Assembly: GCA_903844815.1 (NCBI GenBank) | Contig: CAIMVD010000088.1 | Coordinates: 1-64,000 of the forward strand | Length of the DNA: 64,000 nucleotides | Direction of reading: 5' to 3' | DNA from: an uncultured Bacteroidota bacterium | GTDB lineage: Bacteria; Bacteroidota; Bacteroidia; Bacteroidales; VadinHA17 | Shown here: piece by piece, positions 1 to 64,000 of the stretch | Position numbering within the stretch: the stretch's first letter is position 1 | Layout: every line of letters starts with the position of its first letter | The notes under the pieces: generated by a model | Seen by the model: only the letters and a program-made list of their open reading frames with translations | Told to the model about the DNA's origin: nothing | Databases searched by the model: none | Position numbers and translations under genes: made by a program

Positions 1-116
1 GCTCGCTTGTGAATGCTTATGAAGAAGTCTATAGGAAAGCCGTATGCGGGAAAACCGCACGTACGGTTTGACGAGGGGGTAGGGAAAGTTTTATTAACTT
101 TCCCACTCTACTCTAC
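1..116 (+). mobile_element. 3' end of a group II intron (domains V and VI)
   Basis: Positions about 36-69 form the 34-nt domain V hairpin: an AGC triad, the arm CCGTATGCGG, a GAAAA loop region and the return arm CCGCACGTACGG. This matches the well-known bacterial group II domain V consensus. Positions about 79-113 form a second hairpin (GGGAAAGTT paired with AACTTTCCC), consistent with domain VI, and the element ends in AC near 116, a normal AY 3' terminus. The reverse transcriptase/maturase gene would lie upstream of the window. The exact 3' boundary is inferred from the return of repeat sequence at 117. Confidence 0.8.
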
Positions 117-154
117 TGGCAATTGTATTTATTATCCTTTTCAGAGTGGGCTCA
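117..154 (+). repeat. Half of a dispersed palindromic repeat, abutting the intron
   Basis: These 38 bases match the reverse complement of 4749-4786 at 34 of 38 positions by eye. The copy at 4749-4900 is a full fold-back element, so this looks like one arm of the same family. It starts exactly where the group II intron ends, which suggests the intron inserted inside such an element. Confidence 0.7.
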
Positions 155-341
155 AGTATTGAAATTTTTCTATATTTACTATAAGAACGAAAATAATAAA
201 AATGACGCCATGCAAAAGTCAGAAATAAACCCCGCTGAGGCGTTTACATAATCGTTAGTATTCATGCTAAGAAAAAGAACCAATAGTATATGATTCAATG
301 TCGTTTAGTTAAGCCCGGGTAATCAGTTTCTTACTCCCACA

Positions 342-406
342 TTTTACCCCCCTGCCCCCCAGGGAGGGTGTTCTTAAATCCCCCCTTGGGGGGTTGGGGG
401 GTAAAA
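342..406. repeat. G/C-run palindromic intergenic repeat
   Basis: An imperfect inverted repeat: TTTTACCCCCCTGCCCCCC on the left and GGGGGGTTGGGGGGTAAAA on the right, separated by a short centre containing TTCTTAAAT. It can fold into a long hairpin on either strand. Elements of this look are common between genes in Bacteroidetes. The rest of the gene-free stretch 155-491 shows no other recognisable feature. Confidence 0.7.
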
Positions 407-491
407 ACACAAGAATAGTAGAGTGGTCCCTGTGGTAAAATATTCTTTTCATGCTTGGTAATAATATTCCTTAACTAAACGCCATTAGTAT

Positions 492-779
492 ATGATTGAT
501 AAAATGCAGAAAACAGTTCTTAACGTAAAATCAATTAGTAAGGATTTTTTGAATGTAAAAGCTGTGGACAATATCTCGTTCACCGTTGAGCAGGGAGATA
601 TTTTTGCTTTTCTGGGGCCAAATGGTGCAGGAAAAACAACGACACTGCGAATATTACTTGATATTATTAAACCGGACAACGGACAGATAGAATGGAATCT
701 GAACAGCAAATCTGATAAGTTACACGAAGCTGAACTTATCGGTTATTTATGGATGGAAAAATATTTGGAATTACCTTGA
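492..779 (+). pseudogene. ABC transporter ATPase, N-terminal fragment
   Basis: The first ~85 residues are a normal ABC-2/Nat-type ATPase start with the Walker A motif GPNGAGKTT at about residues 43-51. The alignable sequence stops at IGYL, where this family normally continues with PEERGLY, and the frame then closes within ten codons. The signature motif, Walker B and H-loop are all missing, so the product cannot be an active ATPase. The next gene is the rear half of an ABC permease in another frame (overlap 749-779). The simplest reading is one internal deletion that removed the end of the ATPase and the start of the permease. Confidence 0.85.
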
Positions 780-1297
780 CAGGTATTTCATCCATGCTCA
801 CCTATTCGGGTTTGAGTATACTTGGCGGAATGCTTTTTTTTCAATTCACGGGTATGCCTATATCCCTCATTCTTGACTATTTATACTTACCTTCAATATT
901 ATTGTATTTGCCTTTTGCCTTAGCCGGAATTTTAATCTGGAATTCTATACTTGCTGCCATTGCATCAATTATCACTGACCCAAATAATTCAGGAAAAAGT
1001 TCACTTATGATGTTGCCGGTGGTTGTTGTACTTGCTTCATTTTTGGTAACGCGAGACCCCGATAGTGAATTGTCAATATTTCTTTCCTGGTTTCCCTTGA
1101 CTTCCGCTACATCAATGCCAATGCGATGGGCAATTACGGAGGTTGGATTCTGGCAGTTGGCAGGTTCGTTTTTGTTACTTGTACTTACATTTTATTTTTT
1201 ACGCAAACTTGCAGCAAAGATTTTCAGGGTATCAATACTGATTACAGGGAAAGAACCTACATTCAGTGAAGTATATAAACTATTAAAACAGACATAA
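749..1297 (+). pseudogene. ABC-2 type permease, C-terminal fragment
   Basis: The 182-residue product has four to five hydrophobic segments (for example around residues 15-35, 48-72, 90-110 and 150-168) and the look of the C-terminal membrane half of an ABC-2/NatB permease (KIFGITLTGI, then a PNNSGK loop). The extracytoplasmic N-terminal half expected for the family is absent. Its apparent start lies inside the tail of the truncated ATPase. The pair is best explained as the two ends of a former operon joined by deletion near 745-755. It may be transcribed, but a working transporter is very unlikely. Confidence 0.8.
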
Positions 1298-1500
1298 AAA
1301 AGCACGAAACGCAAAGTGTTTGTGACATAAGGGTTTCAGTATCCAGCAAATTCCAGATCCCAGTCAATGATAAGTTCATTGTTTGAGGGAAGAGGTTTAC
1401 GGTATGGCCGTCAGCCTGGGCAAAAACTAACCTACATTTGGGCTCACTCCCATTAATCAGGACTACATTTGACAAATCACACCCAGACTCAAAAAAACAG

Positions 1501-1508
1501 TACTTTTG
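1501..1508 (+). promoter_or_regulatory. Possible Bacteroidetes -7 element
   Basis: TACTTTTG fits the TAnnTTTG -7 consensus known for Bacteroidetes and lies 21 bp before the start codon at 1530. The nearest TTTG (1468-1471) is farther upstream than the usual 19-21 bp spacing, so only the -7 half is supported. Confidence 0.35.
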
Positions 1509-1529
1509 CTAAATACGAATAAGGCTTAA

Positions 1530-2543
1530 ATGAATCAATCGGAAAAAAGAATTTCGCTAATGCTGATCCCTTCAATTGCAATTGCAGCACTTAGCATCTT
1601 TGCCCTTGCGAATTGCTCTGTTACAAGACCTCAGGCTGCCTCTGCAAAAGGAGATCCGGACGTGGTTACGGAAACACCCGGACTTGTAGCATTCTGGACC
1701 TTCGGGGAGAAACCAGGAAAAGCGCGCAACTCATCCGGCACAAGCCAGGAACACTCCCTGAAGGAGGTTGGTGGGCCAATCGCACGTGTAAAGGAGGGCC
1801 CCTTCTCGGGTTACTCGGCAGAACTAAACGGGAAACAGTATTTCCATATTCCTTTTGCTGAAACCGGCGATCTGAATATCTGCGGGGCCGGCGCACAGGT
1901 GAGCATGTTCGCTGTTGTGCGGATCGTTAACCTTAAACAGAGCAGAACCATTGCCGGTATGTGGAGCGAAGGCAAGGGGGCAAACGACGACTCAGGTACA
2001 CGCCAGTATGCAATGTTGATGAATATGCCGACTTACGGCGGACCTAATCAGTTGGTGCCTCACATTTCAAGCGAGGGAGGCGTCACACACCGCGCCGACG
2101 GCACAACTTTTCCATGGTGCGCTGACTATGCCGCCTCCCGGAAGGAAGTTCCGGAGGAGGAGTGGTGCACGTTGGGATTCACATACGACGGTAAATACAT
2201 CCGGGCTTATATTAACGGTATACTTGACACCCGCGAACCCGAACCCGAAAAGGACAAACGTACTGACCCCTACTTTACCAGTGAAGGACCGGGAGGAAAG
2301 AACCGCGGTATGAATCCTTACTACCATGGCCGGGGCATCTTCTGCTACGATCCTGCCAAACATTCAATAACTAAACCCATGGGCGGCTCGGACTTTACGG
2401 TAGGCGCCCGCTATGCCGTTGGTAAAATGCTCAACGAGGCAACAATAGGTCGCTTTGGAGGACTGGCAGTATTTAACCGCGCAATCTCCGGTACAGAGAT
2501 GAAAAAGCTGCATGACGCGGCTAACCTGGCGGCATTGCACTGA
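1530..2543 (+). CDS. LamG/concanavalin A-like lipoprotein
   Basis: The 337-residue product begins with a hydrophobic signal (about residues 9-27) ending in a lipobox-like L-A-N-C, so Cys29 is the probable lipidated residue, although Asn before the Cys is atypical. The body reads as one LamG-like jellyroll (LVAFWTFGE near the start, [18 protein letters not shown] near the end), a fold that in Bacteroidetes usually binds or processes glycans. It is probably a surface or periplasmic carbohydrate-binding or hydrolase-accessory protein; no catalytic residues can be assigned. The gene is clearly richer in G+C than the AT-rich DNA on both sides, and the composition changes sharply right after its stop codon, suggesting separate origins. 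Confidence 0.75.
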
Positions 2544-2952
2544 GCTGCAGCTGCCTACGTGGGATCATTTTCAGAACGATTGCAAAGAGTACTTTTTTGA
2601 TGGCTCACAGCCACTCATGGGTCGGTGTTTTTTAATTGAGGTCAACTCTAAACCCATTGGACAAATTAATCATGATAAAATTTATATGTCCGACTTTTCA
2701 ACTGAACCTGATATCTGGTTGAAATGTATCGAATACATGAATAAAGGCTTTGGGTCAGACGCAATTATTACACTGTGTGATTACTTAACAAAGAAATTTA
2801 AATGCAGGATATTTATCATGGAACCCTCTGAGAGAAACATTGGAGCCATTAAAGCATACAAAAAAGCTGGTTTTATTGAAACAGATATTGTTCATAATGG
2901 CTTTATAGGAGATTACGATGATACACTTGTATTGACGAAGTGTGTAAAATAG
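2512..2952 (+). pseudogene. GNAT acetyltransferase lacking its N-terminus
   Basis: From about 2545 the reading frame encodes a GNAT-fold acetyltransferase resembling aminoglycoside 6'-acetyltransferase-like proteins: a central strand with GRCFLIEV and KPIGQI, a pyrophosphate-binding KGFGSDAI loop, and RNIGAIKAYKKAGF at the acetyl-CoA site. The expected first ~30 residues (substrate-side helices) are missing. The only available start codon lies within the end of the LamG gene, so the first ~11 residues are out-of-frame LamG sequence. This looks like a gene truncated at a recombination junction near 2544. The short form may be translated, but activity is doubtful. Confidence 0.7.
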
Positions 2953-2981
2953 AATCTGGTTTTACATAAATAGAATTACCT

Positions 2982-3944
2982 ATGACAATTGACAAAACAT
3001 TAAATTGGTTATTAAACAGGGATAATCCATCCCTCAGATATCGCATAATGACTGAATTATTGGAAATTCCGGAAAACAATTCAGAGATTATTGAACTGAA
3101 AAAATTAATTCCTCGTAGCCCGCAGGTTCTGCAGATTTTAACAAAGATGCATCCTGATGGTTATTGGCTCCAACAAAACCAAACAACAAAGAAATATGTT
3201 GGTGATGATGTTGAATATGGAAGTTACGCAACAACCCATTTTTGTTTGTCTTATCTGTCAGAACTGGGATTAACTAAAGAAAATCATCTAGTGGCAAAAG
3301 CAGCGGAAAGATATTTGAATCTGCAAAAAGACGATGGAGATTGGCTCCAGCATCTGTCATGTCTATATGGATTTAATATTCGCACTTTTATAAAATTAGG
3401 GTATAGAAATGATTCCCGGATTCAGAAATCTATTGACCTGATGCTTCAGACAAACCGGTTTGACGATGGGTATTTATGTGATATGCATGAGAAAAAAACT
3501 AAAAAGAAAAAGAGTTGTATTCGTGGTGCTGCTAAAGTATTATTAGCATTCTCCGAATTACCTGAATATTGGAATCATAACCGCTGCATTTCATTGATTA
3601 ACTATTTTTTAGACAGAGAAGCAGTTTATCAAAGAACAGATAAAAGTAAGTTCGTAAACAAAGATATTTTTGCTAACTCATTTCCTTCCGGTTGGTATAC
3701 AAATCTGTGGGAAATTCTATACTCATTAAGTAAAATCGGTTATGGTCAGGATGTTAAACTTAAAAGAGCCTGGGACTTATTGAATAGTAAATTAGATGTT
3801 GATGGCAGAATGAAATTAGACTGGACACCCACCAGGTGTATCTGGAAAATTGGGAAAAAGGATGAAAATAATGAGTGGCTCACATTCTATGTTCTTTTAG
3901 CCAAGAAATATGCAGGACAGGGAATGTTTGTTTGTCTCTATTAG
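2982..3944 (+). CDS. Prenyltransferase/squalene-cyclase-like alpha/alpha-toroid protein
   Basis: A 320-residue soluble protein built of repeated helical hairpins with motifs such as PDGYW, KDDGDW and FDDGYL, typical of the terpenoid cyclase/protein prenyltransferase alpha-alpha toroid superfamily. A DXDD cyclase motif and the prenyltransferase zinc ligands are not evident, so a cyclase or prenyltransferase reaction should not be assumed; many bacterial members are of unknown function. It starts 30 bp after the truncated GNAT and is AT-rich like its neighbours. There is no signal peptide. The start codon follows an AT-rich leader without a clear Shine-Dalgarno sequence, which is normal for this phylum. 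Confidence 0.65.
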   Translation: MTIDKTLNWLLNRDNPSLRYRIMTELLEIPENNSEIIELKKLIPRSPQVLQILTKMHPDGYWLQQNQTTKKYVGDDVEYGSYATTHFCLSYLSELGLTKENHLVAKAAERYLNLQKDDGDWLQHLSCLYGFNIRTFIKLGYRNDSRIQKSIDLMLQTNRFDDGYLCDMHEKKTKKKKSCIRGAAKVLLAFSELPEYWNHNRCISLINYFLDREAVYQRTDKSKFVNKDIFANSFPSGWYTNLWEILYSLSKIGYGQDVKLKRAWDLLNSKLDVDGRMKLDWTPTRCIWKIGKKDENNEWLTFYVLLAKKYAGQGMFVCLY

Positions 3945-4292
3945 AAAAGATGATGGTTCATGGGAGGTGAATTTCATGGCACCTTGCAAGCTCTTGTATT
4001 CAGGTACATTTGCCGCTCGAACATTGCCACTGGACGTTAGCTAGCGCTCAGCGCAGGATCTTACGAAACCCAATTAATCGGCCGGGCCCTTAGTGTAATA
4101 TGTCACCTTAGCAATAGTCGTGACAATTTTATTTATTTCTTCTAATATTGCGTAAGTTGTGTTAAATAGCTTTTTATTGTAGTTGGGAAACAATGACTTT
4201 ATTATGGCGAAGAAGAACACTGCAAAATAGCCCAAAAGCTTTAAACCTATGATTCGAAATTTTGTTATACTTAAAGCTAATAAAAAATTCAG
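3945..4292. other. Gene-free stretch
   Basis: 348 bp with no convincing reading frame, RNA gene or repeat. The patch around 4030-4090 (GACGTTAGCTAGCGC and GGCCGGGCCC) is locally GC-rich and could be leftover sequence from a rearrangement, but I cannot assign it. Confidence 0.5.
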
Positions 4293-4565
4293 ATGCTTAA
4301 AACAACCGGTTACATTCTATTTACTATTTCATGCCTGTCGTTTATGATGATATTTGTTGTTCCATGGCTTGGTTTTTCGAAAATGCAAATAGCAGGGATC
4401 ACTACAGGATTAATAATTGTTGGTGAGGTATTGTTTTATACAAGTCTTATTATCCTGGGAAGAAGTTTTTGGGACAAAATAATTGGTAAACTTAAATTCC
4501 GGAAAGCAAAATCCATTGCTAATAACCTGCCTGAACAAACCGATCAGGAATTATTAAATAAATAA
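4293..4565 (+). CDS. Small two-helix membrane protein (transporter-suffix-like)
   Basis: A 90-residue protein with two hydrophobic helices (about residues 7-28 and 33-56) followed by GRSFWDKIIGKLKF and a charged tail. The GRSFWdKIkgKLk pattern after two helices matches the small family annotated as 'transporter suffix domain' proteins; the function of that family is not known to me. It sits alone between gene-free stretches. Confidence 0.6.
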   Translation: MLKTTGYILFTISCLSFMMIFVVPWLGFSKMQIAGITTGLIIVGEVLFYTSLIILGRSFWDKIIGKLKFRKAKSIANNLPEQTDQELLNK

Positions 4566-4642
4566 ATCGTCAGCCTGCACGGTCTGGGACCAGGTGCTTA
4601 GCCTCATGCAGTTGGTGTTAATACCTCCGACCTCTAAATAAG

Positions 4643-4774
4643 ATGAAGAATAACTTGAAACTCCGATTATTATTTGTTCCTATTATCTTTTCGGTAAACC
4701 TGATGACTCTTTTTTCTCAATCCTTTGATTCTATAAAAGGTAAAGTTATGAGCCCCCTCCGAAAAAGACAATAA
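4643..4774 (+). pseudogene. Truncated start of a secreted-protein gene
   Basis: A 43-codon frame begins with a typical Bacteroidetes signal peptide (basic start, hydrophobic core, LFSQ cleavage region) followed by SFDSIKGKV, the way many secreted proteins begin. At 4749 the frame runs into a palindromic repeat and stops eight codons later. The rest of the gene is not found downstream. I read it as a gene destroyed by insertion of, or recombination at, the repeat. Confidence 0.55.
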
Positions 4775-4900
4775 ATACAATTGCCACAAAGACACGAAGA
4801 CGCTAAGTCTCACAAATAACTTATTATTAATCAATTACCTTGGATCAACTTCGTGCCTTTGCGCCTTCGTGGCAAAAAAAGACTTTTCGGAGTAGGTTCA
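4749..4900. repeat. Full palindromic (fold-back) intergenic element
   Basis: The left arm (CTCCGAAAAAGAC, GCCACAAAGACACGAAGACGC) is mirrored on the right by GCGCCTTCGTGGC and GACTTTTCGGAG, giving an imperfect ~150-bp hairpin. The end TGAGCCCCCTCCG pairs loosely with CGGAGTAGGTTCA. One arm recurs in inverted orientation at 117-154. The element carries no gene and looks like a non-autonomous, MITE- or REP-like repeat. Confidence 0.75.
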
Positions 4901-5042
4901 GTTATCGATTCTGAAACTTCTAATTCATTATGTTATAGGATGTTAAAAGTGAAGCATGTATTTTTGAGACCAAACTCAGGCATTAAAAATAAATTTGAAA
5001 AACAAAAAGTTTACAGAATTGTTAAGTTAAGAAAGTAAAACA

Positions 5043-5492
5043 ATGGAAAAAAACAGGGTTACACTTCACAGAATTTTTTCAGCGAGTCCTGAAAAAGTAT
5101 ATAAAGCGTTTACAGATGCTGATGCAATGGCTTCCTGGTTACCACCATATGGTTTTGTTTGCAGGGTAATCAGCATGGATTTTAAAATTGGTGGCTCATA
5201 CAAAATGTCTTTTACAAATTTTACAACGGGGAATAGCCATTCATTTGGTGGTGAGTATCTGGAAATTGTACCCAATGAGCTTTTAAAATATACTGATCAA
5301 TTTGATGACCCAAACCTGCCCGGGCAAATAATTACGAAGATTGAATTTCGCAAAGTGCTATGTGGCACAGAACTTTTTGCAACACAAGAGGGAATACCAG
5401 ATGTAATACCGGTTGAAATGTGCTATTTAGGCTGGCAGGAATCGTTAGACAAATTAAAACGACTGGTAGAACCTAATATTCCTGATGCGTAA
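5043..5492 (+). CDS. SRPBCC (AHSA1-like) family protein
   Basis: A 149-residue single-domain protein. It starts with VTLHRIFSASPEKVYKAFTD, continues with ASWLPPYGF and GGSYKMSF, and ends with a long C-terminal helix after GWQESLDKLKRLVE, the normal layout of SRPBCC/Activator-of-Hsp90-like proteins. These form a helix-grip cavity for hydrophobic ligands; the ligand cannot be predicted. The gene is intact and 23 bp ahead of a VOC-family gene on the same strand, so the two may be co-transcribed. SRPBCC and VOC genes are often neighbours. Confidence 0.85.
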   Translation: MEKNRVTLHRIFSASPEKVYKAFTDADAMASWLPPYGFVCRVISMDFKIGGSYKMSFTNFTTGNSHSFGGEYLEIVPNELLKYTDQFDDPNLPGQIITKIEFRKVLCGTELFATQEGIPDVIPVEMCYLGWQESLDKLKRLVEPNIPDA

Positions 5493-5515
5493 ATCTTTAA
5501 AAAACATAAAATAAA

Positions 5516-5953
5516 ATGGCACTAATAAATCCTCATATCAACTTCAATGGAAATGCTGAAGAAGCATTCAATTTTTACAAATCAGTATTTGGCGGAGAAT
5601 TCGCAATAATTATGCGTTTCAAAGATCTATCAAGCCCTGAATTTCCGGTAGCAGAAAAAGATGCAGATAAAATAATGCATATTGCATTGCCTGTTGGCAA
5701 TAACATTTTAATGGCCAATGACGTTCCGGAAAGTATGGGACGAACAAACGAAAATGAAAACAGAAGTAAGATTTCGATAAGTGCAGAAAGCAAAGAAGAA
5801 GCAGACAAATTATTTAATGGACTATCAGAAGGCGGGAAAATTGAAATGCCAATTGCTGACAGTCCCTGGGGTTCATATTTTGGAATGTTTAGAGATAAAT
5901 TTGGAATTGAATGGATGGTGGACTTTGACCCAAATTATAACGGACATTTGTAA
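5516..5953 (+). CDS. VOC family protein (PhnB-like)
   Basis: A 145-residue protein with the start NPHINFNGNAEEAFNFYKSVFGG, the internal IMHIALPVGNNILMANDVPE and the end PWGSYFGMFRDKFGIEWMV, characteristic of PhnB/YjdN-type vicinal-oxygen-chelate proteins. Family length is usual and nothing appears missing. These proteins are dimeric, and most lack a proven substrate; some relatives act in glyoxalase- or antibiotic-resistance-type reactions. It probably forms an operon with the preceding SRPBCC gene. Confidence 0.85.
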   Translation: MALINPHINFNGNAEEAFNFYKSVFGGEFAIIMRFKDLSSPEFPVAEKDADKIMHIALPVGNNILMANDVPESMGRTNENENRSKISISAESKEEADKLFNGLSEGGKIEMPIADSPWGSYFGMFRDKFGIEWMVDFDPNYNGHL

Positions 5954-5958
5954 AAAAA

Positions 5959-6318
5959 AAAACGACTAGAGATGGGAATCATAAAACTCGTGAGGAGTTA
6001 ATACAAGAATTAATAACTGCCAGGATCGGGGTTGATAATAACAGAGCCTCACAGATATTTCTTAATTCAGAAATTGATTGTATATTATGCAGCGGGAAAC
6101 AAAAGGGTGGTAAACAAACCTATGCAATTCTTACAGAATGGGTTCCAATCAAGAATAGACTATACAGAGATGAAGCTTTAAAGGAGTTTGCCCTGCGTTA
6201 TTTTACAAGCTATGGTCCTGAAACAGTAATGGACTTTTCATGGTGGTCAGGTTTGTCTTCTGGTAATTCAAAACTTGCATTAGAATGTTACTCCTTTCAC
6301 AAAACTAAAATTCCATAA
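5959..6318 (+). pseudogene. Winged-helix (AlkZ-like, HTH_42) protein fragment
   Basis: The frame encodes about 118 residues without a start codon, beginning just after the VOC stop. Motifs such as TREELIQELITARIG, CSGKQKGGKQTYAIL and YGPETVMDFSWWSGL match the middle of winged-helix DNA-binding proteins of the AlkZ/YcaQ DNA-glycosylase type (the 'GPAT..DF..WSGL' region). The N-terminal winged helices and the C-terminal half are absent, so this is an internal remnant. Confidence 0.65.
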
Positions 6319-6504
6319 TTTTTTCAGGGGGGTATATTGTAAATTTAACTAAATGGGAAATAATTATGTCTTTAAATCAAAGAAAAGCGGATTTTTACAC
6401 TATATTTATTCGAAGAAAGCCTGTTTTTACTCAACTTGTCCTGATCCCTCAGGAGACTCCTGTTGCCGGTAAAAAACGACCGGACTAACGATGAAAATTA
6501 AGAT

Positions 6505-7347
6505 ATGATTTTAACCTGTATTCACTGGAACCCTGACCCTGAGATAGTAAATATTTTTGGGATTTCGATCAGATACTATGGATTACTTTTTACAGGTGGA
6601 TTAATTTTTTGCATCTGTATTTTAAGCCGGATTTTTAAAAGAGAAAACATCCCATCTGAGCATCTTGAAAAATTAGTAATCTATGGTATGATTGGTATTC
6701 TGGCAGGGGCAAGACTTGGACATTGTTTATTTTATGAGCCTTCCTATTATTTCTCGCATCCGTTGGAAATGATTTTGCCTGTAACTTTTCCTCCTGATGG
6801 TGGAGTTAAATTTACAGGTTATCAGGGATTGGCGAGTCATGGAGGTGTACTGGGATTATTGATAGCGTTATTTTTCTATTCCCGGAAGACTAAACATTCA
6901 ATGATTTATATATTTGATTTGATCGCGGTTGTTATAGCCCTGGAGTTCGGATTTATCAGACTTGGGAACTTTATGAATTCTGAAATTATCGGCATTCCGA
7001 CGACCTTACCCTGGAGTGTAATTTTTGAGCGTGTAGATAACATACCGAGACATCCGGCTCAATTATACGAGGCGATTTCGTACTTTATCATTTTTACGAT
7101 TATGATGATTCTTTATCAAAAAATGAAAGATAGACTTAAAAACGGATTCTTCTTTGGGTTTGCAACTGTTTTATGTGTTACGGCCAGATTCTTAATTGAA
7201 TTTGTGAAGGAAAACCAGGAGGGATTTGAAGATGGAATGATATTCAATATGGGGCAACTCCTGAGCCTTCCTTACCTTGTAGTGGGAATTGGATTTGTAA
7301 TTTATGGACTATGGAGGACAAAAAGCTCAGTGAAAAACAATGAATAA
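6505..7347 (+). CDS. lgt: Prolipoprotein diacylglyceryl transferase
   Basis: A 280-residue inner-membrane enzyme that transfers a diacylglyceryl group from phosphatidylglycerol to the lipobox cysteine, the first step of lipoprotein maturation. About seven hydrophobic segments are present. The catalytic-region motifs are visible: GLASHGGVLG (the essential His) and the Lgt signature RLGNFMNSEIIG, followed by RHPAQLYEA. Length is normal for the family. It stands alone in a fragment-rich region, so it could be a second, acquired copy; this cannot be decided from the window. The start is chosen at the ATG before ILTCIHWNPDPEI. Confidence 0.95.
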   Translation: MILTCIHWNPDPEIVNIFGISIRYYGLLFTGGLIFCICILSRIFKRENIPSEHLEKLVIYGMIGILAGARLGHCLFYEPSYYFSHPLEMILPVTFPPDGGVKFTGYQGLASHGGVLGLLIALFFYSRKTKHSMIYIFDLIAVVIALEFGFIRLGNFMNSEIIGIPTTLPWSVIFERVDNIPRHPAQLYEAISYFIIFTIMMILYQKMKDRLKNGFFFGFATVLCVTARFLIEFVKENQEGFEDGMIFNMGQLLSLPYLVVGIGFVIYGLWRTKSSVKNNE

Positions 7348-7441
7348 AAATAATTGCCGGTGTGGTAGTAAATTCAAGGGCTTTAGCCAGCGTCAATTTT
7401 CAAATTACCTGACAGGAAAGTCCCTCTCAGCCGGCTACTAA
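7340..7441 (+). CDS. Possible SEC-C zinc-motif mini-ORF
   Basis: A 33-codon frame overlaps the last codons of lgt and begins MNKNNCRCGSKFKGF, which resembles the start of a SEC-C zinc-binding motif (CxCGSGKKYKxCC) but lacks the closing cysteine pair. It may be a remnant or chance. Confidence 0.2.
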   Translation: MNKNNCRCGSKFKGFSQRQFSNYLTGKSLSAGY

Positions 7442-7513
7442 TCTTGTACTAAATGTCAGCCTCCCGGGGTTTTACACAAATTCCCGTTGGCAGGAATTTC
7501 ATATAACAACACA

Positions 7514-8302
7514 ATGAAACATAATCTTTTTCAAATTGACGCATTTACTGACAGGACCTTTGGTGGAAATCCGGCTTGTGTGGTGCCTCTTGATGAGTGG
7601 TTGACAGATGACATCCTGTTAAAAATTGCAAAAGAAAACGCAGTTGCTGAAACAGCTTTTTTTGTAGACAGTGGCGACAAAATTCACTTACGTTGGTTTA
7701 CACCTGAAATTGAAATGGATCTGTGTGGTCATGCTACTCTTGCAACAGCGCATTGCTTAAAGACAATTCTTGGCTACCAAAGCGATAAAATTGTTTTTGA
7801 AACATTAAGTGGCGACTTAACTGTCCGGGTTGAAAAGGAACTCTATAAAATGAACTTTCCTTCGAGAATGCCATCGTCTGACACCTTGCCAAAAACTATT
7901 GAAGATTCGCTGAATATAAAACCCAAGGAAGTCTTTAGGTCAAGAGACTATCTTTTGGTTTATGACAGCGAAACTGAAGTTAGAAATATAAAGATTGCCA
8001 GGCAGTTATTTGACCAGATTAATCTTGCCCCGGGTGGAGTAATAGTAACAGCAATTGGAGACAACTGTGATTTTGTTTCAAGATTCTTTACTCCTCAAAC
8101 ATCCATTTTGGAAGACCCTGTAACGGGTTCAGCCCATTGTTCTTTAATTCCGTTTTGGTCGGCAAGACTAAATAAAAAAGAACTTTATGCACTTCAGGTG
8201 TCAGAACGAACAGGAAAACTATTTTGTGAAGACCAGGGCGACCGCGTTATAATCAGTGGAAGAGCAAAAACCTATTCTGTCGGAAACTTTTGGACAGAAT
8301 AA
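7514..8302 (+). CDS. PhzF family isomerase/epimerase
   Basis: A 262-residue protein starting at the ATG before KHNLFQIDAF, nine codons inside the longest frame; the upstream residues do not belong to the family. PhzF hallmarks are complete: GGNPACVV, the active-site glutamate in NAVAETAFF, LCGHATLA, and the C-terminal DPVTGSAHCSLIPFW. The family has a diaminopimelate-epimerase-like fold. Phenazine-pathway PhzF isomerises DHHA, but most bacterial homologues have unknown substrates, and no phenazine genes are present here. It is a single gene with a hairpin just downstream. Confidence 0.9.
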   Translation: MKHNLFQIDAFTDRTFGGNPACVVPLDEWLTDDILLKIAKENAVAETAFFVDSGDKIHLRWFTPEIEMDLCGHATLATAHCLKTILGYQSDKIVFETLSGDLTVRVEKELYKMNFPSRMPSSDTLPKTIEDSLNIKPKEVFRSRDYLLVYDSETEVRNIKIARQLFDQINLAPGGVIVTAIGDNCDFVSRFFTPQTSILEDPVTGSAHCSLIPFWSARLNKKELYALQVSERTGKLFCEDQGDRVIISGRAKTYSVGNFWTE

Positions 8303-8344
8303 AATTACATGAAAATCAATATCATGACGAGAATTAATGCCTTT

Positions 8345-8388
8345 AAGACTTCAAAAGTCTTCCCGGGACTCTTCATAGACCCGGGAAG
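8345..8388 (+). terminator. Double hairpin after the PhzF gene
   Basis: AAGACTTcaaAAGTCTT is followed at once by CTTCCCGGG (8359-8367) pairing with CCCGGGAAG (8380-8388), then TATTTTA. Lying 42 bp after the PhzF stop, it could terminate transcription, although the T-run is short. Confidence 0.45.
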
Positions 8389-8462
8389 TATTTTACGCCG
8401 TTAGCCAACATAGTAACACCATTGTAAACAGGACTTACACATCGTTTTAATTTGAGAACCAG

Positions 8463-9442
8463 ATGCTAGCTATTAAAAGAACAATCTTAGTTTTTATTGC
8501 TGTTTTTTTTTTGAACTTCTTCATGCTCAACAGATTTCTTTTGAATTTGAGAAAACCCCGATAGACAGCGGCTTTAAAATGGAAGGTTATTGGATCTGGT
8601 GCGGCTCAATGATTAAAGTCGATTCTACTTATCATCTCTTTGCTTCAAGATGGCCCAAAAGAAAACCATTCCCTGAAGGTTACAGGACTGATTCTGAAAT
8701 AGTCCGTGCCACATCTGATTCACCTTTTGGACCATTCAAGTTTGAAGAAGTAATTATTGCTGAAAGAGATAGTTCCTTTTGGGATGCAAACATGGCACAC
8801 AATCCAACAATACATAAAATTGGAGATGAATATGTCTTGTTTTATATTGGGAGTGATTTCTCAACATTCAGAGAAGGAACAAATTCACTGCTTCGAAGGA
8901 TTGGATTTGCTAAAGCAAAATCAATATATGGACCATGGTTAAGATGTGAGACCCCTTTGATTAATTCAGAATCAAATAATCCCGCAATTCTTGCAGACAA
9001 AGGCAAAGTATTGCTAATCTATAGGAACGCTGATTTAAGAATATATATCGCAGAAGCAGATTTCTATTTTGGCCCATATAAAATTGTAAATGATAATGTC
9101 TGGCCAGATTGTAAACTTGAAGATTTTTACCTTTTCAAAGCTTATAATGCATTCCATTTGATTTGCGAAGACAATGAGGGAGTAGTCAGCGGACATGTAA
9201 GATGGGGAATCCATCTATACTCCAATGACGGAGTAAAAAATTGGAAAAAATATCTACCTGAAATAGTATATGATCATGAAGTAGTGTTTACAAATGATTC
9301 TGTTCTGTACTGCAACAGGAGAGAAAGGCCTCAGTTATTAATTGAAAATAAATCAATTACTTTTCTGATTAATTCAATCTACGATGGGAAAGACTCATGG
9401 TGCCAGCCGGTAAAACTAAAACATCCTATCAAAATTCAATAA
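8463..9442 (+). CDS. Beta-propeller glycosidase-like protein, frameshifted in its signal peptide
   Basis: The long frame (internal ATG at 8579) encodes a five-bladed beta-propeller resembling GH43/GH117-like glycosidases: WIWCGSMIKVDSTYHLFASRW, SEIVRATSDSPFGPF, AHNPTIHKIGDEYVLFYIG. The frame stays open upstream through HAQQISFEFEKTP, a typical mature start after signal cleavage. The matching signal-peptide start is the ATG at 8463 (LAIKRTILVFIAVFF), but it is out of frame because of a ten-T run at 8503-8512; one extra T restores a continuous ~326-residue preprotein. Either the gene is phase-variable, it is decaying, or this is a homopolymer sequencing error. The substrate is unknown, and the catalytic acid residues cannot be placed with confidence. 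Confidence 0.7.
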
Positions 9443-9535
9443 ATTCCATTACCTGACAAGGATGGTATCGGCAATCGCCTTCCAGGATAGAGACAAATGG
9501 TTAGCTTAAAAGTATTATTAAAATTAAATTGACTT

Positions 9536-9802
9536 GTGCATTTTGTTAGTGTAACTTTGCCTTTTAAATACTATGGCATGAGAACTGGTAATCCAATCGA
9601 CGGCATGTATTTTTTCCTGCTTATTATACCTCTTGTGCTAAGTATCTGGAGCGGTGATTTCGTAAGAAAAAAAATCTTATCTCATCTTGTTTTGGAAAGT
9701 TACTGGAGTCAAAATATTTCAACCTTTATTGGTATATTAGTAGAAATCCTGATAATTGTAACCGGCTTTTCGGTTGGCTTTCTTCTGATAAAACTTGTCT
9801 AG
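9536..9802 (+). CDS. Small two-helix membrane protein, unknown
   Basis: Up to 88 residues from a GTG at 9536, or 74 from the ATG at 9578. Two hydrophobic segments (about residues 24-42 and 62-87) flank a charged stretch with FVRKKILSHLVLESYW. I recognise no family. It lies directly before another small membrane protein on the same strand. It might be a fragment of a larger protein. Confidence 0.4.
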   Translation: MHFVSVTLPFKYYGMRTGNPIDGMYFFLLIIPLVLSIWSGDFVRKKILSHLVLESYWSQNISTFIGILVEILIIVTGFSVGFLLIKLV

Positions 9803-9887
9803 CCATGTTTAGTGATGATATTACCAAAGGCAATCCACGATATTTGATTTTCGCATTAAAAAAACTCTGACTTTTCAAGCTTTTTAA

Positions 9888-10424
9888 ATGAGTAAATACA
9901 GAATTCTCCGGGTGGATCATTATGATCCCGCACTGGTGGGCAAGCGGCGAAGACGATTAAACATTGTATTCGCATTTATGGGAATATCTGCTCCTTTACT
10001 TTTAATAGTACAACAATTATTAAATATCGGAATTGGAATAGCGTACTTAATATTAATGATTTTACTTTCCGGATTTTTTCTGTTCTTTCATATAAAATTG
10101 AAATCTGAAAACAAAAGCTTCAAGGCTATTGGGGATATTGAGTTTACAAAATCAGGCATCATAAAACGGATTGGAGATTCTTTCTCAGAAAGCAGTTATG
10201 ATTCAATTGATTCTATAGAATTACGGAGACATATTCCTGCGATGACAATTTCTGAGAGCAAATCAGGATATTACACCTATATCCTTTTAATTTATTTTAA
10301 AGATGCTAATAATGAAAGCATTATCGTATCTGACCGGCCTTTAGGCAAATGGCAGGACTTAAGTATAACTGAAACTATAAAAACACTTAAAAAAATTACG
10401 CCTGCCAGAATTAATATAAAATAA
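9888..10424 (+). CDS. Membrane-anchored hypothetical protein
   Basis: A 178-residue protein with a basic N-terminus (GKRRRRLN), two adjacent transmembrane helices (about residues 26-46 and 50-70) and a soluble domain of ~105 residues with alternating strands (DIEFTKSGIIKRIGD, YDSIDSIELRR, YTYILLIYFKDANNESIIV). The layout resembles bacterial PH-like domain membrane proteins, but no specific family is recognised. The start fits a short AT-rich leader. No partner gene suggests a role. Confidence 0.6.
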   Translation: MSKYRILRVDHYDPALVGKRRRRLNIVFAFMGISAPLLLIVQQLLNIGIGIAYLILMILLSGFFLFFHIKLKSENKSFKAIGDIEFTKSGIIKRIGDSFSESSYDSIDSIELRRHIPAMTISESKSGYYTYILLIYFKDANNESIIVSDRPLGKWQDLSITETIKTLKKITPARINIK

Positions 10425-10664
10425 CGAAACGCTGAAACCCGTTTCCTGCAGTCTGGACCATCAATGTTAACTCCTTCAACTTCCGGGCTGTTATCTTTGG
10501 AAAATCAAAAATAAGACTGCTCCGAAAGGTTCATAAGGTTAATAGGTTCTGTGATTATCGTATTTTTAAAAAACCAGCAAATGCATTTCCGGATATCACA
10601 GAATCGGATAATTATTAAATTTACCCTGCTGTTTTATTTTGCCACCTAACTAATGTAAAAGGAT

Positions 10665-11864
10665 ATGAAAACCAGACTAAAGATTTTTCTTGCCGCAATA
10701 TTATTCATTGCAATTTCATGTAGTAAGGAAAAACCAATTGACAAGATCATAGATGAATCACTCTCCTTCGCGGTGAAGCAATATTCCCTCATGACTGATA
10801 CAATGAAGAATAAGCCTGACCAGCTTCCAAGAACAATTACTGCAGAAGGCCGGCTTAAAACCGAAAATTCGCACTGGTGGACAAGTGGCTTTTATCCGGG
10901 AAGTCTTTGGTATCTCTATGAATATTCGAATAATCCTGAATTCAAAGCAGACGCAACAGGGATAACAGCCCGGGTTGAACAGGAAAAATATACAACGAAT
11001 AGTCATGATGTTGGTTTTATCCTGAACTGCAGTTTCGGAAATGGTTTAAGACTGACAGGTGAGGAGGCTTACAATGAAGTGTTGTTAACGGGAGCAAAGT
11101 CGCTTTCAACTCGATTCAGACCAAATATCGGCTGCATCCAATCATGGGGAAGCAGTAAAAAGTGGCAGTGCCCGGTTATTATCGATAATATGATGAACCT
11201 TGAACTTCTGATGTGGGCTTTTAAGAAGTCGGGTGATTCGTCGTTTTATAAGATAGCTCTGAGCCATGCCGATACCACAATTAAATATCATTTCAGATCG
11301 GATTTTAGTACTTATCATGTCGTTTCGTATGATACAGTTACAGGAAAGGTGGAAGCCCGCCAGACGGCCCAGGGATTTTCCGACAGCTCTGCATGGTCGC
11401 GAGGCCAGAGCTGGGGACTTTACGGATATACGATGATGTACAGGGAAACGGGTCTCGACAGATATCTGCAGCAGGCTCGCCATATTGCAGGATTCCTTAC
11501 AAGTAATCCAAACCTCCCCGAAGATAAAATTCCTTACTGGGATTTCAATGCTCCTGGGATTCCAAATGCAACCAGGGATGCTTCTGCAGGCGCGATAATG
11601 GCCTCTGCTCTTATTGAACTCAGTTCCTTTGTCGGCAAAGAGGAGGGGGAAAGGTATTTAAAGGTTGCTGAGACTCAGATTCGAACACTTGCTTCTCCTA
11701 TGTATATGGCTAAGTTGGGAGAAAATGGTGATTTTTTACTGATGCACAGTGTCGGGTCAATTCCTGCCAACAGCGAGGTTGATGTTCCTCTCACTTATGC
11801 TGACTACTATTTTATTGAAGCTTGTATGAGGTACAGGAAGATCCTGAATGCTGAATCAAAATAG
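10665..11864 (+). CDS. Glycoside hydrolase family 88 lipoprotein (unsaturated glucuronyl hydrolase)
   Basis: A 399-residue protein with a lipoprotein signal ending in A-I-S-C (Cys19), so it is probably anchored in the outer or inner membrane. The body is a GH88/GH105-type (alpha/alpha)6 barrel: WWTSGFYPGSLWYLYE, SHDVGFILNCSFGNG with the conserved aspartate, PVIIDNMMNLELL with the second catalytic-region aspartate, SSAWSRGQSWGLYG and PYWDFNAP. Family enzymes remove 4,5-unsaturated uronic acids left by polysaccharide lyases, using hydration of the double bond. It lies at the edge of the sugar island and is convergent with the polyol dehydrogenase. No SusC/SusD pair or lyase is nearby, so the target glycan cannot be named. 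Confidence 0.9.
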   Translation: MKTRLKIFLAAILFIAISCSKEKPIDKIIDESLSFAVKQYSLMTDTMKNKPDQLPRTITAEGRLKTENSHWWTSGFYPGSLWYLYEYSNNPEFKADATGITARVEQEKYTTNSHDVGFILNCSFGNGLRLTGEEAYNEVLLTGAKSLSTRFRPNIGCIQSWGSSKKWQCPVIIDNMMNLELLMWAFKKSGDSSFYKIALSHADTTIKYHFRSDFSTYHVVSYDTVTGKVEARQTAQGFSDSSAWSRGQSWGLYGYTMMYRETGLDRYLQQARHIAGFLTSNPNLPEDKIPYWDFNAPGIPNATRDASAGAIMASALIELSSFVGKEEGERYLKVAETQIRTLASPMYMAKLGENGDFLLMHSVGSIPANSEVDVPLTYADYYFIEACMRYRKILNAESK

Positions 11865-11885
11865 GGATGCTTTGTGAACATCACT

Positions 11886-11993
11886 CTGTGGCTCTCTGTG
11901 CCTTCTCTGTGCCTTCTCTGTGGCTCTCTGTGTAACTAAACATTAAGAACTTACACAGAGGGACAAGGAGGGGCACAGAGTTACGCTGAGGGT
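11886..11993. repeat. Palindromic 'ctctgtg' repeat between convergent genes
   Basis: Several CTCTGTGnCTTCT/CTCTGTGGCT units run up to CTCTGTGTAA, which is mirrored after a short AT-rich centre by TTACACAGAG and CACAGAGTTAC. The whole can fold back on itself. It separates the 3' ends of two convergent genes, so it may act as a bidirectional terminator. Confidence 0.7.
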
Positions 11994-12000
11994 TGGAAAA

Positions 12001-13035
12001 TCAAAAATCAATCATCGCTTTCATTACCCCGTCGCCATAGGAAGCAACAAGGTCGAAGGCCTCTTTTGTTGCACTGAAGGGAAACCTGTGAGTTACCATA
12101 TTGTCGATTTTAATCTTACCCTTCGCCATCAATTCCAGGGCCGTCTCAACGCAATCGACTTGCCGCCGGATAAACTGAAGCGAAATTTCCTTTCTTCTTG
12201 TATTTTCAACATTCAGCGACCACCTGGCAAATTCGGGAATACCGACAACAATGAGTTTTCCTCCGGGCTTAAGAAGATCAACAGCCTGATCTAAGGCCTC
12301 CTGCTGGCCACAGCATTCAAAGACGATGTCGAGTCCGAGGTTTTCGGACTGAAGGATTTTTTTGACTATGTCATCATTCAGAGGATTGCCGGTAAGTGTT
12401 GCACCTTCTTTAAGGGCTTTAGAGAGTCTTTCATCGATCTTGTCGGTGATATAAAAAGCTGAAGCATTTTCAGCTTTTGTTGCAAGCATTACGCTCATCC
12501 CGATAGGTCCGAAGCCAAGGATGCCGATCTTTTGTTCGGCTACTCCACCCGATTTTTTAACAGCATAAATACCGATGGCCATTGGTTCCGAGATAGATCC
12601 ATGGTCGGGTGAAAGAATTTCAGCAAGAGGAAAACAGCAGGATTCAGGCATAACAATATATTCTGTGAGGCAGCCATCGGCCTGGCCAGGGCATCCCAGG
12701 AACCTTAGCTTACGACATGTGTGGTGTCTCCCTGCGAGGCACTGGTCGCATTCCCAACAAGGCATTGCGGGCTCAATCGCAATTTTATCACCCTTTTTAA
12801 CTCTTGTAACAGCTGAACCTGTTTCGATAACGATTCCGGCACCTTCATGTCCTACAGGGAACGGATATTCTACTTTCTGTGAACCAATCTGTCCCTGTGT
12901 ATAGTAGTGAATGTCGGAACCACATATTCCAAGAACCAACATTTTAATCTTCACATCATCCGGTCTGGTTATTTCAGGTTCAGGAACCTCTTTCATTTCC
13001 ATCTGTCTGATTCCGGTGAGCATCATTGCCTTCAT
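12001..13035 (-). CDS. Zinc-dependent medium-chain polyol/alcohol dehydrogenase
   Basis: A 344-residue MDR-superfamily dehydrogenase of the sorbitol/L-iditol/threonine dehydrogenase type. The start is the ATG before KAMMLTGIRQM; the 28 upstream residues of the longest frame are not family sequence. Catalytic-zinc ligands are seen in GICGSD (Cys) and GHEGAG (His-Glu); the structural-zinc cluster CWECDQCLAGRHHTC is complete. The NAD site is GFGPIGMS. Family reaction: NAD(P)-linked oxidation of a secondary alcohol, for example a polyol to a ketose. It is divergent from the PfkB kinase with a shared ~100-bp promoter region, suggesting co-regulation and a polyol-to-ketose-to-ketose-phosphate route. 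Confidence 0.9.
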   Translation of the reverse strand: MKAMMLTGIRQMEMKEVPEPEITRPDDVKIKMLVLGICGSDIHYYTQGQIGSQKVEYPFPVGHEGAGIVIETGSAVTRVKKGDKIAIEPAMPCWECDQCLAGRHHTCRKLRFLGCPGQADGCLTEYIVMPESCCFPLAEILSPDHGSISEPMAIGIYAVKKSGGVAEQKIGILGFGPIGMSVMLATKAENASAFYITDKIDERLSKALKEGATLTGNPLNDDIVKKILQSENLGLDIVFECCGQQEALDQAVDLLKPGGKLIVVGIPEFARWSLNVENTRRKEISLQFIRRQVDCVETALELMAKGKIKIDNMVTHRFPFSATKEAFDLVASYGDGVMKAMIDF

Positions 13036-13136
13036 TTTCTTCCTGATTAAATTAAGATAACGAAAATAGGAAATTTCCCGAATCCATTTCAGAAAATTAG
13101 TAAATTCACACCATAACACTTTTAAGACTTTAACTC

Positions 13137-14060
13137 ATGAGAAAAATTTATGGTATCGGCGAAACGGTAATGGATATTATCTTTAAGAATGGCCAGCCTC
13201 AGGCTGCAAAAGCTGGCGGATCAGTTCTTAACAGCGATGTTTCGATAGGCAGGATGGGTCTACCTGTCTCCTTTATAAGTGAATACGGGAATGATGCAGT
13301 CGGTGATCTGATTGATGATTTTCTCAGAAACAATGGTGTCGATCCGTCGAATGTTTACCGTCATAAGGATGGCAGTACATCACTTGCACTGGCTTTTCTG
13401 AATGAAAAGAATGATGCCAGTTACACCTTCTATAAAAATTTCCCCGAAAAAAGGCTCGATATCACTTTCCCTTCGATTGAAAAGGATGACATAGTACAGT
13501 GCGGTTCTTTTTATGCTATATGGCCGGAGATAAGGACAAAATTCAAAGCTTTTATAAGTGGAGCAAGGGAAAAAGGAGCATTTATACTATATGATCCAAA
13601 TTTCAGACCTACTCACGCATCCGAACTCGAGGCCCTTAAACCTCTCGTTATTGAGAATATGAAAATGACTACTCTTCTCAGGGGGTCAGATGAGGATTTT
13701 AAGAATATTTTCGGTGTTAACAATGCCGATGAGGCATGGGATGTGGCAAAGGAATACTGCAAGAGCCTTGTTTATACTGCAAATGCGGAGGGTGTTTATG
13801 TAAGAACCGCCTCGTTCAGCGGGAAGTTCCCGGTAAATAAAATTGTTCCTGTAAGTACAATTGGAGCAGGTGATAACTTCAACGCAGGTATGATAACTGC
13901 TATTTATCAGAATAATCTGAAAGGAGAGGAACTGCATCTTCTGGGCGAAGCAGAATGGTCAAAAATTGTCGGAATGGGTGTTGCCTTTGCAACTCACGTA
14001 TGTCTGAGCTACGAGAATTATATTTCTGATGAATATGCTGCTGAATTAAAATCGAAATAG
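13137..14060 (+). CDS. PfkB family carbohydrate kinase
   Basis: A 307-residue ribokinase/fructokinase-type sugar kinase. Visible motifs are the N-terminal IGETVMDII, GGSVLNSDVSIGRMG (the first PfkB signature region), LYDPNFRP and the second PfkB signature with the catalytic aspartate in STIGAGDNFNAGM. The family transfers phosphate from ATP to a sugar hydroxyl. With a polyol dehydrogenase divergent from it and two class II aldolases nearby, a ketose or aldose substrate is likely, but which one cannot be read from sequence. It is convergent with the SorE-like gene across a small palindrome. Confidence 0.9.
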   Translation: MRKIYGIGETVMDIIFKNGQPQAAKAGGSVLNSDVSIGRMGLPVSFISEYGNDAVGDLIDDFLRNNGVDPSNVYRHKDGSTSLALAFLNEKNDASYTFYKNFPEKRLDITFPSIEKDDIVQCGSFYAIWPEIRTKFKAFISGAREKGAFILYDPNFRPTHASELEALKPLVIENMKMTTLLRGSDEDFKNIFGVNNADEAWDVAKEYCKSLVYTANAEGVYVRTASFSGKFPVNKIVPVSTIGAGDNFNAGMITAIYQNNLKGEELHLLGEAEWSKIVGMGVAFATHVCLSYENYISDEYAAELKSK

Positions 14061-14066
14061 GCACTG

Positions 14067-14116
14067 ATTGCAAATTCGCGCCAGCGGTTTAATCCCACTG
14101 GCACGAATTGCAAATC
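14067..14116. terminator. Inverted repeat between convergent genes
   Basis: ATTGCAAATTCGCGCCAG is mirrored, imperfectly, by CTGGCACGAATTGCAAAT with GCGGTTTAATCCCA between. It lies 6 bp after the kinase stop and about 20 bp before the stop of the opposing gene, so it can serve both as terminator. It also resembles dispersed Bacteroidetes repeats. Confidence 0.55.
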
Positions 14117-14134
14117 CGTGTCAGCGAAAGGAAT

Positions 14135-15397
14135 TCATATCTGTTTTGCTTGAGCAAGAAGATACCTCTCTGCCTCAAGCGACCAGATATAATCACCCTT
14201 TTTAACAATCTCATGCAGCTCATCATAAAAGGAGCTCGTTTTGCTCAATTCCTTCAAATCATATAATGCAATCAGCGGCAAAGAGATATTAGTGTAGATC
14301 AGTTTCTTTCCACCTGGTATTCTGGGAAGATTCAGTGTAGTTTCAGCAACGGCATCAAGACCTCCGACATGGGTGATCATGACAGCAGGATTTATCTTTT
14401 CCTCGCTCATCAGTTGCAATGATTCTTTCATATCATCAGTATTTCCGCCTGAGGTTCCGACAAGGTGAGTAAAGGAATAATGCACATTATAGAAATTCAT
14501 TTCTGCCTTGAATTCCGGATTTGTAGGGCCTGCAAAGAAGTTGAGGCATCCGTCGAAACCAAGAATCCCATCAGCTTGTTCAATAACGGATTTAACCGGA
14601 GCGAAAACAAAAACATCGTCAAATCCTGTTCCTTTGGTCAGGGAACGAAGTTCTTTTACCGGATCATTCATTCTGCCGGTATTGATATATTTAAGTATTA
14701 CACCTTCTTTTTCAGCTGATTCCGGTGTGAACAGGCTTGCAGCCCTTGCCAGCCTGGTATCATCTATATCGGTGACAATCAGTAAACCTGGTTTGCGTTC
14801 ATTGTGAAGGGCATAGTCAATTGCTCCAAGTCCCATTGGTCCAACTCCGGCGAGGATAGCCATTTTGCCACCCTTCCTGATCCCCATCACATGGTTGTAT
14901 GTGCCCGGAGGAATATGATAACTTGCATGAAATGCGCCCACAATGCACGACATAGGCTCCGACAGAGATGCGGGGAAAAAAGCTTCTCCGTCGTAAGGAA
15001 GCAGGCAATCAGCTTCCATTACTATTGAAGGGATAATAACGTGGGTTGCATCACCTCCGATATATCGGTATGAATAGCCAGGCGCATTGAGAGTACCCAT
15101 GTGAGCCATTGCAGGCTGAATACTGAATTTTTGTCCGGGTTTGAATTTGTCCTGCCACTTTTTGCCTACTTCAAGTATAATACCGGCAAATTCGTGACCT
15201 ATCATTGTGGGATTAACATGAATATCGTCGGGTACACGTTTGTGGTCGGCACCCTGAAGAGCTGCCTTATGCGACGACATACAGATGCTGTCGGAAATAA
15301 CCTGTGCCAATATTTCATCTTCCTTCATCTCAGGCAGTTCAAACTCCTCCAGACGAAGGTCTTTTTTGCCGTATATCCTTACTGCTTTTGTTTTCAT
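14135..15397 (-). CDS. L-sorbose-1-phosphate reductase-like zinc-binding dehydrogenase
   Basis: A 420-residue MDR-family protein, longer than ordinary alcohol dehydrogenases. The opening KTKAVRIYGKKDLRLEEFEL, SICMSSHKAALQGADHKRVP, TMIGHEFAGIILEVG and PGYSYRYIGG resemble proteins annotated as L-sorbose-1-phosphate reductase (SorE type), which interconvert L-sorbose-1-P and D-glucitol-6-P. The nucleotide site is AGVGPMGLGA. The cysteine-rich structural-zinc loop is missing, as in that subgroup. It is the last gene of the minus-strand run, separated from the aldolase-SDR gene by a ~100-bp spacer with a dispersed repeat. The real substrate may be another ketose phosphate. Confidence 0.75.
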   Translation of the reverse strand: MKTKAVRIYGKKDLRLEEFELPEMKEDEILAQVISDSICMSSHKAALQGADHKRVPDDIHVNPTMIGHEFAGIILEVGKKWQDKFKPGQKFSIQPAMAHMGTLNAPGYSYRYIGGDATHVIIPSIVMEADCLLPYDGEAFFPASLSEPMSCIVGAFHASYHIPPGTYNHVMGIRKGGKMAILAGVGPMGLGAIDYALHNERKPGLLIVTDIDDTRLARAASLFTPESAEKEGVILKYINTGRMNDPVKELRSLTKGTGFDDVFVFAPVKSVIEQADGILGFDGCLNFFAGPTNPEFKAEMNFYNVHYSFTHLVGTSGGNTDDMKESLQLMSEEKINPAVMITHVGGLDAVAETTLNLPRIPGGKKLIYTNISLPLIALYDLKELSKTSSFYDELHEIVKKGDYIWSLEAERYLLAQAKQI

Positions 15398-15413
15398 AGT
15401 CTTAACTGTTTTT

Positions 15414-15453
15414 TACCACGGAGTTACACGGAGTAGTACGGAGTTTCACGGAT
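15414..15453. repeat. Dispersed 'accacggagttacacggagt' repeat
   Basis: Near-tandem CACGGAGT units ending in CGGAGTTTCACGGATTT. The same end sequence recurs at 24067-24086. Both copies lie in spacers inside the minus-strand gene run. Confidence 0.7.
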
Positions 15454-15505
15454 TTAAACATTTTTCTTTTTTCTCTACGCTCTATGCTTTACGCTCATCT
15501 CTGAA

Positions 15506-17479
15506 CTAGCCAAGCATTACCTGTCCCCCGGTAACAGGAACGGCCTGTCCGGTTTCGTATTCCTGGTCAATAACATATAAAATAGCCTTCATTACATCTT
15601 CCAGCCGGCATCCTCTTTTCATCGGTGCCTGATCTTCGTAGTACCTTCTGACATCTTCGATGGTCTTTGCCCCGGGGACCTTTCCGGTCTTAAGATACTG
15701 AATAAAGAGCCCGTTATGCGGATCGGACCATAGGGGACCCTCGTAGAAATTACCAGGACAAATAGAATTCACCTTTATCCTGAAAGGAGCTAATTCGAGG
15801 GCAAATGACTGGGTAAGCCCAATGCCTCCGAATTTAGCACCGGCGTAGGCAAAATTGCGATTACTTCCCTTTAGTCCCGATTTTGAGTTGATCTGTATTA
15901 TATCGGCGAAATATTCAGGACTCTCATGATTCTGAATCTTCATGACCTCAGATGCATATTTTGTACAGTGAAAATAGCCGTTGTAATTGATATTTGTGGT
16001 TCTGGAAAATGTTTCGGAATCCATTTCCTCAAGCCCTCCTGCTTTCAGAATACCAGCATTGCTGATCATTAAGTCGATACCTCCGAACTCTTTTACAGTT
16101 TCGGCAACCAGGTTTCGGACTGATTCCGGATCGGAAACATCGGTCTTAATGAAGATTGTCTTTCCTGAAGGGTTGGATAATGAAAGCTTGTCAGCCAAGG
16201 CCAGACCTGCTTCTTCATTAAGGTCCGCAATCACAACATTAACCTTGAGGTCTGTAAGTGATTCTGCAATACCTGCCCCAAACCCCTGTGCCCCGCCGGT
16301 AACGATTGCAGTCTTATTATTAAGTTTGCTGACAGGCAGATTGCCCCGGGATACCTTCCTTCTGTAATTTTCAACCTCCCATTTATCGATAAAGGAAACC
16401 TGTTCCGGTGTCATAAATTTAACGCCGCCACACAGTAAAGCGTAGTGACTTATTTTTACAAGGTCTTCATAAACATCGAGGCAGGTCTCAGCAGAAGCAT
16501 AGTTGTCAGCGATTGCAAAGACTCCCATGTCTTTGATAATGATTACCTTTGGCTTATATCCGTATTCATTGAGGAAGTTGCATAACTGGTATTTTACAGA
16601 GTCGAGTATTTTTTCAGCTGTAGATGAGTGTTCTACATAAAGATATCTAGTTTTGCAGTAGACAATTGTGTCTGGTGTAAGGGGAAGCGAGATCTTATGA
16701 AACTCCTGCTGGTTAAGATAGAACCGGGCGAGCAGTGAGTTGTGCCTGTACCTTATTACTCCCGGCATGTCATCTGACAAAATCATTCTTAATCCTGGCA
16801 ATACTTTATTCAGCAAAGTATTATATGGAAGGGAAGTAATACCGGCAAGCGGAACAATATGTTCTTCAATCTTCCTGATGATATCATCGTAAATGTTCCT
16901 GATCTCTTCTGTAGTATCGGCTCCAACAAAGACTCCATGATTTTCAAGGAAAATAATCTTTGGGTCTGTGCCAGTTTTTTCGCAAAATATCTCAATATCG
17001 GATTCAAGCTTTTTAAAGAGGGTATAACCAGGATCTGTATAAGGGACAAAAAGGACGCTATCGCCAAATATTTTATTTGTCATGGACTTTGCATTTCTGC
17101 TGCATAATAATCCATTAACAAGAGTAGGGTGGAGGTGAACTACAAATTTTCGTTTAATAATCTCATGAAGAGATGTCTCGACCGAAGGTCTTTTGTTCTT
17201 ATCCTGTTCGAGAATACTCAGGAACATGTCCTCTTTTACCTGTTCCTCCCTTACAGTGGGTTCCTCAGAATACTGGTTTCCCGAAATCATTCTGAGTTTA
17301 TCCCGGTGCAATGCAACCAGTCCGTCTGAGGTAAGGTCCGCCAATGGCTTTCCGCTGGCCTTAACCCAGATTATGGTCTCATCCTTGAATGAAGTATTGC
17401 CTCCGCCTGCTATAACAAAATCCTTGTTATTTCCGTAGAAATTTGAAATTTCAATAAGTTCCTTAATTTCAGGCTTCAT
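15506..17479 (-). CDS. Bifunctional class II aldolase / short-chain dehydrogenase
   Basis: A 657-residue fusion. Residues ~1-380 are a class II (zinc) aldolase/adducin domain with AGGGNTSFK, HLHPTLVNGLLCS (metal-binding histidines) and FLENHGVFVG. Residues ~395-655 are an SDR: TGGAQGFGAG for NAD(P), ISNAGILKAGG, and the catalytic YAGAKFGG (YxxxK). This architecture matches rhamnulose-1-phosphate aldolase/lactaldehyde dehydrogenase fusions, which cleave a ketose-1-P to DHAP and an aldehyde and then oxidise the aldehyde. Its start is one base after the PHP-gene stop, so the two are translationally coupled. The natural sugar phosphate remains to be shown. Confidence 0.85.
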   Translation of the reverse strand: MKPEIKELIEISNFYGNNKDFVIAGGGNTSFKDETIIWVKASGKPLADLTSDGLVALHRDKLRMISGNQYSEEPTVREEQVKEDMFLSILEQDKNKRPSVETSLHEIIKRKFVVHLHPTLVNGLLCSRNAKSMTNKIFGDSVLFVPYTDPGYTLFKKLESDIEIFCEKTGTDPKIIFLENHGVFVGADTTEEIRNIYDDIIRKIEEHIVPLAGITSLPYNTLLNKVLPGLRMILSDDMPGVIRYRHNSLLARFYLNQQEFHKISLPLTPDTIVYCKTRYLYVEHSSTAEKILDSVKYQLCNFLNEYGYKPKVIIIKDMGVFAIADNYASAETCLDVYEDLVKISHYALLCGGVKFMTPEQVSFIDKWEVENYRRKVSRGNLPVSKLNNKTAIVTGGAQGFGAGIAESLTDLKVNVVIADLNEEAGLALADKLSLSNPSGKTIFIKTDVSDPESVRNLVAETVKEFGGIDLMISNAGILKAGGLEEMDSETFSRTTNINYNGYFHCTKYASEVMKIQNHESPEYFADIIQINSKSGLKGSNRNFAYAGAKFGGIGLTQSFALELAPFRIKVNSICPGNFYEGPLWSDPHNGLFIQYLKTGKVPGAKTIEDVRRYYEDQAPMKRGCRLEDVMKAILYVIDQEYETGQAVPVTGGQVMLG

Positions 17480-17480
17480 T

Positions 17481-18716
17481 TTATTTACTATTTAAGAAGT
17501 GCTCAATAACCATCTGTCCGAGATCGATAAGTTCCCTTTTCTGATCAATACTGTGTTTCCCGTCGGGCAGAACATAACCCTGTCTTCCGTCTGCCCTGAG
17601 ATACTGGTGTGCAGCTATTACGCAGGCGCCTTCCCATGATATTTTCTTCAGTTTATCATCAAGGGGGGCGGAATTTTTTGCAGTTACCACCAACGGGATC
17701 ATTTCTGGTGTATTATGTTCTGTTCCGAAAGTTATTACAAATCCTTTCCTGTTGAAAAAGTCAACAAAATCATTTAATATTTTCAGATCGTTCCTGCATG
17801 GTATCAGTTCAATGCATTCGACTCCGAGAGAGACAAGGGATTTGTAAAGCTTTTCGGGGTCGTTTTCAAATTCAGTGAATTTTCCCGATGCATCATCCAG
17901 TAGTACCGGATAGCAAGGTATTCCGCCAGCCTTGATAATAATTTTAATTATTTTCTTAAGTTCAAGAAATGATTTTTCATTTTCTTCAACAAAGGCAGGG
18001 CCTCCGCTTTTAAGCAGGTTAGATCGTATTTCATTTTCAAGGGAGGAGGTATTCTCGAAGACAGCCTTTGACTTTTTTCCTCCATACAGTTTCTCAAGAA
18101 AATCAATCTGCCTCTCCGGGGTGTCAAATTTCCTGACAGCCATTATCCTGAGCGCCTTCGCTATATGCCGTTCTCGCACGAGGTCATGGGCGAAATCCTT
18201 TTTAATGGTCTCATATGATAATTTCAGGTCTGGATCTTCCTTTCCAATCAGCTCATTAAGCTTGATTATCATTGCCTTTATCTGGTTCTGGCTCTCGCTG
18301 ATTACATTATTCAGCTCCCTCTTCGTCAGCCAGCCAAGGGAGAAAGGATAATCGAGGCCTTTTCCGCAGAAGTATATTCTTCCAGGATTATTAGGATCAT
18401 TTATCCTGATCCCCTTTTTCTGCTCCTCTTCGAGTAATCCAATGAATTCTATGTTGAAAAGGGGGAATATCCTGTTCTCAAGGCATCCCATGTGGAAGGC
18501 ATCGTAACCGTCGGCAACGTAGAAATCATTAATTCCCAATACAGATATATTTTCCTCCTTTGCCATCCTGAAAATCGAGTCCATGTCGGAGAAAGCACTG
18601 AAAGAGTAGGGTGTGTGAATATGTCCGTTCACCTCGCGCCAGTCAGGTAATTTTTGGCCATTCATCTCTTTGTGAAGAACATTCAATGCAGGAAAACCGG
18701 AGAGGAAGTTTTTCAT
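17481..18716 (-). CDS. PHP-domain metal-dependent phosphoesterase
   Basis: A 411-residue protein starting at the ATG before KNFLSGFPALN; upstream residues of the longest frame overlap the HAD gene and are not family-like. The PHP signature is seen near residue 35 (NGHIHTPYSFSAFSD, with the His-x-His metal pair) and later metal-ligand regions are GINDFYVADGYDAF, NIEFIG and TFGTEHNTPEM. The middle ~150 residues are helical and specific to this subgroup. PHP proteins hydrolyse phosphate esters with di- or trinuclear metal centres. In this operon it could act on a sugar phosphate; the substrate is unknown. It is coupled to the aldolase-SDR gene (1-nt gap). Confidence 0.8.
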   Translation of the reverse strand: MKNFLSGFPALNVLHKEMNGQKLPDWREVNGHIHTPYSFSAFSDMDSIFRMAKEENISVLGINDFYVADGYDAFHMGCLENRIFPLFNIEFIGLLEEEQKKGIRINDPNNPGRIYFCGKGLDYPFSLGWLTKRELNNVISESQNQIKAMIIKLNELIGKEDPDLKLSYETIKKDFAHDLVRERHIAKALRIMAVRKFDTPERQIDFLEKLYGGKKSKAVFENTSSLENEIRSNLLKSGGPAFVEENEKSFLELKKIIKIIIKAGGIPCYPVLLDDASGKFTEFENDPEKLYKSLVSLGVECIELIPCRNDLKILNDFVDFFNRKGFVITFGTEHNTPEMIPLVVTAKNSAPLDDKLKKISWEGACVIAAHQYLRADGRQGYVLPDGKHSIDQKRELIDLGQMVIEHFLNSK

Positions 18717-18756
18717 TGAAGCAGATATATGTATAGTTAGTTTTGAAGTATTAATT

Positions 18757-19401
18757 TTACCAGAGAAGCGCCTCTTCAGGCGCATCTGCCAATGATCCGC
18801 AAATCCAGTCAGCTTCTCCAAGCGACGATGCCGCAAAAGAGGTTGTAACTGCAAGACATCTGCTTCCCGCCGATTTTCCGGCCTTTATGCCGCTTACCGC
18901 GTCTTCAACAACAAGGCATTCCGAAGGCTTCAGTCCAAGGTTTTGGGCCGCTTTAATGTAAATATCCGGGAAAGGCTTCTTGTTTACAACATCTTCTCCT
19001 GTAACTATTGATTCAAAAAGATCAGGAGATAATTTTATTTCTCTAAGATTAATCTCCATCTTAACCTTGTCGGCACTTGTTGCAAGGGCCAGTTTTAAAT
19101 TCTTCGATCTGCACCTGGAGATGAATTCATGAGCGCCCGGTAGTGGATTCAGATTGCCTTCTGCTATTTCTGCATATATTTTATAAACCCTGGCTTTAGC
19201 CTTAATTATATCGAGATCCAGTCCGTATTTTGCAGCAACACCTCCGATATACATATTTTCACCAGTCCCGACAAACGGGTGAAAGTCTTCCGGGGTAACC
19301 ATAATGTCCAATTCGCTGAACATAATAATTGCCGCTCTTGAGATAAATGATTCGGAATCAACCAGTACCCCGTCCATATCGAATAGCACTCCTTTAATCA
19401 T
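18757..19401 (-). CDS. HAD-superfamily hydrolase, beta-phosphoglucomutase-like
   Basis: A 214-residue HAD subfamily IA protein. Motif I is FDMDGVLVDSE (both aspartates present), motif II is LALATSADK, the motif III lysine lies in NKKPFPDIY, and motif IV is VVEDAVSGIKAG. The small helical cap fits sugar-phosphate phosphatases and beta-PGM. It overlaps the upstream class II aldolase by 4 bp (ATGA), so expression is coupled. It probably dephosphorylates or isomerises a sugar phosphate made in the pathway. Confidence 0.85.
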   Translation of the reverse strand: MIKGVLFDMDGVLVDSESFISRAAIIMFSELDIMVTPEDFHPFVGTGENMYIGGVAAKYGLDLDIIKAKARVYKIYAEIAEGNLNPLPGAHEFISRCRSKNLKLALATSADKVKMEINLREIKLSPDLFESIVTGEDVVNKKPFPDIYIKAAQNLGLKPSECLVVEDAVSGIKAGKSAGSRCLAVTTSFAASSLGEADWICGSLADAPEEALLW

Positions 19402-20036
19402 CCGAATAGTCGTTTGATCTCAAAAATTCTTGAGCGTGTGAGCGGGCTTTTTTTCCCGGTCAATTCTGCGATGAGGGTCATTTTAGCAGCATTTTCGAGT
19501 ACTTCAATCCTGTCGAATGCCTGCAGGAGGCTCTCTCCAGTAGTTAGGACACCATGATTTTCAAGCAACAGTACACCTGAATTCAATGCGGCCTCAGAAA
19601 CAAGTTTTGCAAGTTCCTCAGTTCCCATGAGGGCATAGGGCACCTTCACCGGTTCACCGAGAATGGCATAGGCTTCGGCAGTCAGGTCGGTTCTGATTTC
19701 AGCTTTCATGGCAGTAAATGACGAAGCGAATACCGGATGGGCATGGATAACCGCTTTCACATCTTTCATTTTCCTGTAGATTGAAAGATGCATTTCAGAT
19801 TCCATGGAAGGCTTGAGATCAGGAGTGTGATTTTCGCCTAAAATGCTCATAATGCCGATTTCCTTCCATTTCATTCGGCCTTTGTCGGTGGAGGATGGGG
19901 TGAGGAGGATAATATCCTCAGAAATCCTGACACTTATATTTCCGCCGGAAGTGGTTGTAAGACCTTGTTTGTAAAGTCGCTTCATGAAGAAGGCGACTTC
20001 GCGGCGTTCGTTTTTATAATTTTTCCCCGGATTCAT
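19398..20036 (-). CDS. Class II aldolase/adducin family protein (FucA/AraD-like)
   Basis: A 212-residue single-domain class II aldolase. Motifs: TTSGGNISVRI (phosphate binding), the zinc pair in IHAHPVFASSF, and LLENHGVLTTG with the third histidine. The family includes fuculose-1-phosphate aldolase (DHAP plus aldehyde) and ribulose-5-phosphate 4-epimerase, which sequence alone does not separate here. It is the second class II aldolase of the operon, next to two HAD phosphatases, and it overlaps the following HAD gene by 4 bp. Confidence 0.88.
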   Translation of the reverse strand: MNPGKNYKNERREVAFFMKRLYKQGLTTTSGGNISVRISEDIILLTPSSTDKGRMKWKEIGIMSILGENHTPDLKPSMESEMHLSIYRKMKDVKAVIHAHPVFASSFTAMKAEIRTDLTAEAYAILGEPVKVPYALMGTEELAKLVSEAALNSGVLLLENHGVLTTGESLLQAFDRIEVLENAAKMTLIAELTGKKSPLTRSRIFEIKRLFG

Positions 20037-20045
20037 TCTGTATAC

Positions 20046-20831
20046 TTACTTTACAAGATCAATAACCCCGTTGAGCACAAAGTGGGGTCTGTATGGAAAA
20101 TTGTCGATATCAGAGACAGCCGTGATTCCGCTGAGCACCAGGAGTGTTTCAAGTTCCGATTCAAGGCCGCATCTTACATCAGTATCCATCCTGTCGCCAA
20201 TCACAATGGCATTTTCCCTTTTAACACCAAGTTTTTTTAATGCGATACGCATCATCAGCGGATTCGGTTTGCCTACATAATATGCCTTCTTCCCTGTGGC
20301 AATTTCGATTGGAGCAATAAGCGCCTTCGTCGAGGGGGTTATTCCGTTTTCGACGGGTCCGCTTACATCGGGATTAGTACCGATGAGTTTTGCTCCTCTT
20401 ATCACAAGATTGACTGCAAGTTCAACCTTCTCAAAATTATAACTATGGGTGTCTCCAACAACCACGTAATCGGGATTTACATTGTTCACGCTGTAACCAA
20501 CGCTGTACATAGCATGTATAAGGCCTGCATCGCCGATAATATAAGCACTTCCGTTTGGCATCTGGCTCGAAAGGAAGCTTGCAGTGGCAAGGGCGCTTGT
20601 GTAAAAATGTTCTTCACCAACGTTGATACCAAGCCTTTTAAGCTTCTCGTGAAGCTCTTTGGGTGTTCTTTCCGGGGAATTGGTTAGAAAGAGATATTTT
20701 TTCCCTGAATCTTCAAGCCAGTTGAGGAAATCAATTACCCCCGGAAGGATTTTATTACCATGATAAATAACTCCGTCCATGTCGATAATAAATCCTTCTT
20801 TGTTTCTGATACTTTCAACTATGTTTTCCAT
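20046..20831 (-). CDS. HAD-IIA phosphatase (NagD-like)
   Basis: A 261-residue HAD subfamily IIA protein: IIDMDGVIYHG (nucleophile), FLTNSPERTPKEL (motif II), a C2 cap with VVVGDTHSYNFEKV, YYVGKPNPLMM (motif III lysine) and VIGDRMDTDVRCG (motif IV). NagD-type enzymes act on nucleotide monophosphates and small sugar or glycerol phosphates. It starts the second block of the run, 9 bp before the aldolase, after a 730-bp spacer that holds efflux-pump relics. Because of that spacer it may have its own promoter. Confidence 0.85.
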   Translation of the reverse strand: MENIVESIRNKEGFIIDMDGVIYHGNKILPGVIDFLNWLEDSGKKYLFLTNSPERTPKELHEKLKRLGINVGEEHFYTSALATASFLSSQMPNGSAYIIGDAGLIHAMYSVGYSVNNVNPDYVVVGDTHSYNFEKVELAVNLVIRGAKLIGTNPDVSGPVENGITPSTKALIAPIEIATGKKAYYVGKPNPLMMRIALKKLGVKRENAIVIGDRMDTDVRCGLESELETLLVLSGITAVSDIDNFPYRPHFVLNGVIDLVK

Positions 20832-20902
20832 ATATCTTTTATTTTCGGCGCAAAGATACCAATGATTTATTTTATTCCTGTTAAACGATCATTAAATGGT
20901 TG

Positions 20903-21022
20903 TTACTTTTCTCTTCCATAAGCAAGGTTTAAAAGTACGGGAAAAATAATAAGCAGTGGAGGAAGAGCAACCAGAAAACCACCGATCACGGCGATTGCCA
21001 GGGGCTGGTGCATCTTAGCTCC
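20903..21022 (-). pseudogene. C-terminal relic of an RND efflux permease
   Basis: Forty codons without a start: GAKMHQPLAIAVIGGFLVA followed by a hydrophobic helix and LNLAYGREK, then a stop. This is the last transmembrane segment and tail of CusA/CzcA-type RND pumps (the 'QPLAIAVIGG' element). The other ~1000 residues are gone. Confidence 0.75.
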
Positions 21023-21035
21023 ATTGTACAATTCC

Positions 21036-21449
21036 TTAGTAAGGAGATTTTTGAATATCAGGCAGTCCATTTATTACAATATGTGGTTCTGAAATACCGT
21101 ACGCTGTTGTATCACTTATGCCGCACAAATCATTAAGAAGCTCCAGAAATGTCTTGTTGAAAACAAGATCGGTCAGGGTTGAAAAAGAAGCAAGATACTG
21201 GCCGGTAATGATCTTGTTCAACTCAGTTGCCGATTTTCCGGATTCATTTAAAATCAGCTGTTTTTGAAGTCCCACAGACCTGTACTTATTATCAATTTCC
21301 CTTTTGTTCAGTATGTTCTGTGAGATACTCATTACAGCCATGTAGTTACCACCATCGGTACTGACGTCATCATAACCGAAGTCGATGTTACGCGACTGGC
21401 TATGAGCGATAAAACAAAAGGATAGCAGTAGCAGCGAAATAAAGTTCTT
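21036..21449 (-). pseudogene. N-terminal relic of a TolC-like outer-membrane efflux protein
   Basis: The frame opens with KNFISLLLLSFCFIAHSQSRN, a good signal peptide, but the codon just before it is a stop (TAG) and the ATG is gone. The body (NKREIDNKYRSVGLQKQ, ATELNKIITGQYLASF, FNKTFLELLNDL) resembles the first helices of TolC-family proteins. It ends 13 bp before the RND C-terminal relic. Together they are the two ends of a TolC-RND operon joined by a large deletion. Confidence 0.6.
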
Positions 21450-21490
21450 CTATGCATAATGGACTGTTATCTTTATTTTTCCAACGCAAT

Positions 21491-21562
21491 TTATGCAAAA
21501 TCAAAATTGAACCCGAATTTATTCTGAAGTGAATCCTGATCGCTTTTGTTTTTCTCAGACAT
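21491..21562 (-). CDS. Possible small protein coupled to E1
   Basis: A 23-codon frame (MSEKNKSDQDSLQNKFGFNF...) begins one base after the E1 stop and is preceded by AAGGAGGG, a strong Shine-Dalgarno sequence that is unusual in this phylum. Half acidic/polar, half aromatic; no family recognised. It could be a true small protein or the first codons of a deleted gene from the efflux operon. Confidence 0.4.
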   Translation of the reverse strand: MSEKNKSDQDSLQNKFGFNFDFA

Positions 21563-21563
21563 C

Positions 21564-24035
21564 TTAAACGCCCTCCTTATTCAATCTGATTGCTTTTTTT
21601 ACAGAAAAATCTGTTGAGGGGATATGTCCCCTGAGCGGAAGTATGCGTTCGTTTATTGCATCGAGGATCCATTCAGGCTGGGGGAAGAAAAACTCTTCCA
21701 TTTCATAGGCCGGAGTTATCCAGTTGCGTGACCCCACAACTACGGGAGGAGCATCGAGGTAATCAAATGCAAGTTCAGTTATAGTCTGAGCCATTTCTTT
21801 CAGGAACGAGCCCCTTGATGAAGCGTCGCTTGCCAGGATTATCCTGCCGGTTTTTTTAACGGATTCAATTACCGGTTCATAATTAAATGGCACGAGTGAC
21901 CTGGCGTCGATAACTTCGGCATTCAGACCATGTTTCTCAAGGAGAATATCAGCTGCTTTCAGAACAGGGTATAATGTTGCGCCTATTGAAAGAATTGTAA
22001 GGTCGTCACCTTTTCTTTTGATGTCAGGCTCACCGAAAGGTATTTCATAATATCCTTCAGGTACACCTCCTTTTTGGAACATCTCGCCGATATCGTAGAT
22101 TCTCTGGCTTTCAAAGAAAATTACAGGGTCAGTTCCCTGGAGTGCGGAGTTCATAAGCCCCTTGGCATCATAGGGTGTTGCAGGGAAGACTACCTTAAGA
22201 CCCGGTATATGAGCCGTTAGCGCTGACCAGTCCTGCGAATGCTGGGCACCGTATTTTGAGCCGACTGAAACCCTTATTACAACAGGCATCCTTATTATGT
22301 TTCCGCTCATAGCCTGCCATTTCGGGAGTTGGTTGAAGATCTCATCACCCGACCGCCCAATGAAGTCGCAGTACATTATTTCGGCAATGACTCTTCCGCC
22401 GCACATCCCGTAGCCGATAGCTGTTCCAACGATAGCTCCTTCTGAAATTGGTGAATTGAAAAGCCTGTGGTAGGGAAGAGCTTCGGTGAGGCCGCGGTAA
22501 ACAGCAAAGGCACCGCCCCAGTCGCGGTTCTCTTCTCCCCATGCTGCAAGTGTCGGATCCTTATAGAAGCGATCGACCACTGCTTCGAAGATGCCGTCGC
22601 GGAACTGGTAAAGCTTTGCTTTCGAAAAAGGCTTCCCGTCTTTATCCTTAAAAAATCGCTCTTTATTTTTAAGCGATTTGACACGGGGATTTTCTTCCAT
22701 GGGAAGCAGCACTTCTGGTTTTCTATCCTCCATTTTATCGACAGAACAGTTTGAAAACATCATATTCCCGATTATGTCCGGATCTTTATGAAGATCAATC
22801 CTTGGCGATATTTCATCATTTATACTGAGCTTCAGAATTCTTGAAAGAAGTTCCCTGGTGCCGGATCCTATTTCATCGAGCAGCCCTTTCCCGGCAATGC
22901 CGGCTTCGATGAGTGAATTTCCGTACGACAGAATCGAATCTTCCTTCTGCCAGGCCTCAATCTCCTCTTTTGACCTGTACGATGAGGCATCTGATGGCGA
23001 GTGTCCGCTGATTCTGTATGTTAGAGTGTCGAGAAGTACCGGACCCTTTTTCTCTGTCAGTATTTGTTTTTTCCGCCTGAAGGCATCAATCACTGCGAGG
23101 GGATTATAGCCATCGATCCGTTCGGAATGCATCGATTCGGGATTTACTCCTGCACCGACCCTGGCAAGAATATCATAACCCATAGTTTCCCCCATAGTCT
23201 GGCCACCCATGCCGTAAAGGTTATTCATGAAGTTGAATATTAGCGGCAATCCTCCCTTATACTCACCATCCCAGAGTGTTTTATACTGGTCCATTGTCGC
23301 AAAGGTGATTCCTTCCCACACAGGTCCGCAGCCCATTGAAGCATCGCCGATATTACAGACGACAATTCCCGGTTTCCTGTTTATTTTTTTATAGAGAGCT
23401 GCACCAACGGAGATGTCGCCTGAGCCGCCAACTATGGCATTGTTAGGATATATTCCGAATGGGGTGAAGAAGGCGTGCATTGATCCTCCCAGGCCTTTAT
23501 TAAAACCGTTTTCACGGGCGAAAATTTCAGCAAGCGCTCCATAGAGAAGGAAATCCTTTGCCAGACCTTTTATGCCAGTTCCGGAATACTCCTTTTCAAC
23601 AACCTTGAGTGCGTTTCCCCCAAAATAATTCTTCATTGTCGTATAAAGTGCCTCATCATCGAGACGGTGGATTGCAGATAGTCCTTTTGCGAGTATTTCG
23701 CCGTGGCTTCTGTGCGATCCGAAAATGTAATCCTCTACCTCAAGAGTATATGCCATACCTACTGCCGCTGCTTCCTGCCCGATTGAAAGGTGAGCCGGAC
23801 CAGGATGATTATATGGTATGCCATTGTATTCATTCGTGGTCTTGATCAGGTTGAGCATGGTTTCAAATTCCCTGATCACAACCATATCGTGATATATCCT
23901 GATGAAATCCTCATTACTGAAAGATTTCTTCTCCTGTTCAATGGTTTTGTTATACTGATTGACCGGAATTTTGCCGAATTCTATGAATTTGGGTTCCCTT
24001 ACAATTTTCGGATTTATGTTCTGACTTTTAGGCAT
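21564..24035 (-). CDS. Thiamine-dependent dehydrogenase E1, fused alpha and beta subunits
   Basis: An 823-residue fusion. Residues ~45-410 are the E1-alpha domain: [32 protein letters not shown], and a TPP-binding region with [13 protein letters not shown] followed by FNFMNNLYG. Residues ~480-800 are the E1-beta (transketolase-like) domain: [50 protein letters not shown] and [10 protein letters not shown]. Such E1 fusions decarboxylate a 2-oxoacid or cleave acetoin and pass the acyl group to lipoyl-E2, whose gene is 141 bp upstream. No E3 gene lies in the window, so lipoamide dehydrogenase must come from elsewhere. Substrate not assignable. Confidence 0.9.
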
Positions 24036-24066
24036 ATTTTAATTTTTTATCTTAATTCTTTTTTAA

Positions 24067-24086
24067 CCACGGAGTTTCACGGATTT
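24067..24086. repeat. Dispersed 'ccacggagtttcacggattt' repeat
   Basis: This 20-bp sequence recurs (CGGAGTTTCACGGATTT) at 15429-15445. It sits in the E2-E1 spacer. The rest of that spacer shows no gene. Confidence 0.65.
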
Positions 24087-24176
24087 GATTTTCTTTATTT
24101 TTTTATTGTCGCCAACTCACTAAAGGGGACTTTAATCAATTTGCTGAGTATTGTTTCTGTCAATCCTTCAATTTAA

Positions 24177-25442
24177 TCAAAGGCTAAAGTTCTCAATCTG
24201 GTTTTTAATTTCTTTCAGGAACAAAGTTGCAGGTCCGCCGTCGATGGCACGGTGGTCGTAGGTAAGCGACAGTCCGATATAAGGCACAAAGCCGAAAAAG
24301 TTATTGCCCAGGTTTGCAGGACGATGGATGATGGTGCAGACACCAAGTATTCCAACCTGCGGCAGGTTTATAACAGGAGTAAACATTTCAACGCCATAGG
24401 CTCCAAGATTAGAGACGGTGAATGTGGCCGCATCGCTTTGAAGAAGTTCAGGGCTTATGTTTCCTTTTTTGCAGGAATCAGCTGCCGATTTGAGGGCTTT
24501 TGAGAGGGCAGCAAGATGAAAGTCACCGGCATTTTTTATTGCCGGCACCATAAGCCCGCGGGGAGTATCTACGGCGAGTCCCAGATGGATCTTGCCGAAT
24601 GTTCTTATCTGTTCCCCGAGAAAATGGCTGTTCGCTTCGGGGAATTTTTCAAGAGCCCTGATTACGCACCAGCAGATCATGTCGTTAAGAGTAATATCCT
24701 GCTGTTCCTTTTTCTCGGAGACAGCTTTTTTTATCTTTTCCCTTGTCTCGAGTAGTTTGCGTACATCTGCGCTCATATGGTGCGTGAGCTGTGCCGAGTT
24801 TTGAAGCGAGGCATGCATCGCTTTCGAGATGATTTTCCTTACATTGGAGAGTGGAGTATCAGAATAATCGGAACCTGAAGATACAACAGAAGGTTTAGAA
24901 AAGGCTTCAGATGATGGTGCTGCCTGCTGTATATATGGTTTTGCCGGGGTTGCAGATGTAATATCGGAGGCGATTATTCGTCCGTTGGGGCCTGAACCCT
25001 TTATTGACGAAATGTCGAGTCCCTTTTCTCTTGCCATAAGACGGGCCCGTGGGGAGATTCTGATGATTGTGCTGTGATCAGGCTTAGCAGAAGATGAATC
25101 TGATTCTGTGAAACCTGAATATGCCGGTGCTGCAGGTATCTGGTTAACCTGCTCCGGCGGTGAAATTGAAGAATTTCCGGGATTGAAGGAAGATACGTGT
25201 TCTCCCTGTCTGCCAACGACTGCTACGTTGGCAAGCACCGGGACTTCAGATCCTTCAGGAAAGAAGATATCAAGAAGTATTCCTCCTTCAGGCGATTCCA
25301 GGTCGAAGGCTGCCTTGTCGGTCTCATAGGAGAATAGCAATTCCCCGGCTGAAACTGATTCACCCTTCTGTTTGAACCATTTTGTGATTATGCAGGTCTC
25401 AACCGACTGTCCCTGTTTTGGCATTATTACTGCTGTTGCCAT
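24177..25442 (-). CDS. Dihydrolipoamide acyltransferase (E2)
   Basis: A 421-residue E2. The N-terminal lipoyl domain (residues ~1-78) has the lipoylation lysine in YETDKAAF. A flexible Ser/Pro-rich linker leads to a peripheral-subunit-binding domain (~132-168: ISPRARLMAREKGLDISSIKG, then GPNGRI). The C-terminal catalytic domain (~195-421) ends with the active-site YDHRAIDGGPA (HxxxDG). One lipoyl domain is usual for acetoin and branched-chain type complexes. It transfers the acyl group from E1 to CoA. It is the first gene of the minus-strand run and reads away from the GntR gene across a 250-bp regulatory region. Confidence 0.92.
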   Translation of the reverse strand: MATAVIMPKQGQSVETCIITKWFKQKGESVSAGELLFSYETDKAAFDLESPEGGILLDIFFPEGSEVPVLANVAVVGRQGEHVSSFNPGNSSISPPEQVNQIPAAPAYSGFTESDSSSAKPDHSTIIRISPRARLMAREKGLDISSIKGSGPNGRIIASDITSATPAKPYIQQAAPSSEAFSKPSVVSSGSDYSDTPLSNVRKIISKAMHASLQNSAQLTHHMSADVRKLLETREKIKKAVSEKKEQQDITLNDMICWCVIRALEKFPEANSHFLGEQIRTFGKIHLGLAVDTPRGLMVPAIKNAGDFHLAALSKALKSAADSCKKGNISPELLQSDAATFTVSNLGAYGVEMFTPVINLPQVGILGVCTIIHRPANLGNNFFGFVPYIGLSLTYDHRAIDGGPATLFLKEIKNQIENFSL

Positions 25443-25477
25443 TTATTAATATTGTTTGGTTTTAAAATTGGATTCTT

Positions 25478-25515
25478 GTTTCTCGTTTCTCGTTTCTCGT
25501 TTCTCGTTTCTCGTT
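25478..25515. repeat. Heptamer tandem repeat (gtttctc x 5.4)
   Basis: Five perfect copies of GTTTCTC and a partial sixth lie 36 bp upstream of the E2 start, between it and the operator region. A tract like this can change length by slippage and so alter the E2 leader. Confidence 0.85.
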
Positions 25516-25610
25516 CAACGTACTTTAACTTGTAATAATATGTAAATGAAAAATATGTTTTAAAATAATAATATCATTTAAAATAAGGGTTTACAAAAAT
25601 ATGCAGTTTA

Positions 25611-25626
25611 ACTTGTATTTACAAGT
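25611..25626. promoter_or_regulatory. Putative GntR operator palindrome
   Basis: ACTTGTATTTACAAGT is a perfect 7-2-7 palindrome in the E2/GntR intergenic region, 67 bp before the GntR start. A half-site ACTTGTA occurs at 25528-25534, and TTTACAA recurs near 25590 and 25668. GntR/HutC proteins bind short GT..AC palindromes, so autoregulation and control of the divergent operon are likely. Confidence 0.55.
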
Positions 25627-25692
25627 GAATTATATTATTTTTACATTTCAATTTATTTTATACGCATTTACAACGATTTAAGCTACTGCCAT

Positions 25693-26409
25693 ATGTCAAC
25701 AGGCCGTATCATACCTCAATACCGTAAGCTTTACGAAGTATTGCGCAGGCATATCCAGGAAGGTGTTTACAGCGAAGGCGATTTGCTGCCTTCGGAGAAT
25801 GAACTATGCCGGTTGTATGGCATGACTCGTCCGACAGTTCGTCAGGCATTGGGCACGCTTGCAAATGATGGCCTTATAATAAAGCATCAGGGTAAAGGGA
25901 GCATAGTACACAATTTGCCAAGTGAAATCGGAATCCTGTCTGTCTCGGGAACTACCTCAGCTTTGGGCGATCGGAACCTAAGGACCAGAATCGTCGTAAA
26001 ACCGGTAATAATTCCCTGGCCTGATGATTTTATGTTTGTTCTTTCTGAACTAGAAAGAGAGTCGGGCTGCATCTATATGGAACGGCTCAGGTTGCTCGAC
26101 AATGTACCCATTTTTTACGATATCAGTTATATAGCAAATATTAACCTTCCCAGGATAACATCAAGGAAATTCGAGGACAAGTCGCTTTTCGGGATACTGA
26201 GAGATCACTATAAGGTTGAGATAAAAGGAGGGGAGCAGAGGATAAAGGCAATTCCGGCATCTTTGAAGACGGGAGGTTTACTCAACTTAAAAAGGAGCCA
26301 GCCGCTGCTTCACCTTGAAAGGAAGATGGAAACAAATGTTGCAGGGCTTTTCCTCTACTCATCAATCTATTGCAATACGGGTAAATATTCCATTTTCGGA
26401 CGTTTCTGA
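25693..26409 (+). CDS. GntR family (HutC-type) transcriptional regulator
   Basis: A 238-residue regulator with an N-terminal winged helix (residues ~8-72: PQYRKLYEVLRRHIQEGVYSE, LPSENELCRLYGMTRPTVRQ, KHQGKGSIV) and a C-terminal UTRA effector domain (~95-238: YMERLRLLDNVPIFYDISYI, RSQPLLHLERKM). HutC-type regulators usually sense a small metabolite such as a sugar phosphate and repress a nearby operon. It is divergent from E2 and shares the palindrome region, so it probably controls the catabolic run. It is convergent with the response regulator gene, only 16 bp away. Confidence 0.92.
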   Translation: MSTGRIIPQYRKLYEVLRRHIQEGVYSEGDLLPSENELCRLYGMTRPTVRQALGTLANDGLIIKHQGKGSIVHNLPSEIGILSVSGTTSALGDRNLRTRIVVKPVIIPWPDDFMFVLSELERESGCIYMERLRLLDNVPIFYDISYIANINLPRITSRKFEDKSLFGILRDHYKVEIKGGEQRIKAIPASLKTGGLLNLKRSQPLLHLERKMETNVAGLFLYSSIYCNTGKYSIFGRF

Positions 26410-26425
26410 AGCTGATCCCGGAGCT

Positions 26426-27694
26426 TTAATACTTATGTGAAATCATCGCGTTATCTACACCTGCGTTAAATACTTCCTCAATATCAATATTATATCTATT
26501 TACAGGGAAATTGTCTGGTTCGAGTACATTGTTCTTACAAAGAATGATGGCTCTCTCGGTCAGGTTCCTTAATTCCCTTACATTTCCGGGGAAATCGTAT
26601 TTCAGTAGTATCCTGAAGACCTCATCGGAGATGCTGATGCCTGGTTTATTTAGCTTCACTGAATAGTAATTAGCAAAATGCATTAACAGGGGCTTTATGT
26701 CTTCGGGCCTTTCGCGAAGCGCAGGTATATGTATTTGAATTGTATTAAGCCTGTGCAGCAAATCGAGCCGGAATTCCTTCTTCCCAGCCTTTTGTTCCAG
26801 ATCCTGGTTAGTGCCGGCAATAATACGGAAGTCAGTTTGGATGCGTGTAGTATCGCCTACTCTTGTTATTGCTTTTTCTTCAATGGCCCGCAAAAAATTA
26901 GCCTGTAGTTTGCACGGAATATCTGCAATTTTATCAAGGAAGAGTGTGCCTTTGTTGCTTAATTCTAAAAAACCCATCTTATCGGAAATAGCGCCAGAGA
27001 ATGCCCCTTTCTTATGTCCAAAGAATTCACTTTCGAGTAAGGTCTCAGTTATGGCACTGCAATTGACAGAGCACATAATATTATCCTTTTTGGAACTTGA
27101 GTAATGGATGATCCTGGCTATATTTTCCTTCTCTGTACCGCTTTCCCCGGTAATCAGAACATTTACACCGGTGTTTTCGGCAGCAGAAATTGCTTGCTCG
27201 AAAACCCTCTGGCTTTGGGTACTTACACCGATAAAATGGCGATCTATTTTTTCTTCAAGCGATTTTGAGATCAATGAGTTTCTTTCTTCCATGTTTTTCA
27301 GTTTCCGGTGCATCTGAATGTATTTCCGGGTTCGTTCAATTGAAACCTGGATATCGATAAACCGGAATGGTTTCCGCAAATAATCGAACGCACCGAGCCG
27401 CATTGCCTTAATTACGGTTTCCATGTCTCCATGAGCAGAGATAATTATCACTTCCATCATTGGAAACTGAAGCTTTGCATCTTTAAGGATGTCAAGTCCG
27501 TCTACCCCAGGCAAGCGTACATCAAGGATTAACAGGTCAATTACATGACTGTTAAGAATTATTTTTCCTTCAGAGGCAGTATTTGCTTCAAAGGCTTCAA
27601 ATTCGGTATCTTTAAAAAATTCGCTTAATTCTTCGGTGAATTGCTTCTCATCGTCGAGGATAAGTATCTTTATTTTATCCTTGAGTTCCTTCAT
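26426..27694 (-). CDS. NtrC-like response regulator with degenerate AAA+ motifs and no HTH
   Basis: 422 residues: receiver (~9-122, phospho-acceptor Asp58 in LLILDVRLPG) and a sigma54-activator AAA+ domain (~150-390). Key residues are altered. Walker A reads GESGTEKE, with Glu188 where the family has Gly before the lysine. Walker B reads GTLFLDKI, with Lys255 where the catalytic Glu belongs. The GAFTGA loop is GAFSGA. There is no C-terminal Fis-type helix-turn-helix; only ~35 residues follow the AAA+ domain. ATP hydrolysis and specific DNA binding both seem unlikely, so it may act as an output without transcription activation or be decaying. It overlaps the kinase gene by 4 bp. Confidence 0.85.
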   Translation of the reverse strand: MKELKDKIKILILDDEKQFTEELSEFFKDTEFEAFEANTASEGKIILNSHVIDLLILDVRLPGVDGLDILKDAKLQFPMMEVIIISAHGDMETVIKAMRLGAFDYLRKPFRFIDIQVSIERTRKYIQMHRKLKNMEERNSLISKSLEEKIDRHFIGVSTQSQRVFEQAISAAENTGVNVLITGESGTEKENIARIIHYSSSKKDNIMCSVNCSAITETLLESEFFGHKKGAFSGAISDKMGFLELSNKGTLFLDKIADIPCKLQANFLRAIEEKAITRVGDTTRIQTDFRIIAGTNQDLEQKAGKKEFRLDLLHRLNTIQIHIPALRERPEDIKPLLMHFANYYSVKLNKPGISISDEVFRILLKYDFPGNVRELRNLTERAIILCKNNVLEPDNFPVNRYNIDIEEVFNAGVDNAMISHKY

Positions 27695-30048
27695 GATTTA
27701 ATCTTTTGGTAAATTAAATTCAATTTGACTTTAGTTCCCGTACCCTCTTCACTGCTTATCTCTATTGTGCCGCCCATCTCCTTAATGAACTGATAGCAAA
27801 TTGATAAACCCAGGCCTGTGCCTTTTCCTGCCTCCTTGGTAGTGAAGAAGGGAAGCATTACGCTGGCAATATTATCTTTGCTGATTCCAATCCCGCTATC
27901 AGCAATTTCAACAATCACGGAATTGTTTTCGACATAGGTGCTGGTACTTATATTCTGATCAAATTCTTCATCCTGACGGTTTTTCTTTTCAATTACCGCA
28001 TCCTTTGCGTTTATAAGGAGGTTCAGTATTACCTGCTCAAACTGATAGGTATTGCCGGAAAATAAAGGAATGCTTCTGTCAAGATTTAAAATCATATTAA
28101 TGCCAAGGTATTTAAATTGCTCAGATATCATCGACAAAGCATTTTCTATTGCAGAATTTATATCGAACGAACTTGAAATGTAACCGTTATTGTTACGTGA
28201 GAAAGTTCTGACATGATCTATTATGTTCCTTATTCTGGTGATATTTTCAAAAATCTTGTCGGATTTATTTTTCAGGAACCCGGATTCGATAATGTCAGTC
28301 CTGGCTGATTCAAACAGTATCTTATCCATAACCATCGATATAATATTCAAGGGCTGGTTGATTTCATGCGCAATTCCTGAAGCCATTTCACCCAGACTTG
28401 CCATCCTTGAGGCGTGGATCTGGGCTGCTTCTATTTTAGTACGTTGTGAGATATCGCGAATGATAAACATAAATGATAGCGGCGACTTGTCGGATCCCTG
28501 AATCAGAGTTACGCTTGCCTCAGAAGGAAAAACAGTAAGGTTCTTCTTTCGTATCTTCAGCCCTATATTCTGAACCAGGCCCTCAGTCATGGTCTTTTCA
28601 AAGATGTCTTTAAGTGTGGCATTCTCATCATCAGGAACGAAGACGCTTATCTCCTTTCCAATCATGTCTTCCTTACCTTCAGCTCCAAATAATTCCAGTG
28701 CTATTTCTGAGGCTTCAGTTATGATACCAGTAAGACCCATCAGTAATATTCCATCAGGTGATGCGTTTAACATGGTCCGGTATTTTTCCTCGCTTATAGT
28801 AAGGGTTTGCTCCGCCAGTTTCCGTTCGGAAATATCAACAAGGTTAATCTGGCACAGTTTGCTTTCAATAATTACAGTACCCTCAGCATGAACATATCTT
28901 TGCCCGTTTACCTCAGTTTCAATCATCAGCTCACAAGCCTTTTTAACATCATTTTTGAAAATGCTAAGAAAGAAATCGCAAAAAGCAGGAAGTGAGTTTT
29001 TTGAAATATAGGTTTCAAAATGACTTCCTATTAGTTCAGACCGGTTCCTGCCCAGCATACGAGCTGCACTGTAATTAAGTTCAAGTATTGTATTGTCATT
29101 CGATAATGTGAAATAGCATGAGGGCGCAGAATCATATAATTCGGAATATTTTCTGGATGCCTCTTCGGCAATGTCTTTAGCCCGGGAGAGCTGTAAATTC
29201 TGAATTTCAAGCTTACACTGCTGATCAAGTACAACGTCCTCCATTTCCTTGCGCAGGGTAACGTCTTTTGCAAACCCAATGAACAGTGCATCTCCAATTC
29301 TGACTGAATTTAATGACATCCAGCGTCTTTCCTTTTTTTTATTAAGGAAGAGAAAATCTGTATGTAATTTTCCTGAATTGACAAGTTCATTGAAACTTCT
29401 TAGTCCCTCAGCAAGAAATTCTTCAGGCATCAGGTCGGTAATTGACATTTTCTGGAGTTCTTCTTTAGAATAGCCGGTAATTCTGCTGGCTGCATTATTG
29501 ACCTCAAGGTATTGTCCCTCATTGTTAACTACAAAGACACCATCGGGAGCATTGTCAATGTAACTGCGGTATTTTTCCTTGCTCTCCTTCAGCGCCAGAT
29601 TAACTCTTGTCAGTTCATTTGTATAATTCTTTAGAATGACAGCTTCCTTTTGAATTGTAAGTCGCTGATTATGAAGTTCAAGGAATACATTTATCTTTGA
29701 AATTAAAATATGCGGTTCCGCTGGTTTTAGCAAATAGTCGACAGCTCCTGTATTGTATCCTTTAAGAATTTCATTATCATTTATAAAAGTGGCTGTAAGG
29801 AATATTACAGGCACCCTGTCGACTGCCCTTTCTTCATTCAGTCTGGCTGCCAATTCATAACCGTTCATAATGGGCATTTGAACGTCGATGATGGCAAGGG
29901 CCAGATCAATCCCTTTTGTTTTCTCAAGTGCTTCTTCGCCTGAATAGGCATTTATGATATTTACAGGAATTTTCCTGATAATTAATTTTAGCAGCAGGAT
30001 GCTTCCCTTGTCATCGTCAACAATAAGCAGATTAGGAATTTGATTCAT
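27691..30048 (-). CDS. REC-PAS3-histidine kinase
   Basis: A 785-residue soluble kinase: N-terminal receiver (~6-125, Asp in LAIIDVQMP), three PAS domains (~155-270, ~295-410, ~420-535), HisKA with the phospho-His in GIAHEINQPLN, and a C-terminal HATPase (NLLINAKDAV, DSGIGISKDN, GKGTGLGLS). The lack of membrane segments points to cytoplasmic sensing by PAS domains. The N-terminal receiver could take input from another kinase. It is the upstream partner of the degenerate NtrC-like regulator (4-bp overlap). The HEINQPLN box is the type found in NtrB/DctB-like kinases. Confidence 0.92.
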   Translation of the reverse strand: MNQIPNLLIVDDDKGSILLLKLIIRKIPVNIINAYSGEEALEKTKGIDLALAIIDVQMPIMNGYELAARLNEERAVDRVPVIFLTATFINDNEILKGYNTGAVDYLLKPAEPHILISKINVFLELHNQRLTIQKEAVILKNYTNELTRVNLALKESKEKYRSYIDNAPDGVFVVNNEGQYLEVNNAASRITGYSKEELQKMSITDLMPEEFLAEGLRSFNELVNSGKLHTDFLFLNKKKERRWMSLNSVRIGDALFIGFAKDVTLRKEMEDVVLDQQCKLEIQNLQLSRAKDIAEEASRKYSELYDSAPSCYFTLSNDNTILELNYSAARMLGRNRSELIGSHFETYISKNSLPAFCDFFLSIFKNDVKKACELMIETEVNGQRYVHAEGTVIIESKLCQINLVDISERKLAEQTLTISEEKYRTMLNASPDGILLMGLTGIITEASEIALELFGAEGKEDMIGKEISVFVPDDENATLKDIFEKTMTEGLVQNIGLKIRKKNLTVFPSEASVTLIQGSDKSPLSFMFIIRDISQRTKIEAAQIHASRMASLGEMASGIAHEINQPLNIISMVMDKILFESARTDIIESGFLKNKSDKIFENITRIRNIIDHVRTFSRNNNGYISSSFDINSAIENALSMISEQFKYLGINMILNLDRSIPLFSGNTYQFEQVILNLLINAKDAVIEKKNRQDEEFDQNISTSTYVENNSVIVEIADSGIGISKDNIASVMLPFFTTKEAGKGTGLGLSICYQFIKEMGGTIEISSEEGTGTKVKLNLIYQKIKS

Positions 30049-30377
30049 TTATTGTAGATTTCTTTGTGATAAGTTTGCTGCGTGAAAGCAAGTATTTTAC
30101 AATCAATTATCGAATAGGGCAAATATAGGCAAAGGATTTTCAGCAGAATGAATCATTTTGACCAGTGCGGGTTGAATATCTGTCAGATAATTCTGATTTT
30201 CGTGTAGGAATTGGACTACAACACGACTGAAGGGGCGGCGTGGGAGCAAAACCCGGATAAAAGTTGCAATAAATTAAAGGAAAGGTGACTGTTGTGTTAT
30301 TTTTTCATATACTTGTGATTAAGAACAATCTATGGATTAAAACAATCAATACTAACTCGTTAATTATTAAAAAACCT

Positions 30378-31700
30378 ATGAAAGAAGAAAAAAATGTAAT
30401 GTCGAGAAGACGGTTTCTTGGCTCTGCAGCCCTGGGAATGGCTGGAGTAGTTGTGCTTCCACGTCTTGCAACCTCATGTAAAAGCGCAGCTGTAAATGCG
30501 GATATCAGGCTTGGATTCATTGGAATGGGACAGCAATCGATGTTCCTGCTCAGCGGTTTCCTTCAGATTCCGGGCGTTCAGGTATTGGCCGGATGCGATG
30601 TCTATGGAGTAAAAAGACAACGTTTTGAGAAGAGGGTTACTGAATTCTATTCGAAAGCAGGAAAACAGGTAAAGGTTGATACCTATGAAAAATTCGAAGA
30701 TCTTCTTGCCCGTACCGATATCGATGCTGTAGTTATTGCAGTTCCCGACCATTCGCATGCAAGGATAGCCATTGCAGCTTGTAAGGCAGGAAAGGATGTT
30801 TATCTTGAGAAGCCAATGACTTTTACAATCAGGGAAGGACAGGAACTTAAAAAAGTTGTTCGTGATACGAACCGTATCCTTGGGATTGGAAGTCAGCAGC
30901 GTTCTGATCCGGGCTTTCAGCAGGCGGTAAATCTTGTTCAGACAGGTGCACTTGGAAAAATTTCTAAGGTATTTGCTTATGTTGGAGCTCCTCCAAAACC
31001 TTACGATCTACCTGAGGAGGCAGTTCCTTCCGATCTTAACTGGGACCTCTGGCTGGGTTCATTACCAGCTCCGATACATTATAACCATGAACTGGATCCT
31101 CCTATAACTATTGAACCCGAACAGAACGAAACCATCTGGGGTGCATGGCGCTGGTACAAGGAGATGGGCGGCGGATTTACGACCGATTGGGGAGCTCATA
31201 TGTTCGATATTGCACAGTGGGGACTGGGAATGGACCGTAACGGGCCGGTTGAAATATCACCTATAGGCGATGGCACAGAGTTTATGTCATTTAAATATGC
31301 CAGTGGTACAGTGATGACATCGGAACCTTTCGATGAGGAAAAGACAAAAGGAGTTAAGTTCATTGGCGAAAACGGATGGATTGAGGTTTCCAGGGGCAGT
31401 TTCAAGACTTCTGATCCCAAGTTCATGCCTGCAACGACGGAGAAGACCGAAGGACCATATGAGACTAAGATACCTCACCAGGTAAATTTTATCGAATCGG
31501 TTAAGTCGAGGAAAGACCCTGTAGTTCCTGTTGAGATAGGACACAGCAGTTGTACTGTATGCAACCTTGGTAATATTGCCTGTGAACTGAAAAGAACAAT
31601 CAAATGGGATCCGGCTACTGAAACATTTGTTGATGACAGCGATGGTGCAGCAACAAAGCTAATGCATTATGAATACCGCGCGGGATACAAACTCGTCTAG
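30378..31700 (+). CDS. Gfo/Idh/MocA family oxidoreductase, Tat-exported
   Basis: A 440-residue protein from the ATG at 30378. The N-terminus carries a twin-arginine signal (SRRRFLGSAALGMAGVVVL). The Rossmann domain follows with LGFIGMGQQS and VVIAVPDHSHARIA, then the EKPMTF motif of the family (catalytic Lys) and a C-terminal beta-sheet domain with GGGFTTDWGAHMFDIAQWG. Bacteroidetes encode many such exported NAD(P)-dependent oxidoreductases, some acting on glycosides; the substrate is unknown. It has its own terminator. The 329-bp region upstream shows no gene and no firm promoter. Confidence 0.9.
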   Translation: MKEEKNVMSRRRFLGSAALGMAGVVVLPRLATSCKSAAVNADIRLGFIGMGQQSMFLLSGFLQIPGVQVLAGCDVYGVKRQRFEKRVTEFYSKAGKQVKVDTYEKFEDLLARTDIDAVVIAVPDHSHARIAIAACKAGKDVYLEKPMTFTIREGQELKKVVRDTNRILGIGSQQRSDPGFQQAVNLVQTGALGKISKVFAYVGAPPKPYDLPEEAVPSDLNWDLWLGSLPAPIHYNHELDPPITIEPEQNETIWGAWRWYKEMGGGFTTDWGAHMFDIAQWGLGMDRNGPVEISPIGDGTEFMSFKYASGTVMTSEPFDEEKTKGVKFIGENGWIEVSRGSFKTSDPKFMPATTEKTEGPYETKIPHQVNFIESVKSRKDPVVPVEIGHSSCTVCNLGNIACELKRTIKWDPATETFVDDSDGAATKLMHYEYRAGYKLV

Positions 31701-31739
31701 CTTAAGGATTATTGTTGTTTGTTTCTGAAAATAGAAAGC

Positions 31740-31770
31740 ATCAGGCGAAGCAGCAGCTTCGCCTGATTTT
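31740..31770 (+). terminator. Rho-independent terminator of the oxidoreductase gene
   Basis: TCAGGCGAAG pairs with CTTCGCCTGA around a 6-base loop, followed by TTTT, 40 bp after the stop codon. Confidence 0.85.
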
Positions 31771-31774
31771 ATAT

Positions 31775-31804
31775 AAAAAAGGCCGCAACAAAAAATTGCG
31801 GCCC
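31775..31804 (-). terminator. Rho-independent terminator of the cold-shock gene
   Basis: Read on the minus strand, GGCCGCAA pairs with TTGCGGCC and is followed by TTTTTT, 22 bp after the cold-shock gene stop. It is back-to-back with the plus-strand terminator. Confidence 0.85.
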
Positions 31805-31825
31805 CTAGGTATGGATTTTGTAAGA

Positions 31826-32023
31826 TTATTCTACTTTTCTTACCTTGATTGCTACCGGTCCTTTTTCTCTCTGCTCAATCTCAAATTCAACTGCCTGACC
31901 CGCCTCAAGCTCGGTGTGGGAAACCTCTAAACCAGATCGGTGGATAAAGACATCCTTGTCATCTTCTGACTGAAGGAATCCATAACCTTTTACCCTGTCA
32001 TACCACTTAACAGTCCCTTTCAT
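31826..32023 (-). CDS. Cold-shock domain protein (CspA family)
   Basis: A 65-residue single CSD protein, normal length. RNP1 is KGYGFLQ and RNP2 is DVFIH. It binds single-stranded RNA or DNA and is expected to melt RNA secondary structure. It lies 20 bp after the RRM gene on the same strand, so the two RNA-binding proteins are probably co-transcribed. Confidence 0.95.
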   Translation of the reverse strand: MKGTVKWYDRVKGYGFLQSEDDKDVFIHRSGLEVSHTELEAGQAVEFEIEQREKGPVAIKVRKVE

Positions 32024-32043
32024 AGTTTTAAGTTTTTTAAAAC

Positions 32044-32376
32044 CTACCTGTAGTTATCTCTTCTGTTTCCACCACCGCCGCTGCTACCACCACCTCTGCG
32101 GTCGTCACCACCTCTGAAATTACTTTTTCTGTCTGTTCTCTCGATTGATTCATTAACAATAATGTTTCTCCCGCTGACCTCAGCTCCGTTTAATTCCTCG
32201 ATAGCTTTTTTAGCTTCAGCATCATTCGGCATTTCAACAAAACCAAATCCTTTGCTCTTACCTGAGTACTTGTCGATAATCACTTTTGCAGATGTTACTT
32301 CACCATACTCTTCAAAGATCTCTTTTAATTCTGCTTCATTCATTTTAAAATGAAGACTTCCTACGTAAATGTTCAT
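32044..32376 (-). CDS. RRM-type RNA-binding protein
   Basis: A 110-residue protein with one RNA recognition motif (residues ~1-80): RNP2 IYVGSL at the very N-terminus and RNP1 KGFGFVEM. The C-terminal ~30 residues form a Gly/Arg/Asn-rich tail (RRGGGSSGGGG), as in cyanobacterial and Bacteroidetes glycine-rich RRM proteins linked to cold response. It is co-directional with, and just upstream of, the cold-shock gene. The 200-bp leader is AT-rich, with no clear promoter. Confidence 0.93.
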   Translation of the reverse strand: MNIYVGSLHFKMNEAELKEIFEEYGEVTSAKVIIDKYSGKSKGFGFVEMPNDAEAKKAIEELNGAEVSGRNIIVNESIERTDRKSNFRGGDDRRGGGSSGGGGNRRDNYR

Positions 32377-32576
32377 AATTCAATAATTAAAATATTTATA
32401 AAACAGTTCAAAGGTCACATTTATTTTTGACATGTGAAAATAAATAGCCATAATATATTGCTGTATAAATGCTTTTTAGCCGGTTTTTATGCCGGACAAC
32501 ACAATGAATTGTATAAAACGATAAGTTTATTTATTGAGCTTCTGATTCTGACGGACGAACAGGCTGTTCTGGTACA

Positions 32577-33371
32577 TCACAATTTTTTATTCCGGATATA
32601 AATATGTTTAATATTTGCCTGTCCGGACTCCCGTTCATCAATCTCAAATTCGAGGGACTTTATAAGCGGAGTGAGCTTAGGAAATCCGAAGTTACGCGGG
32701 TCAAAATCAGGCTGTTTCTTCAGAATAAGGTTGCCGACATCACCGAGATATGCCCAGCCATTCTCATCAGCCAGATCAGTGATTGAAGTAGAGATAAGTC
32801 TCTTGACTTTCCGTGTTGCCGCAAGAGGTCCATTATCTTCTTTGGTCTCTTCCTTAATTTTCTTTTTAATGACTGTTTTGCCTTTCTTCTTTGCTTCCTG
32901 TGAAGTTTCAGAGGGTGTATTGTCGGAAGCTATGATTTCAAGGTAAATGAATTTATCGCAGGCAACAATAAACGGGGGAGGGGTTTTCTTTTCCCCAATG
33001 CCGATTACTTTCATTCCCGCTTCCCTTAGCCTGGTGGCAAGTCGTGTGAAATCACTGTCGGACGACACGATACAAAATCCGTCAACCTTTCCGGAATAAA
33101 GTATGTCCATCGCATCGATTATCAAAGCAGAATCGGATGAGTTTTTTCCTCTCGTGTAGCTGTATTGCTGTATAGGGGTAATAGCATTCTCGAGAAGAAC
33201 GGATTTCCATCCGGAAACTGTAGGCTTCGTCCAGTCGCCATAAATCCTCTTGAATGTAGGAGTACCGTATTTGGCGATTTCCTCGATCATCCCTTTAACA
33301 TTGCTGTAAGGAACGTTGTCAGCGTCTATAAGAACTGCCAGTCTTAAATCGTTTAATGTCTGCATAAGCAT
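32577..33371 (-). CDS. NYN-domain (LabA/PIN-like) protein with OST-HTH/LOTUS domain
   Basis: 264 residues. The N-terminal NYN domain (~8-150) has the acidic residues of PIN-like nucleases: VLIDADNVPY, SSDSALIIDAMD and VSSDSDFTRLATRLRE. A lysine-rich linker (~160-185) leads to a LOTUS/OST-HTH winged helix (~190-260: VKRLISTSITDLADENGWAY, FGFPKLTPLIKSLE). This pair of domains is widespread in bacteria and is thought to cleave or bind RNA (LOTUS domains bind G-quadruplex or double-stranded RNA). The product is probably cytoplasmic. It is next to genes for two small RNA-binding proteins. Confidence 0.88.
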   Translation of the reverse strand: MLMQTLNDLRLAVLIDADNVPYSNVKGMIEEIAKYGTPTFKRIYGDWTKPTVSGWKSVLLENAITPIQQYSYTRGKNSSDSALIIDAMDILYSGKVDGFCIVSSDSDFTRLATRLREAGMKVIGIGEKKTPPPFIVACDKFIYLEIIASDNTPSETSQEAKKKGKTVIKKKIKEETKEDNGPLAATRKVKRLISTSITDLADENGWAYLGDVGNLILKKQPDFDPRNFGFPKLTPLIKSLEFEIDERESGQANIKHIYIRNKKL

Positions 33372-33395
33372 ATGCCTGGGGTATTAGTCCGCAAG

Positions 33396-33860
33396 TTATG
33401 ATTTTTTCGCGGTTATTTCGGTTATTTCAAGCATCAGAACGGTTGTCCTGTCAGTTGTTTTTTCATCAAACGAATGGTCTGTCCGGCCTGAATAGTGTTT
33501 CATGATACAGTTTAGCCCTTCAGTTTTAGCAGCTTTATCGGTTATTATTGAGATGTTCCCGTAACCGACAACGCTTTTGTATTTCATTCCCCAGTCGCAC
33601 CCATTTTCTCCTGAATAAAGCTCATGATCGATATCAAGTTCGAAACAGACATGGTTGTTTTTCTTTATCATCTCTATCTTTCTGCCTTCACCGGCACAGT
33701 GGAACCAGAACCGGGGATTTTCACCACCCTGATATCCGAAATTCATGGTTACTAAATATGGTACATCTCCGCTGGCCAGAGCAATCCTGCAAACATCAGC
33801 TTTAGCAATTATTTCTTCCGTCAGGATGATATCGGTAATTTCCTTTTCTTTTCTTCTCAT
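33396..33860 (-). CDS. Pyridoxamine 5'-phosphate oxidase-like flavin protein (NimA-like)
   Basis: A 154-residue split-barrel protein. Motifs: ADVCRIALASGDVPYLVTMNFGY, FWFHCAGEGRKIEMIKKNNHVCFELD and YKSVVGYGNISIITD. This is the pattern of PNPOx-family FMN proteins related to nitroimidazole-resistance NimA; heme or other flavin reductase roles are also known in the family. Single-domain and complete. It follows the start of the NYN gene on the same strand (upstream of it by 24 bp), so the two may share a transcript. Confidence 0.85.
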   Translation of the reverse strand: MRRKEKEITDIILTEEIIAKADVCRIALASGDVPYLVTMNFGYQGGENPRFWFHCAGEGRKIEMIKKNNHVCFELDIDHELYSGENGCDWGMKYKSVVGYGNISIITDKAAKTEGLNCIMKHYSGRTDHSFDEKTTDRTTVLMLEITEITAKKS

Positions 33861-34098
33861 TGGGGTTTTGTTTCAAAATAATATCCACTAAAAATAAAGA
33901 TTTTTGTTAACTTTGCTTATAACCTTAATTCTATTTTGACAGAATGGTTTAAGCTTGATATTTCTCCTTTTTTGCACGGGCTTAATAGGGTGAAAGGAGA
34001 AAATCTGCCTGTTGCCTTTGGGAATTAGAACAGGTAAATTTTTCGAATTTGTCGAAGTAGAATTTCCGGGTTTGTAAACTTTATAAAACCAGACAGAT

Positions 34099-34371
34099 AT
34101 GGGAAAAGGCGACAAAAAATCAAAGCGAGGGAAAATAGTTATCGGCTCTTTTGGAATCAGGCGCCCGCGAAAAAAATCTTATACTCCGGTAAAAGTTGAT
34201 AACGCACAAGTTGAAGCGAAAGCCGTTCAAGAGAAATCAGCAGTTAGTGAGGTTAAGGATTCAGATGAAAATGCTGTAATTAAACAATCGAAACCTGTAA
34301 AGGAAAAGAAAGAACCAAAGGCTGAAAAATCCGAAAAGGTTGCCAAACCCAAAAAAGAACAGAAGGATTGA
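34099..34371 (+). CDS. Ribosomal protein THX family, with long charged tail
   Basis: A 90-residue very basic protein. The first ~30 residues (GKGDKKSKRGKIVIGSFGIR) match the THX (S31e-like) ribosomal protein, which sits at the top of the 30S head. THX itself is usually only about 25-50 residues; the remaining ~60 residues here are a low-complexity Lys/Glu/Ala/Pro tail (VKEKKEPKAEKSEKVAKPKK). It is eight bases ahead of a GNAT gene, suggesting a shared transcript; ribosomal-protein acetylation by that GNAT is possible but unproven. Confidence 0.8.
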   Translation: MGKGDKKSKRGKIVIGSFGIRRPRKKSYTPVKVDNAQVEAKAVQEKSAVSEVKDSDENAVIKQSKPVKEKKEPKAEKSEKVAKPKKEQKD

Positions 34372-34379
34372 AATAAATA

Positions 34380-34925
34380 ATGGAAATTCTTTTCGAAGGT
34401 ATTTCTTTACGGCCATGGCATATTGGCGACGCGGCCCGGTTGGCTTCAATTGCTGATGATAAGGACATCTCCTGTAATCTGCGCGATGGCTTGCCATTTC
34501 CGTACTCCTTACAGGATGCGGTCAGGTGGTTAAACCTGATCCTGCCTATGAATTTCCCCCCTCGTTATTTTGCCTTGATTTTCAATGAAGAGATAGTTGG
34601 CAGCATCAGTATTGAACTCAAAAGTGATATTTACAGGAAAAATGCCGAAATTGGGTACTTTCTGGTACCAGAGCACTGGGGAAAGGGTATTATGACCACG
34701 GCAATAAAGGCTGTATCATCATATGCCTTCAGGGAATTTGATATCATCAGGATCTATGCCGAAACATTTTGCGATAACATCGGCTCCGGAAGAGCTCTCA
34801 CCAAAGCAGGTTATTCTCATGAAGCAACCCTGAGAAGAAGCATTATCAAAAACGGAGTTATCAGGGACGCTTGTATCTACTCATTGCTTAGAGAGGATTT
34901 AAAACATTATGTTCCAATTGACTAA
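34380..34925 (+). CDS. GNAT N-acetyltransferase (RimJ/RimL-like)
   Basis: A 181-residue complete GNAT of the Acetyltransf_3 type: ISLRPWHIGDAARLASIADD at the start, GSISIELKSDIYRKNAEIGY, the acetyl-CoA loop PEHWGKGIMTTAI and the C-terminal GSGRALTKAGYSHEATLRRS followed by VIRDACIYSLLRED. RimJ/RimL-like enzymes acetylate protein N-termini, including ribosomal proteins, but many relatives have other substrates. It lies directly after the THX gene. Confidence 0.9.
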   Translation: MEILFEGISLRPWHIGDAARLASIADDKDISCNLRDGLPFPYSLQDAVRWLNLILPMNFPPRYFALIFNEEIVGSISIELKSDIYRKNAEIGYFLVPEHWGKGIMTTAIKAVSSYAFREFDIIRIYAETFCDNIGSGRALTKAGYSHEATLRRSIIKNGVIRDACIYSLLREDLKHYVPID

Positions 34926-34934
34926 ATCTCTTCT

Positions 34935-35103
34935 CTCTGCGTCTCTAAGTCTCTGCGTCTCTAACTCTCTGCGTCTCTAAGTCTCTAAGTCCCTAAGTCC
35001 CTAAGTCCCTAAGTCCCTAAGTCTCTGCGTCTCTAAGTCTCTGCGTCTCTAACTCTCTGCGTCTCTAAGTCTCTAAGTCCCTAAGTCCCTAAGTCCCTAA
35101 GTC
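34935..35103. repeat. Octamer tandem array with 88-bp higher-order period
   Basis: The array is made of 8-bp units of the forms CTCTGCGT, CTCTAAGT, CTCTAACT and CCCTAAGT. The same series of about eleven units occurs twice, starting at 34935 and 35023, so an 88-bp block is duplicated. It fills the space between two convergent genes. Confidence 0.9.
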
Positions 35104-35111
35104 TTTCCTCA

Positions 35112-36704
35112 CTATCTCCTTACAATAAGCTTATTATATTCCGAGGGGTCAATAACAGCATTGATGATCACGGGTTCATTCAATGACAGGGCTTCCTTAA
35201 CTGCGTTTCGCATCGTTTCGTGCGAATCGGCCCTGATAACCCTTATGCCCAGGAAGGTTCCGCTACCGAAAAGATCGCCTTCATAAAGGGTTGTTCCATA
35301 TGAGTCTAGATCTTTCCACGACTGTTTCACCTTAATCAGGTTAAGCTCCCTGTCGGAATAAACAATTATTTTTACAGGAAGGTTATACCTTTGGGCAGTA
35401 ATAATTTCACCTGCCATCATCAAAAAACCTCCGTCACCGGTAATGCAGGCTACTGTGGCTGATCTGTTGTTTAACTGAGCCGCCAGCGCAGCCGGGATGC
35501 CAAAACCCATTCCCGACCATCCGTTTGTCATAAGGAATTTTCCATTTTTCCCGATCGACCAGAACTGACCGGCAAGATGAAGGTGGGAGCCTACGTCGGC
35601 TGTAAGGATTACATCTTCAGGTAGTTCGTCGTTCAGAATCTTCATGGCGGCACCAGGACCGAAGCGTTCTGCAAAGCTGCATATGACCTCTGTCATTTCA
35701 CTTCTGATACTTTTGATTTCTTTGCTTTTATCGGAAAGTAAGAAAGAATCAAGGTTCTCAAGCTGTTTAAACCATTCTTCCGGTAAACCAGTAAACCTTT
35801 CAACTGTACCCATACTGGGAAGTCCCTCATCTGATACATCGAAATGAACAAGTGCTGTATCGGGCATCCAGGATTCATAATTAAACTCGACAGGGTCGTA
35901 GCCTAGTCCGATTACGAGATCGGCATTCTTGGTTATTATCTCAAGCGAGTTGCTGAGTGAATGGAACAAGACCCCGGCAAAGCATGGGTGGTCATCAGGA
36001 ATAACATCCTTTGCCATTGGAGTTACAACAACCGGAACCGGACACCTTTCGAGAAATTCAAGCAGTTTATCCCTGATTCCTAACCTTGAGGCAGTAAGCC
36101 CGGCTGCTATTACGGGCCGTCGGGAGTTACTTAATAGAGCCTGGATTTTATTAAGATCATTGAGGGAAGTCTTTACTTCAACAGGAATCTTTATGGCATT
36201 TTGCAGATGGATTTCCGAATCATAGATATTTGTGGGAAGACCGATATGAACCGGTCCCGGATATTCTTCACTACAGATTTGAAATGCCAGCTCCATGATT
36301 TCCTGTGCATTGCCTCCATTCATCCTGAATGTAGCTTTCGTAACCGGTTTGAAGAGCTCCTGGTGGCTGATATTCATCTGTGTAATCCGGTTAACCATTG
36401 CATCCGCTGTTTCGCTTGTGAATACTATTACAGCCGATCTGTCGAGCAATGCTTCCCCGATGCCAGTTGAAATATTAGTAGCGCCAGGACCCATTGTGGA
36501 ATGACATACTCCAGGGATGCCGGTAAGCCTGGCCGTAACATCTGCCATTATTCCGGCTGAAGCCTCATTTGAAACAAGAATAAATTGAATACCTGCAGTT
36601 TTGAAGGCCTCCATATATGGAATCGATGGACCTCCGGGTATGCCGAAGACATATCTTATTCCCTTCTTAAAAAGATGATTCGCAATATATTCTGCTACAG
36701 TCAT
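35112..36704 (-). CDS. Acetolactate synthase-like TPP enzyme
   Basis: A 530-residue TPP-dependent enzyme with the three normal domains: Pyr (VAEYIANHLFKKGIRYVFGI, the catalytic Glu region VSNEASAGIMADVTARLTG), the central domain (VIAAGLTASRLG), and PP (LTNGWSGMGFGIPAALAAQ, TGDGGFLMMAGEIITAQ, VYSDRELNLIKVKQ, where the second half of the TPP motif has Ser-Asp in place of Asn-Asn). It resembles acetolactate synthase large subunits and benzoylformate-decarboxylase relatives; the exact reaction is unclear. There is no ilvN-like regulatory subunit gene beside it, arguing against the biosynthetic isozyme. Confidence 0.8.
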   Translation of the reverse strand: MTVAEYIANHLFKKGIRYVFGIPGGPSIPYMEAFKTAGIQFILVSNEASAGIMADVTARLTGIPGVCHSTMGPGATNISTGIGEALLDRSAVIVFTSETADAMVNRITQMNISHQELFKPVTKATFRMNGGNAQEIMELAFQICSEEYPGPVHIGLPTNIYDSEIHLQNAIKIPVEVKTSLNDLNKIQALLSNSRRPVIAAGLTASRLGIRDKLLEFLERCPVPVVVTPMAKDVIPDDHPCFAGVLFHSLSNSLEIITKNADLVIGLGYDPVEFNYESWMPDTALVHFDVSDEGLPSMGTVERFTGLPEEWFKQLENLDSFLLSDKSKEIKSIRSEMTEVICSFAERFGPGAAMKILNDELPEDVILTADVGSHLHLAGQFWSIGKNGKFLMTNGWSGMGFGIPAALAAQLNNRSATVACITGDGGFLMMAGEIITAQRYNLPVKIIVYSDRELNLIKVKQSWKDLDSYGTTLYEGDLFGSGTFLGIRVIRADSHETMRNAVKEALSLNEPVIINAVIDPSEYNKLIVRR

Positions 36705-36919
36705 TAGTACAAGATTGGTTCGTAAACAAATCTATTAATTATTATCAAGGATTCACAGATTCACTGGCTGTTTTCGAAGAGGCTTTTACTGCCGGATGTT
36801 TTTACATAACTTCTTCCACGATCAGTTAGAATGATTTTTTTTCTGATATTTGCCGGCATCACTTTAAATGGTTAATATAACAACCCTGAACCTGAACAGG
36901 ATAAATTAAACCCCTTGAG

Positions 36920-38755
36920 ATGAAGAAAAGAATTATTGCCTTATGTTTTTATGTACTCTTCTGGGTTGGATTTTTTATTGCGGCCAGGTTGTTTTTTATT
37001 CTGATTCAGTATCATGACGCCTTTAAAAACAGTGCAGGAGAGCTCTTTAGTACCTTTATTCATGGCTTGGCTCTCGATATTTCAACTGCAGGTTATTATC
37101 TTCTGTTACCAGTACTTTTTGCCATCCCCGGGCTTTTTTTTAAAGGGAACTGGTACAGGCTCAGCCTCAGGTGGTATACTTATCTCCTGATTGTTTTTTC
37201 ATCGGTCATAGTTGTGGCAGATGCCAATCTCTACTCATACTGGGGATTCCGGATGGACTATACTCCGATGATTTATCTCAGGACTCCCGGAGAGGCTATG
37301 GCTTCAGTAAGCACATTAAAAGCCATTCTGTTCTTTTTTACGATATTATTGTACTCTTCGTTGTATATTTTTGTGTACAGGAAGTTCATTGACAGGAAAT
37401 TCAATAATTTGGGAGTAGTCCGGAATTTACTTCCTGTTTCTGCATTTTTCCTTCTTTTATTTGGTTCGCTTATCATACCTATACGTGGAGGTTTCGGTGT
37501 AGCTCCCATTAATGCAGGTTCGGTGTACTTCAGTAAGAAAATGTTCCTTAATCATACTGCCATAAACGCAGTATGGAATGTCGGAACTTCAGCAATTACA
37601 CAGAAGCCTGTAAAAAATCCCTATAATTTTGGTGATCAGTCTACTGCCAGGGTTTTGGTTGACAGTCTTACTGTTAAGAAAGGGATTCCTCAGAAAGTGA
37701 TTAACAGGGAGAAACCAAATGTTCTTCTGATCGTTCTGGAGAGTTTCAGCGGGTTCCTTGTTGGTCCTGACGGCGGGGATTCTCTTGTCACTCCAAACCT
37801 TAACAGGTATGCAAGGGAGGGAATTCTGTTTTCAAATTTTTATGCATCCGGTACCCGTACCGATAAGGCTATGCCTGCCATTCTGAATGGTTATCCAGCA
37901 CAACCTGCACAGTCCATAATAAAGGAACCAAAGAAAACCCAGTCGTTGGAAAGCCTTATTAAGATATTTAATGCGCAAGGGTATAAAAGTGCTTTCTGGT
38001 ACGGTGGGGAGATTAACTTCGCAAATTTCAACTCCTTTGTAATCGGGTCAGGTTTTGATCAAATAGTTACACAGGATAATTTCAATCCCGGAGATTTCAA
38101 TTCCAAATGGGGAGTCCACGACCATATCATGTTTAAAACGTTCAGGGACTCAATGACAGTTGTCAGGGAACCGTTTTTTAATGTTGTGCTAACGCTTTCA
38201 AGCCATGAACCGTTTGATGTTCCAATGGAACCTGTTTTCATCGGAAGTGACAACATGACCAGGTATAAAAACTCGGTTTATTATGCCGATAAGGCTCTGG
38301 GGGGCTTTCTTGATTGGGCCAGGACTACCGGTTGGTGGAAAAACACTCTCGTTATTATGGTTGCCGATCACTGCTGCAGGATATCTACGGAAATCCCCGC
38401 GGGGTCGAAGGATATTTTCAAGATACCAATGGTCTGGACTGGCGGTGCCTTGAATACTTCAGGGCTGAGGATTGAGAAGAGGGGAGGTCAGGTTGACATT
38501 GCCAATACTCTGATGAATCAGGTTGGATTTGAAGGCAATTTCCCTTTCGGAAAAGATCTTCTTTCAAGCAGATCAAAATCATTTGCATTTTATACTTACA
38601 ATGAGGGATTCGGATTCATAACCGACAGTTCATCGGTCGAGTATGACCATAAGGTAAAAAAGGTCATAGTAGCTGAAGGAAAAGATCCGGCATCTGCTGA
38701 AGCAAACGGGAAAGCTTATCTTCAAGTGTTGTTTGACGATTATTTGAAAAGATAA
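36920..38755 (+). CDS. LTA synthase-family sulfatase/phosphoglycerol transferase
   Basis: A 611-residue membrane enzyme: about five transmembrane helices in the first ~200 residues (for example 5-27, 45-68, 75-95, 125-147, 160-185) followed by a periplasmic alkaline-phosphatase-fold domain. Active-site features: PNVLLIVLESFSG (metal-binding Glu), the nucleophile threonine region ASGTRTDKAMPAIL, FWYGGEINFAN, LSSHEPFDVP and MVADHCCRIS. The family transfers phosphoglycerol or phosphoethanolamine groups to glycans or lipids. In Gram-negatives the role is often modification of periplasmic glucans or lipids. It is a single gene with a 215-bp upstream spacer. Confidence 0.88.
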   Translation: MKKRIIALCFYVLFWVGFFIAARLFFILIQYHDAFKNSAGELFSTFIHGLALDISTAGYYLLLPVLFAIPGLFFKGNWYRLSLRWYTYLLIVFSSVIVVADANLYSYWGFRMDYTPMIYLRTPGEAMASVSTLKAILFFFTILLYSSLYIFVYRKFIDRKFNNLGVVRNLLPVSAFFLLLFGSLIIPIRGGFGVAPINAGSVYFSKKMFLNHTAINAVWNVGTSAITQKPVKNPYNFGDQSTARVLVDSLTVKKGIPQKVINREKPNVLLIVLESFSGFLVGPDGGDSLVTPNLNRYAREGILFSNFYASGTRTDKAMPAILNGYPAQPAQSIIKEPKKTQSLESLIKIFNAQGYKSAFWYGGEINFANFNSFVIGSGFDQIVTQDNFNPGDFNSKWGVHDHIMFKTFRDSMTVVREPFFNVVLTLSSHEPFDVPMEPVFIGSDNMTRYKNSVYYADKALGGFLDWARTTGWWKNTLVIMVADHCCRISTEIPAGSKDIFKIPMVWTGGALNTSGLRIEKRGGQVDIANTLMNQVGFEGNFPFGKDLLSSRSKSFAFYTYNEGFGFITDSSSVEYDHKVKKVIVAEGKDPASAEANGKAYLQVLFDDYLKR

Positions 38756-38820
38756 TCTTTTGAATCAGTGATGGCACGAATTTTGCTTTTAGAGGGACGG
38801 ATCCTAACCTGCCTTTCACT

Positions 38821-40224
38821 ATGAAATTCTCAAGAAAACTGGTACTGATATTGCTCTTCTCAGTATTTTGGATTACGGCTAATTCCCAGAGATTTAAAGC
38901 CGGTTTCTACAGCGGTATAAATTTTTCAGATATTCATGGGCAGGAATATGGAGGAAAATGGAGCTCTATTTCGGGACCATCGGCAGGACTTAGCTTTAAG
39001 TACAATTTCTTAAAGCCATTTACCCTTGTTACGGGTGTTGGCTACTCCGGTATTAATTACAAATATACACCCTACTCTTATCCTTATTTTTCGTATCCTT
39101 CCTTACTGGAGCCTTATTATAATTCAATAATTGCACCGAAGGGACCGTATGGTACGGTTACAAATTTGGGGTTTACAAGGATACCTCTGCTGCTTGAAAT
39201 AAATGTCCCTTCCAATCTCAATTTTCACCTTGGAGCCGGAGTTATTTTCTCGTTTCTGAACGGGGGGAATTCATCGCATAACTATATGTATTCTTATTAC
39301 GCAGGCAAAATTAAAAAGAAGGATTTCGGGTACCTCTTCTCTGCCGGATGGGATTATCCCATTACCGAAAAGCTTGATGCAGGAGTGGATATAAACTATT
39401 ATACAGGGAGGAAAATTTTTTATGAAAATAGCAAATCCCGGCATGGGTATTCAGAGATTACATTCGGACTTAGCTATAAATTCAAAGAGAAGGAGCGAAG
39501 CAATGGAAACGCCAGCAGTGGTAGAGATTCAACTTCTGCACCTGCATTTTTAACCTATTTTGCAGGACCTTCCTACTCCTGGATTAAAGATACCAAAGGA
39601 AATGGCGGCTATCTTCCCCTGCTCGCCTTCAATATTGGTTTCAACCTTACCATTCCATTTAGAGGGGGGCTCTCTTTTACAACCGGGGCAAAGTTTGAAA
39701 GGACAGGTTATGGCATTAAGGATTCGAGTAACCTTTTTTACTTCATTACCGGCGATTCCAAAAGAACATATTACGATGATACACGTGTAAGCACCGACAG
39801 ACTTGTTATCCCTTTTCTCCTGGATATCCCTTTTGGGAAGTCACAACGAATTTATATTAGTACCGGTCCGCTTCTTGCCTTCAAGTTGAATGGAAGAAAT
39901 ACAGGTACAGCCATTACTGAAGGACGCTGGGATTCGAATTATTCGGTTCGGAAAATAACAGTGTTTGATGACATGGAAAATGTTCTGAATGACTTCGATA
40001 CAGGGTGGATAATAGGTGGAAGCGCTCTCTTCCCCCTTAATTCAGGGTACTCCATAAAACTATCACTTAACTATTCTTCAGGCTTCAGGGATTTCTATGA
40101 AAAATCATCTCTGTCTGACATAGCCTATCCCGACGGGGCAGGTTTGGGATTGAGAAACAGGACCATTTCACTGAGCTTCGGAATTGTTGTTCCATCTTCA
40201 AAAAAAGGGGAGGGTAAGAAATGA
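38821..40224 (+). CDS. Outer-membrane beta-barrel protein (two porin-like halves)
   Basis: A 467-residue protein with a signal peptide (KLVLILLFSVFWITANSQ). Two successive repeats start with KAGFYSGINFSDIHG and LTYFAGPSYSWIKDTKG and contain alternating hydrophobic/aromatic strands (PSAGLSFKYNF, LVTGVGYSGINYKYT, TTGAKFERTGYG, SIKLSLNYSSGFRDFYEKS), ending with RTISLSFGIVVP. This fits two PorT/OmpW-like outer-membrane barrels in tandem or one long barrel. It overlaps the following lipoprotein gene by 4 bp, so the two likely act together at the outer membrane. Confidence 0.8.
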   Translation: MKFSRKLVLILLFSVFWITANSQRFKAGFYSGINFSDIHGQEYGGKWSSISGPSAGLSFKYNFLKPFTLVTGVGYSGINYKYTPYSYPYFSYPSLLEPYYNSIIAPKGPYGTVTNLGFTRIPLLLEINVPSNLNFHLGAGVIFSFLNGGNSSHNYMYSYYAGKIKKKDFGYLFSAGWDYPITEKLDAGVDINYYTGRKIFYENSKSRHGYSEITFGLSYKFKEKERSNGNASSGRDSTSAPAFLTYFAGPSYSWIKDTKGNGGYLPLLAFNIGFNLTIPFRGGLSFTTGAKFERTGYGIKDSSNLFYFITGDSKRTYYDDTRVSTDRLVIPFLLDIPFGKSQRIYISTGPLLAFKLNGRNTGTAITEGRWDSNYSVRKITVFDDMENVLNDFDTGWIIGGSALFPLNSGYSIKLSLNYSSGFRDFYEKSSLSDIAYPDGAGLGLRNRTISLSFGIVVPSSKKGEGKK

Positions 40225-41510
40225 AAAATTATCTGTTGATAATATCATCAATGCTGGTGCTTCTTGCATCATGCGACAGGTATTTTGATCCGGGGTATGA
40301 ATACCTTGAAAACGATCAGTTTCATTTTAGCCAGCCGGCAAGCACTGTATTCTTTGCAGGAGAGGCTGTAAGCGACAGTATTCTTTTTAACGCCAGAAGT
40401 TATATCAACGGTAGGATAAAGGAGTTTACAGTTGAGTTTGATGTTATTTCCGGAGGTGGTTCTGTTACAAAAGCATCTGCAGTAACCGATCCCTCCGGAA
40501 ACGTCTATACAGGATGGAAACTTGGCTATACGTCGTTTCAGCAAAGGCTTCGTGCAAGTGTGTTTGATCAGAATGGCTATTATTTGTCATCGTCATATCT
40601 AACTGCCTATGGTTTCAGAAACAATGCCTGGGATACATGCAGCTTTACACCCGACGGATCAATTGAAAGTATGGTTTCCGACAGGGCTGCAGGAGTGACA
40701 TTTATGATCTCAGGCGGTAAAGTTTACAAACAGGGTGTCAACTACTTTTCATGGGAAAAAGTAATGGCTCTGTCATCCTATTCGGCATTCGCTATTGACA
40801 TGGACGGAAACAATGTGATTTTTCTAACAACATGGCAGGGTGAAGTACTTAAAAGTACTGATCATGGAGCAACCTGGAATATGTGTACCAGGCCCTATCC
40901 TGAAGACCCTTATTATGTTTACACCACAATCTCTAATGATAATTCAATCTGGGCTTTCAAGTGGAACTACCCTACAAAGATCTCCTCCGACGGCGGTATT
41001 ACATGGAGGGATGCCGGCGGACCAATTTCAGCCGGGGGTGTCGGCGATGCATACAGGATGGCCGATGGCTCAATAATCTTCCATGGGGGCAACTGCTGCA
41101 GCCTTTTCCGGTCAACTGACAATGGAGCCAGCTGGTATCATATAATTACTCCCGGCTACTCAACTAAAGTATACGCGGATGGATTAAATACAATTTATGT
41201 AGTCACTCAGGAGATTGGAATTGCATTTTATAAGTCTGAGGATTTTGGAGCGACCTTTAAAAAGATCCACTCAGTATATCCAAACTGGGGAACCACCCGA
41301 AAACATAAGATGTTCCAGTTAATTAACGGTTCATATTGGATCCTTGTACCTGGTTATGGCATCGTTAAATCGAAAGACCTTGTCAGTTTTGAAGATTATT
41401 GGGTTAATAATAACCTGACCGATCTCTTTATTGACCATAACGGAGTGATTATTGCCAGGGATTGGGATAATAAGACAGTATATTACAGAAAAAACTCCGC
41501 TACGAAATAG
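40221..41510 (+). CDS. Asp-box (BNR-like) beta-propeller lipoprotein
   Basis: A 429-residue lipoprotein: signal peptide ending in L-A-S-C with Cys18 lipidated. The N-terminal ~120 residues include an immunoglobulin-like segment (FTVEFDVISGGGSVTKASAV). The rest is a propeller with four Asp-box motifs: KSTDHGATW, SSDGGITW, RSTDNGASW and KSEDFGATF. Asp boxes occur in sialidases and in many non-catalytic secreted proteins; no sialidase arginine triad was identified, so an enzymatic role is not claimed. Translationally coupled to the barrel gene (4-bp overlap), it may be the barrel's surface partner. Confidence 0.8.
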   Translation: MKNYLLIISSMLVLLASCDRYFDPGYEYLENDQFHFSQPASTVFFAGEAVSDSILFNARSYINGRIKEFTVEFDVISGGGSVTKASAVTDPSGNVYTGWKLGYTSFQQRLRASVFDQNGYYLSSSYLTAYGFRNNAWDTCSFTPDGSIESMVSDRAAGVTFMISGGKVYKQGVNYFSWEKVMALSSYSAFAIDMDGNNVIFLTTWQGEVLKSTDHGATWNMCTRPYPEDPYYVYTTISNDNSIWAFKWNYPTKISSDGGITWRDAGGPISAGGVGDAYRMADGSIIFHGGNCCSLFRSTDNGASWYHIITPGYSTKVYADGLNTIYVVTQEIGIAFYKSEDFGATFKKIHSVYPNWGTTRKHKMFQLINGSYWILVPGYGIVKSKDLVSFEDYWVNNNLTDLFIDHNGVIIARDWDNKTVYYRKNSATK

Positions 41511-41516
41511 CGGAGT
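41494..41516. terminator. Bidirectional hairpin at the lipoprotein stop
   Basis: ACTCCGCTA and TAGCGGAGT form a 9-bp stem with a 5-base loop. The left side follows AAAAA, and TTTG follows on the right, so it can terminate both the lipoprotein gene (whose TAG stop lies in the stem) and the opposing helicase gene. Confidence 0.75.
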
Positions 41517-41525
41517 TTGTATTCT

Positions 41526-43340
41526 TTATCTTGGTTTTCTGTCTCTTTTACCAGCAGTGCTGTTTCCGGAACTCTCCCTTTTTTTCCCGGGAGCCTTATC
41601 CTTCCACTTTTTTTCCGGTTTCCATTCATCCCTTTTTTTCTCGGGTCTTCTGTCGGACCATTTTGCAGGCCTGTTCGTCGGGTAATCCCCTGCAGGTCTG
41701 TCGGTTTTTTCCTGGGCTACTTCCACGGCGACCCTTCTGTCCATGAAGGTTGCATTGTTAAGAGCGCCAATCAGGTAGTCAGCAAAGCTCGATTCTACTT
41801 CGAAAAATGAGAAAGTTTTCAGAAGGTCGATCTTTCCGAGTGGAACTTTTTTGCCTCTTGTATTTGAGTTGACAAGTTCAATAAGTTGTTCGGGGTAAAA
41901 GCCATCTGTCTTTCCCAAATTGATAAAGAGCCTTGTATAGTTTCCGCTATATTGTTCACGTGGACCTCTTCTCTCTGACCGTTCAAAACCTCCCTCACGA
42001 TCTCGTTCATTAACGGGAGAAATAATATCTTCACCGTGGCGGTAGTCATCAAGGAACCTGTCAAATTCAAGGGAAACAACTCTTTTCAGTAGTTCTTCCC
42101 TGTCGAGAGCCCCAAGTTTTTCCTTAATTTCAGGGAGGAATTTTTCAATTTCCTGATGCCCCGTAACGACATTTTCCAGTTTCTTTACCCAATGGAAAAG
42201 CTGCTTCCCGCAAATCTCGCTACCAGTTGGTATCTGAAGGATTTTGAACTTTTTCTTTACAATTTTTTCGATTTGCTGAAGCGCATGTTTTTCCCTGAGG
42301 TGAACAAGCGATAATGAAGTTCCTGTTTTTCCGGCCCTGCCTGTTCTTCCGCTGCGATGAGTATATACCTCAGTATCATCGGGTAGGCTGTAATTGATTA
42401 CGTGGGTCAGGTCGTCAACATCAAGCCCCCTTGCTGCCACATCAGTCGCGACCAGAAGCTGGAGATTTCTTATCCTGAATTTCTGCATAACTGCATCGCG
42501 CTGGGCCTGCGACAGGTCACCGTGAAGAGCATCTGCATTATAACCGTCATCCATCAGTTTTGATGCAACTTCCTGAGTCTCCTTACGCGTACGGCAGAAA
42601 ACAATTCCGTAAACATCAGGTTCGAAGTCGGCTATTCTCTTTAAAACCTTGTATTTGTCTTTTGCGTGAACAAGGTAATAACCGTGAGATACATTTTCAG
42701 CCGATGAATTTTTTGTGCCAATTGTGATCTCGTTAGGCGATTCCATATATTTTCTGGCTATAGTCGATATTTCCGACGACATAGTTGCAGAAAACAACAG
42801 GGTTCTCCTTCCCTGCGGAACCTCTTCAAGGATTTCATTTATGCTGTCGAGGAATCCCATATTGAGCATCTCATCAGCTTCGTCAAGGATTACTGTTGTG
42901 ACTGAAGACAACCTTGCAGCTCCTCTTCCGATGAGGTCGATAAGCCTGCCGGGTGTTGCAACGATAATATGAACACCTTTCTTGAGTCCCCTTATCTGGG
43001 TATCAATGCTTGCTCCACCATAGACAGCCTGGATTTTAAGCTTCCCCGTATACTTTGCATAATCTGTAAGGTCACCAGTGATCTGCATGCAGAGTTCACG
43101 CGTGGGGCAAAGAATTAGCGCCTGTGTGTTATTATTTTCCGTGTCAGTTGCCTGAACCAGAGGCAGTCCGAAGGCTGCCGTTTTGCCTGTACCCGTCTGG
43201 GCAAGTGCAATGATGTCGCCCGAATCTCCGAGCATTAATGGAATTACTTTTTCCTGTACCGGCATAGGGGTTTCGAATCCTAGTTCCTGAATAGCCTTCA
43301 GGATACCGGGAGTCAATCCCATTTCTTCAAAATTTATCAT
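41526..43340 (-). CDS. deaD: DEAD-box RNA helicase with DbpA RNA-binding domain
   Basis: A 604-residue helicase. Q motif: GFETPMPVQEKVIP; motif I AQTGTGKTAA; motif II VLDEADEML; motif III SAT; motif VI HRSGRTGRAG. Residues ~455-530 are a DbpA-type RNA-binding fold (TRLFINLGKTDGFYPEQLIE, KIDLLKTFSFFEVES). The tail of ~70 residues is Lys/Arg/Pro-rich. Proteins with this layout are DeaD/CsdA-type helicases that act in ribosome assembly and cold adaptation. The long 5' region (43341-43820 on the far side) is shared with the next divergent gene. Confidence 0.93.
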   Translation of the reverse strand: MINFEEMGLTPGILKAIQELGFETPMPVQEKVIPLMLGDSGDIIALAQTGTGKTAAFGLPLVQATDTENNNTQALILCPTRELCMQITGDLTDYAKYTGKLKIQAVYGGASIDTQIRGLKKGVHIIVATPGRLIDLIGRGAARLSSVTTVILDEADEMLNMGFLDSINEILEEVPQGRRTLLFSATMSSEISTIARKYMESPNEITIGTKNSSAENVSHGYYLVHAKDKYKVLKRIADFEPDVYGIVFCRTRKETQEVASKLMDDGYNADALHGDLSQAQRDAVMQKFRIRNLQLLVATDVAARGLDVDDLTHVINYSLPDDTEVYTHRSGRTGRAGKTGTSLSLVHLREKHALQQIEKIVKKKFKILQIPTGSEICGKQLFHWVKKLENVVTGHQEIEKFLPEIKEKLGALDREELLKRVVSLEFDRFLDDYRHGEDIISPVNERDREGGFERSERRGPREQYSGNYTRLFINLGKTDGFYPEQLIELVNSNTRGKKVPLGKIDLLKTFSFFEVESSFADYLIGALNNATFMDRRVAVEVAQEKTDRPAGDYPTNRPAKWSDRRPEKKRDEWKPEKKWKDKAPGKKRESSGNSTAGKRDRKPR

Positions 43341-43621
43341 TAATTTTTTTTATGATGTGGTCTCCGGAACTGTTGATTTGTTATCCCTGTCGAAATGAAC
43401 TCATATGCGGACCGGGCAAATTGTCTGACAACGATTCCTGAAAATCACCTTGTTAATCAGTATGCAAAGATAATCAAATTATTAAAATTAAACGCTATGG
43501 AACAGGTATGGTCTGATATAGCTGAAAATAAATATTAAATTGAGTCTTTTTGTTCTGTTGTTGCACCATTTCCATACCCGTTTTAATTTGGGAAAAGTTG
43601 ATAATATTTATTAACTTTATA
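43341..43621. other. Leader region of the DEAD-box gene, no gene seen
   Basis: The spacer between the helicase and the divergent acetyltransferase is about 480 bp, AT-rich, and holds no convincing reading frame. A long 5' leader is common for cold-regulated helicase genes, but no specific element is recognised. Confidence 0.4.
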
Positions 43622-43652
43622 TTGTTAAATGACAGGGATTTATCTAAATTTG
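43622..43652 (+). promoter_or_regulatory. Bacteroidetes-type promoter
   Basis: TTG at 43622-43624 and TAAATTTG at 43645-43652 are 20 bp apart, matching the TTTG/TTG -33 and TAnnTTTG -7 consensus. It would produce a ~160-nt leader for the gene at 43821, containing a CATTGGGG/CCCCTAATG hairpin near 43682-43722. Confidence 0.5.
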
Positions 43653-43820
43653 CATTGAAGTAGATAAAGATTCCAGTAATACATTGGGGATGATAATGAT
43701 TTTTTGGTCCCCTAATGCCGGACAGGTACCCTTCGGAGACTTTCAGATATTCTTTAATAGTTTATAGAATCGCGTGAATTAAGTTGATAAAGTTTTTGAC
43801 TTCGCTAAAATTCCGGAATA

Positions 43821-44723
43821 ATGATTGGTTATCTCAAAAATAATGAGATTGACAGGGACCAATGGGATAACTGCATAAAGAAGACCCATCGGGCAAAGCC
43901 GTATGCATATTCCTGGTTTCTTGATATTATGGCGCCAGGCTGGGAAGCCCTGGTGGATGATGACTATAATTCGGTTTTTCCAATACCTTCCTATCGTAAA
44001 TTCGGGGTTCAGTATGTTTCCACCCCAATTTTTCTTCAGCAGCTAGGGGCTTTTTCGCCTGATAAACCGGGTTCAGCAGCCTTAGTTGAGTTTCTCGATT
44101 TTTTTCCTGAGTTTTATAAACTGATTGACCTTTGTGTAGGGCAGGAGGCGGAATATAGGGGATTTAAATTTACGCAGAGGGATAACCTGGAACTAGACCT
44201 TACAAAACATTATGAAAGTCTGTGTGGAAATTTTTCGGCTGACTGCATGAGGAATATTGAATCATCGCATAAAAAAAAGCCGGAATTGACAATTGATATT
44301 GGTGCTGATGAATTGATTGATCTCTATGTTAATGATAAAGAAAATACAATCGACAAAGTAAAAACTGCAGATCTTCAGCGTCTTAAAAATCTGATGAATT
44401 TTTGCATTAAAAACAAAAAGGGTAAGATCTTTGGGGTAAGGGCTGCACATAAACGACTAATCTTCGGTTTATTTTTAATTGAAACTCACGGTAACAAAAC
44501 CATGTTGCTCATTGCAAGTTCCCCGGAGGCTAACAGGAAGCATCTGGGTTATTATGTAATAAATGAAATAATAAGGACCTATTCTACAACAAGGACCACT
44601 CTTGATTTTGCAAGGACCTCGGTTCCTTTTGTCGATTCTTTTCTGGAATCGTTTGGATGTACTGATGCTCCATATTTCAGGATTTACAGGAACAGGCTTT
44701 TCTGGCCAGCCAGAATCCTGTAA
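43821..44723 (+). CDS. BioF2/FemAB-like acetyltransferase-fold protein
   Basis: A 300-residue protein with a double-GNAT look: an N-terminal half with YAYSWFLDIMAPGWEALVDD and VFPIPSYRKFGVQYVSTPIF, and a C-terminal half with KGKIFGVRAAHKRLIFGLFLI, LLIASSPEANRKHLGYYVIN and TTLDFARTSVPFVDSFLESFG. This pattern is found in BioF2-like and FemAB-related proteins, which transfer acyl or aminoacyl groups. No substrate is evident. It is preceded by a plausible promoter and followed by a 384-bp gap; it seems to be a single transcription unit. Confidence 0.65.
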   Translation: MIGYLKNNEIDRDQWDNCIKKTHRAKPYAYSWFLDIMAPGWEALVDDDYNSVFPIPSYRKFGVQYVSTPIFLQQLGAFSPDKPGSAALVEFLDFFPEFYKLIDLCVGQEAEYRGFKFTQRDNLELDLTKHYESLCGNFSADCMRNIESSHKKKPELTIDIGADELIDLYVNDKENTIDKVKTADLQRLKNLMNFCIKNKKGKIFGVRAAHKRLIFGLFLIETHGNKTMLLIASSPEANRKHLGYYVINEIIRTYSTTRTTLDFARTSVPFVDSFLESFGCTDAPYFRIYRNRLFWPARIL

Positions 44724-45107
44724 AAAACCTGAATCTCAGACATTGCGCTCATGAAGAGCAGAGTAAGCATTTTTTTAAACAATATAACCTGCTAATTGTT
44801 AATATTTGAAATAATTAGCTTTTATGATTTATAAATAAGAATTTTATTATTTTTGGCGCATATTTTTGAAAATGTTAACCCGGATCTATTTTGCAGACAG
44901 TTTACATTCAGAATGGGGGTAGATAGGTGCAAAGTATTGGTATATAATAATTACTGTTACGGGATATAGTTGTTTTTATACTTGTTAATTCATTTTCATA
45001 TAATATATTTTGAGGGGATTTCCGGGGAAGTTTAAGTTTATTCATTTTTGAAGTTTTGGTATTATAATCATTAAGAGGTATTCTCTTAATTTTTGCCTGT
45101 TGTTATC
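44724..45107. other. Gene-free region before the chemosensory operon
   Basis: AT-rich, with no reading frame of note. ATATATTTTGAGG near 45000 resembles a -7 element with wrong spacing. It presumably holds the promoter of the chemosensory operon. Confidence 0.4.
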
Positions 45108-45590
45108 ATGGAATATAAAATGGATGATTCTTTTCATAGCGTAACAGACCAGATAGTAACTTTTACTATCGACGAACTGATGTTGGCACTCCCGTTGTCT
45201 TCGGTGAAAAGGGTAATTCATGCGGTAGAAATTACCCGTTTGCCGAGAGCTCCTGAAATTGTTGCGGGTATTATCAATGTAAGGGGTCAGATTATTCCTG
45301 TTGTTGATATTCGCAAGCGGATTGGTCTCAGACGGCATGAATTATCCCCTTCTGATAATTTTATTATTGCAAATACTGGAACGCTTGATGTTGCAATTCT
45401 TGCGGATACGATTCAGGATGTAAGAACTCTGCTTCCGGGTCAGTTATCTGATGCAGGGGGGGCTTTACCTTTTGCTGAATTATTAAGCGGAGTGGCTAAG
45501 ACTGAAAATGGACTTATTCTTATCTATGATCTTAACAGGTTTCTGAGTCTGGAAGAGGAAAAGGAGCTGATAAGCGCTATGAGAACATGA
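45108..45590 (+). CDS. CheW-like coupling protein (first)
   Basis: A 160-residue single CheW domain from the ATG at 45108 (the ATG at 45120 is also possible). Motifs: QIVTFTIDELMLALPLSSVK, ITRLPRAPEIVAGIINVRGQ and IIPVVDIRKRIGL, typical of CheW, which links receptors to CheA. It begins the chemosensory operon and overlaps CheR by 4 bp. By position and neighbours it corresponds to WspB of the Pseudomonas Wsp system. Confidence 0.93.
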   Translation: MEYKMDDSFHSVTDQIVTFTIDELMLALPLSSVKRVIHAVEITRLPRAPEIVAGIINVRGQIIPVVDIRKRIGLRRHELSPSDNFIIANTGTLDVAILADTIQDVRTLLPGQLSDAGGALPFAELLSGVAKTENGLILIYDLNRFLSLEEEKELISAMRT

Positions 45591-47071
45591 AGCAAATGGA
45601 TCAAAATCTCACGGATGCTGAATTTCTAGCGGTTTGCAGGGTAATTGAAACCATAACAGGTTTGAATTTTCCTGAAGAGAGAAGAACTATGATGGTAAAG
45701 GGTCTTTCCCATGCTGCTGTAGATTTTGGCTTTTACAAACTTAGCGATTTCATCGGGTGGCTCAGAGTAACCATTTTGAATAAAGCGCAAATTGAAAAAC
45801 TTGCCTCTTTTCTGACAGTTTCTGAGACTTACTTCTGGCGCGAGCCAAAAGTATTTGACGCACTTACCAGCAGTATAATCCCCGCGCTTGTTAATCTGAA
45901 AAGGGGTAGCGTCAGGAAAATCAGGATATGGAGTGTTGGATGCTCCACAGGGGAAGAACCTTATTCACTTGCAATAGCGCTCCATAGAACTATTGCTGAT
46001 ATTGCCGAGTGGGATATTAAGGTTATTGCTACCGACATTAATCCAAAAGTTATTGAAAAGGCTAAAGCCGGCCAGTATGGCCAATGGTCATTTCGCAATT
46101 CTCCCTTATGGCTTAAAAGCAGGTACTTTAATCTCCATAGTGAAAAAAAATATGAGATTATTCCGGAGATAAAAGCACTTGTCTCATTTTCTGTATTGAA
46201 TCTTGCCTCTTTGCCTTTCCGTGGAATTCAGAATGGGATGGATATCATTTTCTGCAGGAATGTACTGATGTATTTAACAGATGGCTGGATAAAAATGATT
46301 TCTGACAGTCTGTTTAAGACATTATCTTATAATGGATGGTTTGTGGTTTCCTCATGTGAACTTGGTTCACGTCTGTTCTCCCAATATGAAACGGTTCAAT
46401 TCCCGGGTGCTATTCTATACAGGAAGAGTAAAAAGGAAATCGCTTCCATCAGGGATGATTCCCATGGTGAACACCTGACTAAAATCATTAAAGACAGCCA
46501 GTCATTCAGGAAGGTTGGATCTGAATCAGGCGGGAATCCTGATCTTAAATCAGAATTCAGACCCTCAAAATCTGGAATAACAATTGATCAGTTGCGTATA
46601 TCAGAACCTACTTCACTGCCTGAGAAAACTGATAATAAGCCGGAGATGAAGAGTGAGGGCGATCTGCTTCAGGAAAGCAGGACTATGATTCTGTCATTGG
46701 CCGACAGGGGCGAACTGGAAGAAGCTCTTTCAAAATGTAATTCTGCAATAGAATCATTCAAACTTGCTGCCGATTTATACCTGCTAAGGGCTTCAATTCA
46801 GCTGGAACTTAATAAAAGTACTGATGCCATAACATCACTGAGGCAGGCTATCTATCTAAGTCCTGACCATATTATGGGGCATTTTGCATTGGGTCGTTTA
46901 TTCATGGGATTAGGTAACACCAAAAACACCAAAAGGTATTTCAGTAATGTATTGGGAATGACAGAGAAATATGGGAAAGACGATATTATACCCGAATCTG
47001 AAGGACTATCGGTGATGGAAATAAGAGATATTGCCAATAAAAATTTACAGCTAGTGATTAACAATGAATAA
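45587..47071 (+). CDS. CheR methyltransferase with TPR domain
   Basis: A 494-residue protein. The N-terminal helical CheR_N domain and the SAM-dependent methyltransferase domain (residues ~1-275) include SVGCSTGEEPYSLAIAL (SAM binding), VIATDINPKVIEKAKAGQY and DIIFCRNVLMYL. After a linker (~280-355), TPR-like helices (~360-465: LADRGELEEALSKCNSAI, LYLLRASIQLELNKSTDAI, HFALGRLFMGLGNTKNTKRY) follow. CheR methylates glutamates on the receptor. TPR-bearing CheR is typical of WspC and Frz-type systems, where TPRs guide localisation. It overlaps both neighbours. Confidence 0.93.
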   Translation: MKQMDQNLTDAEFLAVCRVIETITGLNFPEERRTMMVKGLSHAAVDFGFYKLSDFIGWLRVTILNKAQIEKLASFLTVSETYFWREPKVFDALTSSIIPALVNLKRGSVRKIRIWSVGCSTGEEPYSLAIALHRTIADIAEWDIKVIATDINPKVIEKAKAGQYGQWSFRNSPLWLKSRYFNLHSEKKYEIIPEIKALVSFSVLNLASLPFRGIQNGMDIIFCRNVLMYLTDGWIKMISDSLFKTLSYNGWFVVSSCELGSRLFSQYETVQFPGAILYRKSKKEIASIRDDSHGEHLTKIIKDSQSFRKVGSESGGNPDLKSEFRPSKSGITIDQLRISEPTSLPEKTDNKPEMKSEGDLLQESRTMILSLADRGELEEALSKCNSAIESFKLAADLYLLRASIQLELNKSTDAITSLRQAIYLSPDHIMGHFALGRLFMGLGNTKNTKRYFSNVLGMTEKYGKDDIIPESEGLSVMEIRDIANKNLQLVINNE

Positions 47072-47579
47072 GGAAGCCTCTATTATCCTGAAGAACCGCG
47101 CTATTGCAATGGCCAAGAATCCTGATCAGGAAACAGGATTCTCAAAATCCACCGGAGTTATAGCATTCACTCTTGCTGCCGAGACCTACTGTGTTGAATC
47201 GGCATTTGTAAAAGAGGTTTATCCGCTGAAAGAATATACATCCCTTCCGGGAGTTCCGGATTATATTCTTGGCCTTATAAATGTTCGTGGCCAGATTCTC
47301 CCGGTTGTAAATCCTAAGAAATTCTTCAATCTTCCTGAAAGAGGATTGGGAGAGTTGAATAAGGTAATAATCCTTTTTCACAATAAAATGGAATTTGGCA
47401 TACTGGCCGATTTCGTGGAAGGATCATTGTTTTTATCCCCGGAAGAAATTATGGACGTACCCGCCGGAGTTACTTCTATAGGGGAAAAATACCTGAAAGG
47501 AGTTACAATGGATAACCTGATTGTGCTTGACGCAGAAGCCTTGTTGAATGATGAAGGTATAATTGTCGATGACAAGTAG
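47064..47579 (+). CDS. CheW-like coupling protein (second)
   Basis: A 171-residue CheW domain with an N-terminal extension of ~30 residues: GVIAFTLAAETYCVESAFVK, LPGVPDYILGLINVRGQILP, VVNPKKFF. It overlaps CheR by 8 bp. A second CheW after CheR-TPR is the WspD position. Two different CheW proteins may bind receptor and kinase in separate arrays or alter stoichiometry. Confidence 0.92.
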   Translation: MNKEASIILKNRAIAMAKNPDQETGFSKSTGVIAFTLAAETYCVESAFVKEVYPLKEYTSLPGVPDYILGLINVRGQILPVVNPKKFFNLPERGLGELNKVIILFHNKMEFGILADFVEGSLFLSPEEIMDVPAGVTSIGEKYLKGVTMDNLIVLDAEALLNDEGIIVDDK

Positions 47580-47643
47580 GTTAATATAAAGAGTAAATAG
47601 TTAATTAAGAATAATTGTAAAAACGTTTTAAAATGGAAAGGCT

Positions 47644-49353
47644 ATGTTAAAGAATATGAAAATTTCCGAACGCCTGATATTGGGTTTTAGTGTAATGTTT
47701 GTCCTGATTATTGTATCTCTCATTGCCGGAATTTCTTCTACAAACAAGTTAAATAATTTTGTTAACAAAGAAATAAGGGTCAGCAGTCAACGCAAGGAGC
47801 TGGCAAACGAGATGATCGATAATGTAAGGGATGTTTCCCTTTCATTAGGGATAATGGTCTCCGACAAGCAAAAAGCAACTATTGACGATCAGGTGGCAAA
47901 GATTGGCAGGTACAGGCATGTTTACGATTCTACGTTTGATAAATATAGTACTCTGGTAGGGTTATCCGCCGCGCAAAAAAGTGAAAAGATTCTGGACATC
48001 GAAAGAATAAAGGTTTACCAGAGTGAATCCAGAGAACTTAATGACAGAGTAATAAAGCTTATTGTGGAGGGTAATTACAAGGAAGCAAACGATCTCCTGA
48101 TCGACAATGCTATTCCAAAAGTAAACATTTGGTTAAAGGCAATATATGAGATTTTGTCATTCGAGAATCTTGAATTCAAGCAGGTTGCTGATGAATCAGC
48201 ACGGATAGTTATGTCAACACGATTTATGTTCATATTACTTGGCGCCATTTCAATGGTTCTGGCCATAGCCATTGCCCTCATAATTACAAGAAGTATTTCA
48301 GGTCCTCTGAGGGTCATAACATCTATTATTGAAACCAGGGATGGTTCAGTCGATATAACGGAATATCAGAAAGGCGTAAGTGAGTTTAATGTTATGATCC
48401 GGTCATTCCAGCAGGAGATACTGGACCGCTTGAAGAAGGAGAATGAGATTAATAACTACAGGGACCAGCTTGAGGTACTTGTTACCGCCCGAACATCCGC
48501 TTTGACGAATGTCCTGGTACAGATCAAGGAGACTGTCAATGTTCTGGCGTCAGCGTCTTCACAGATTCTGGCCGCAACAGTTCAGGTAGCTGCCGGAACT
48601 GCTGAAACTGCCACAGCAATAACCGAAACTTCGACTACAGTTGAAGAAGTACAGCAGGCAACAAAGCAATCTGCCCAGAAAGCAAGAGTTGTCGCCGAAA
48701 GCGCACAGTTGGTTTCAAGAGTTTCTCTGGAAGGTCATAAAGCGGTTGAAGAAACAGTAAAAGGGATGAATCGTATTCGCGAGCAAATGGATTCAATCGC
48801 CCAGACTATTGTAAGGCTTAGTGAGCAGAGTCAGTCGATAGGTGGTATTATAGCTTCAGTAACAGATATTGCCGACCAGTCAAATCTTCTTTCAGTAAAT
48901 GCCGCCATTGAGGCAGCAAAAGCAGGGGAACAGGGAAAAGGATTTGCTGTGGTAGCCCAGGAGATTAAAAATCTTGCCGGACAGTCGAAACAGGCAACCC
49001 TTCAGGTAAGAAATATCCTGAACGATATCCAAAAGATAACAAATGCTGCTGTTATGGCAACTGAGCAGGGAACCAAGGCGGTTGAAGCAGGAGTAATACA
49101 GTCGGTGCAGGCAGGCAACGCTATTCGGATACTTTCGGAGAGCAGCAATGAAGCGGTTCTGGCAGCAACCCAGATTGTTGCATCGAGCCAGCAACAGGTT
49201 GTAGGCATGGATCAGATAAGTGTTGCAATGCAGAATATAAACCAGGCCGGTACTGAAACCGCAGTGAGTATGGAACAGTCAGAGAAGTCTGCAAAAAACC
49301 TGAATGATCTGGGTCAGAATCTTAAAGAGATGATAGAACAGTTCAAGATATAA
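47644..49353 (+). CDS. Methyl-accepting chemotaxis protein
   Basis: A 569-residue receptor: TM1 (~12-33), a periplasmic helical domain of ~160 residues (4HB_MCP type), TM2 (~195-217), a weak HAMP-like segment, a coiled coil and the signalling hairpin (tip [20 protein letters not shown], then [16 protein letters not shown]). The C-terminus MIEQFKI lacks a CheR-binding pentapeptide. Its ligand is unknown; surface contact is the signal for WspA, but that should not be assumed here. It is the only MCP in the window and is in the middle of the operon, fitting WspA by content though not by order. Confidence 0.93.
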
Positions 49354-49390
49354 TGAATTGCTTAGGCGTGAATAGAAAATCAAATAATTG

Positions 49391-51679
49391 ATGCAGACAA
49401 AAGAGGAAGAATTTCTGAAGCGTATTCAGGCAACGTTCCGGTATGAAGCCGAAGAGCATCTGCGTGCATTTTCCTCGGGGCTGATTGAATTGGAGAAACC
49501 GGGGATAAGGGAAAACCCTGCCGAAATTATCGAAATTATGTTTCGTGAAATTCACAGTCTCAAAGGTGCAGCCCGGTCGGTTGACAACAGGGATGTTGAA
49601 ACTCTGTGCCAGCCACTTGAAAATGTCTTCTCTGCAATGAAGCGAAAAGAAATCAACTTTTCATCTTCGTTCCTTGGCCACTTTTATAAAGCCTCTGATC
49701 TTCTGGCAAAAATTATTACTTCGGAAGAAATCAACCAAAGCCCTTCAGAGCGTAAAAGCACAAGGGAACTGATCCAGCAATTGAAAGAGCTGGCCACGGG
49801 CAAATCAATTGAGATTACTTCCCCTGAACTGGTCCGATTAGTCCCGAATCCTGAAGTGACACCTCCTGAAGCCACTATTCCTGTTGCGGTTGAAATTCCT
49901 GTGTCCCATACTGAAAGTCCGGCAACAAAAGAATCGATAAGGATCAGGGTCTCTAAACTTGACCCACTGCTTCTGCAGGCTGAAGAGATGGTTCAGGCTA
50001 AAATGGCTATTATTCAGCGTGCTGATGAACTTGCTCAGATAAACAGTGAGATTACTGAATGGATACATGATTCATTCAAATGGAAAGGCAACAGGTTTAA
50101 AGCATCTCCTGAAATGTGGAATGAGTGGATGGAAGATAATGGCCTTCGTCTGAATAAGCTTGAAAGAAAAATTGATGCCATTGCCGCTCTCACTCGCCGG
50201 GATCAATTCAATCTCATGAGGATGGTCGATAATCATCTCGATGCCATGAAACAGATAATTATGCTTCCTGTTTCATCGCTTGTTGAGATCTTTCCGGTTA
50301 TGGTCAGGAAAATTACCCGGGAACAAAAAAAGGAAATCGATTTTGTAATTACGGGTACAGAACTTGAAATTGATAAACGTATTCTTGAGGAACTTAAGGA
50401 TCCTCTCATTCATCTCCTTCGTAACTGCATAGACCACGGAATAGGCAAACCAGAGGAACGTATTAAACAAAATAAACCACCACAGGGTAAAATAACACTC
50501 GAATTTGCAGCCAGGGAGAACGGTCAGGTTGAGATAATTCTGAGCGATGACGGAAGAGGAATTGATACTGTAATGCTGATGAAAGCGGCTTCCAAAGCAG
50601 GAATTTCCCTCGACGATTCAAACGAAAAACCCAATCGCAGGGAAGTACTTAACCTGATCTTTAAGTCGGGAGTTTCAACCAGTTCAATTATTACTGATAT
50701 TTCAGGTAATGGTTTGGGAATGTCAATTGTTCATGAAAAAGTTATAAAACTGAACGGAAGGATTTCTGTTGACTCAGAGGATGGGAAAGGTACTTCATTT
50801 CATATTCTTCTTCCTATGACTCTTGCTACTTTCAGAGGTGTTGCTGTCAGAGTAAAGGAATTCTCTTTCATTCTTCCGACAATGAATGTCGAAAGGGTAA
50901 TCATGTTAAAGGAGGAAGATATAAGGACAATTGAAAACCACTATACGATCAGAATTGACAACCAGACCATTTCATTGGTTGACATGGGGGAAGTCCTGGG
51001 GTTGCCTGCTGCCATCAATTCATACGTTGAATCATCAGATAAAGGCAATGAGACGCACAATTCAATTTGTGTTGCGGTACTGACTAATAAAGAGCGTCTT
51101 ATGGGATTTAGGGTTGATGAAATACTCGAGGAACAGCAGGTCTTCGTTAAGGGACTTGGAAAATTGCTGAAGAGGGTAAGAAATATCTCGGGGGCAACCA
51201 TACTTGGTTCGGGTAAGGTTGTTCCGGTGCTTAATGTCTCCGACCTGATTAAATCGGCCCTTAGGGTTAAATCAGGCGGTAAGGTTCATTCGCCTGAAAA
51301 GCACACTGCCGAGAAGGCAGGAAGGATACTTGTTGTCGAAGATTCAATCACTTCGCGTACAATGCTTAAGAACGTTCTTGAAGCCGCCGGGTATATTGTA
51401 GTTACAGCCTTTGACGGGCTTGACGGATTTGCTAAAGCCAGGGAAAGTGAATTTGATCTTATAATGTCAGATGTTGATATGCCAAGGGCAAACGGTTTCG
51501 AGTTTATTACAAAAATACGGGCAGATAAGAAACTGAAGGAAGTGCCGGCAATTCTGCTGACAGCACTGGGATCTCATGAAGACCGCGAACGTGGTATTGA
51601 AGCCGGTGCTGATGCATATATAGTTAAAAGCAGTTTCGATCAGGGAAATCTGCTTGATATAATCCGAAAACTTATTTAA
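49391..51679 (+). CDS. CheA histidine kinase with C-terminal receiver
   Basis: A 762-residue CheA-REC hybrid (start at ATG 49391). HPt domain ~1-105 with phospho-His55 in FREIHSLKGA; an unusual helical middle (~180-300) without a clear P2 domain; HATPase (~320-470: LLRNCIDHGIG, LSDDGRGID, SGNGLGMSIV); CheW-like P5 domain (~475-610: TLATFRGVAVRV, LMGFRVDEILEEQQVFVKGL); receiver (~640-760, Asp in DLIMSDVDMPRANGF). This is the WspE/FrzE layout. The C-terminal receiver may act as a phosphate sink or receive phosphate for adaptation. Confidence 0.93.
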   Translation: MQTKEEEFLKRIQATFRYEAEEHLRAFSSGLIELEKPGIRENPAEIIEIMFREIHSLKGAARSVDNRDVETLCQPLENVFSAMKRKEINFSSSFLGHFYKASDLLAKIITSEEINQSPSERKSTRELIQQLKELATGKSIEITSPELVRLVPNPEVTPPEATIPVAVEIPVSHTESPATKESIRIRVSKLDPLLLQAEEMVQAKMAIIQRADELAQINSEITEWIHDSFKWKGNRFKASPEMWNEWMEDNGLRLNKLERKIDAIAALTRRDQFNLMRMVDNHLDAMKQIIMLPVSSLVEIFPVMVRKITREQKKEIDFVITGTELEIDKRILEELKDPLIHLLRNCIDHGIGKPEERIKQNKPPQGKITLEFAARENGQVEIILSDDGRGIDTVMLMKAASKAGISLDDSNEKPNRREVLNLIFKSGVSTSSIITDISGNGLGMSIVHEKVIKLNGRISVDSEDGKGTSFHILLPMTLATFRGVAVRVKEFSFILPTMNVERVIMLKEEDIRTIENHYTIRIDNQTISLVDMGEVLGLPAAINSYVESSDKGNETHNSICVAVLTNKERLMGFRVDEILEEQQVFVKGLGKLLKRVRNISGATILGSGKVVPVLNVSDLIKSALRVKSGGKVHSPEKHTAEKAGRILVVEDSITSRTMLKNVLEAAGYIVVTAFDGLDGFAKARESEFDLIMSDVDMPRANGFEFITKIRADKKLKEVPAILLTALGSHEDRERGIEAGADAYIVKSSFDQGNLLDIIRKLI

Positions 51680-51697
51680 AAAGATATACTTGTTTCT

Positions 51698-52744
51698 ATG
51701 ATTAATGTTCTGATAGTTGATGACTCTAAGGTGGTACAGGAGTTATTAAAGTATATTTTTGATTCTGATCCGGATATCCGGATTATTGGAATCGCCGGAT
51801 CGGGAATCGAAGCTATTCAGATGACACGGGAGCTGAGACCGGATGTCATTACAATGGACCTGTATATGCCCGGGATGAATGGATTTGAAGCTATTCGTGT
51901 TATAATGGAAACATGTCCTACTCCGATTGTAATTGTCAGTGGCAGTCTTAATACGAGTGATGTTTCAAATTCACTGAGCTTGCTCGAAGATGGCGCCCTG
52001 TCGGTAGTATTGCGTCCGCCAGGAATAAATCATGCTGATCATGTGACATCAAGCCAGGAAATGTTGCGCACCGTTAAGCTTATGTCGGAGATTAAAGTGG
52101 TCAAGCTTTTCCCGAGACAGCGCAGGGTGCGCATTCCGTCAGAGATTAAGTCGGTTGAGGACTTCAAGCCCCATTCTGAAATTGGATTGGTTGCAATTGG
52201 CGCCTCAACAGGAGGTCCAGTTGCATTACAGAAAATATTATCGAGCCTTAATAGTAATATTCCCGTACCGGTTCTTATAGTACAGCATATTGCATCAGGT
52301 TTTATTCAGGGATTTGTTGACTGGCTTTCAACAACTTCAAAAATTCCATTGAAGATTGCCTCGGATAACGAAACCCTAAAACCCGGTATAGGCTATGTTG
52401 CCCCGGATGGTTTTCATATGGGAGTTCAGAAAGGACTTAGAATATTCCTTTCAACCCTTCCTCAGGAAAATGGATTGCGTCCCTCAGTCGATTTCCTCTT
52501 TAGGTCCGTTGCAAAAACGGTCGGGAAGAATTCAATAGGGGTGTTGCTAACAGGAATGGGTAAGGATGGCGCTGCTGAATTAAAAGCTATGAGAGATAGT
52601 GGTGCAATAACCATCGCCCAGGACAGTGAAAGCTCAGTTGTTTTCGGTATGCCGGGAGAAGCTATCCGAATAGGAGGCGTCGATCATATTTTATCAATAG
52701 ATAAGATAGGTGATACCCTGAATGAACTTGTAAAAAAGATTTGA
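51698..52744 (+). CDS. CheB receptor methylesterase
   Basis: A 348-residue protein with a receiver (~1-125; Asp54 in [14 protein letters not shown]) and a CheB methylesterase domain (~165-347): [14 protein letters not shown] (catalytic Ser), [11 protein letters not shown] (His) and [15 protein letters not shown] (Asp). It removes methyl groups from the receptor after phosphorylation by CheA. It corresponds to WspF. The gene is 19 bp after CheA and 11 bp before the hybrid kinase. Confidence 0.95.
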
Positions 52745-52754
52745 TTTTGAAAAA

Positions 52755-54914
52755 ATGAGTTCACAGGAAAGAAAAATGATTCTGGTTGTCGAGGACAGCC
52801 CCACTCAGGCAGAAAAAATAAGGTATCTGCTCGAGAGTTATGATTATGATGTGACAATTAAGCAAAATGGCAGAAAGGCATTGGAGTGGCTGTCGGCAAA
52901 TAAACCTTCACTTGTCATCTCTGATATTATAATGCCTGAGATAAACGGTTTTCAACTGTGTGAAAAGATAAAAACGGATAAAAGAACGGAGGATATTCCT
53001 GTTATTCTGCTTACATCGCTTTCTCATCCCGATGAAGTAATCGACGGTCTTTCATGCGGTGCTGATAGTTTTATTACCAAACCCTACGATAAAGAATACC
53101 TTATCTCAAGCATTCAGAAATTTCTTTCGGAACCTGTTGATTCGGGTATTGAAAAAGATAATCTGGGAATTGAGATTTTCTACGGTGGAATAAAGAGAGT
53201 GATTCATATCCGACCGCAAAAGGTGGTTAATTTCCTCCTGAATATATATCAGGGAACCATCCAGCGTAACAGTGAACTCATTCATACCCAGAACGAACTG
53301 CAACTGTTGAACGAAAAACTGGAGGACCTCGTTGAGGAGAGAACAAAGAAACTGAGAGAAAGCGAAAAAAAGATCCTCGCCTTTAATGCTGAACTTGAGC
53401 AAAGGATACTCGAACGAACCGCACAGCTTGAGGCAGCAAATAAAGCCAAGAGTGAGTTCCTGGCCAATATGAGCCATGAAATCCGTACTCCCATGAATGC
53501 AGTTCTGGGTTATGCAGAACTCCTGGGTTTGATGATTGAGGATACAACTCAGAAGGATTATATCGAATCAATTAAGATTAGCGGGAGAAGCCTTCTGACA
53601 CTGATTAACGATATTCTCGACCTCTCCAAAATTGAGGCAGGAAAGCTTGATCTGCATTTAGATCTGATCAATTCTGTCTCATTCTTTGCCGAATTTGAAC
53701 GTATTTTTTCTTTAAGACTGTCTGAAAAAGGGCTGAAATTTATTCTTGATATATCGCCGGATACTCCTTTAGGTATCCGTATCGATGACTCAAGATTGCG
53801 ACAGATCATTCTTAACCTGATTGGCAATGCTATAAAATTTACAAACAATGGAACGATAACTCTCAAAGTTTCTATTGAAAATAACCAAACCATCACTCAT
53901 CCAAGCGGTAAAACTGAGGATATTCTTGACCTGATTATTGATGTCATCGATACAGGGATCGGGATCTCACATGAAATGCAGGAAGAGGTTTTTAATCCTT
54001 TTGTACAGGTTCATAATCAGAATGCAAAAAAGTATGGGGGTACAGGCCTTGGTTTATCAATTACCCAGCGGCTTATTCAACTCATGAACGGGACGATCTC
54101 ACTTGCTTCGCATTTGAATGAAGGCAGCAGTTTCAGGGTTGTGATTCCCGGGATTTCCTGCCTTAGTGAATTTGCCGACAGATCAAACGAGTATTTTATC
54201 GATCCGAAAGATATGAAGTTTGACAAGGCTATAATAATTGTTGCAGATGACGTTGAAAACAACAGGAGATATCTTGTTGAAGCTCTCAGGAAATCAGATT
54301 TTGAGATTCTCGAAGCCGAAGACGGTCATGCGGCTCTCGCTCTCGCAAAAAAAATAGTACCCGATCTGATTATTACTGATCTTGCCATGCCTGGCCTTAA
54401 CGGATTCGAATTACTGGATAAATTGAAATCCGACGATTCTCTCAAGCACATACCTGTGATAGCCTATTCTGCAATGGTTATGAATGACCAGAAAAATCGC
54501 ATTCATGAACATGAGTTTGCGGGATTACTTATTAAACCGCTTGAGATAAAAAGGTTATATCTGGAACTGATGAAAATCCTGCCTTATAAATCATTGGTGG
54601 GACCAGGTGAACAACAATCTCTTTCCGAAATAAACATAGTTGAGGAGATAATTGATCTTCAGGGGCTGATGGATTCTCTTAATAGCACCTTCAATACAAT
54701 CTGGAAGACCTTTGAAATTACCCAGCCATTAAATGATGTTACAGATTTTGGAAACAAGATCGCTGAGCTGGGAAGAAAACACAATGCATCATTATTAGTC
54801 GGATATGGAGAAGAATTGGTTAGTGCTTCGAATAGCTTCAATATAGAGTCAATTCTGAAGCATATCAGGAAATACCCCCAGATGATTGAACTCCTGGCTG
54901 ATTCAAAAAGCTAA
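52755..54914 (+). CDS. Hybrid histidine kinase REC-HK-REC
   Basis: A 719-residue soluble hybrid kinase: receiver 1 (~7-122; Asp in [14 protein letters not shown]), a coiled coil (~170-235), HisKA ([20 protein letters not shown]), HATPase ([34 protein letters not shown]), receiver 2 (~495-610; Asp in [17 protein letters not shown]) and a helical tail (~625-715) resembling a degenerate HPt-like domain. Receiver 1 could take phosphate from the CheA next door and so connect the chemosensory array to a second phosphorelay. It occupies the place where a Wsp operon would encode its output WspR. Confidence 0.92.
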
Positions 54915-54998
54915 TTAAATATCTGATAATGTTTGATTTAAACCTTAAGGAGATATTGCGATTGTTAAAAAACCTTTTTTTTATAACTTTTTTGTTTG

Positions 54999-56192
54999 AT
55001 GAATCAAAATGATATTACTTCTCCGCCTTCAATATTAATTGTAGATGATAATGTTAATAATCTTCAGGTTCTCGGAGGATTTCTGAAGAGCGAAGGCATG
55101 CAGATTGAGTTTGCCATAAATGGAATCTCAGCGCTGAACTGGCTCGACAAGCGATTGTTTGACCTTATTTTGATTGACATTATGATGCCAGGGATGGATG
55201 GTTTTGATGTGTGTTCCAGAATAAAACAGAATCCTGCTACCTCTGAAATTCCGATTATTTTTATTACGGCTAAAACTGATTCGGAAAGCGTTATCAGAGG
55301 ATTTGAACTTGGAGCTGTTGACTATATCACAAAACCTTTCATTCATAGTGAATTACTGGCAAGGGTCAGGACGCAGTTGAATATCAGGAAATCGCAGGAA
55401 CAGAATCAGGCTTATCTGAAAGAAATTGAAAGGAGGAACAGGGATATAAACGCAAGTATTGATTATGCAAAGCATATTCAGGATGCAGTAATGAGCAGAT
55501 CGCATAATTACTTACAGTACCTCCAGGAACATTTCTCAATTTATCTTCCAAAAGATATCCTTAGCGGTGATTTTTTCTGGGTATATAAAGTTGAATCAAA
55601 GATCATTATTGCCGTCATGGATTGTACGGGTCATGGTGTTCCCGGTGCGCTTATGAGCATACTTGGGATTGCATTGCTTAATGAAACGGTCCTGCACGAT
55701 CATATTATACAGCCAAATATAATTCTTGAGAGTCTTCGTTCAAAAATCATCATGGCCCTGGCCCAAAGAACGGGAAATGATCATGTCAAGGATGGAATTG
55801 AAGGCTCGGTAATCTGTTTTGATACTGAAACGAAAAAGCTTCAGTACTCGGGGGCCTTTAATCCGCTGATCATCATGTGTAATGGCGAAATGACAGAAAT
55901 AAAGGCAGACAGGTTTCCGATAGGTTATCATGATACTTATGAGAGTTTTACTCTCCATGAATTATTTATTGACAGGGATGAAACCATCTACCTCTTCTCC
56001 GATGGTATTATTGATCAGTTTGGTGGTCTTAAGGATAAGCGATTTATGCTTGAACACCTTAAAGAAATAATTTATCTGAACCATAACGAGAGTATGGAAA
56101 GACAGAAGGAATTGCTGTTAAGTGAACTCGATGACTGGAAAGGGGATCTGGATCAGACAGATGATATATTGATCCTGGGGATAAGGTTTTAG
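54999..56192 (+). CDS. Receiver-SpoIIE phosphatase (RsbU-type response regulator)
   Basis: A 397-residue protein from the ATG at 54999: receiver (~10-128; Asp in LILIDIMMPGMDGFDV), a short helical linker (SIDYAKHIQDAVMSR) and a PP2C-like SpoIIE domain (~165-397) with metal-binding aspartates in GDFFWVYKV, AVMDCTGHGVPGALMS, LFSDGIIDQFGG and DDILILGI. Such proteins dephosphorylate anti-sigma-factor antagonists when their receiver is phosphorylated. No STAS-domain antagonist or anti-sigma kinase is in this window. It is the last gene of the chemosensory run and its stop codon directly abuts the opposing gene. Confidence 0.92.
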   Translation: MNQNDITSPPSILIVDDNVNNLQVLGGFLKSEGMQIEFAINGISALNWLDKRLFDLILIDIMMPGMDGFDVCSRIKQNPATSEIPIIFITAKTDSESVIRGFELGAVDYITKPFIHSELLARVRTQLNIRKSQEQNQAYLKEIERRNRDINASIDYAKHIQDAVMSRSHNYLQYLQEHFSIYLPKDILSGDFFWVYKVESKIIIAVMDCTGHGVPGALMSILGIALLNETVLHDHIIQPNIILESLRSKIIMALAQRTGNDHVKDGIEGSVICFDTETKKLQYSGAFNPLIIMCNGEMTEIKADRFPIGYHDTYESFTLHELFIDRDETIYLFSDGIIDQFGGLKDKRFMLEHLKEIIYLNHNESMERQKELLLSELDDWKGDLDQTDDILILGIRF

Positions 56193-56876
56193 CTAAAAAA
56201 TCCTGAAAATAACAATTACAATCGCAATACTTGCTGAAGTAATAATTGCAAGGGGTTTCCAGTTGAATTCGAATATTTTTCTGACTTCATGTCCAAGCTT
56301 AATGGTCAGGAATGACAGCAAGAAGAATTTTATGCCCTGGCTGGCTATGGTCGACGCAAAAAAGACGAACAAATTCATATCAAATACTCCTGATGTTATC
56401 GACAAAATGTTGTAGGGAAGAGGAAGCGCTATTGATAGAAATAATATCCCTGCTCCCCATTTATCATATAGTATCTGCACCTTGTCGTATCCGGTTTCCG
56501 TAAATCCGGGAATAATATCGAACAGAAATTTTGCCACTCCGGTAAACTCTCCGTCAGGCGTGATCCACGCGAAATGACCGATTGCATATCCTGCAACAGC
56601 ACCTGCCAATGTCCCCAGCAATCCTATTAATGCATTTTTATAAGCATTCTCAGGGTTCAGCAGATTAAGAGCAATCAGAAGCACAAATACAGGCAGGGTA
56701 AAAAAAGAAGCTTCGGCAAATGCAACTATAAAAAGTATCCACAATGACAGCCTTGTATGTGCCCATCTTACGTTAAAAGCATGGATTCTGTTATAAATAT
56801 TTTTAGTCGGGAATATCACTTGTGTTTTTTTTCGTACTTCTGTCCTTATACAGTTTAGTTGCGCAAAAATTGCCAA
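56193..56876 (-). CDS. VTT-domain membrane protein (YqaA/DedA-like)
   Basis: A 227-residue protein with a ~38-residue cytoplasmic N-terminus and about five hydrophobic segments. The region AFAEASFFTLPVFVLLIALNLLNPENA, GTLAGAVAGYAIGHFAW and LSIALPLPYNILSITSGVFDM is the VTT/SNARE-associated pattern of YqaA-type proteins, which belong to the DedA-related superfamily involved in membrane lipid transport. The specific role is unknown. Its stop codon is adjacent to that of the phosphatase (TAGCTA), so there is no spacer between the convergent genes. Confidence 0.8.
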   Translation of the reverse strand: MAIFAQLNCIRTEVRKKTQVIFPTKNIYNRIHAFNVRWAHTRLSLWILFIVAFAEASFFTLPVFVLLIALNLLNPENAYKNALIGLLGTLAGAVAGYAIGHFAWITPDGEFTGVAKFLFDIIPGFTETGYDKVQILYDKWGAGILFLSIALPLPYNILSITSGVFDMNLFVFFASTIASQGIKFFLLSFLTIKLGHEVRKIFEFNWKPLAIITSASIAIVIVIFRIF

Positions 56877-57089
56877 TTTTTATATCAATTAAACTTAAAG
56901 AGAAGTTAAAAATTTGTTAAATGATGAATTACAGGTAATTAAAGATTGATAAACTTTCATAACGATAAAATCCGGGTTTTTATTTATGGTTTTTTCTTTC
57001 TCAGACCTGATTCGCCGATTAAACGGATTCTGATTTTTCTGATTATATTTACAGCTTATATTTTTTTCATAAACTAAAACTCTTAAATC

Positions 57090-57986
57090 ATGTCCGTCAT
57101 TCTTCTTGGAATCGTTGTTTTGATAATTGGATTTCTTGCGACCGGTCCTGGCACTCCCTTGAAGCCCTATGCGTCGGTCATTAAACTCGTTGGACTTATT
57201 GCCGTAATAGCAGGTTTTTCTATGTCTGCCATTGTTCAGGTTGAGCCCGGAGAGGTTGGTGTACAAAAGCTTTTCGGAAAAGTAAATAACAATATTCTGG
57301 AAAGCGGACTTAACCTGATTAATCCGCTTGCGAAAGTGGTAACCTTTGATGTCAGAACCGAAAACTATACGATGTCGGGAGTACAGGACGAAGGAACGAA
57401 ACAGGGAGATGATGCCATCCGCGTGTTATCAGCCGACGGACTTGAAGTTATTGTCGATCTTACCGTTCTTTATAAGGTACTACCTACTGAGGCGCCTCGT
57501 ATACTAAAAGAGGTTGGGACCGATTACAGAAATGTTGTTGTAAGGCCTATATGCAGGACCAGAATAAGAGATAACGCAGTTTACTATGATGCAGTGGCAT
57601 TATATTCAAGCAAAAGGGATGAGTTTCAGTCGAAAATATTTTCTTCGATTGAAAATGATCTGAAATCGAGAGGACTTGTGCTCGAGCAACTGCTTGTCAG
57701 GAACATTACCCTGCCTGAATCGGTAAAGGCAACAATCGAATCGAAGATTAACGCAGAACAGGATGCACAGAAGATGACATTCGTACTTCAGAAAGAACGT
57801 CAGGAAGCTGAACGTAAACGAGTTGAAGCGCAGGGTATTGCTGATTATCAGAAAATCCTTAGCACAGGGCTTAGTGACAAGCTTTTGCAGTATGAAATGA
57901 TTAAGGCCATCTCCGCTTCGCCTAATTCCAAACTGATATTTATGACCAACGGGAAGAATCTCCCGGTAATGGTCGATACAAAATAG
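57090..57986 (+). CDS. Prohibitin-like SPFH-domain protein
   Basis: A 298-residue protein with two hydrophobic N-terminal helices (~3-18 and ~28-48), an SPFH/Band-7 domain (~50-220: VEPGEVGVQKLFGKVNNNIL, GLNLINPLAKVVTFDVRTEN, GTDYRNVVVRPICRTRIRDN) and a C-terminal coiled coil (VLQKERQEAERKRVEAQGIA). This is the prohibitin/HflK-C arrangement: membrane-bound ring-forming scaffolds, often linked with AAA+ proteases. It is a stand-alone gene with its own terminator. Confidence 0.92.
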   Translation: MSVILLGIVVLIIGFLATGPGTPLKPYASVIKLVGLIAVIAGFSMSAIVQVEPGEVGVQKLFGKVNNNILESGLNLINPLAKVVTFDVRTENYTMSGVQDEGTKQGDDAIRVLSADGLEVIVDLTVLYKVLPTEAPRILKEVGTDYRNVVVRPICRTRIRDNAVYYDAVALYSSKRDEFQSKIFSSIENDLKSRGLVLEQLLVRNITLPESVKATIESKINAEQDAQKMTFVLQKERQEAERKRVEAQGIADYQKILSTGLSDKLLQYEMIKAISASPNSKLIFMTNGKNLPVMVDTK

Positions 57987-58009
57987 ACAAGCATAGAGCC
58001 TGAAGAATA

Positions 58010-58054
58010 ACTCATGAGAAAGATCATTTTACATGGTCTTCTCATGCTTTTTTT
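58010..58054 (+). terminator. Rho-independent terminator of the prohibitin gene
   Basis: CATGAGAA (58013-58020) pairs with TTCTCATG (58039-58046), with more pairing inside, followed by CTTTTTTT. It begins 24 bp after the stop codon. Confidence 0.8.
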
Positions 58055-58168
58055 GCCATTTTTCAAGGTTCCCCTGATCCTGCTTTTTTGTAAATAAAGG
58101 CAGAGCAATAGATCTGCTGATTAAGGAGACTTGAAGGGTAGGGGTTTTGAACAGTTGTTGTGACGCGA

Positions 58169-58888
58169 TTACTGGAATAATTCGATCTCTTCATCATCCA
58201 TTACCTCGATAAGCTTCCCGTCATCACATTTAAAAGTTCTGGCATTGAATTTTTTAAGAAGCGTGTAGTTATGTGTGGCAACAATTACTGCTCTTCCTGT
58301 TTTACTTATGTCCTGCAGAAGCCTGAAAATGCCTTCTGAAGTCTCCGGGTCAAGATTTCCTGTTGGCTCATCTGCAAGGATAATATCAGGGTCATTTAAA
58401 AGCGCTCTGGCAATTACTACTCGCTGTTGTTCACCACCCGAGAGCTGATGCGGCATCTTGTATCCCTTCAGCCCGAGACCCACCTTTTCAAGCACTTCTC
58501 CTATTCTTGAGTTAATGACTTCCTTCTCTTTCCAACCTGTTGCCCTGAGAACAAATTCAAGGTTGTCGTTTACCGACCGGTCGATCAGAAGTTGAAAATC
58601 CTGAAATACGATACCGATTTTTCTGCGCAGAAACGGGATTTCCCTCTTTTTTAAGGTTGACAGGTTATATCCGGCAACAAGCCCTGCACCATCTCTCAGA
58701 GGAATCTGTGCATTGATGGTTTTGATAAGACTCGACTTTCCGCTGCCTACTTTTCCGACGAGATACAGGAATTCACCCTTTCGAACGCTCAGGTTAACAG
58801 CAGAAAGTACAAGGTGATCCTGCTGCCATATCGAACAGCCAACTAGCTCAATTATCACATCCAGTGGAAGGTTTTCCTGCATTTTCAT
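58169..58888 (-). CDS. ftsE: Cell-division ABC ATPase FtsE
   Basis: A 239-residue ABC ATPase: Walker A GKVGSGKSS, Q-loop GIVFQDFQLL, signature HQLSGGEQQRV, Walker B IILADEPTGNLDPE and H-loop ATHNYTLLKK. The GIVFQDFQLL.DRSVNDN segment and the short single-domain length are typical of FtsE, which with FtsX drives septal peptidoglycan hydrolase activation. FtsX is not in the adjacent minus-strand DNA, as often in Bacteroidetes. LolD-type transporters are the main alternative. Confidence 0.85.
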   Translation of the reverse strand: MKMQENLPLDVIIELVGCSIWQQDHLVLSAVNLSVRKGEFLYLVGKVGSGKSSLIKTINAQIPLRDGAGLVAGYNLSTLKKREIPFLRRKIGIVFQDFQLLIDRSVNDNLEFVLRATGWKEKEVINSRIGEVLEKVGLGLKGYKMPHQLSGGEQQRVVIARALLNDPDIILADEPTGNLDPETSEGIFRLLQDISKTGRAVIVATHNYTLLKKFNARTFKCDDGKLIEVMDDEEIELFQ

Positions 58889-59111
58889 TTAATTTGACAT
58901 GCAAAATAAGGAAAGAATTGACAATTAACATTTATATGTTAATAAAATCAGTAATAAAGGCCTGAAGCGGGCGTTTAATAGTTGTAATTTTACACTTATC
59001 CGGTAACTTAAAACTTTTAATGCAATTAGTTTTAAATATGAATGTTATGAACCCGGTCAATTTGCCGGGACGGATTTTAATCCACCATGCCGGCGACAAA
59101 AAAAATAAGTT

Positions 59112-62100
59112 ATGAACAGAAAAGCTGAAATCCTGTCACCATTTTTTATTGATACGACAAACCTCCCGTTACGCAAAAATCAATTCGGGCATTCCCATTT
59201 TCTGCATCCTGAAACGATACATGGCGGACATAAGGCCGGTGTGCCTTCAGGGCTGGCCATGTATCTGATTCCCTTGCTATTCATGTTGATTCTGTCGGAA
59301 TTTAATTGTAATTCCCAAATGCCATTTACAATCTCTGAATCCGGATCGGAATTTAACAGGGCAATGGAACTTTTTAATAAGGAGAAATATCCTGCTGCGA
59401 TAAGGTTATTCGATTCTTATGTGGCCGAGGGAAGTCATTCCGCCCTGTTAAAAGTGTCCGAAGCTCAGTATTATAGTGCTTTGGCTTCTGTGAGTCTCTT
59501 TAATTCCGATGCTGAATTCCGAATGCTGAATTATATCCTCGAGCATCCTGAAAGTCCTAAACTCAACGAGGCACGGCTTGCCCTTGGAGATTATTTCTAC
59601 CAGGTTAAAAACTACAGGAAGGCTGTATCTTACTATGAAACGGTAAACAGACAGGAACTTGGGAGCGAAAAGCTCACGGAATATTTTTTCAGGCTTGGAT
59701 ACTCTCTTTATATAAAAGGCGATAAAGACAAGGCTCTCCTTATGTTTTCTGAAATCAAGGACATTGATACCGATTATACTCCGCCTGCTATTTATTATTA
59801 CTCCCAGATCGCTTATGAAAAGCAGATGTACCAGACAGCACTTGAGGGATTTAAACGATTGACAGAGGACGAGACTTTCGGGCAGATTGTACCTTTCTAC
59901 ATAGTACAGATACTCTATATTCAGAAAGATTACGACGGGATCCTCGCAATTGCGCCAGGACTGCTCGATTCTGCAGCAAAGGAAAGGGCAACCGAGTTGT
60001 ACCGTTTTATAGGTGACGCTTATTATAACAAGGGCATGTACGCCGAAGCTTTGCCCTATCTCGAGAAGTACAGGGATTCTGCTAAGTTATCGCAGAGAGA
60101 AGAAAAATATCAGCTTGGCTATTGTTACTACAAAACAGGAGCAACTGATAAGGCAATAAAGCTTTTGCTTGAGGTTGATGCAGTAAATGATATCCTTAGC
60201 CAGAATTCCTGGAATGTTCTTGGAGACTGTTACCTTCTGAAAAGCGACAAGAAGAGAGCTCAGTACGCATTCGGTCAGGCGGCTAAACTCGATTTTGATA
60301 AAACACTCAGGGAAGAATCGCTGTTTAATTATGCCAAGCTGACTTATGAACTTTCATATTCTCCTTTCGGTGAGGCAATTGCTTCTTTTCAGGAATACAT
60401 TGACAGGTATCCGGGTTCAGCCAGGATCCAGGAGGTATATGATTATCTCGTTGAGACACTTATGCAGGCAAAAAATTATTCCGCTGCTCTTTCAGCTCTT
60501 GACAGGATTCCGGAGAAGGATAGTAAACTGGAACAGGCTTATCAGAGGGTAGCCTTTTTCAGGGGGCTTCAACTTTTTAAGAATCTGGAAATTGAGGCCT
60601 CGATTGACATGTTTGAGAAATCCCTTAAATATCAGAAATATAGCCGTATGATTATGGCACGGACATACTACTGGAAAGGCGAAGCACTATACCGGCTAAG
60701 CGATTTTCAGGAAGCAAAGGATGATTATGAAAAATTCATTGGAATACCTGGCTCATCCCGGCTGGCTGAGAACAATCTTGTACTCTATAACCTGGCATAC
60801 ACCTGTTTTAACCTGAAGGATTACAGCACCAGCCTGACACATCTCCTGAATTTCGAATCCTCCCCCGGAAATGCGGCGCCTGAAATAGTCGCAGATGCAA
60901 GAAACAGAATAGCTGACTGTTATTATGTTGCAACCAGCTACCAGCAGGCTATTAATTATTATAATAGAGTTATAGCATCGGGTAGCCCGAATGCTGACTA
61001 TGCTATGTTCAGGAAAGGATTTTGTATGGGTCTCATGAATGATGAGAGGGGAAAGGTCGATGTTCTTACTTCCCTGATGTCAAAGTATCCTTCATCTTCT
61101 ACAACCCCTGAGGCGTTGTTTGAAAGAGGCCGTGCCTATACAGTGCTGGAAGACTTTCAACATGGGGAGGAAGACTTTAATACAATCATTTCCGGCTTTC
61201 CTTCCACTCCCTTTGTTCCAATGGCAATGGTTCAGCTGGGCCTTATCTATTATAACAAGGGCGAGAATGAAAAAGCAATCTCACAATACAAAAAGGTTAT
61301 TGAAAACTATGGTTCAACACCAGAGGCACGCAATGCTATGACCGGGCTTAAGAATACCTATGTCGAAATGAATGATGTGGAGAAATATTTTGCCTATGTT
61401 AAAACTATAGGCGGATATGGCGACGTAAATACCGCCGAAAAGGATTCTCTTGTGTACAATTCAGGTGAAAACCTCTATACTTCGGGAAAATATGATAAGG
61501 CCGCGGAAACCTTTAAAAATTACCTGGGTGAGTTTCCAAACGGGACTTTCAGGAGCAATGCGCAATTTTATCTGGCCGAAAGCCTCAGGACTGCAGGAAA
61601 TAAAGAAGAAGCCCTGAAATACTACACTGATGTGACAAATGAACCTGGCAACCAGTTCCTCGAACAGTCGTTAATAATATCAGCTTCAATGATGTTCGAA
61701 AATGAGGACTATACATCCGCTCTCGGAAACTACGAGAAACTTGAAAATGTTGCATCTAATGACGCCAACAAGCTTACAGCTCTCAGGGGGCAGCTAAGGT
61801 CTGCTTATGAGGAGGGCGATGCGGCTAAGACTATAACTGCAGCCAGTAAAATAGGCGGCACTCCAAATGTTCCGGAAGAACTGGTTCGCGCAGCAACCTT
61901 TATGAAGGCAAAAGCTAATTATAGTCTCAATAAATTCGATGAAGCTCTTTCCGATTTCAGGAAAGTAGCGAAGGAAGTTACCAGCGCGGAAGGAGCCGAA
62001 TCGAAATACAGGGTTGCTGAGCTTTTGAATAAACAGGATAAGCCGGAGGAATCTGAGAGGGTAATTACAGAGTTCATCGACCAGAAATCGCCTCATCAGT

Positions 62101-62270
62101 TCTGGATGGCACGAATGTTTCTTCTTCTTGCAGATATAAGTATCAAAAAGGGAGACGGGCTTCAGGCAAGAGCGACTCTTCAGAGTCTGAAAGATTATTA
62201 TACGGTTACCGATGACGGCATTTTGGATGAGGTGAAAACACGTCTGGACAAGCTTGATGAAAAAAAATAA
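59112..62270 (+). CDS. Large TPR-repeat protein
   Basis: A protein of up to 1052 residues. The start is uncertain: from 59112 there are ~49 residues without family character, while the ATG at 59259 begins directly with a signal-peptide-like segment (YLIPLLFMLILSEFNCNSQ). The body is a long solenoid of TPR/Sel1-like units, for example NKEKYPAAIRLFDSYVAEG, KGMYAEALPYLEKYRDSAK, RLSDFQEAKDDYEKFIGIPG and SGKYDKAAETFKNYLGEFP. It is probably periplasmic or outer-membrane associated and acts as a scaffold. It lies 52 bp before an outer-membrane barrel gene, with which it may work. Confidence 0.85.
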   Translation: MNRKAEILSPFFIDTTNLPLRKNQFGHSHFLHPETIHGGHKAGVPSGLAMYLIPLLFMLILSEFNCNSQMPFTISESGSEFNRAMELFNKEKYPAAIRLFDSYVAEGSHSALLKVSEAQYYSALASVSLFNSDAEFRMLNYILEHPESPKLNEARLALGDYFYQVKNYRKAVSYYETVNRQELGSEKLTEYFFRLGYSLYIKGDKDKALLMFSEIKDIDTDYTPPAIYYYSQIAYEKQMYQTALEGFKRLTEDETFGQIVPFYIVQILYIQKDYDGILAIAPGLLDSAAKERATELYRFIGDAYYNKGMYAEALPYLEKYRDSAKLSQREEKYQLGYCYYKTGATDKAIKLLLEVDAVNDILSQNSWNVLGDCYLLKSDKKRAQYAFGQAAKLDFDKTLREESLFNYAKLTYELSYSPFGEAIASFQEYIDRYPGSARIQEVYDYLVETLMQAKNYSAALSALDRIPEKDSKLEQAYQRVAFFRGLQLFKNLEIEASIDMFEKSLKYQKYSRMIMARTYYWKGEALYRLSDFQEAKDDYEKFIGIPGSSRLAENNLVLYNLAYTCFNLKDYSTSLTHLLNFESSPGNAAPEIVADARNRIADCYYVATSYQQAINYYNRVIASGSPNADYAMFRKGFCMGLMNDERGKVDVLTSLMSKYPSSSTTPEALFERGRAYTVLEDFQHGEEDFNTIISGFPSTPFVPMAMVQLGLIYYNKGENEKAISQYKKVIENYGSTPEARNAMTGLKNTYVEMNDVEKYFAYVKTIGGYGDVNTAEKDSLVYNSGENLYTSGKYDKAAETFKNYLGEFPNGTFRSNAQFYLAESLRTAGNKEEALKYYTDVTNEPGNQFLEQSLIISASMMFENEDYTSALGNYEKLENVASNDANKLTALRGQLRSAYEEGDAAKTITAASKIGGTPNVPEELVRAATFMKAKANYSLNKFDEALSDFRKVAKEVTSAEGAESKYRVAELLNKQDKPEESERVITEFIDQKSPHQFWMARMFLLLADISIKKGDGLQARATLQSLKDYYTVTDDGILDEVKTRLDKLDEKK

Positions 62271-62322
62271 GATATTGACATATTTTACAGCATTAAAGAA
62301 GCATAACTGAAACAAGTCTGAA

Positions 62323-64000
62323 ATGATTAAAAAAAATATTATAATACCTGCGTTGTTGTTGCTTTGTTCTTCCTATATCAGCGCCCAGGATAATAAGCAG
62401 GGTTCCGATCTGAAAAGGGAAGTTACACTCTACAATCCCTATAAGCCGTCAATCTCAGATGCCAAGAAGAGGAGTTTCCTTCCCGATATGGCCGATACAC
62501 TTAAGACCAAACATAATTTCAGCTATAATGTAACAGCGGAGCCCTTTATGCCGGTCTATTCAGTTAGCCCGCTGAAAGCAGCAGCCTTGCTTCCCGATCC
62601 GCTGACGAAACTTTATAAGAGTTATATTAACCTCGGGCTTGGGAATAATTTTACCCCGCTCGCTGAATTGAGTATAACCAATGAAAGATCGAAGAAAGGT
62701 GCTATAGGTTTTTATGGACGCCATTTTTCAGGGAATGGTTTTGTTCCGCTTCAAAACGGGAAAGAAGTCTTTGATGGTTTCATGGATAATGATGTCTCAC
62801 TTTACGGTCGTCGGTTCTTTGGCAACAGCCAGATCGAAGCCTCTGTTGATTATACCGGAAAGACACGATATGCTTATGGTTATGATACAAGCTATACAGA
62901 CTATTCTGCCACCAAAAAGGATGTAAGGCTGGATTATAATAACCTTGGGGGGAAGGTTTCTTTTTCATCACATACGGTTGACTCATCAGAGTTTTATTAT
63001 GATTTTGATCTGAGGTATAACTATTTTGTGAGCGCTTCTGATCTGTTCGAACATAATCTCGGTATTACCGGGTTGGGAAAAAAAGAGTTTCATGGGTTTT
63101 ATGTCGGATCAGGGATCAGCTATGACTACTATAAGCTTCCTGTAAATATACTAAATACAGGCGAGTACATTTTTTCCCTGAGTCCATTCCTTAGCAAGAA
63201 CAAGGGGCCATGGAGCTTCAGGGTTGGATTTAATGCCATTTTGGATAAAAACATGACATCCGACACCAAGGTGCGTTTTTATCCCGATCTGAGCCTGCAG
63301 TTTAATGTTGTGCCATCTTATGTCAGTTTTTTTGCCGCGATGTCGGGGAAGCTTGAGAGAAATAACCCGCTTAAGATTATTAGTGAAAATCCTTATGTTC
63401 TGTCCGATACGCTTTTTAAGCTGCCCAATACTGATCATGAACTGATCTTTTCTGCAGGACTAAAAGGAAATAATGGGGTAGGAGGCAACTATCTGCTTTC
63501 AGCATCCTATTCCTCGGTAAACGACATGCTGTTATACTCAAATCTTATTTCTCCTCATGGCGCATTAAATCCTGAAACAGGTAATCATTTCCTGCCATCT
63601 TCTGATGATGCAAAAATATTGAATCTGCATGGCGAGATGACCGGTGTTATTACGGGCAAAGTCTCATATGACTGGGAGGTAAACTGGAACAAATTTACAA
63701 TGGATAAGAACGAGTATGCCTGGAATAAGCCCGGCTGGGATGCAAAAGCCGGGTTTAAATATAATCTGCGCAATAAAATAACCGCAGGAGCTGGTATAAC
63801 TGCCCTTGGCAAGCGCTGGCAGCAGGTACGGGAACTTAATCCTGCCGGGATTTCTGATACATTCGAAACTCCTGTTCACCTGAATCTTAATCTGAGTGCT
63901 GAATACCGATATTCGAAGATCCTGTCAATATGGACTAAGCTTGATAATATTTCAGTGAAGCGTTATTATGAATGGGCATATTATCCTACACAGGGATTCC
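62323..64000 (+). CDS. Outer-membrane beta-barrel (TonB-receptor-like) protein, partial
   Basis: Open from the ATG at 62323 to the window end (559 codons), so the 3' end is missing. A signal peptide (IKKNIIIPALLLLCSSYISAQ) is followed by a ~60-residue linker and then many alternating aromatic beta-strands (NLGLGNNFTPLAELSITNER, KGAIGFYGRHFSGNGF, QIEASVDYTGKTRYAYGYDT, YYDFDLRYNYFV). It resembles the barrel half of TonB-dependent receptor-like proteins without an obvious plug domain. It follows a TPR protein gene by 52 bp and may form an outer-membrane complex with it. Confidence 0.8.
   Translation, partial: MIKKNIIIPALLLLCSSYISAQDNKQGSDLKREVTLYNPYKPSISDAKKRSFLPDMADTLKTKHNFSYNVTAEPFMPVYSVSPLKAAALLPDPLTKLYKSYINLGLGNNFTPLAELSITNERSKKGAIGFYGRHFSGNGFVPLQNGKEVFDGFMDNDVSLYGRRFFGNSQIEASVDYTGKTRYAYGYDTSYTDYSATKKDVRLDYNNLGGKVSFSSHTVDSSEFYYDFDLRYNYFVSASDLFEHNLGITGLGKKEFHGFYVGSGISYDYYKLPVNILNTGEYIFSLSPFLSKNKGPWSFRVGFNAILDKNMTSDTKVRFYPDLSLQFNVVPSYVSFFAAMSGKLERNNPLKIISENPYVLSDTLFKLPNTDHELIFSAGLKGNNGVGGNYLLSASYSSVNDMLLYSNLISPHGALNPETGNHFLPSSDDAKILNLHGEMTGVITGKVSYDWEVNWNKFTMDKNEYAWNKPGWDAKAGFKYNLRNKITAGAGITALGKRWQQVRELNPAGISDTFETPVHLNLNLSAEYRYSKILSIWTKLDNISVKRYYEWAYYPTQGF

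Follow-up and report, generated by a model that had tools for sequence, protein, structure and literature searches.

The window, which is the whole stretch of 64,000 nucleotides that was analysed, lies on the array contig (C88) of an uncultured Bacteroidota bacterium. It carries eight genes on the + strand in one tight run: CheW, CheR-TPR, CheW, MCP, CheA-REC, CheB, a REC-HisKA-HATPase-REC hybrid kinase of the array cluster, which we named HYB, and REC-SpoIIE. A preliminary description had placed these genes here, with the first CheW starting at 45108, and all of them were found on this strand with Pfam domains above the cut-offs. The features are as follows.

45108..45590, + strand: CheW, WspB/D-like coupling protein (Pfam CheW 2.9e-28; ATG at 45108)
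45587..47071, + strand: CheR methyltransferase with C-terminal TPR, WspC-like (Pfam CheR 5.8e-44, TPR_8 2.3e-6)
47064..47579, + strand: second CheW (Pfam CheW 5.3e-27)
47644..49353, + strand: methyl-accepting receptor (MCP) with a 4-helix-bundle sensor domain (Pfam 4HB_MCP_1 1.7e-9, MCPsignal 4.4e-32)
49388..51679, + strand: CheA-REC, WspE-like, with Hpt, HATPase_c, CheW and Response_reg (Pfam; P2 domain unmatched)
51698..52744, + strand: CheB, WspF-like (Pfam CheB_methylest 6.2e-61)
52755..53420, + strand: HYB residues 1-222, REC1 and linker, a che-type adapter (identity to che-linked proteins)
53421..54911, + strand: HYB residues 223-719, HisKA-HATPase, REC2 and tail, together HYBct (identity to HYBct kinases; tree; AU test)
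54999..56192, + strand: REC-SpoIIE with a SiaA-type PP2C phosphatase domain (Pfam Response_reg, SpoIIE 1.7e-20; NCBIfam SiaA 1e-44; PDB 6k4e 3e-26)

The spacings along the run are -4, -8, 64, 34, 18, 10 and 84 bases, where a minus sign denotes an overlap and the last gap is counted from the ATG at 54999, not from the TTG at 54996. In the TTG-start frame, the phosphatase domain of REC-SpoIIE comprises residues 132-398. The single TPR_8 of CheR-TPR lies barely above the Pfam cut-off (27.8 vs. 25.7 bits), and the domains of HYB above cut-off are two Response_reg stretches, HisKA and HATPase_c. Candidate phospho-sites are His-56 and Asp-695 in CheA, Asp-54 in CheB, Asp-57, His-241 and Asp-542 in HYB and Asp-61 in the SpoIIE receiver, all of which we take to be phospho-acceptors. 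The whole genome holds three CheW domains only, all within the array cluster and one of them inside CheA. Promoter-like sites numbered 46 (30 expected) and terminator-like sites 5 (9 expected).

The sequence supports an assignment of the array to the alternative-function (ACF), non-motility and Wsp-like type, with HYB and the REC-PP2C phosphatase as its likely outputs; the assignment rests on CheR-TPR, the multidomain regulators and the layout of CheA rather than on CheA phylogeny. The ACF features present are the fusion of CheR to TPR and the multidomain response regulators in the cluster, namely HYB and REC-SpoIIE. A CheA with a C-terminal REC and without P2 is a layout known, according to the available part of the source, from ACF and a few other classes (PMC10782961). 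Among the matches listed in an NCBIfam search of the array proteins, a Wsp-named model was absent.

The preliminary description had proposed a Wsp-like array in which the hybrid kinase and REC-SpoIIE take the place of WspR and in which c-di-GMP is not the output. The architecture and the lack of any sign of a c-di-GMP route held up. A Pfam search for GGDEF (PF00990) gave zero matches in the whole genome and in each of the 60 genomes compared (own plus 59 relatives), and the GG[DE]EF motif was absent from the scanned frames of the same-order array loci, the phylum loci and the HYBct loci; a GGDEF regulator under the same operon in relatives, which would have spoken against the proposal, was thus not found. 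On the same evidence we rejected the loss of a GGDEF regulator in the window's lineage alone. The replacement of WspR fared worse, because in 12 of the 13 phylum loci a REC-kinase already follows CheB, and so nothing points to a displaced GGDEF regulator here. For the phylum sample, 113 of 395 genomes (own included) had a CheA match at E<=1e-60, and the best 14 besides the own genome were examined; the 13 loci are CheA-REC types only, G152 (L180) being excluded as its CheA has no REC. A CheA search of named genomes returned one locus, whose match is confined to the receiver (query residues 641-763), and it was left unused.

By sequence comparison HYB is a chimera, in which REC1 and the linker belong to a che-linked family and the kinase, REC2 and tail to a genus-level kinase family. 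Outside the five HYBs of the genus there are 21 other che-linked proteins, and REC1 of HYB is 41-62% identical to 19 of them and 29-30% identical to the remaining two. None of the 18 other HYBct kinases compared has the pair of REC1 and linker; the HYB kinase is 43-73% identical to these, as compared to 23-38% for other che-linked kinases. Seventeen of these 18 lie away from che genes, and the last (L050_11) stands at the far end of the array region of G009. In the kinase tree, which was built without L167_6 (no kinase) and L171_6 (kinase stretch under the length filter), the five genus HYBs nest in the HYBct clade with a support of 100/99.6. An AU test rejects a single che-linked kinase clade (p-AU of 3.9e-5, with the groups defined in knowledge of the identity table). 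The receiver tree places 24 of 26 che-linked REC1s, the window's included, in one clade at 97/92, outside of which fall two che REC1s, those of G432 and G243. There were 25 HYBct places in total, a fragment at C117:23774 in the own genome and a weak match in G051 having been left unused. A built-in Hpt in the HYB tail was judged unlikely, since Pfam gave chance matches only and a nine-row alignment has no invariant histidine. Single-sequence AlphaFold models of the tail (pLDDT 51) and of REC-SpoIIE (pLDDT 36) were too poor for a structure search.

On the evidence of profile and PDB matches, the phosphatase of REC-SpoIIE is SiaA-type and not RsbU-type. The NCBIfam SiaA model (NF038263) matches the window's SpoIIE domain at 1e-44 and the genome's RsbU-type domain at 6.5e-5, with the former match covering the phosphatase part only and scoring 153 bits against a whole-protein cut-off of 700. 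SiaA from the PDB (6k4e) matches the domain at 3e-26, and the identity to the genome's RsbU-type domain is 20%.

Is REC-SpoIIE part of the array's output, or merely a neighbor of it? The second possibility would suit the 84-base gap before the gene, which is the longest in the run, and the two deviating genomes among the seven same-order array genomes: a SpoIIE search found nothing in G037, and in the G042 cluster SpoIIE comes without a receiver. Against it, in all five genus genomes that carry the array (in G023 the cluster is spread over two contigs), REC-SpoIIE is kept downstream of HYB even though the identity of CheA is 64, 59 and 52% to that of G009, G022 and G015, respectively, and even though four of the five have an extra receiver gene in between. 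We consider a lack of any functional link to the array to be very unlikely.

If REC-SpoIIE does belong to the output, HYB and REC-SpoIIE might still be parallel response regulators, each phosphorylated by CheA directly, with no step from kinase to phosphatase. The SpoIIE receiver is intact at Asp-61, and in Wsp the CheA protein WspE phosphorylates WspR directly, both of which would agree with such an arrangement. However, kinases of the HYB family also have REC-SpoIIE, or a gene with a similar receiver, in their vicinity at che-free places, which argues that the pairing is independent of CheA. Che-free HYBct kinases share a run with, or lie within 2 kb of, a gene with the same type of receiver as REC-SpoIIE in G003 (a short REC-SpoIIE frame of 264 residues), G011, G020, G025 and G030, and the same holds in the own genome for HYBct kinases on C194, C117 and C217; in the stretches examined on eight own contigs there is no such gene near the HYBct kinase. 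Moreover, the receiver tree sets the SpoIIE receivers apart from REC1 and intermixes those of array-bearing genomes with che-free ones. Two parallel outputs therefore seem improbable to us, and we favor a step from HYB to the phosphatase. Because the receivers are intermixed, the phosphatase may have been exchanged.

For the phosphatase, the preliminary description had proposed partner switching of a sigma factor or a similar target, in which REC-SpoIIE would act like RsbU, RsbP or HsbR on a STAS anti-sigma antagonist and an RsbW-type HATPase would free the sigma factor or a like target. The genome does contain stand-alone STAS genes and three HATPase_c_2 genes over cut-off, and in Bacillus cereus the hybrid kinase RsbK drives the REC-PP2C protein RsbY in a like manner (PMC4574943, available part). 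HATPase_c_2 is also commoner with SiaA-type SpoIIE (8 of 10 positive vs. 3 of 14 negative genomes, p of 0.011 at E<=1e-18), an association that weakens with a looser cut-off (p of 0.036 at 1e-12 and 0.21 at 1e-8). We did not count as RsbW four weak matches to its profile (1.9e-5 to 5e-4); they fall in long frames (423-649 residues), and two of these encode kinases. Several observations speak against a STAS partner. The SpoIIE domain is SiaA-type and 20% identical to the genome's RsbU-type domain; the STAS/HATPase_c_2 set on contig C19 has that RsbU-type REC-SpoIIE as its own, adjoining a STAS gene; G049 and G053 each have 11 SpoIIE matches yet merely weak HATPase_c_2 matches; and the array contig has no match to STAS, HATPase_c_2 or SiaC. 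The array has no RsbU-type phosphatase accompanied by STAS and RsbW-type genes, as an RsbU/RsbV/RsbW switch would have. Sigma-factor switching is therefore doubtful, and we give it a small chance only.

More probably, the output is a phosphoprotein switch of the SiaB/SiaC kind that lacks the cyclase SiaD, and SiaC is the better-supported candidate partner of REC-SpoIIE, with a sigma-factor target ranked lower. The genome has seven SiaC places, on contigs other than the array contig, and a SiaB family kinase over the model cut-off (1.2e-41) on another contig. The SiaC phospho-site motif is N-T or N-S in all seven (four T, three S), the T68 site having been aligned to the PDB SiaC for one of them and placed by motif in the rest. 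Among 24 same-order genomes, one for each of 24 families, a strong SiaA-type SpoIIE is present in 10 of 10 genomes with SiaC and in none of 14 without (Fisher p of 5e-7, treating families as independent), where strong means E<=1e-50, a cut-off chosen after the list had been seen; at 1e-8 the SiaC-less G047 (SpoIIE 2e-9) also counts and p becomes 5.6e-6. A SpoIIE gene adjoins a SiaC gene in G042 and G052. No SiaB-, SiaC- or STAS-like frames were found in the window, in six other same-order array loci or in the 13 phylum loci. SpoIIE and SiaC genes are scattered elsewhere in the genome, at 13 and 7 places (the relative with the most has 48 and 20), which makes it impossible to single out one pair. 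The genes and their architectures, the HYB chimera, the SiaA type, the SiaB and SiaC genes and the co-occurrence of SiaA-type SpoIIE with SiaC are established by sequence.

We see an even chance that the array's output port, the receiver and linker after CheB, was joined to a kinase that belonged to another, older signalling module, one that ends in a SiaA-type/SiaC switch. In this mechanism, in which we infer the phosphotransfer steps, SiaC as substrate and the final target, the receptor and CheW would govern CheA, and phosphorylated CheA (His-56) would pass the phosphoryl group to REC1 of HYB (Asp-57). Phosphorylation of REC1 would alter the autophosphorylation of HYB at His-241, REC2 serving either as a brake or as a side receiver, and HYB, perhaps along with CheA directly, would phosphorylate Asp-61 of the REC-SpoIIE receiver. 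The SiaA-type PP2C domain would then dephosphorylate at least one SiaC-family phosphoprotein, presumably phosphorylated by SiaB-family kinases. Because no GGDEF domain was found, SiaC could not act on SiaD in this lineage, and the freed SiaC would have to bind another target.

Our best-supported claims are the HYB chimera and the SiaA-type phosphatase; the chimera, and the phosphatase type with its SiaC co-occurrence, go beyond the preliminary description. It is conceivable, at somewhat less than an even chance, that SiaB/SiaC switches form a stand-alone, c-di-GMP-independent network with many SiaA-type inputs in a large part of the order, namely the genus and 10 of 24 other families sampled, which the array joined by fusion of REC1 and linker to a network kinase. 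The array and its chimeric kinase suggest a route by which an array could change its output, keeping the receiver-linker port and swapping the kinase behind it, and they turn the role of SiaC-family phosphoproteins in GGDEF-free lineages into a testable question. Within the titles and abstract beginnings of open-licence literature, among the matches listed, neither a chemosensory cluster that includes SiaC or a phosphatase of SiaA type nor a function of SiaC (DUF1987) in Bacteroidetes/Bacteroidota is described.

The Pseudomonas Wsp system consists of WspABCDEF and WspR, with the MCP gene first, and arrays of this sort are known above all for their control of the second messenger c-di-GMP. All parts of this R-system upstream of its output are present here (two CheW, CheR-TPR, MCP, CheA-REC and CheB), but the MCP gene comes after the second CheW and before CheA, and the REC-GGDEF output WspR is absent. 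For clusters of this type, outputs by REC-kinases and REC-phosphatases have been published. In the Wsp H-system of Burkholderia cenocepacia, a REC-histidine kinase, WspH, replaces the GGDEF regulator (PMC8552884, available part). This is the closest published output type to HYB, a likeness by architecture only; the authors discuss a link to a cyclase still to be identified, whereas GGDEF was not found here. CheR-TPR/ACF clusters likewise feature multidomain response regulators, about 40% of them with a kinase module, and REC-phosphatases are also recorded; a SiaA-type phosphatase, a link to SiaC and a HYB-like fusion are undescribed in the available part of that work (PMC3447774).

The phosphatase end resembles SiaABCD of Pseudomonas aeruginosa in its SiaA-type PP2C domain, in the SiaB and SiaC families of the genome and in having T or S in the phospho-site motif of SiaC, but has a receiver where SiaA has its own sensor part (PMC7647112, PMC8457831, available parts). 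The operon arrangement also differs, with SiaB and SiaC genes on other contigs and SiaD/GGDEF not found. RsbK-RsbY of Bacillus cereus shares the hybrid kinase with a C-terminal receiver and the REC-PP2C phosphatase, but RsbK is a sensor kinase in the membrane that has a dedicated methyltransferase, RsbM, and the targets are RsbV, RsbW and sigma-B (PMC4574943, available part). For the relay itself, the Che3 system of Rhodospirillum centenum offers a precedent, in which CheA3 signals to REC1 of CheS3 and CheS3 then phosphorylates CheY3; in two buffers, phosphorylated CheA3 gave no visible transfer to REC1 on its own, and the authors still conclude that CheA3 phosphorylates REC1 (PMC3868531, available part). 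CheS3 differs from HYB in its REC-REC-PAS-HWE make-up, and the relay there ends in CheY3, a receiver that lacks an output domain (PMC3868531). Common to both is the order of CheA, REC1 of another kinase and then a further receiver, an order that in our case is seen in the architecture.

The preliminary description proposed a Wsp-like operon of eight genes, and these were borne out both in position and in domain content, which scores over the Pfam cut-offs.

45108-56192, plus strand, eight-gene Wsp-like chemosensory cluster (the array)
52755-54911, plus strand, hybrid kinase of the array (HYB)

All eight genes lie on the plus strand with short gaps, and according to Pfam they follow the order CheW, CheR-TPR, CheW, 4HB receptor, CheA (Hpt, HATPase_c, CheW and REC domains), CheB, HYB and REC-SpoIIE. 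HYB consists of a receiver (REC1), HisKA, HATPase, a second receiver (REC2) and a tail of ~110 residues that has no credible Pfam match. A whole-genome profile search placed the CheW family at three places, all within the array; no second chemosensory cluster was found in this genome. Upstream of the first CheW, the window and the relative G009 carry an unrelated 300-residue gene; in G022, G023 and some loci of the phylum that position is occupied by genes for a LuxR/NarL-like regulator and a CheY-like receiver (e.g. L051:3778-5072 and L165:11818-13040).

Judged by its sequence, HYB is a chimera of a che-type adapter and a kinase of a family that we call HYBct (kinase, REC2 and tail). Residues 1-222 comprise REC1 followed by a linker. 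Outside the five HYBs of the genus the comparison covered 21 che-linked proteins; REC1 shares 41-62% identity with 19 of them and 29-30% with the remaining two. The REC1-plus-linker pair was found in none of the 18 other HYBct kinases in the set (17 of them away from che genes); linker-like stretches of 26-30 residues were matched in two of these. The last 497 residues hold the kinase, REC2 and tail, and here the kinase is 43-73% identical to other HYBct kinases vs. 23-38% to other che-linked kinases. Kinase phylogeny puts the five HYBs of the genus within the rest of the HYBct kinases (100/99.6) and rejects a topology that makes all che-linked kinases monophyletic (p-AU 3.9e-5, with the test groups defined once the identity table was known). 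Among the receivers, one clade (97/92) unites 24 of the 26 che-linked REC1s, that of the window included; the window REC2 groups apart from it, together with REC2s of other HYBct kinases (100/100).

The array was followed through 60 genomes, namely 36 of the genus (own included) and 24 others of the order. A window-like CheA is present in five of the 36 (own, G009, G022, G015 and G023, the last with the array split over two contigs) and in two of the 24 (G042 and G037); some of the remaining genomes have CheAs of a different type. In all five array-bearing genus genomes HYB directly follows CheB, the four other HYBs being 61-69% identical to that of the window, and a REC-SpoIIE lies downstream; it adjoins HYB in the window, and one extra receiver gene intervenes in the other four. 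The G042 locus contains three REC1-kinases and a SpoIIE without receiver. That of G037 has one REC1-kinase, with SpoIIE absent from the 20 kb examined and no match genome-wide at E<=1e-8. Across the phylum sample, 113 of 395 genomes have some CheA at E<=1e-60. Among the 14 best CheA matches besides our genome, 13 are CheA-REC loci; in all 13 a REC1 protein comes next after CheB (just 29-30% identical in G432 and G243), and in 12 it carries a kinase. The stretches examined at these 13 loci contain neither a match to the window's SpoIIE domain nor a GG[DE]EF motif. Because 12 of 13 post-CheB REC1 proteins carry a kinase and none of these stretches shows such a SpoIIE match, the REC-kinase is the usual output at these loci and REC-SpoIIE the addition.

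The HYBct family occupies 25 places in 11 genomes. It is expanded in our genome (14 places, one a fragment), with a tail that lacks a credible Pfam match. In G003, G011 and G020 a HYBct kinase heads a run containing REC-SpoIIE, with one like receiver gene between and no che genes; the G003 SpoIIE frame is short. A HYBct kinase has REC-SpoIIE no more than 2 kb away on our contigs C117 and C217, and in G025, G030 and our C194 its neighbour joins a receiver of that kind to a different kinase. No such receiver gene was seen near HYBct in the stretches examined on our C280, C221, C5, C50, C241, C87, C6 (a short stretch) and C72. Thus, even where the array is missing, a HYBct kinase and this receiver type are frequently neighbours, and this speaks for HYB being the kinase of REC-SpoIIE. 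The SpoIIE receivers of the window and G009 and those of G022 and G023 are closest to different che-free copies in the receiver tree, the placement of G015 not being settled, and exchange is therefore likely.

The array phosphatase is, on model and structure matches, of the type of SiaA, the Pseudomonas aeruginosa phosphatase. Its catalytic motifs are present. Taken by itself, the SpoIIE domain matches the phosphatase part of the NCBIfam SiaA model at 1e-44 and an RssB response-regulator model at 5.8e-9; among solved structures SiaA (6k4e) ranks first at 3e-26, the next match being 1.7e-8. Our genome also encodes, on C19, an RsbU-type REC-SpoIIE, RsbU being a STAS-directed phosphatase of sigma-factor switches. 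Its domain is 20% identical to that of the window and scores 6.5e-5 with SiaA (best model SpoIIE, 3.1e-15); Rv1364c is its first structural match (1.4e-15) and SiaA the last of seven (2.4e-6). It stands beside a STAS gene in a separate STAS/HATPase_c_2 set with a large Cache-HAMP-GAF kinase (L067:9577-18581).

SiaC, the phosphoprotein of the Pseudomonas system, has seven places in our genome, none on the array contig; the array loci yielded no frame resembling SiaC, SiaB or STAS. All seven carry N-T or N-S within the motif that corresponds to the T68 peptide of P. aeruginosa (taken from PMC7647112). On C109, one SiaC adjoins the gene of a SiaB family kinase (NF038262 1.2e-41, over cut-off), with Hpt and STAS genes no more than about 5 kb away. 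Phosphorelay and SiaC switch might meet in this cluster (L071:2663-8213), which also encodes a 1028-residue ABC transporter protein. Another of the seven, on C197, belongs to a 302-residue SiaB-SiaC fusion (DUF6272 and SiaC; L227:4289-5197), and other genomes of the genus repeatedly show SiaC matches within open frames some 300-350 residues long.

In 24 same-order genomes from 24 families, strong SiaA-type SpoIIE (E<=1e-50; all positives at 1.6e-72 or better) occurs in 10/10 genomes with SiaC vs. 0/14 without (Fisher 5.1e-7, ignoring kinship inside the order). At E<=1e-8 the SiaC-less G047 has a weak match (2e-9; p 5.6e-6, kinship ignored). Match counts of SpoIIE and SiaC correlate with rho 0.95 over the 24 genomes, 0.71 over the ten positives and 0.60 in the 36 genus genomes, again ignoring kinship; 35 of these 36 have both and G028 SiaC only. 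The HATPase_c_2 control is linked more loosely (8/10 vs. 3/14, p 0.011; more permissive cuts give p 0.036 or 0.21, kinship ignored here too). SpoIIE adjoins SiaC on the same strand at 25 bases in G052 and convergently at 11 bases, with a SiaB-family gene, in G042; in G051 they are 1.3 kb apart. The G052 SpoIIE, of SiaA type, is the one fused to a two-component-regulator propeller and a Y_Y_Y domain (C292, L234:1362-4697). In G051 two SiaC matches lie directly beside a HATPase_c_2 match (C662:2306-3465), a possible connection between the two kinds of switch.

We propose that the receptor would act through CheA on REC1 of HYB, that HYB would phosphorylate the receiver of REC-SpoIIE, and that the SpoIIE domain would in turn act on a SiaC. 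A CheA that acts on the REC1 domain of another kinase has a precedent in Che3 of Rhodospirillum centenum, with transfer to isolated REC1 unseen in two buffers according to the supplement legends (PMC3868531). RsbK/RsbY of Bacillus cereus offers one for a hybrid kinase that drives a REC-PP2C phosphatase, its C-terminal receiver serving as a brake (PMC4574943). Phosphorylation of P. aeruginosa SiaC at T68 is set by SiaA and SiaB (PMC7647112), and common modulation of adjacent proteins has been suggested for DUF1987 (SiaC) proteins (PMC8457831). The preliminary claim of no GGDEF output extends to the relatives, and nothing points to c-di-GMP signalling in this set: PF00990 has no match in our genome, nor in any of the 60 (own and 59 relatives), and the same search was positive in 8/14 control genomes. 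Because the match is missing across all 60, the lack of WspR does not reflect a loss in this genome only.

Among the records listed by our literature search there was none on a che adapter fused to a SpoIIE-module kinase, nor on such an array linked to a SiaA/SiaC-type switch in a GGDEF-free lineage. A Wsp-like operon that lacks a cyclase is, as such, already known, since CheR-TPR clusters with REC-kinases and REC-phosphatases have been on record since 2012 (PMC3447774) and a REC-kinase replaces WspR in the Burkholderia Wsp H-system (PMC8552884). As described there, the H-system resembles the array in having a REC-kinase output rather than WspR.
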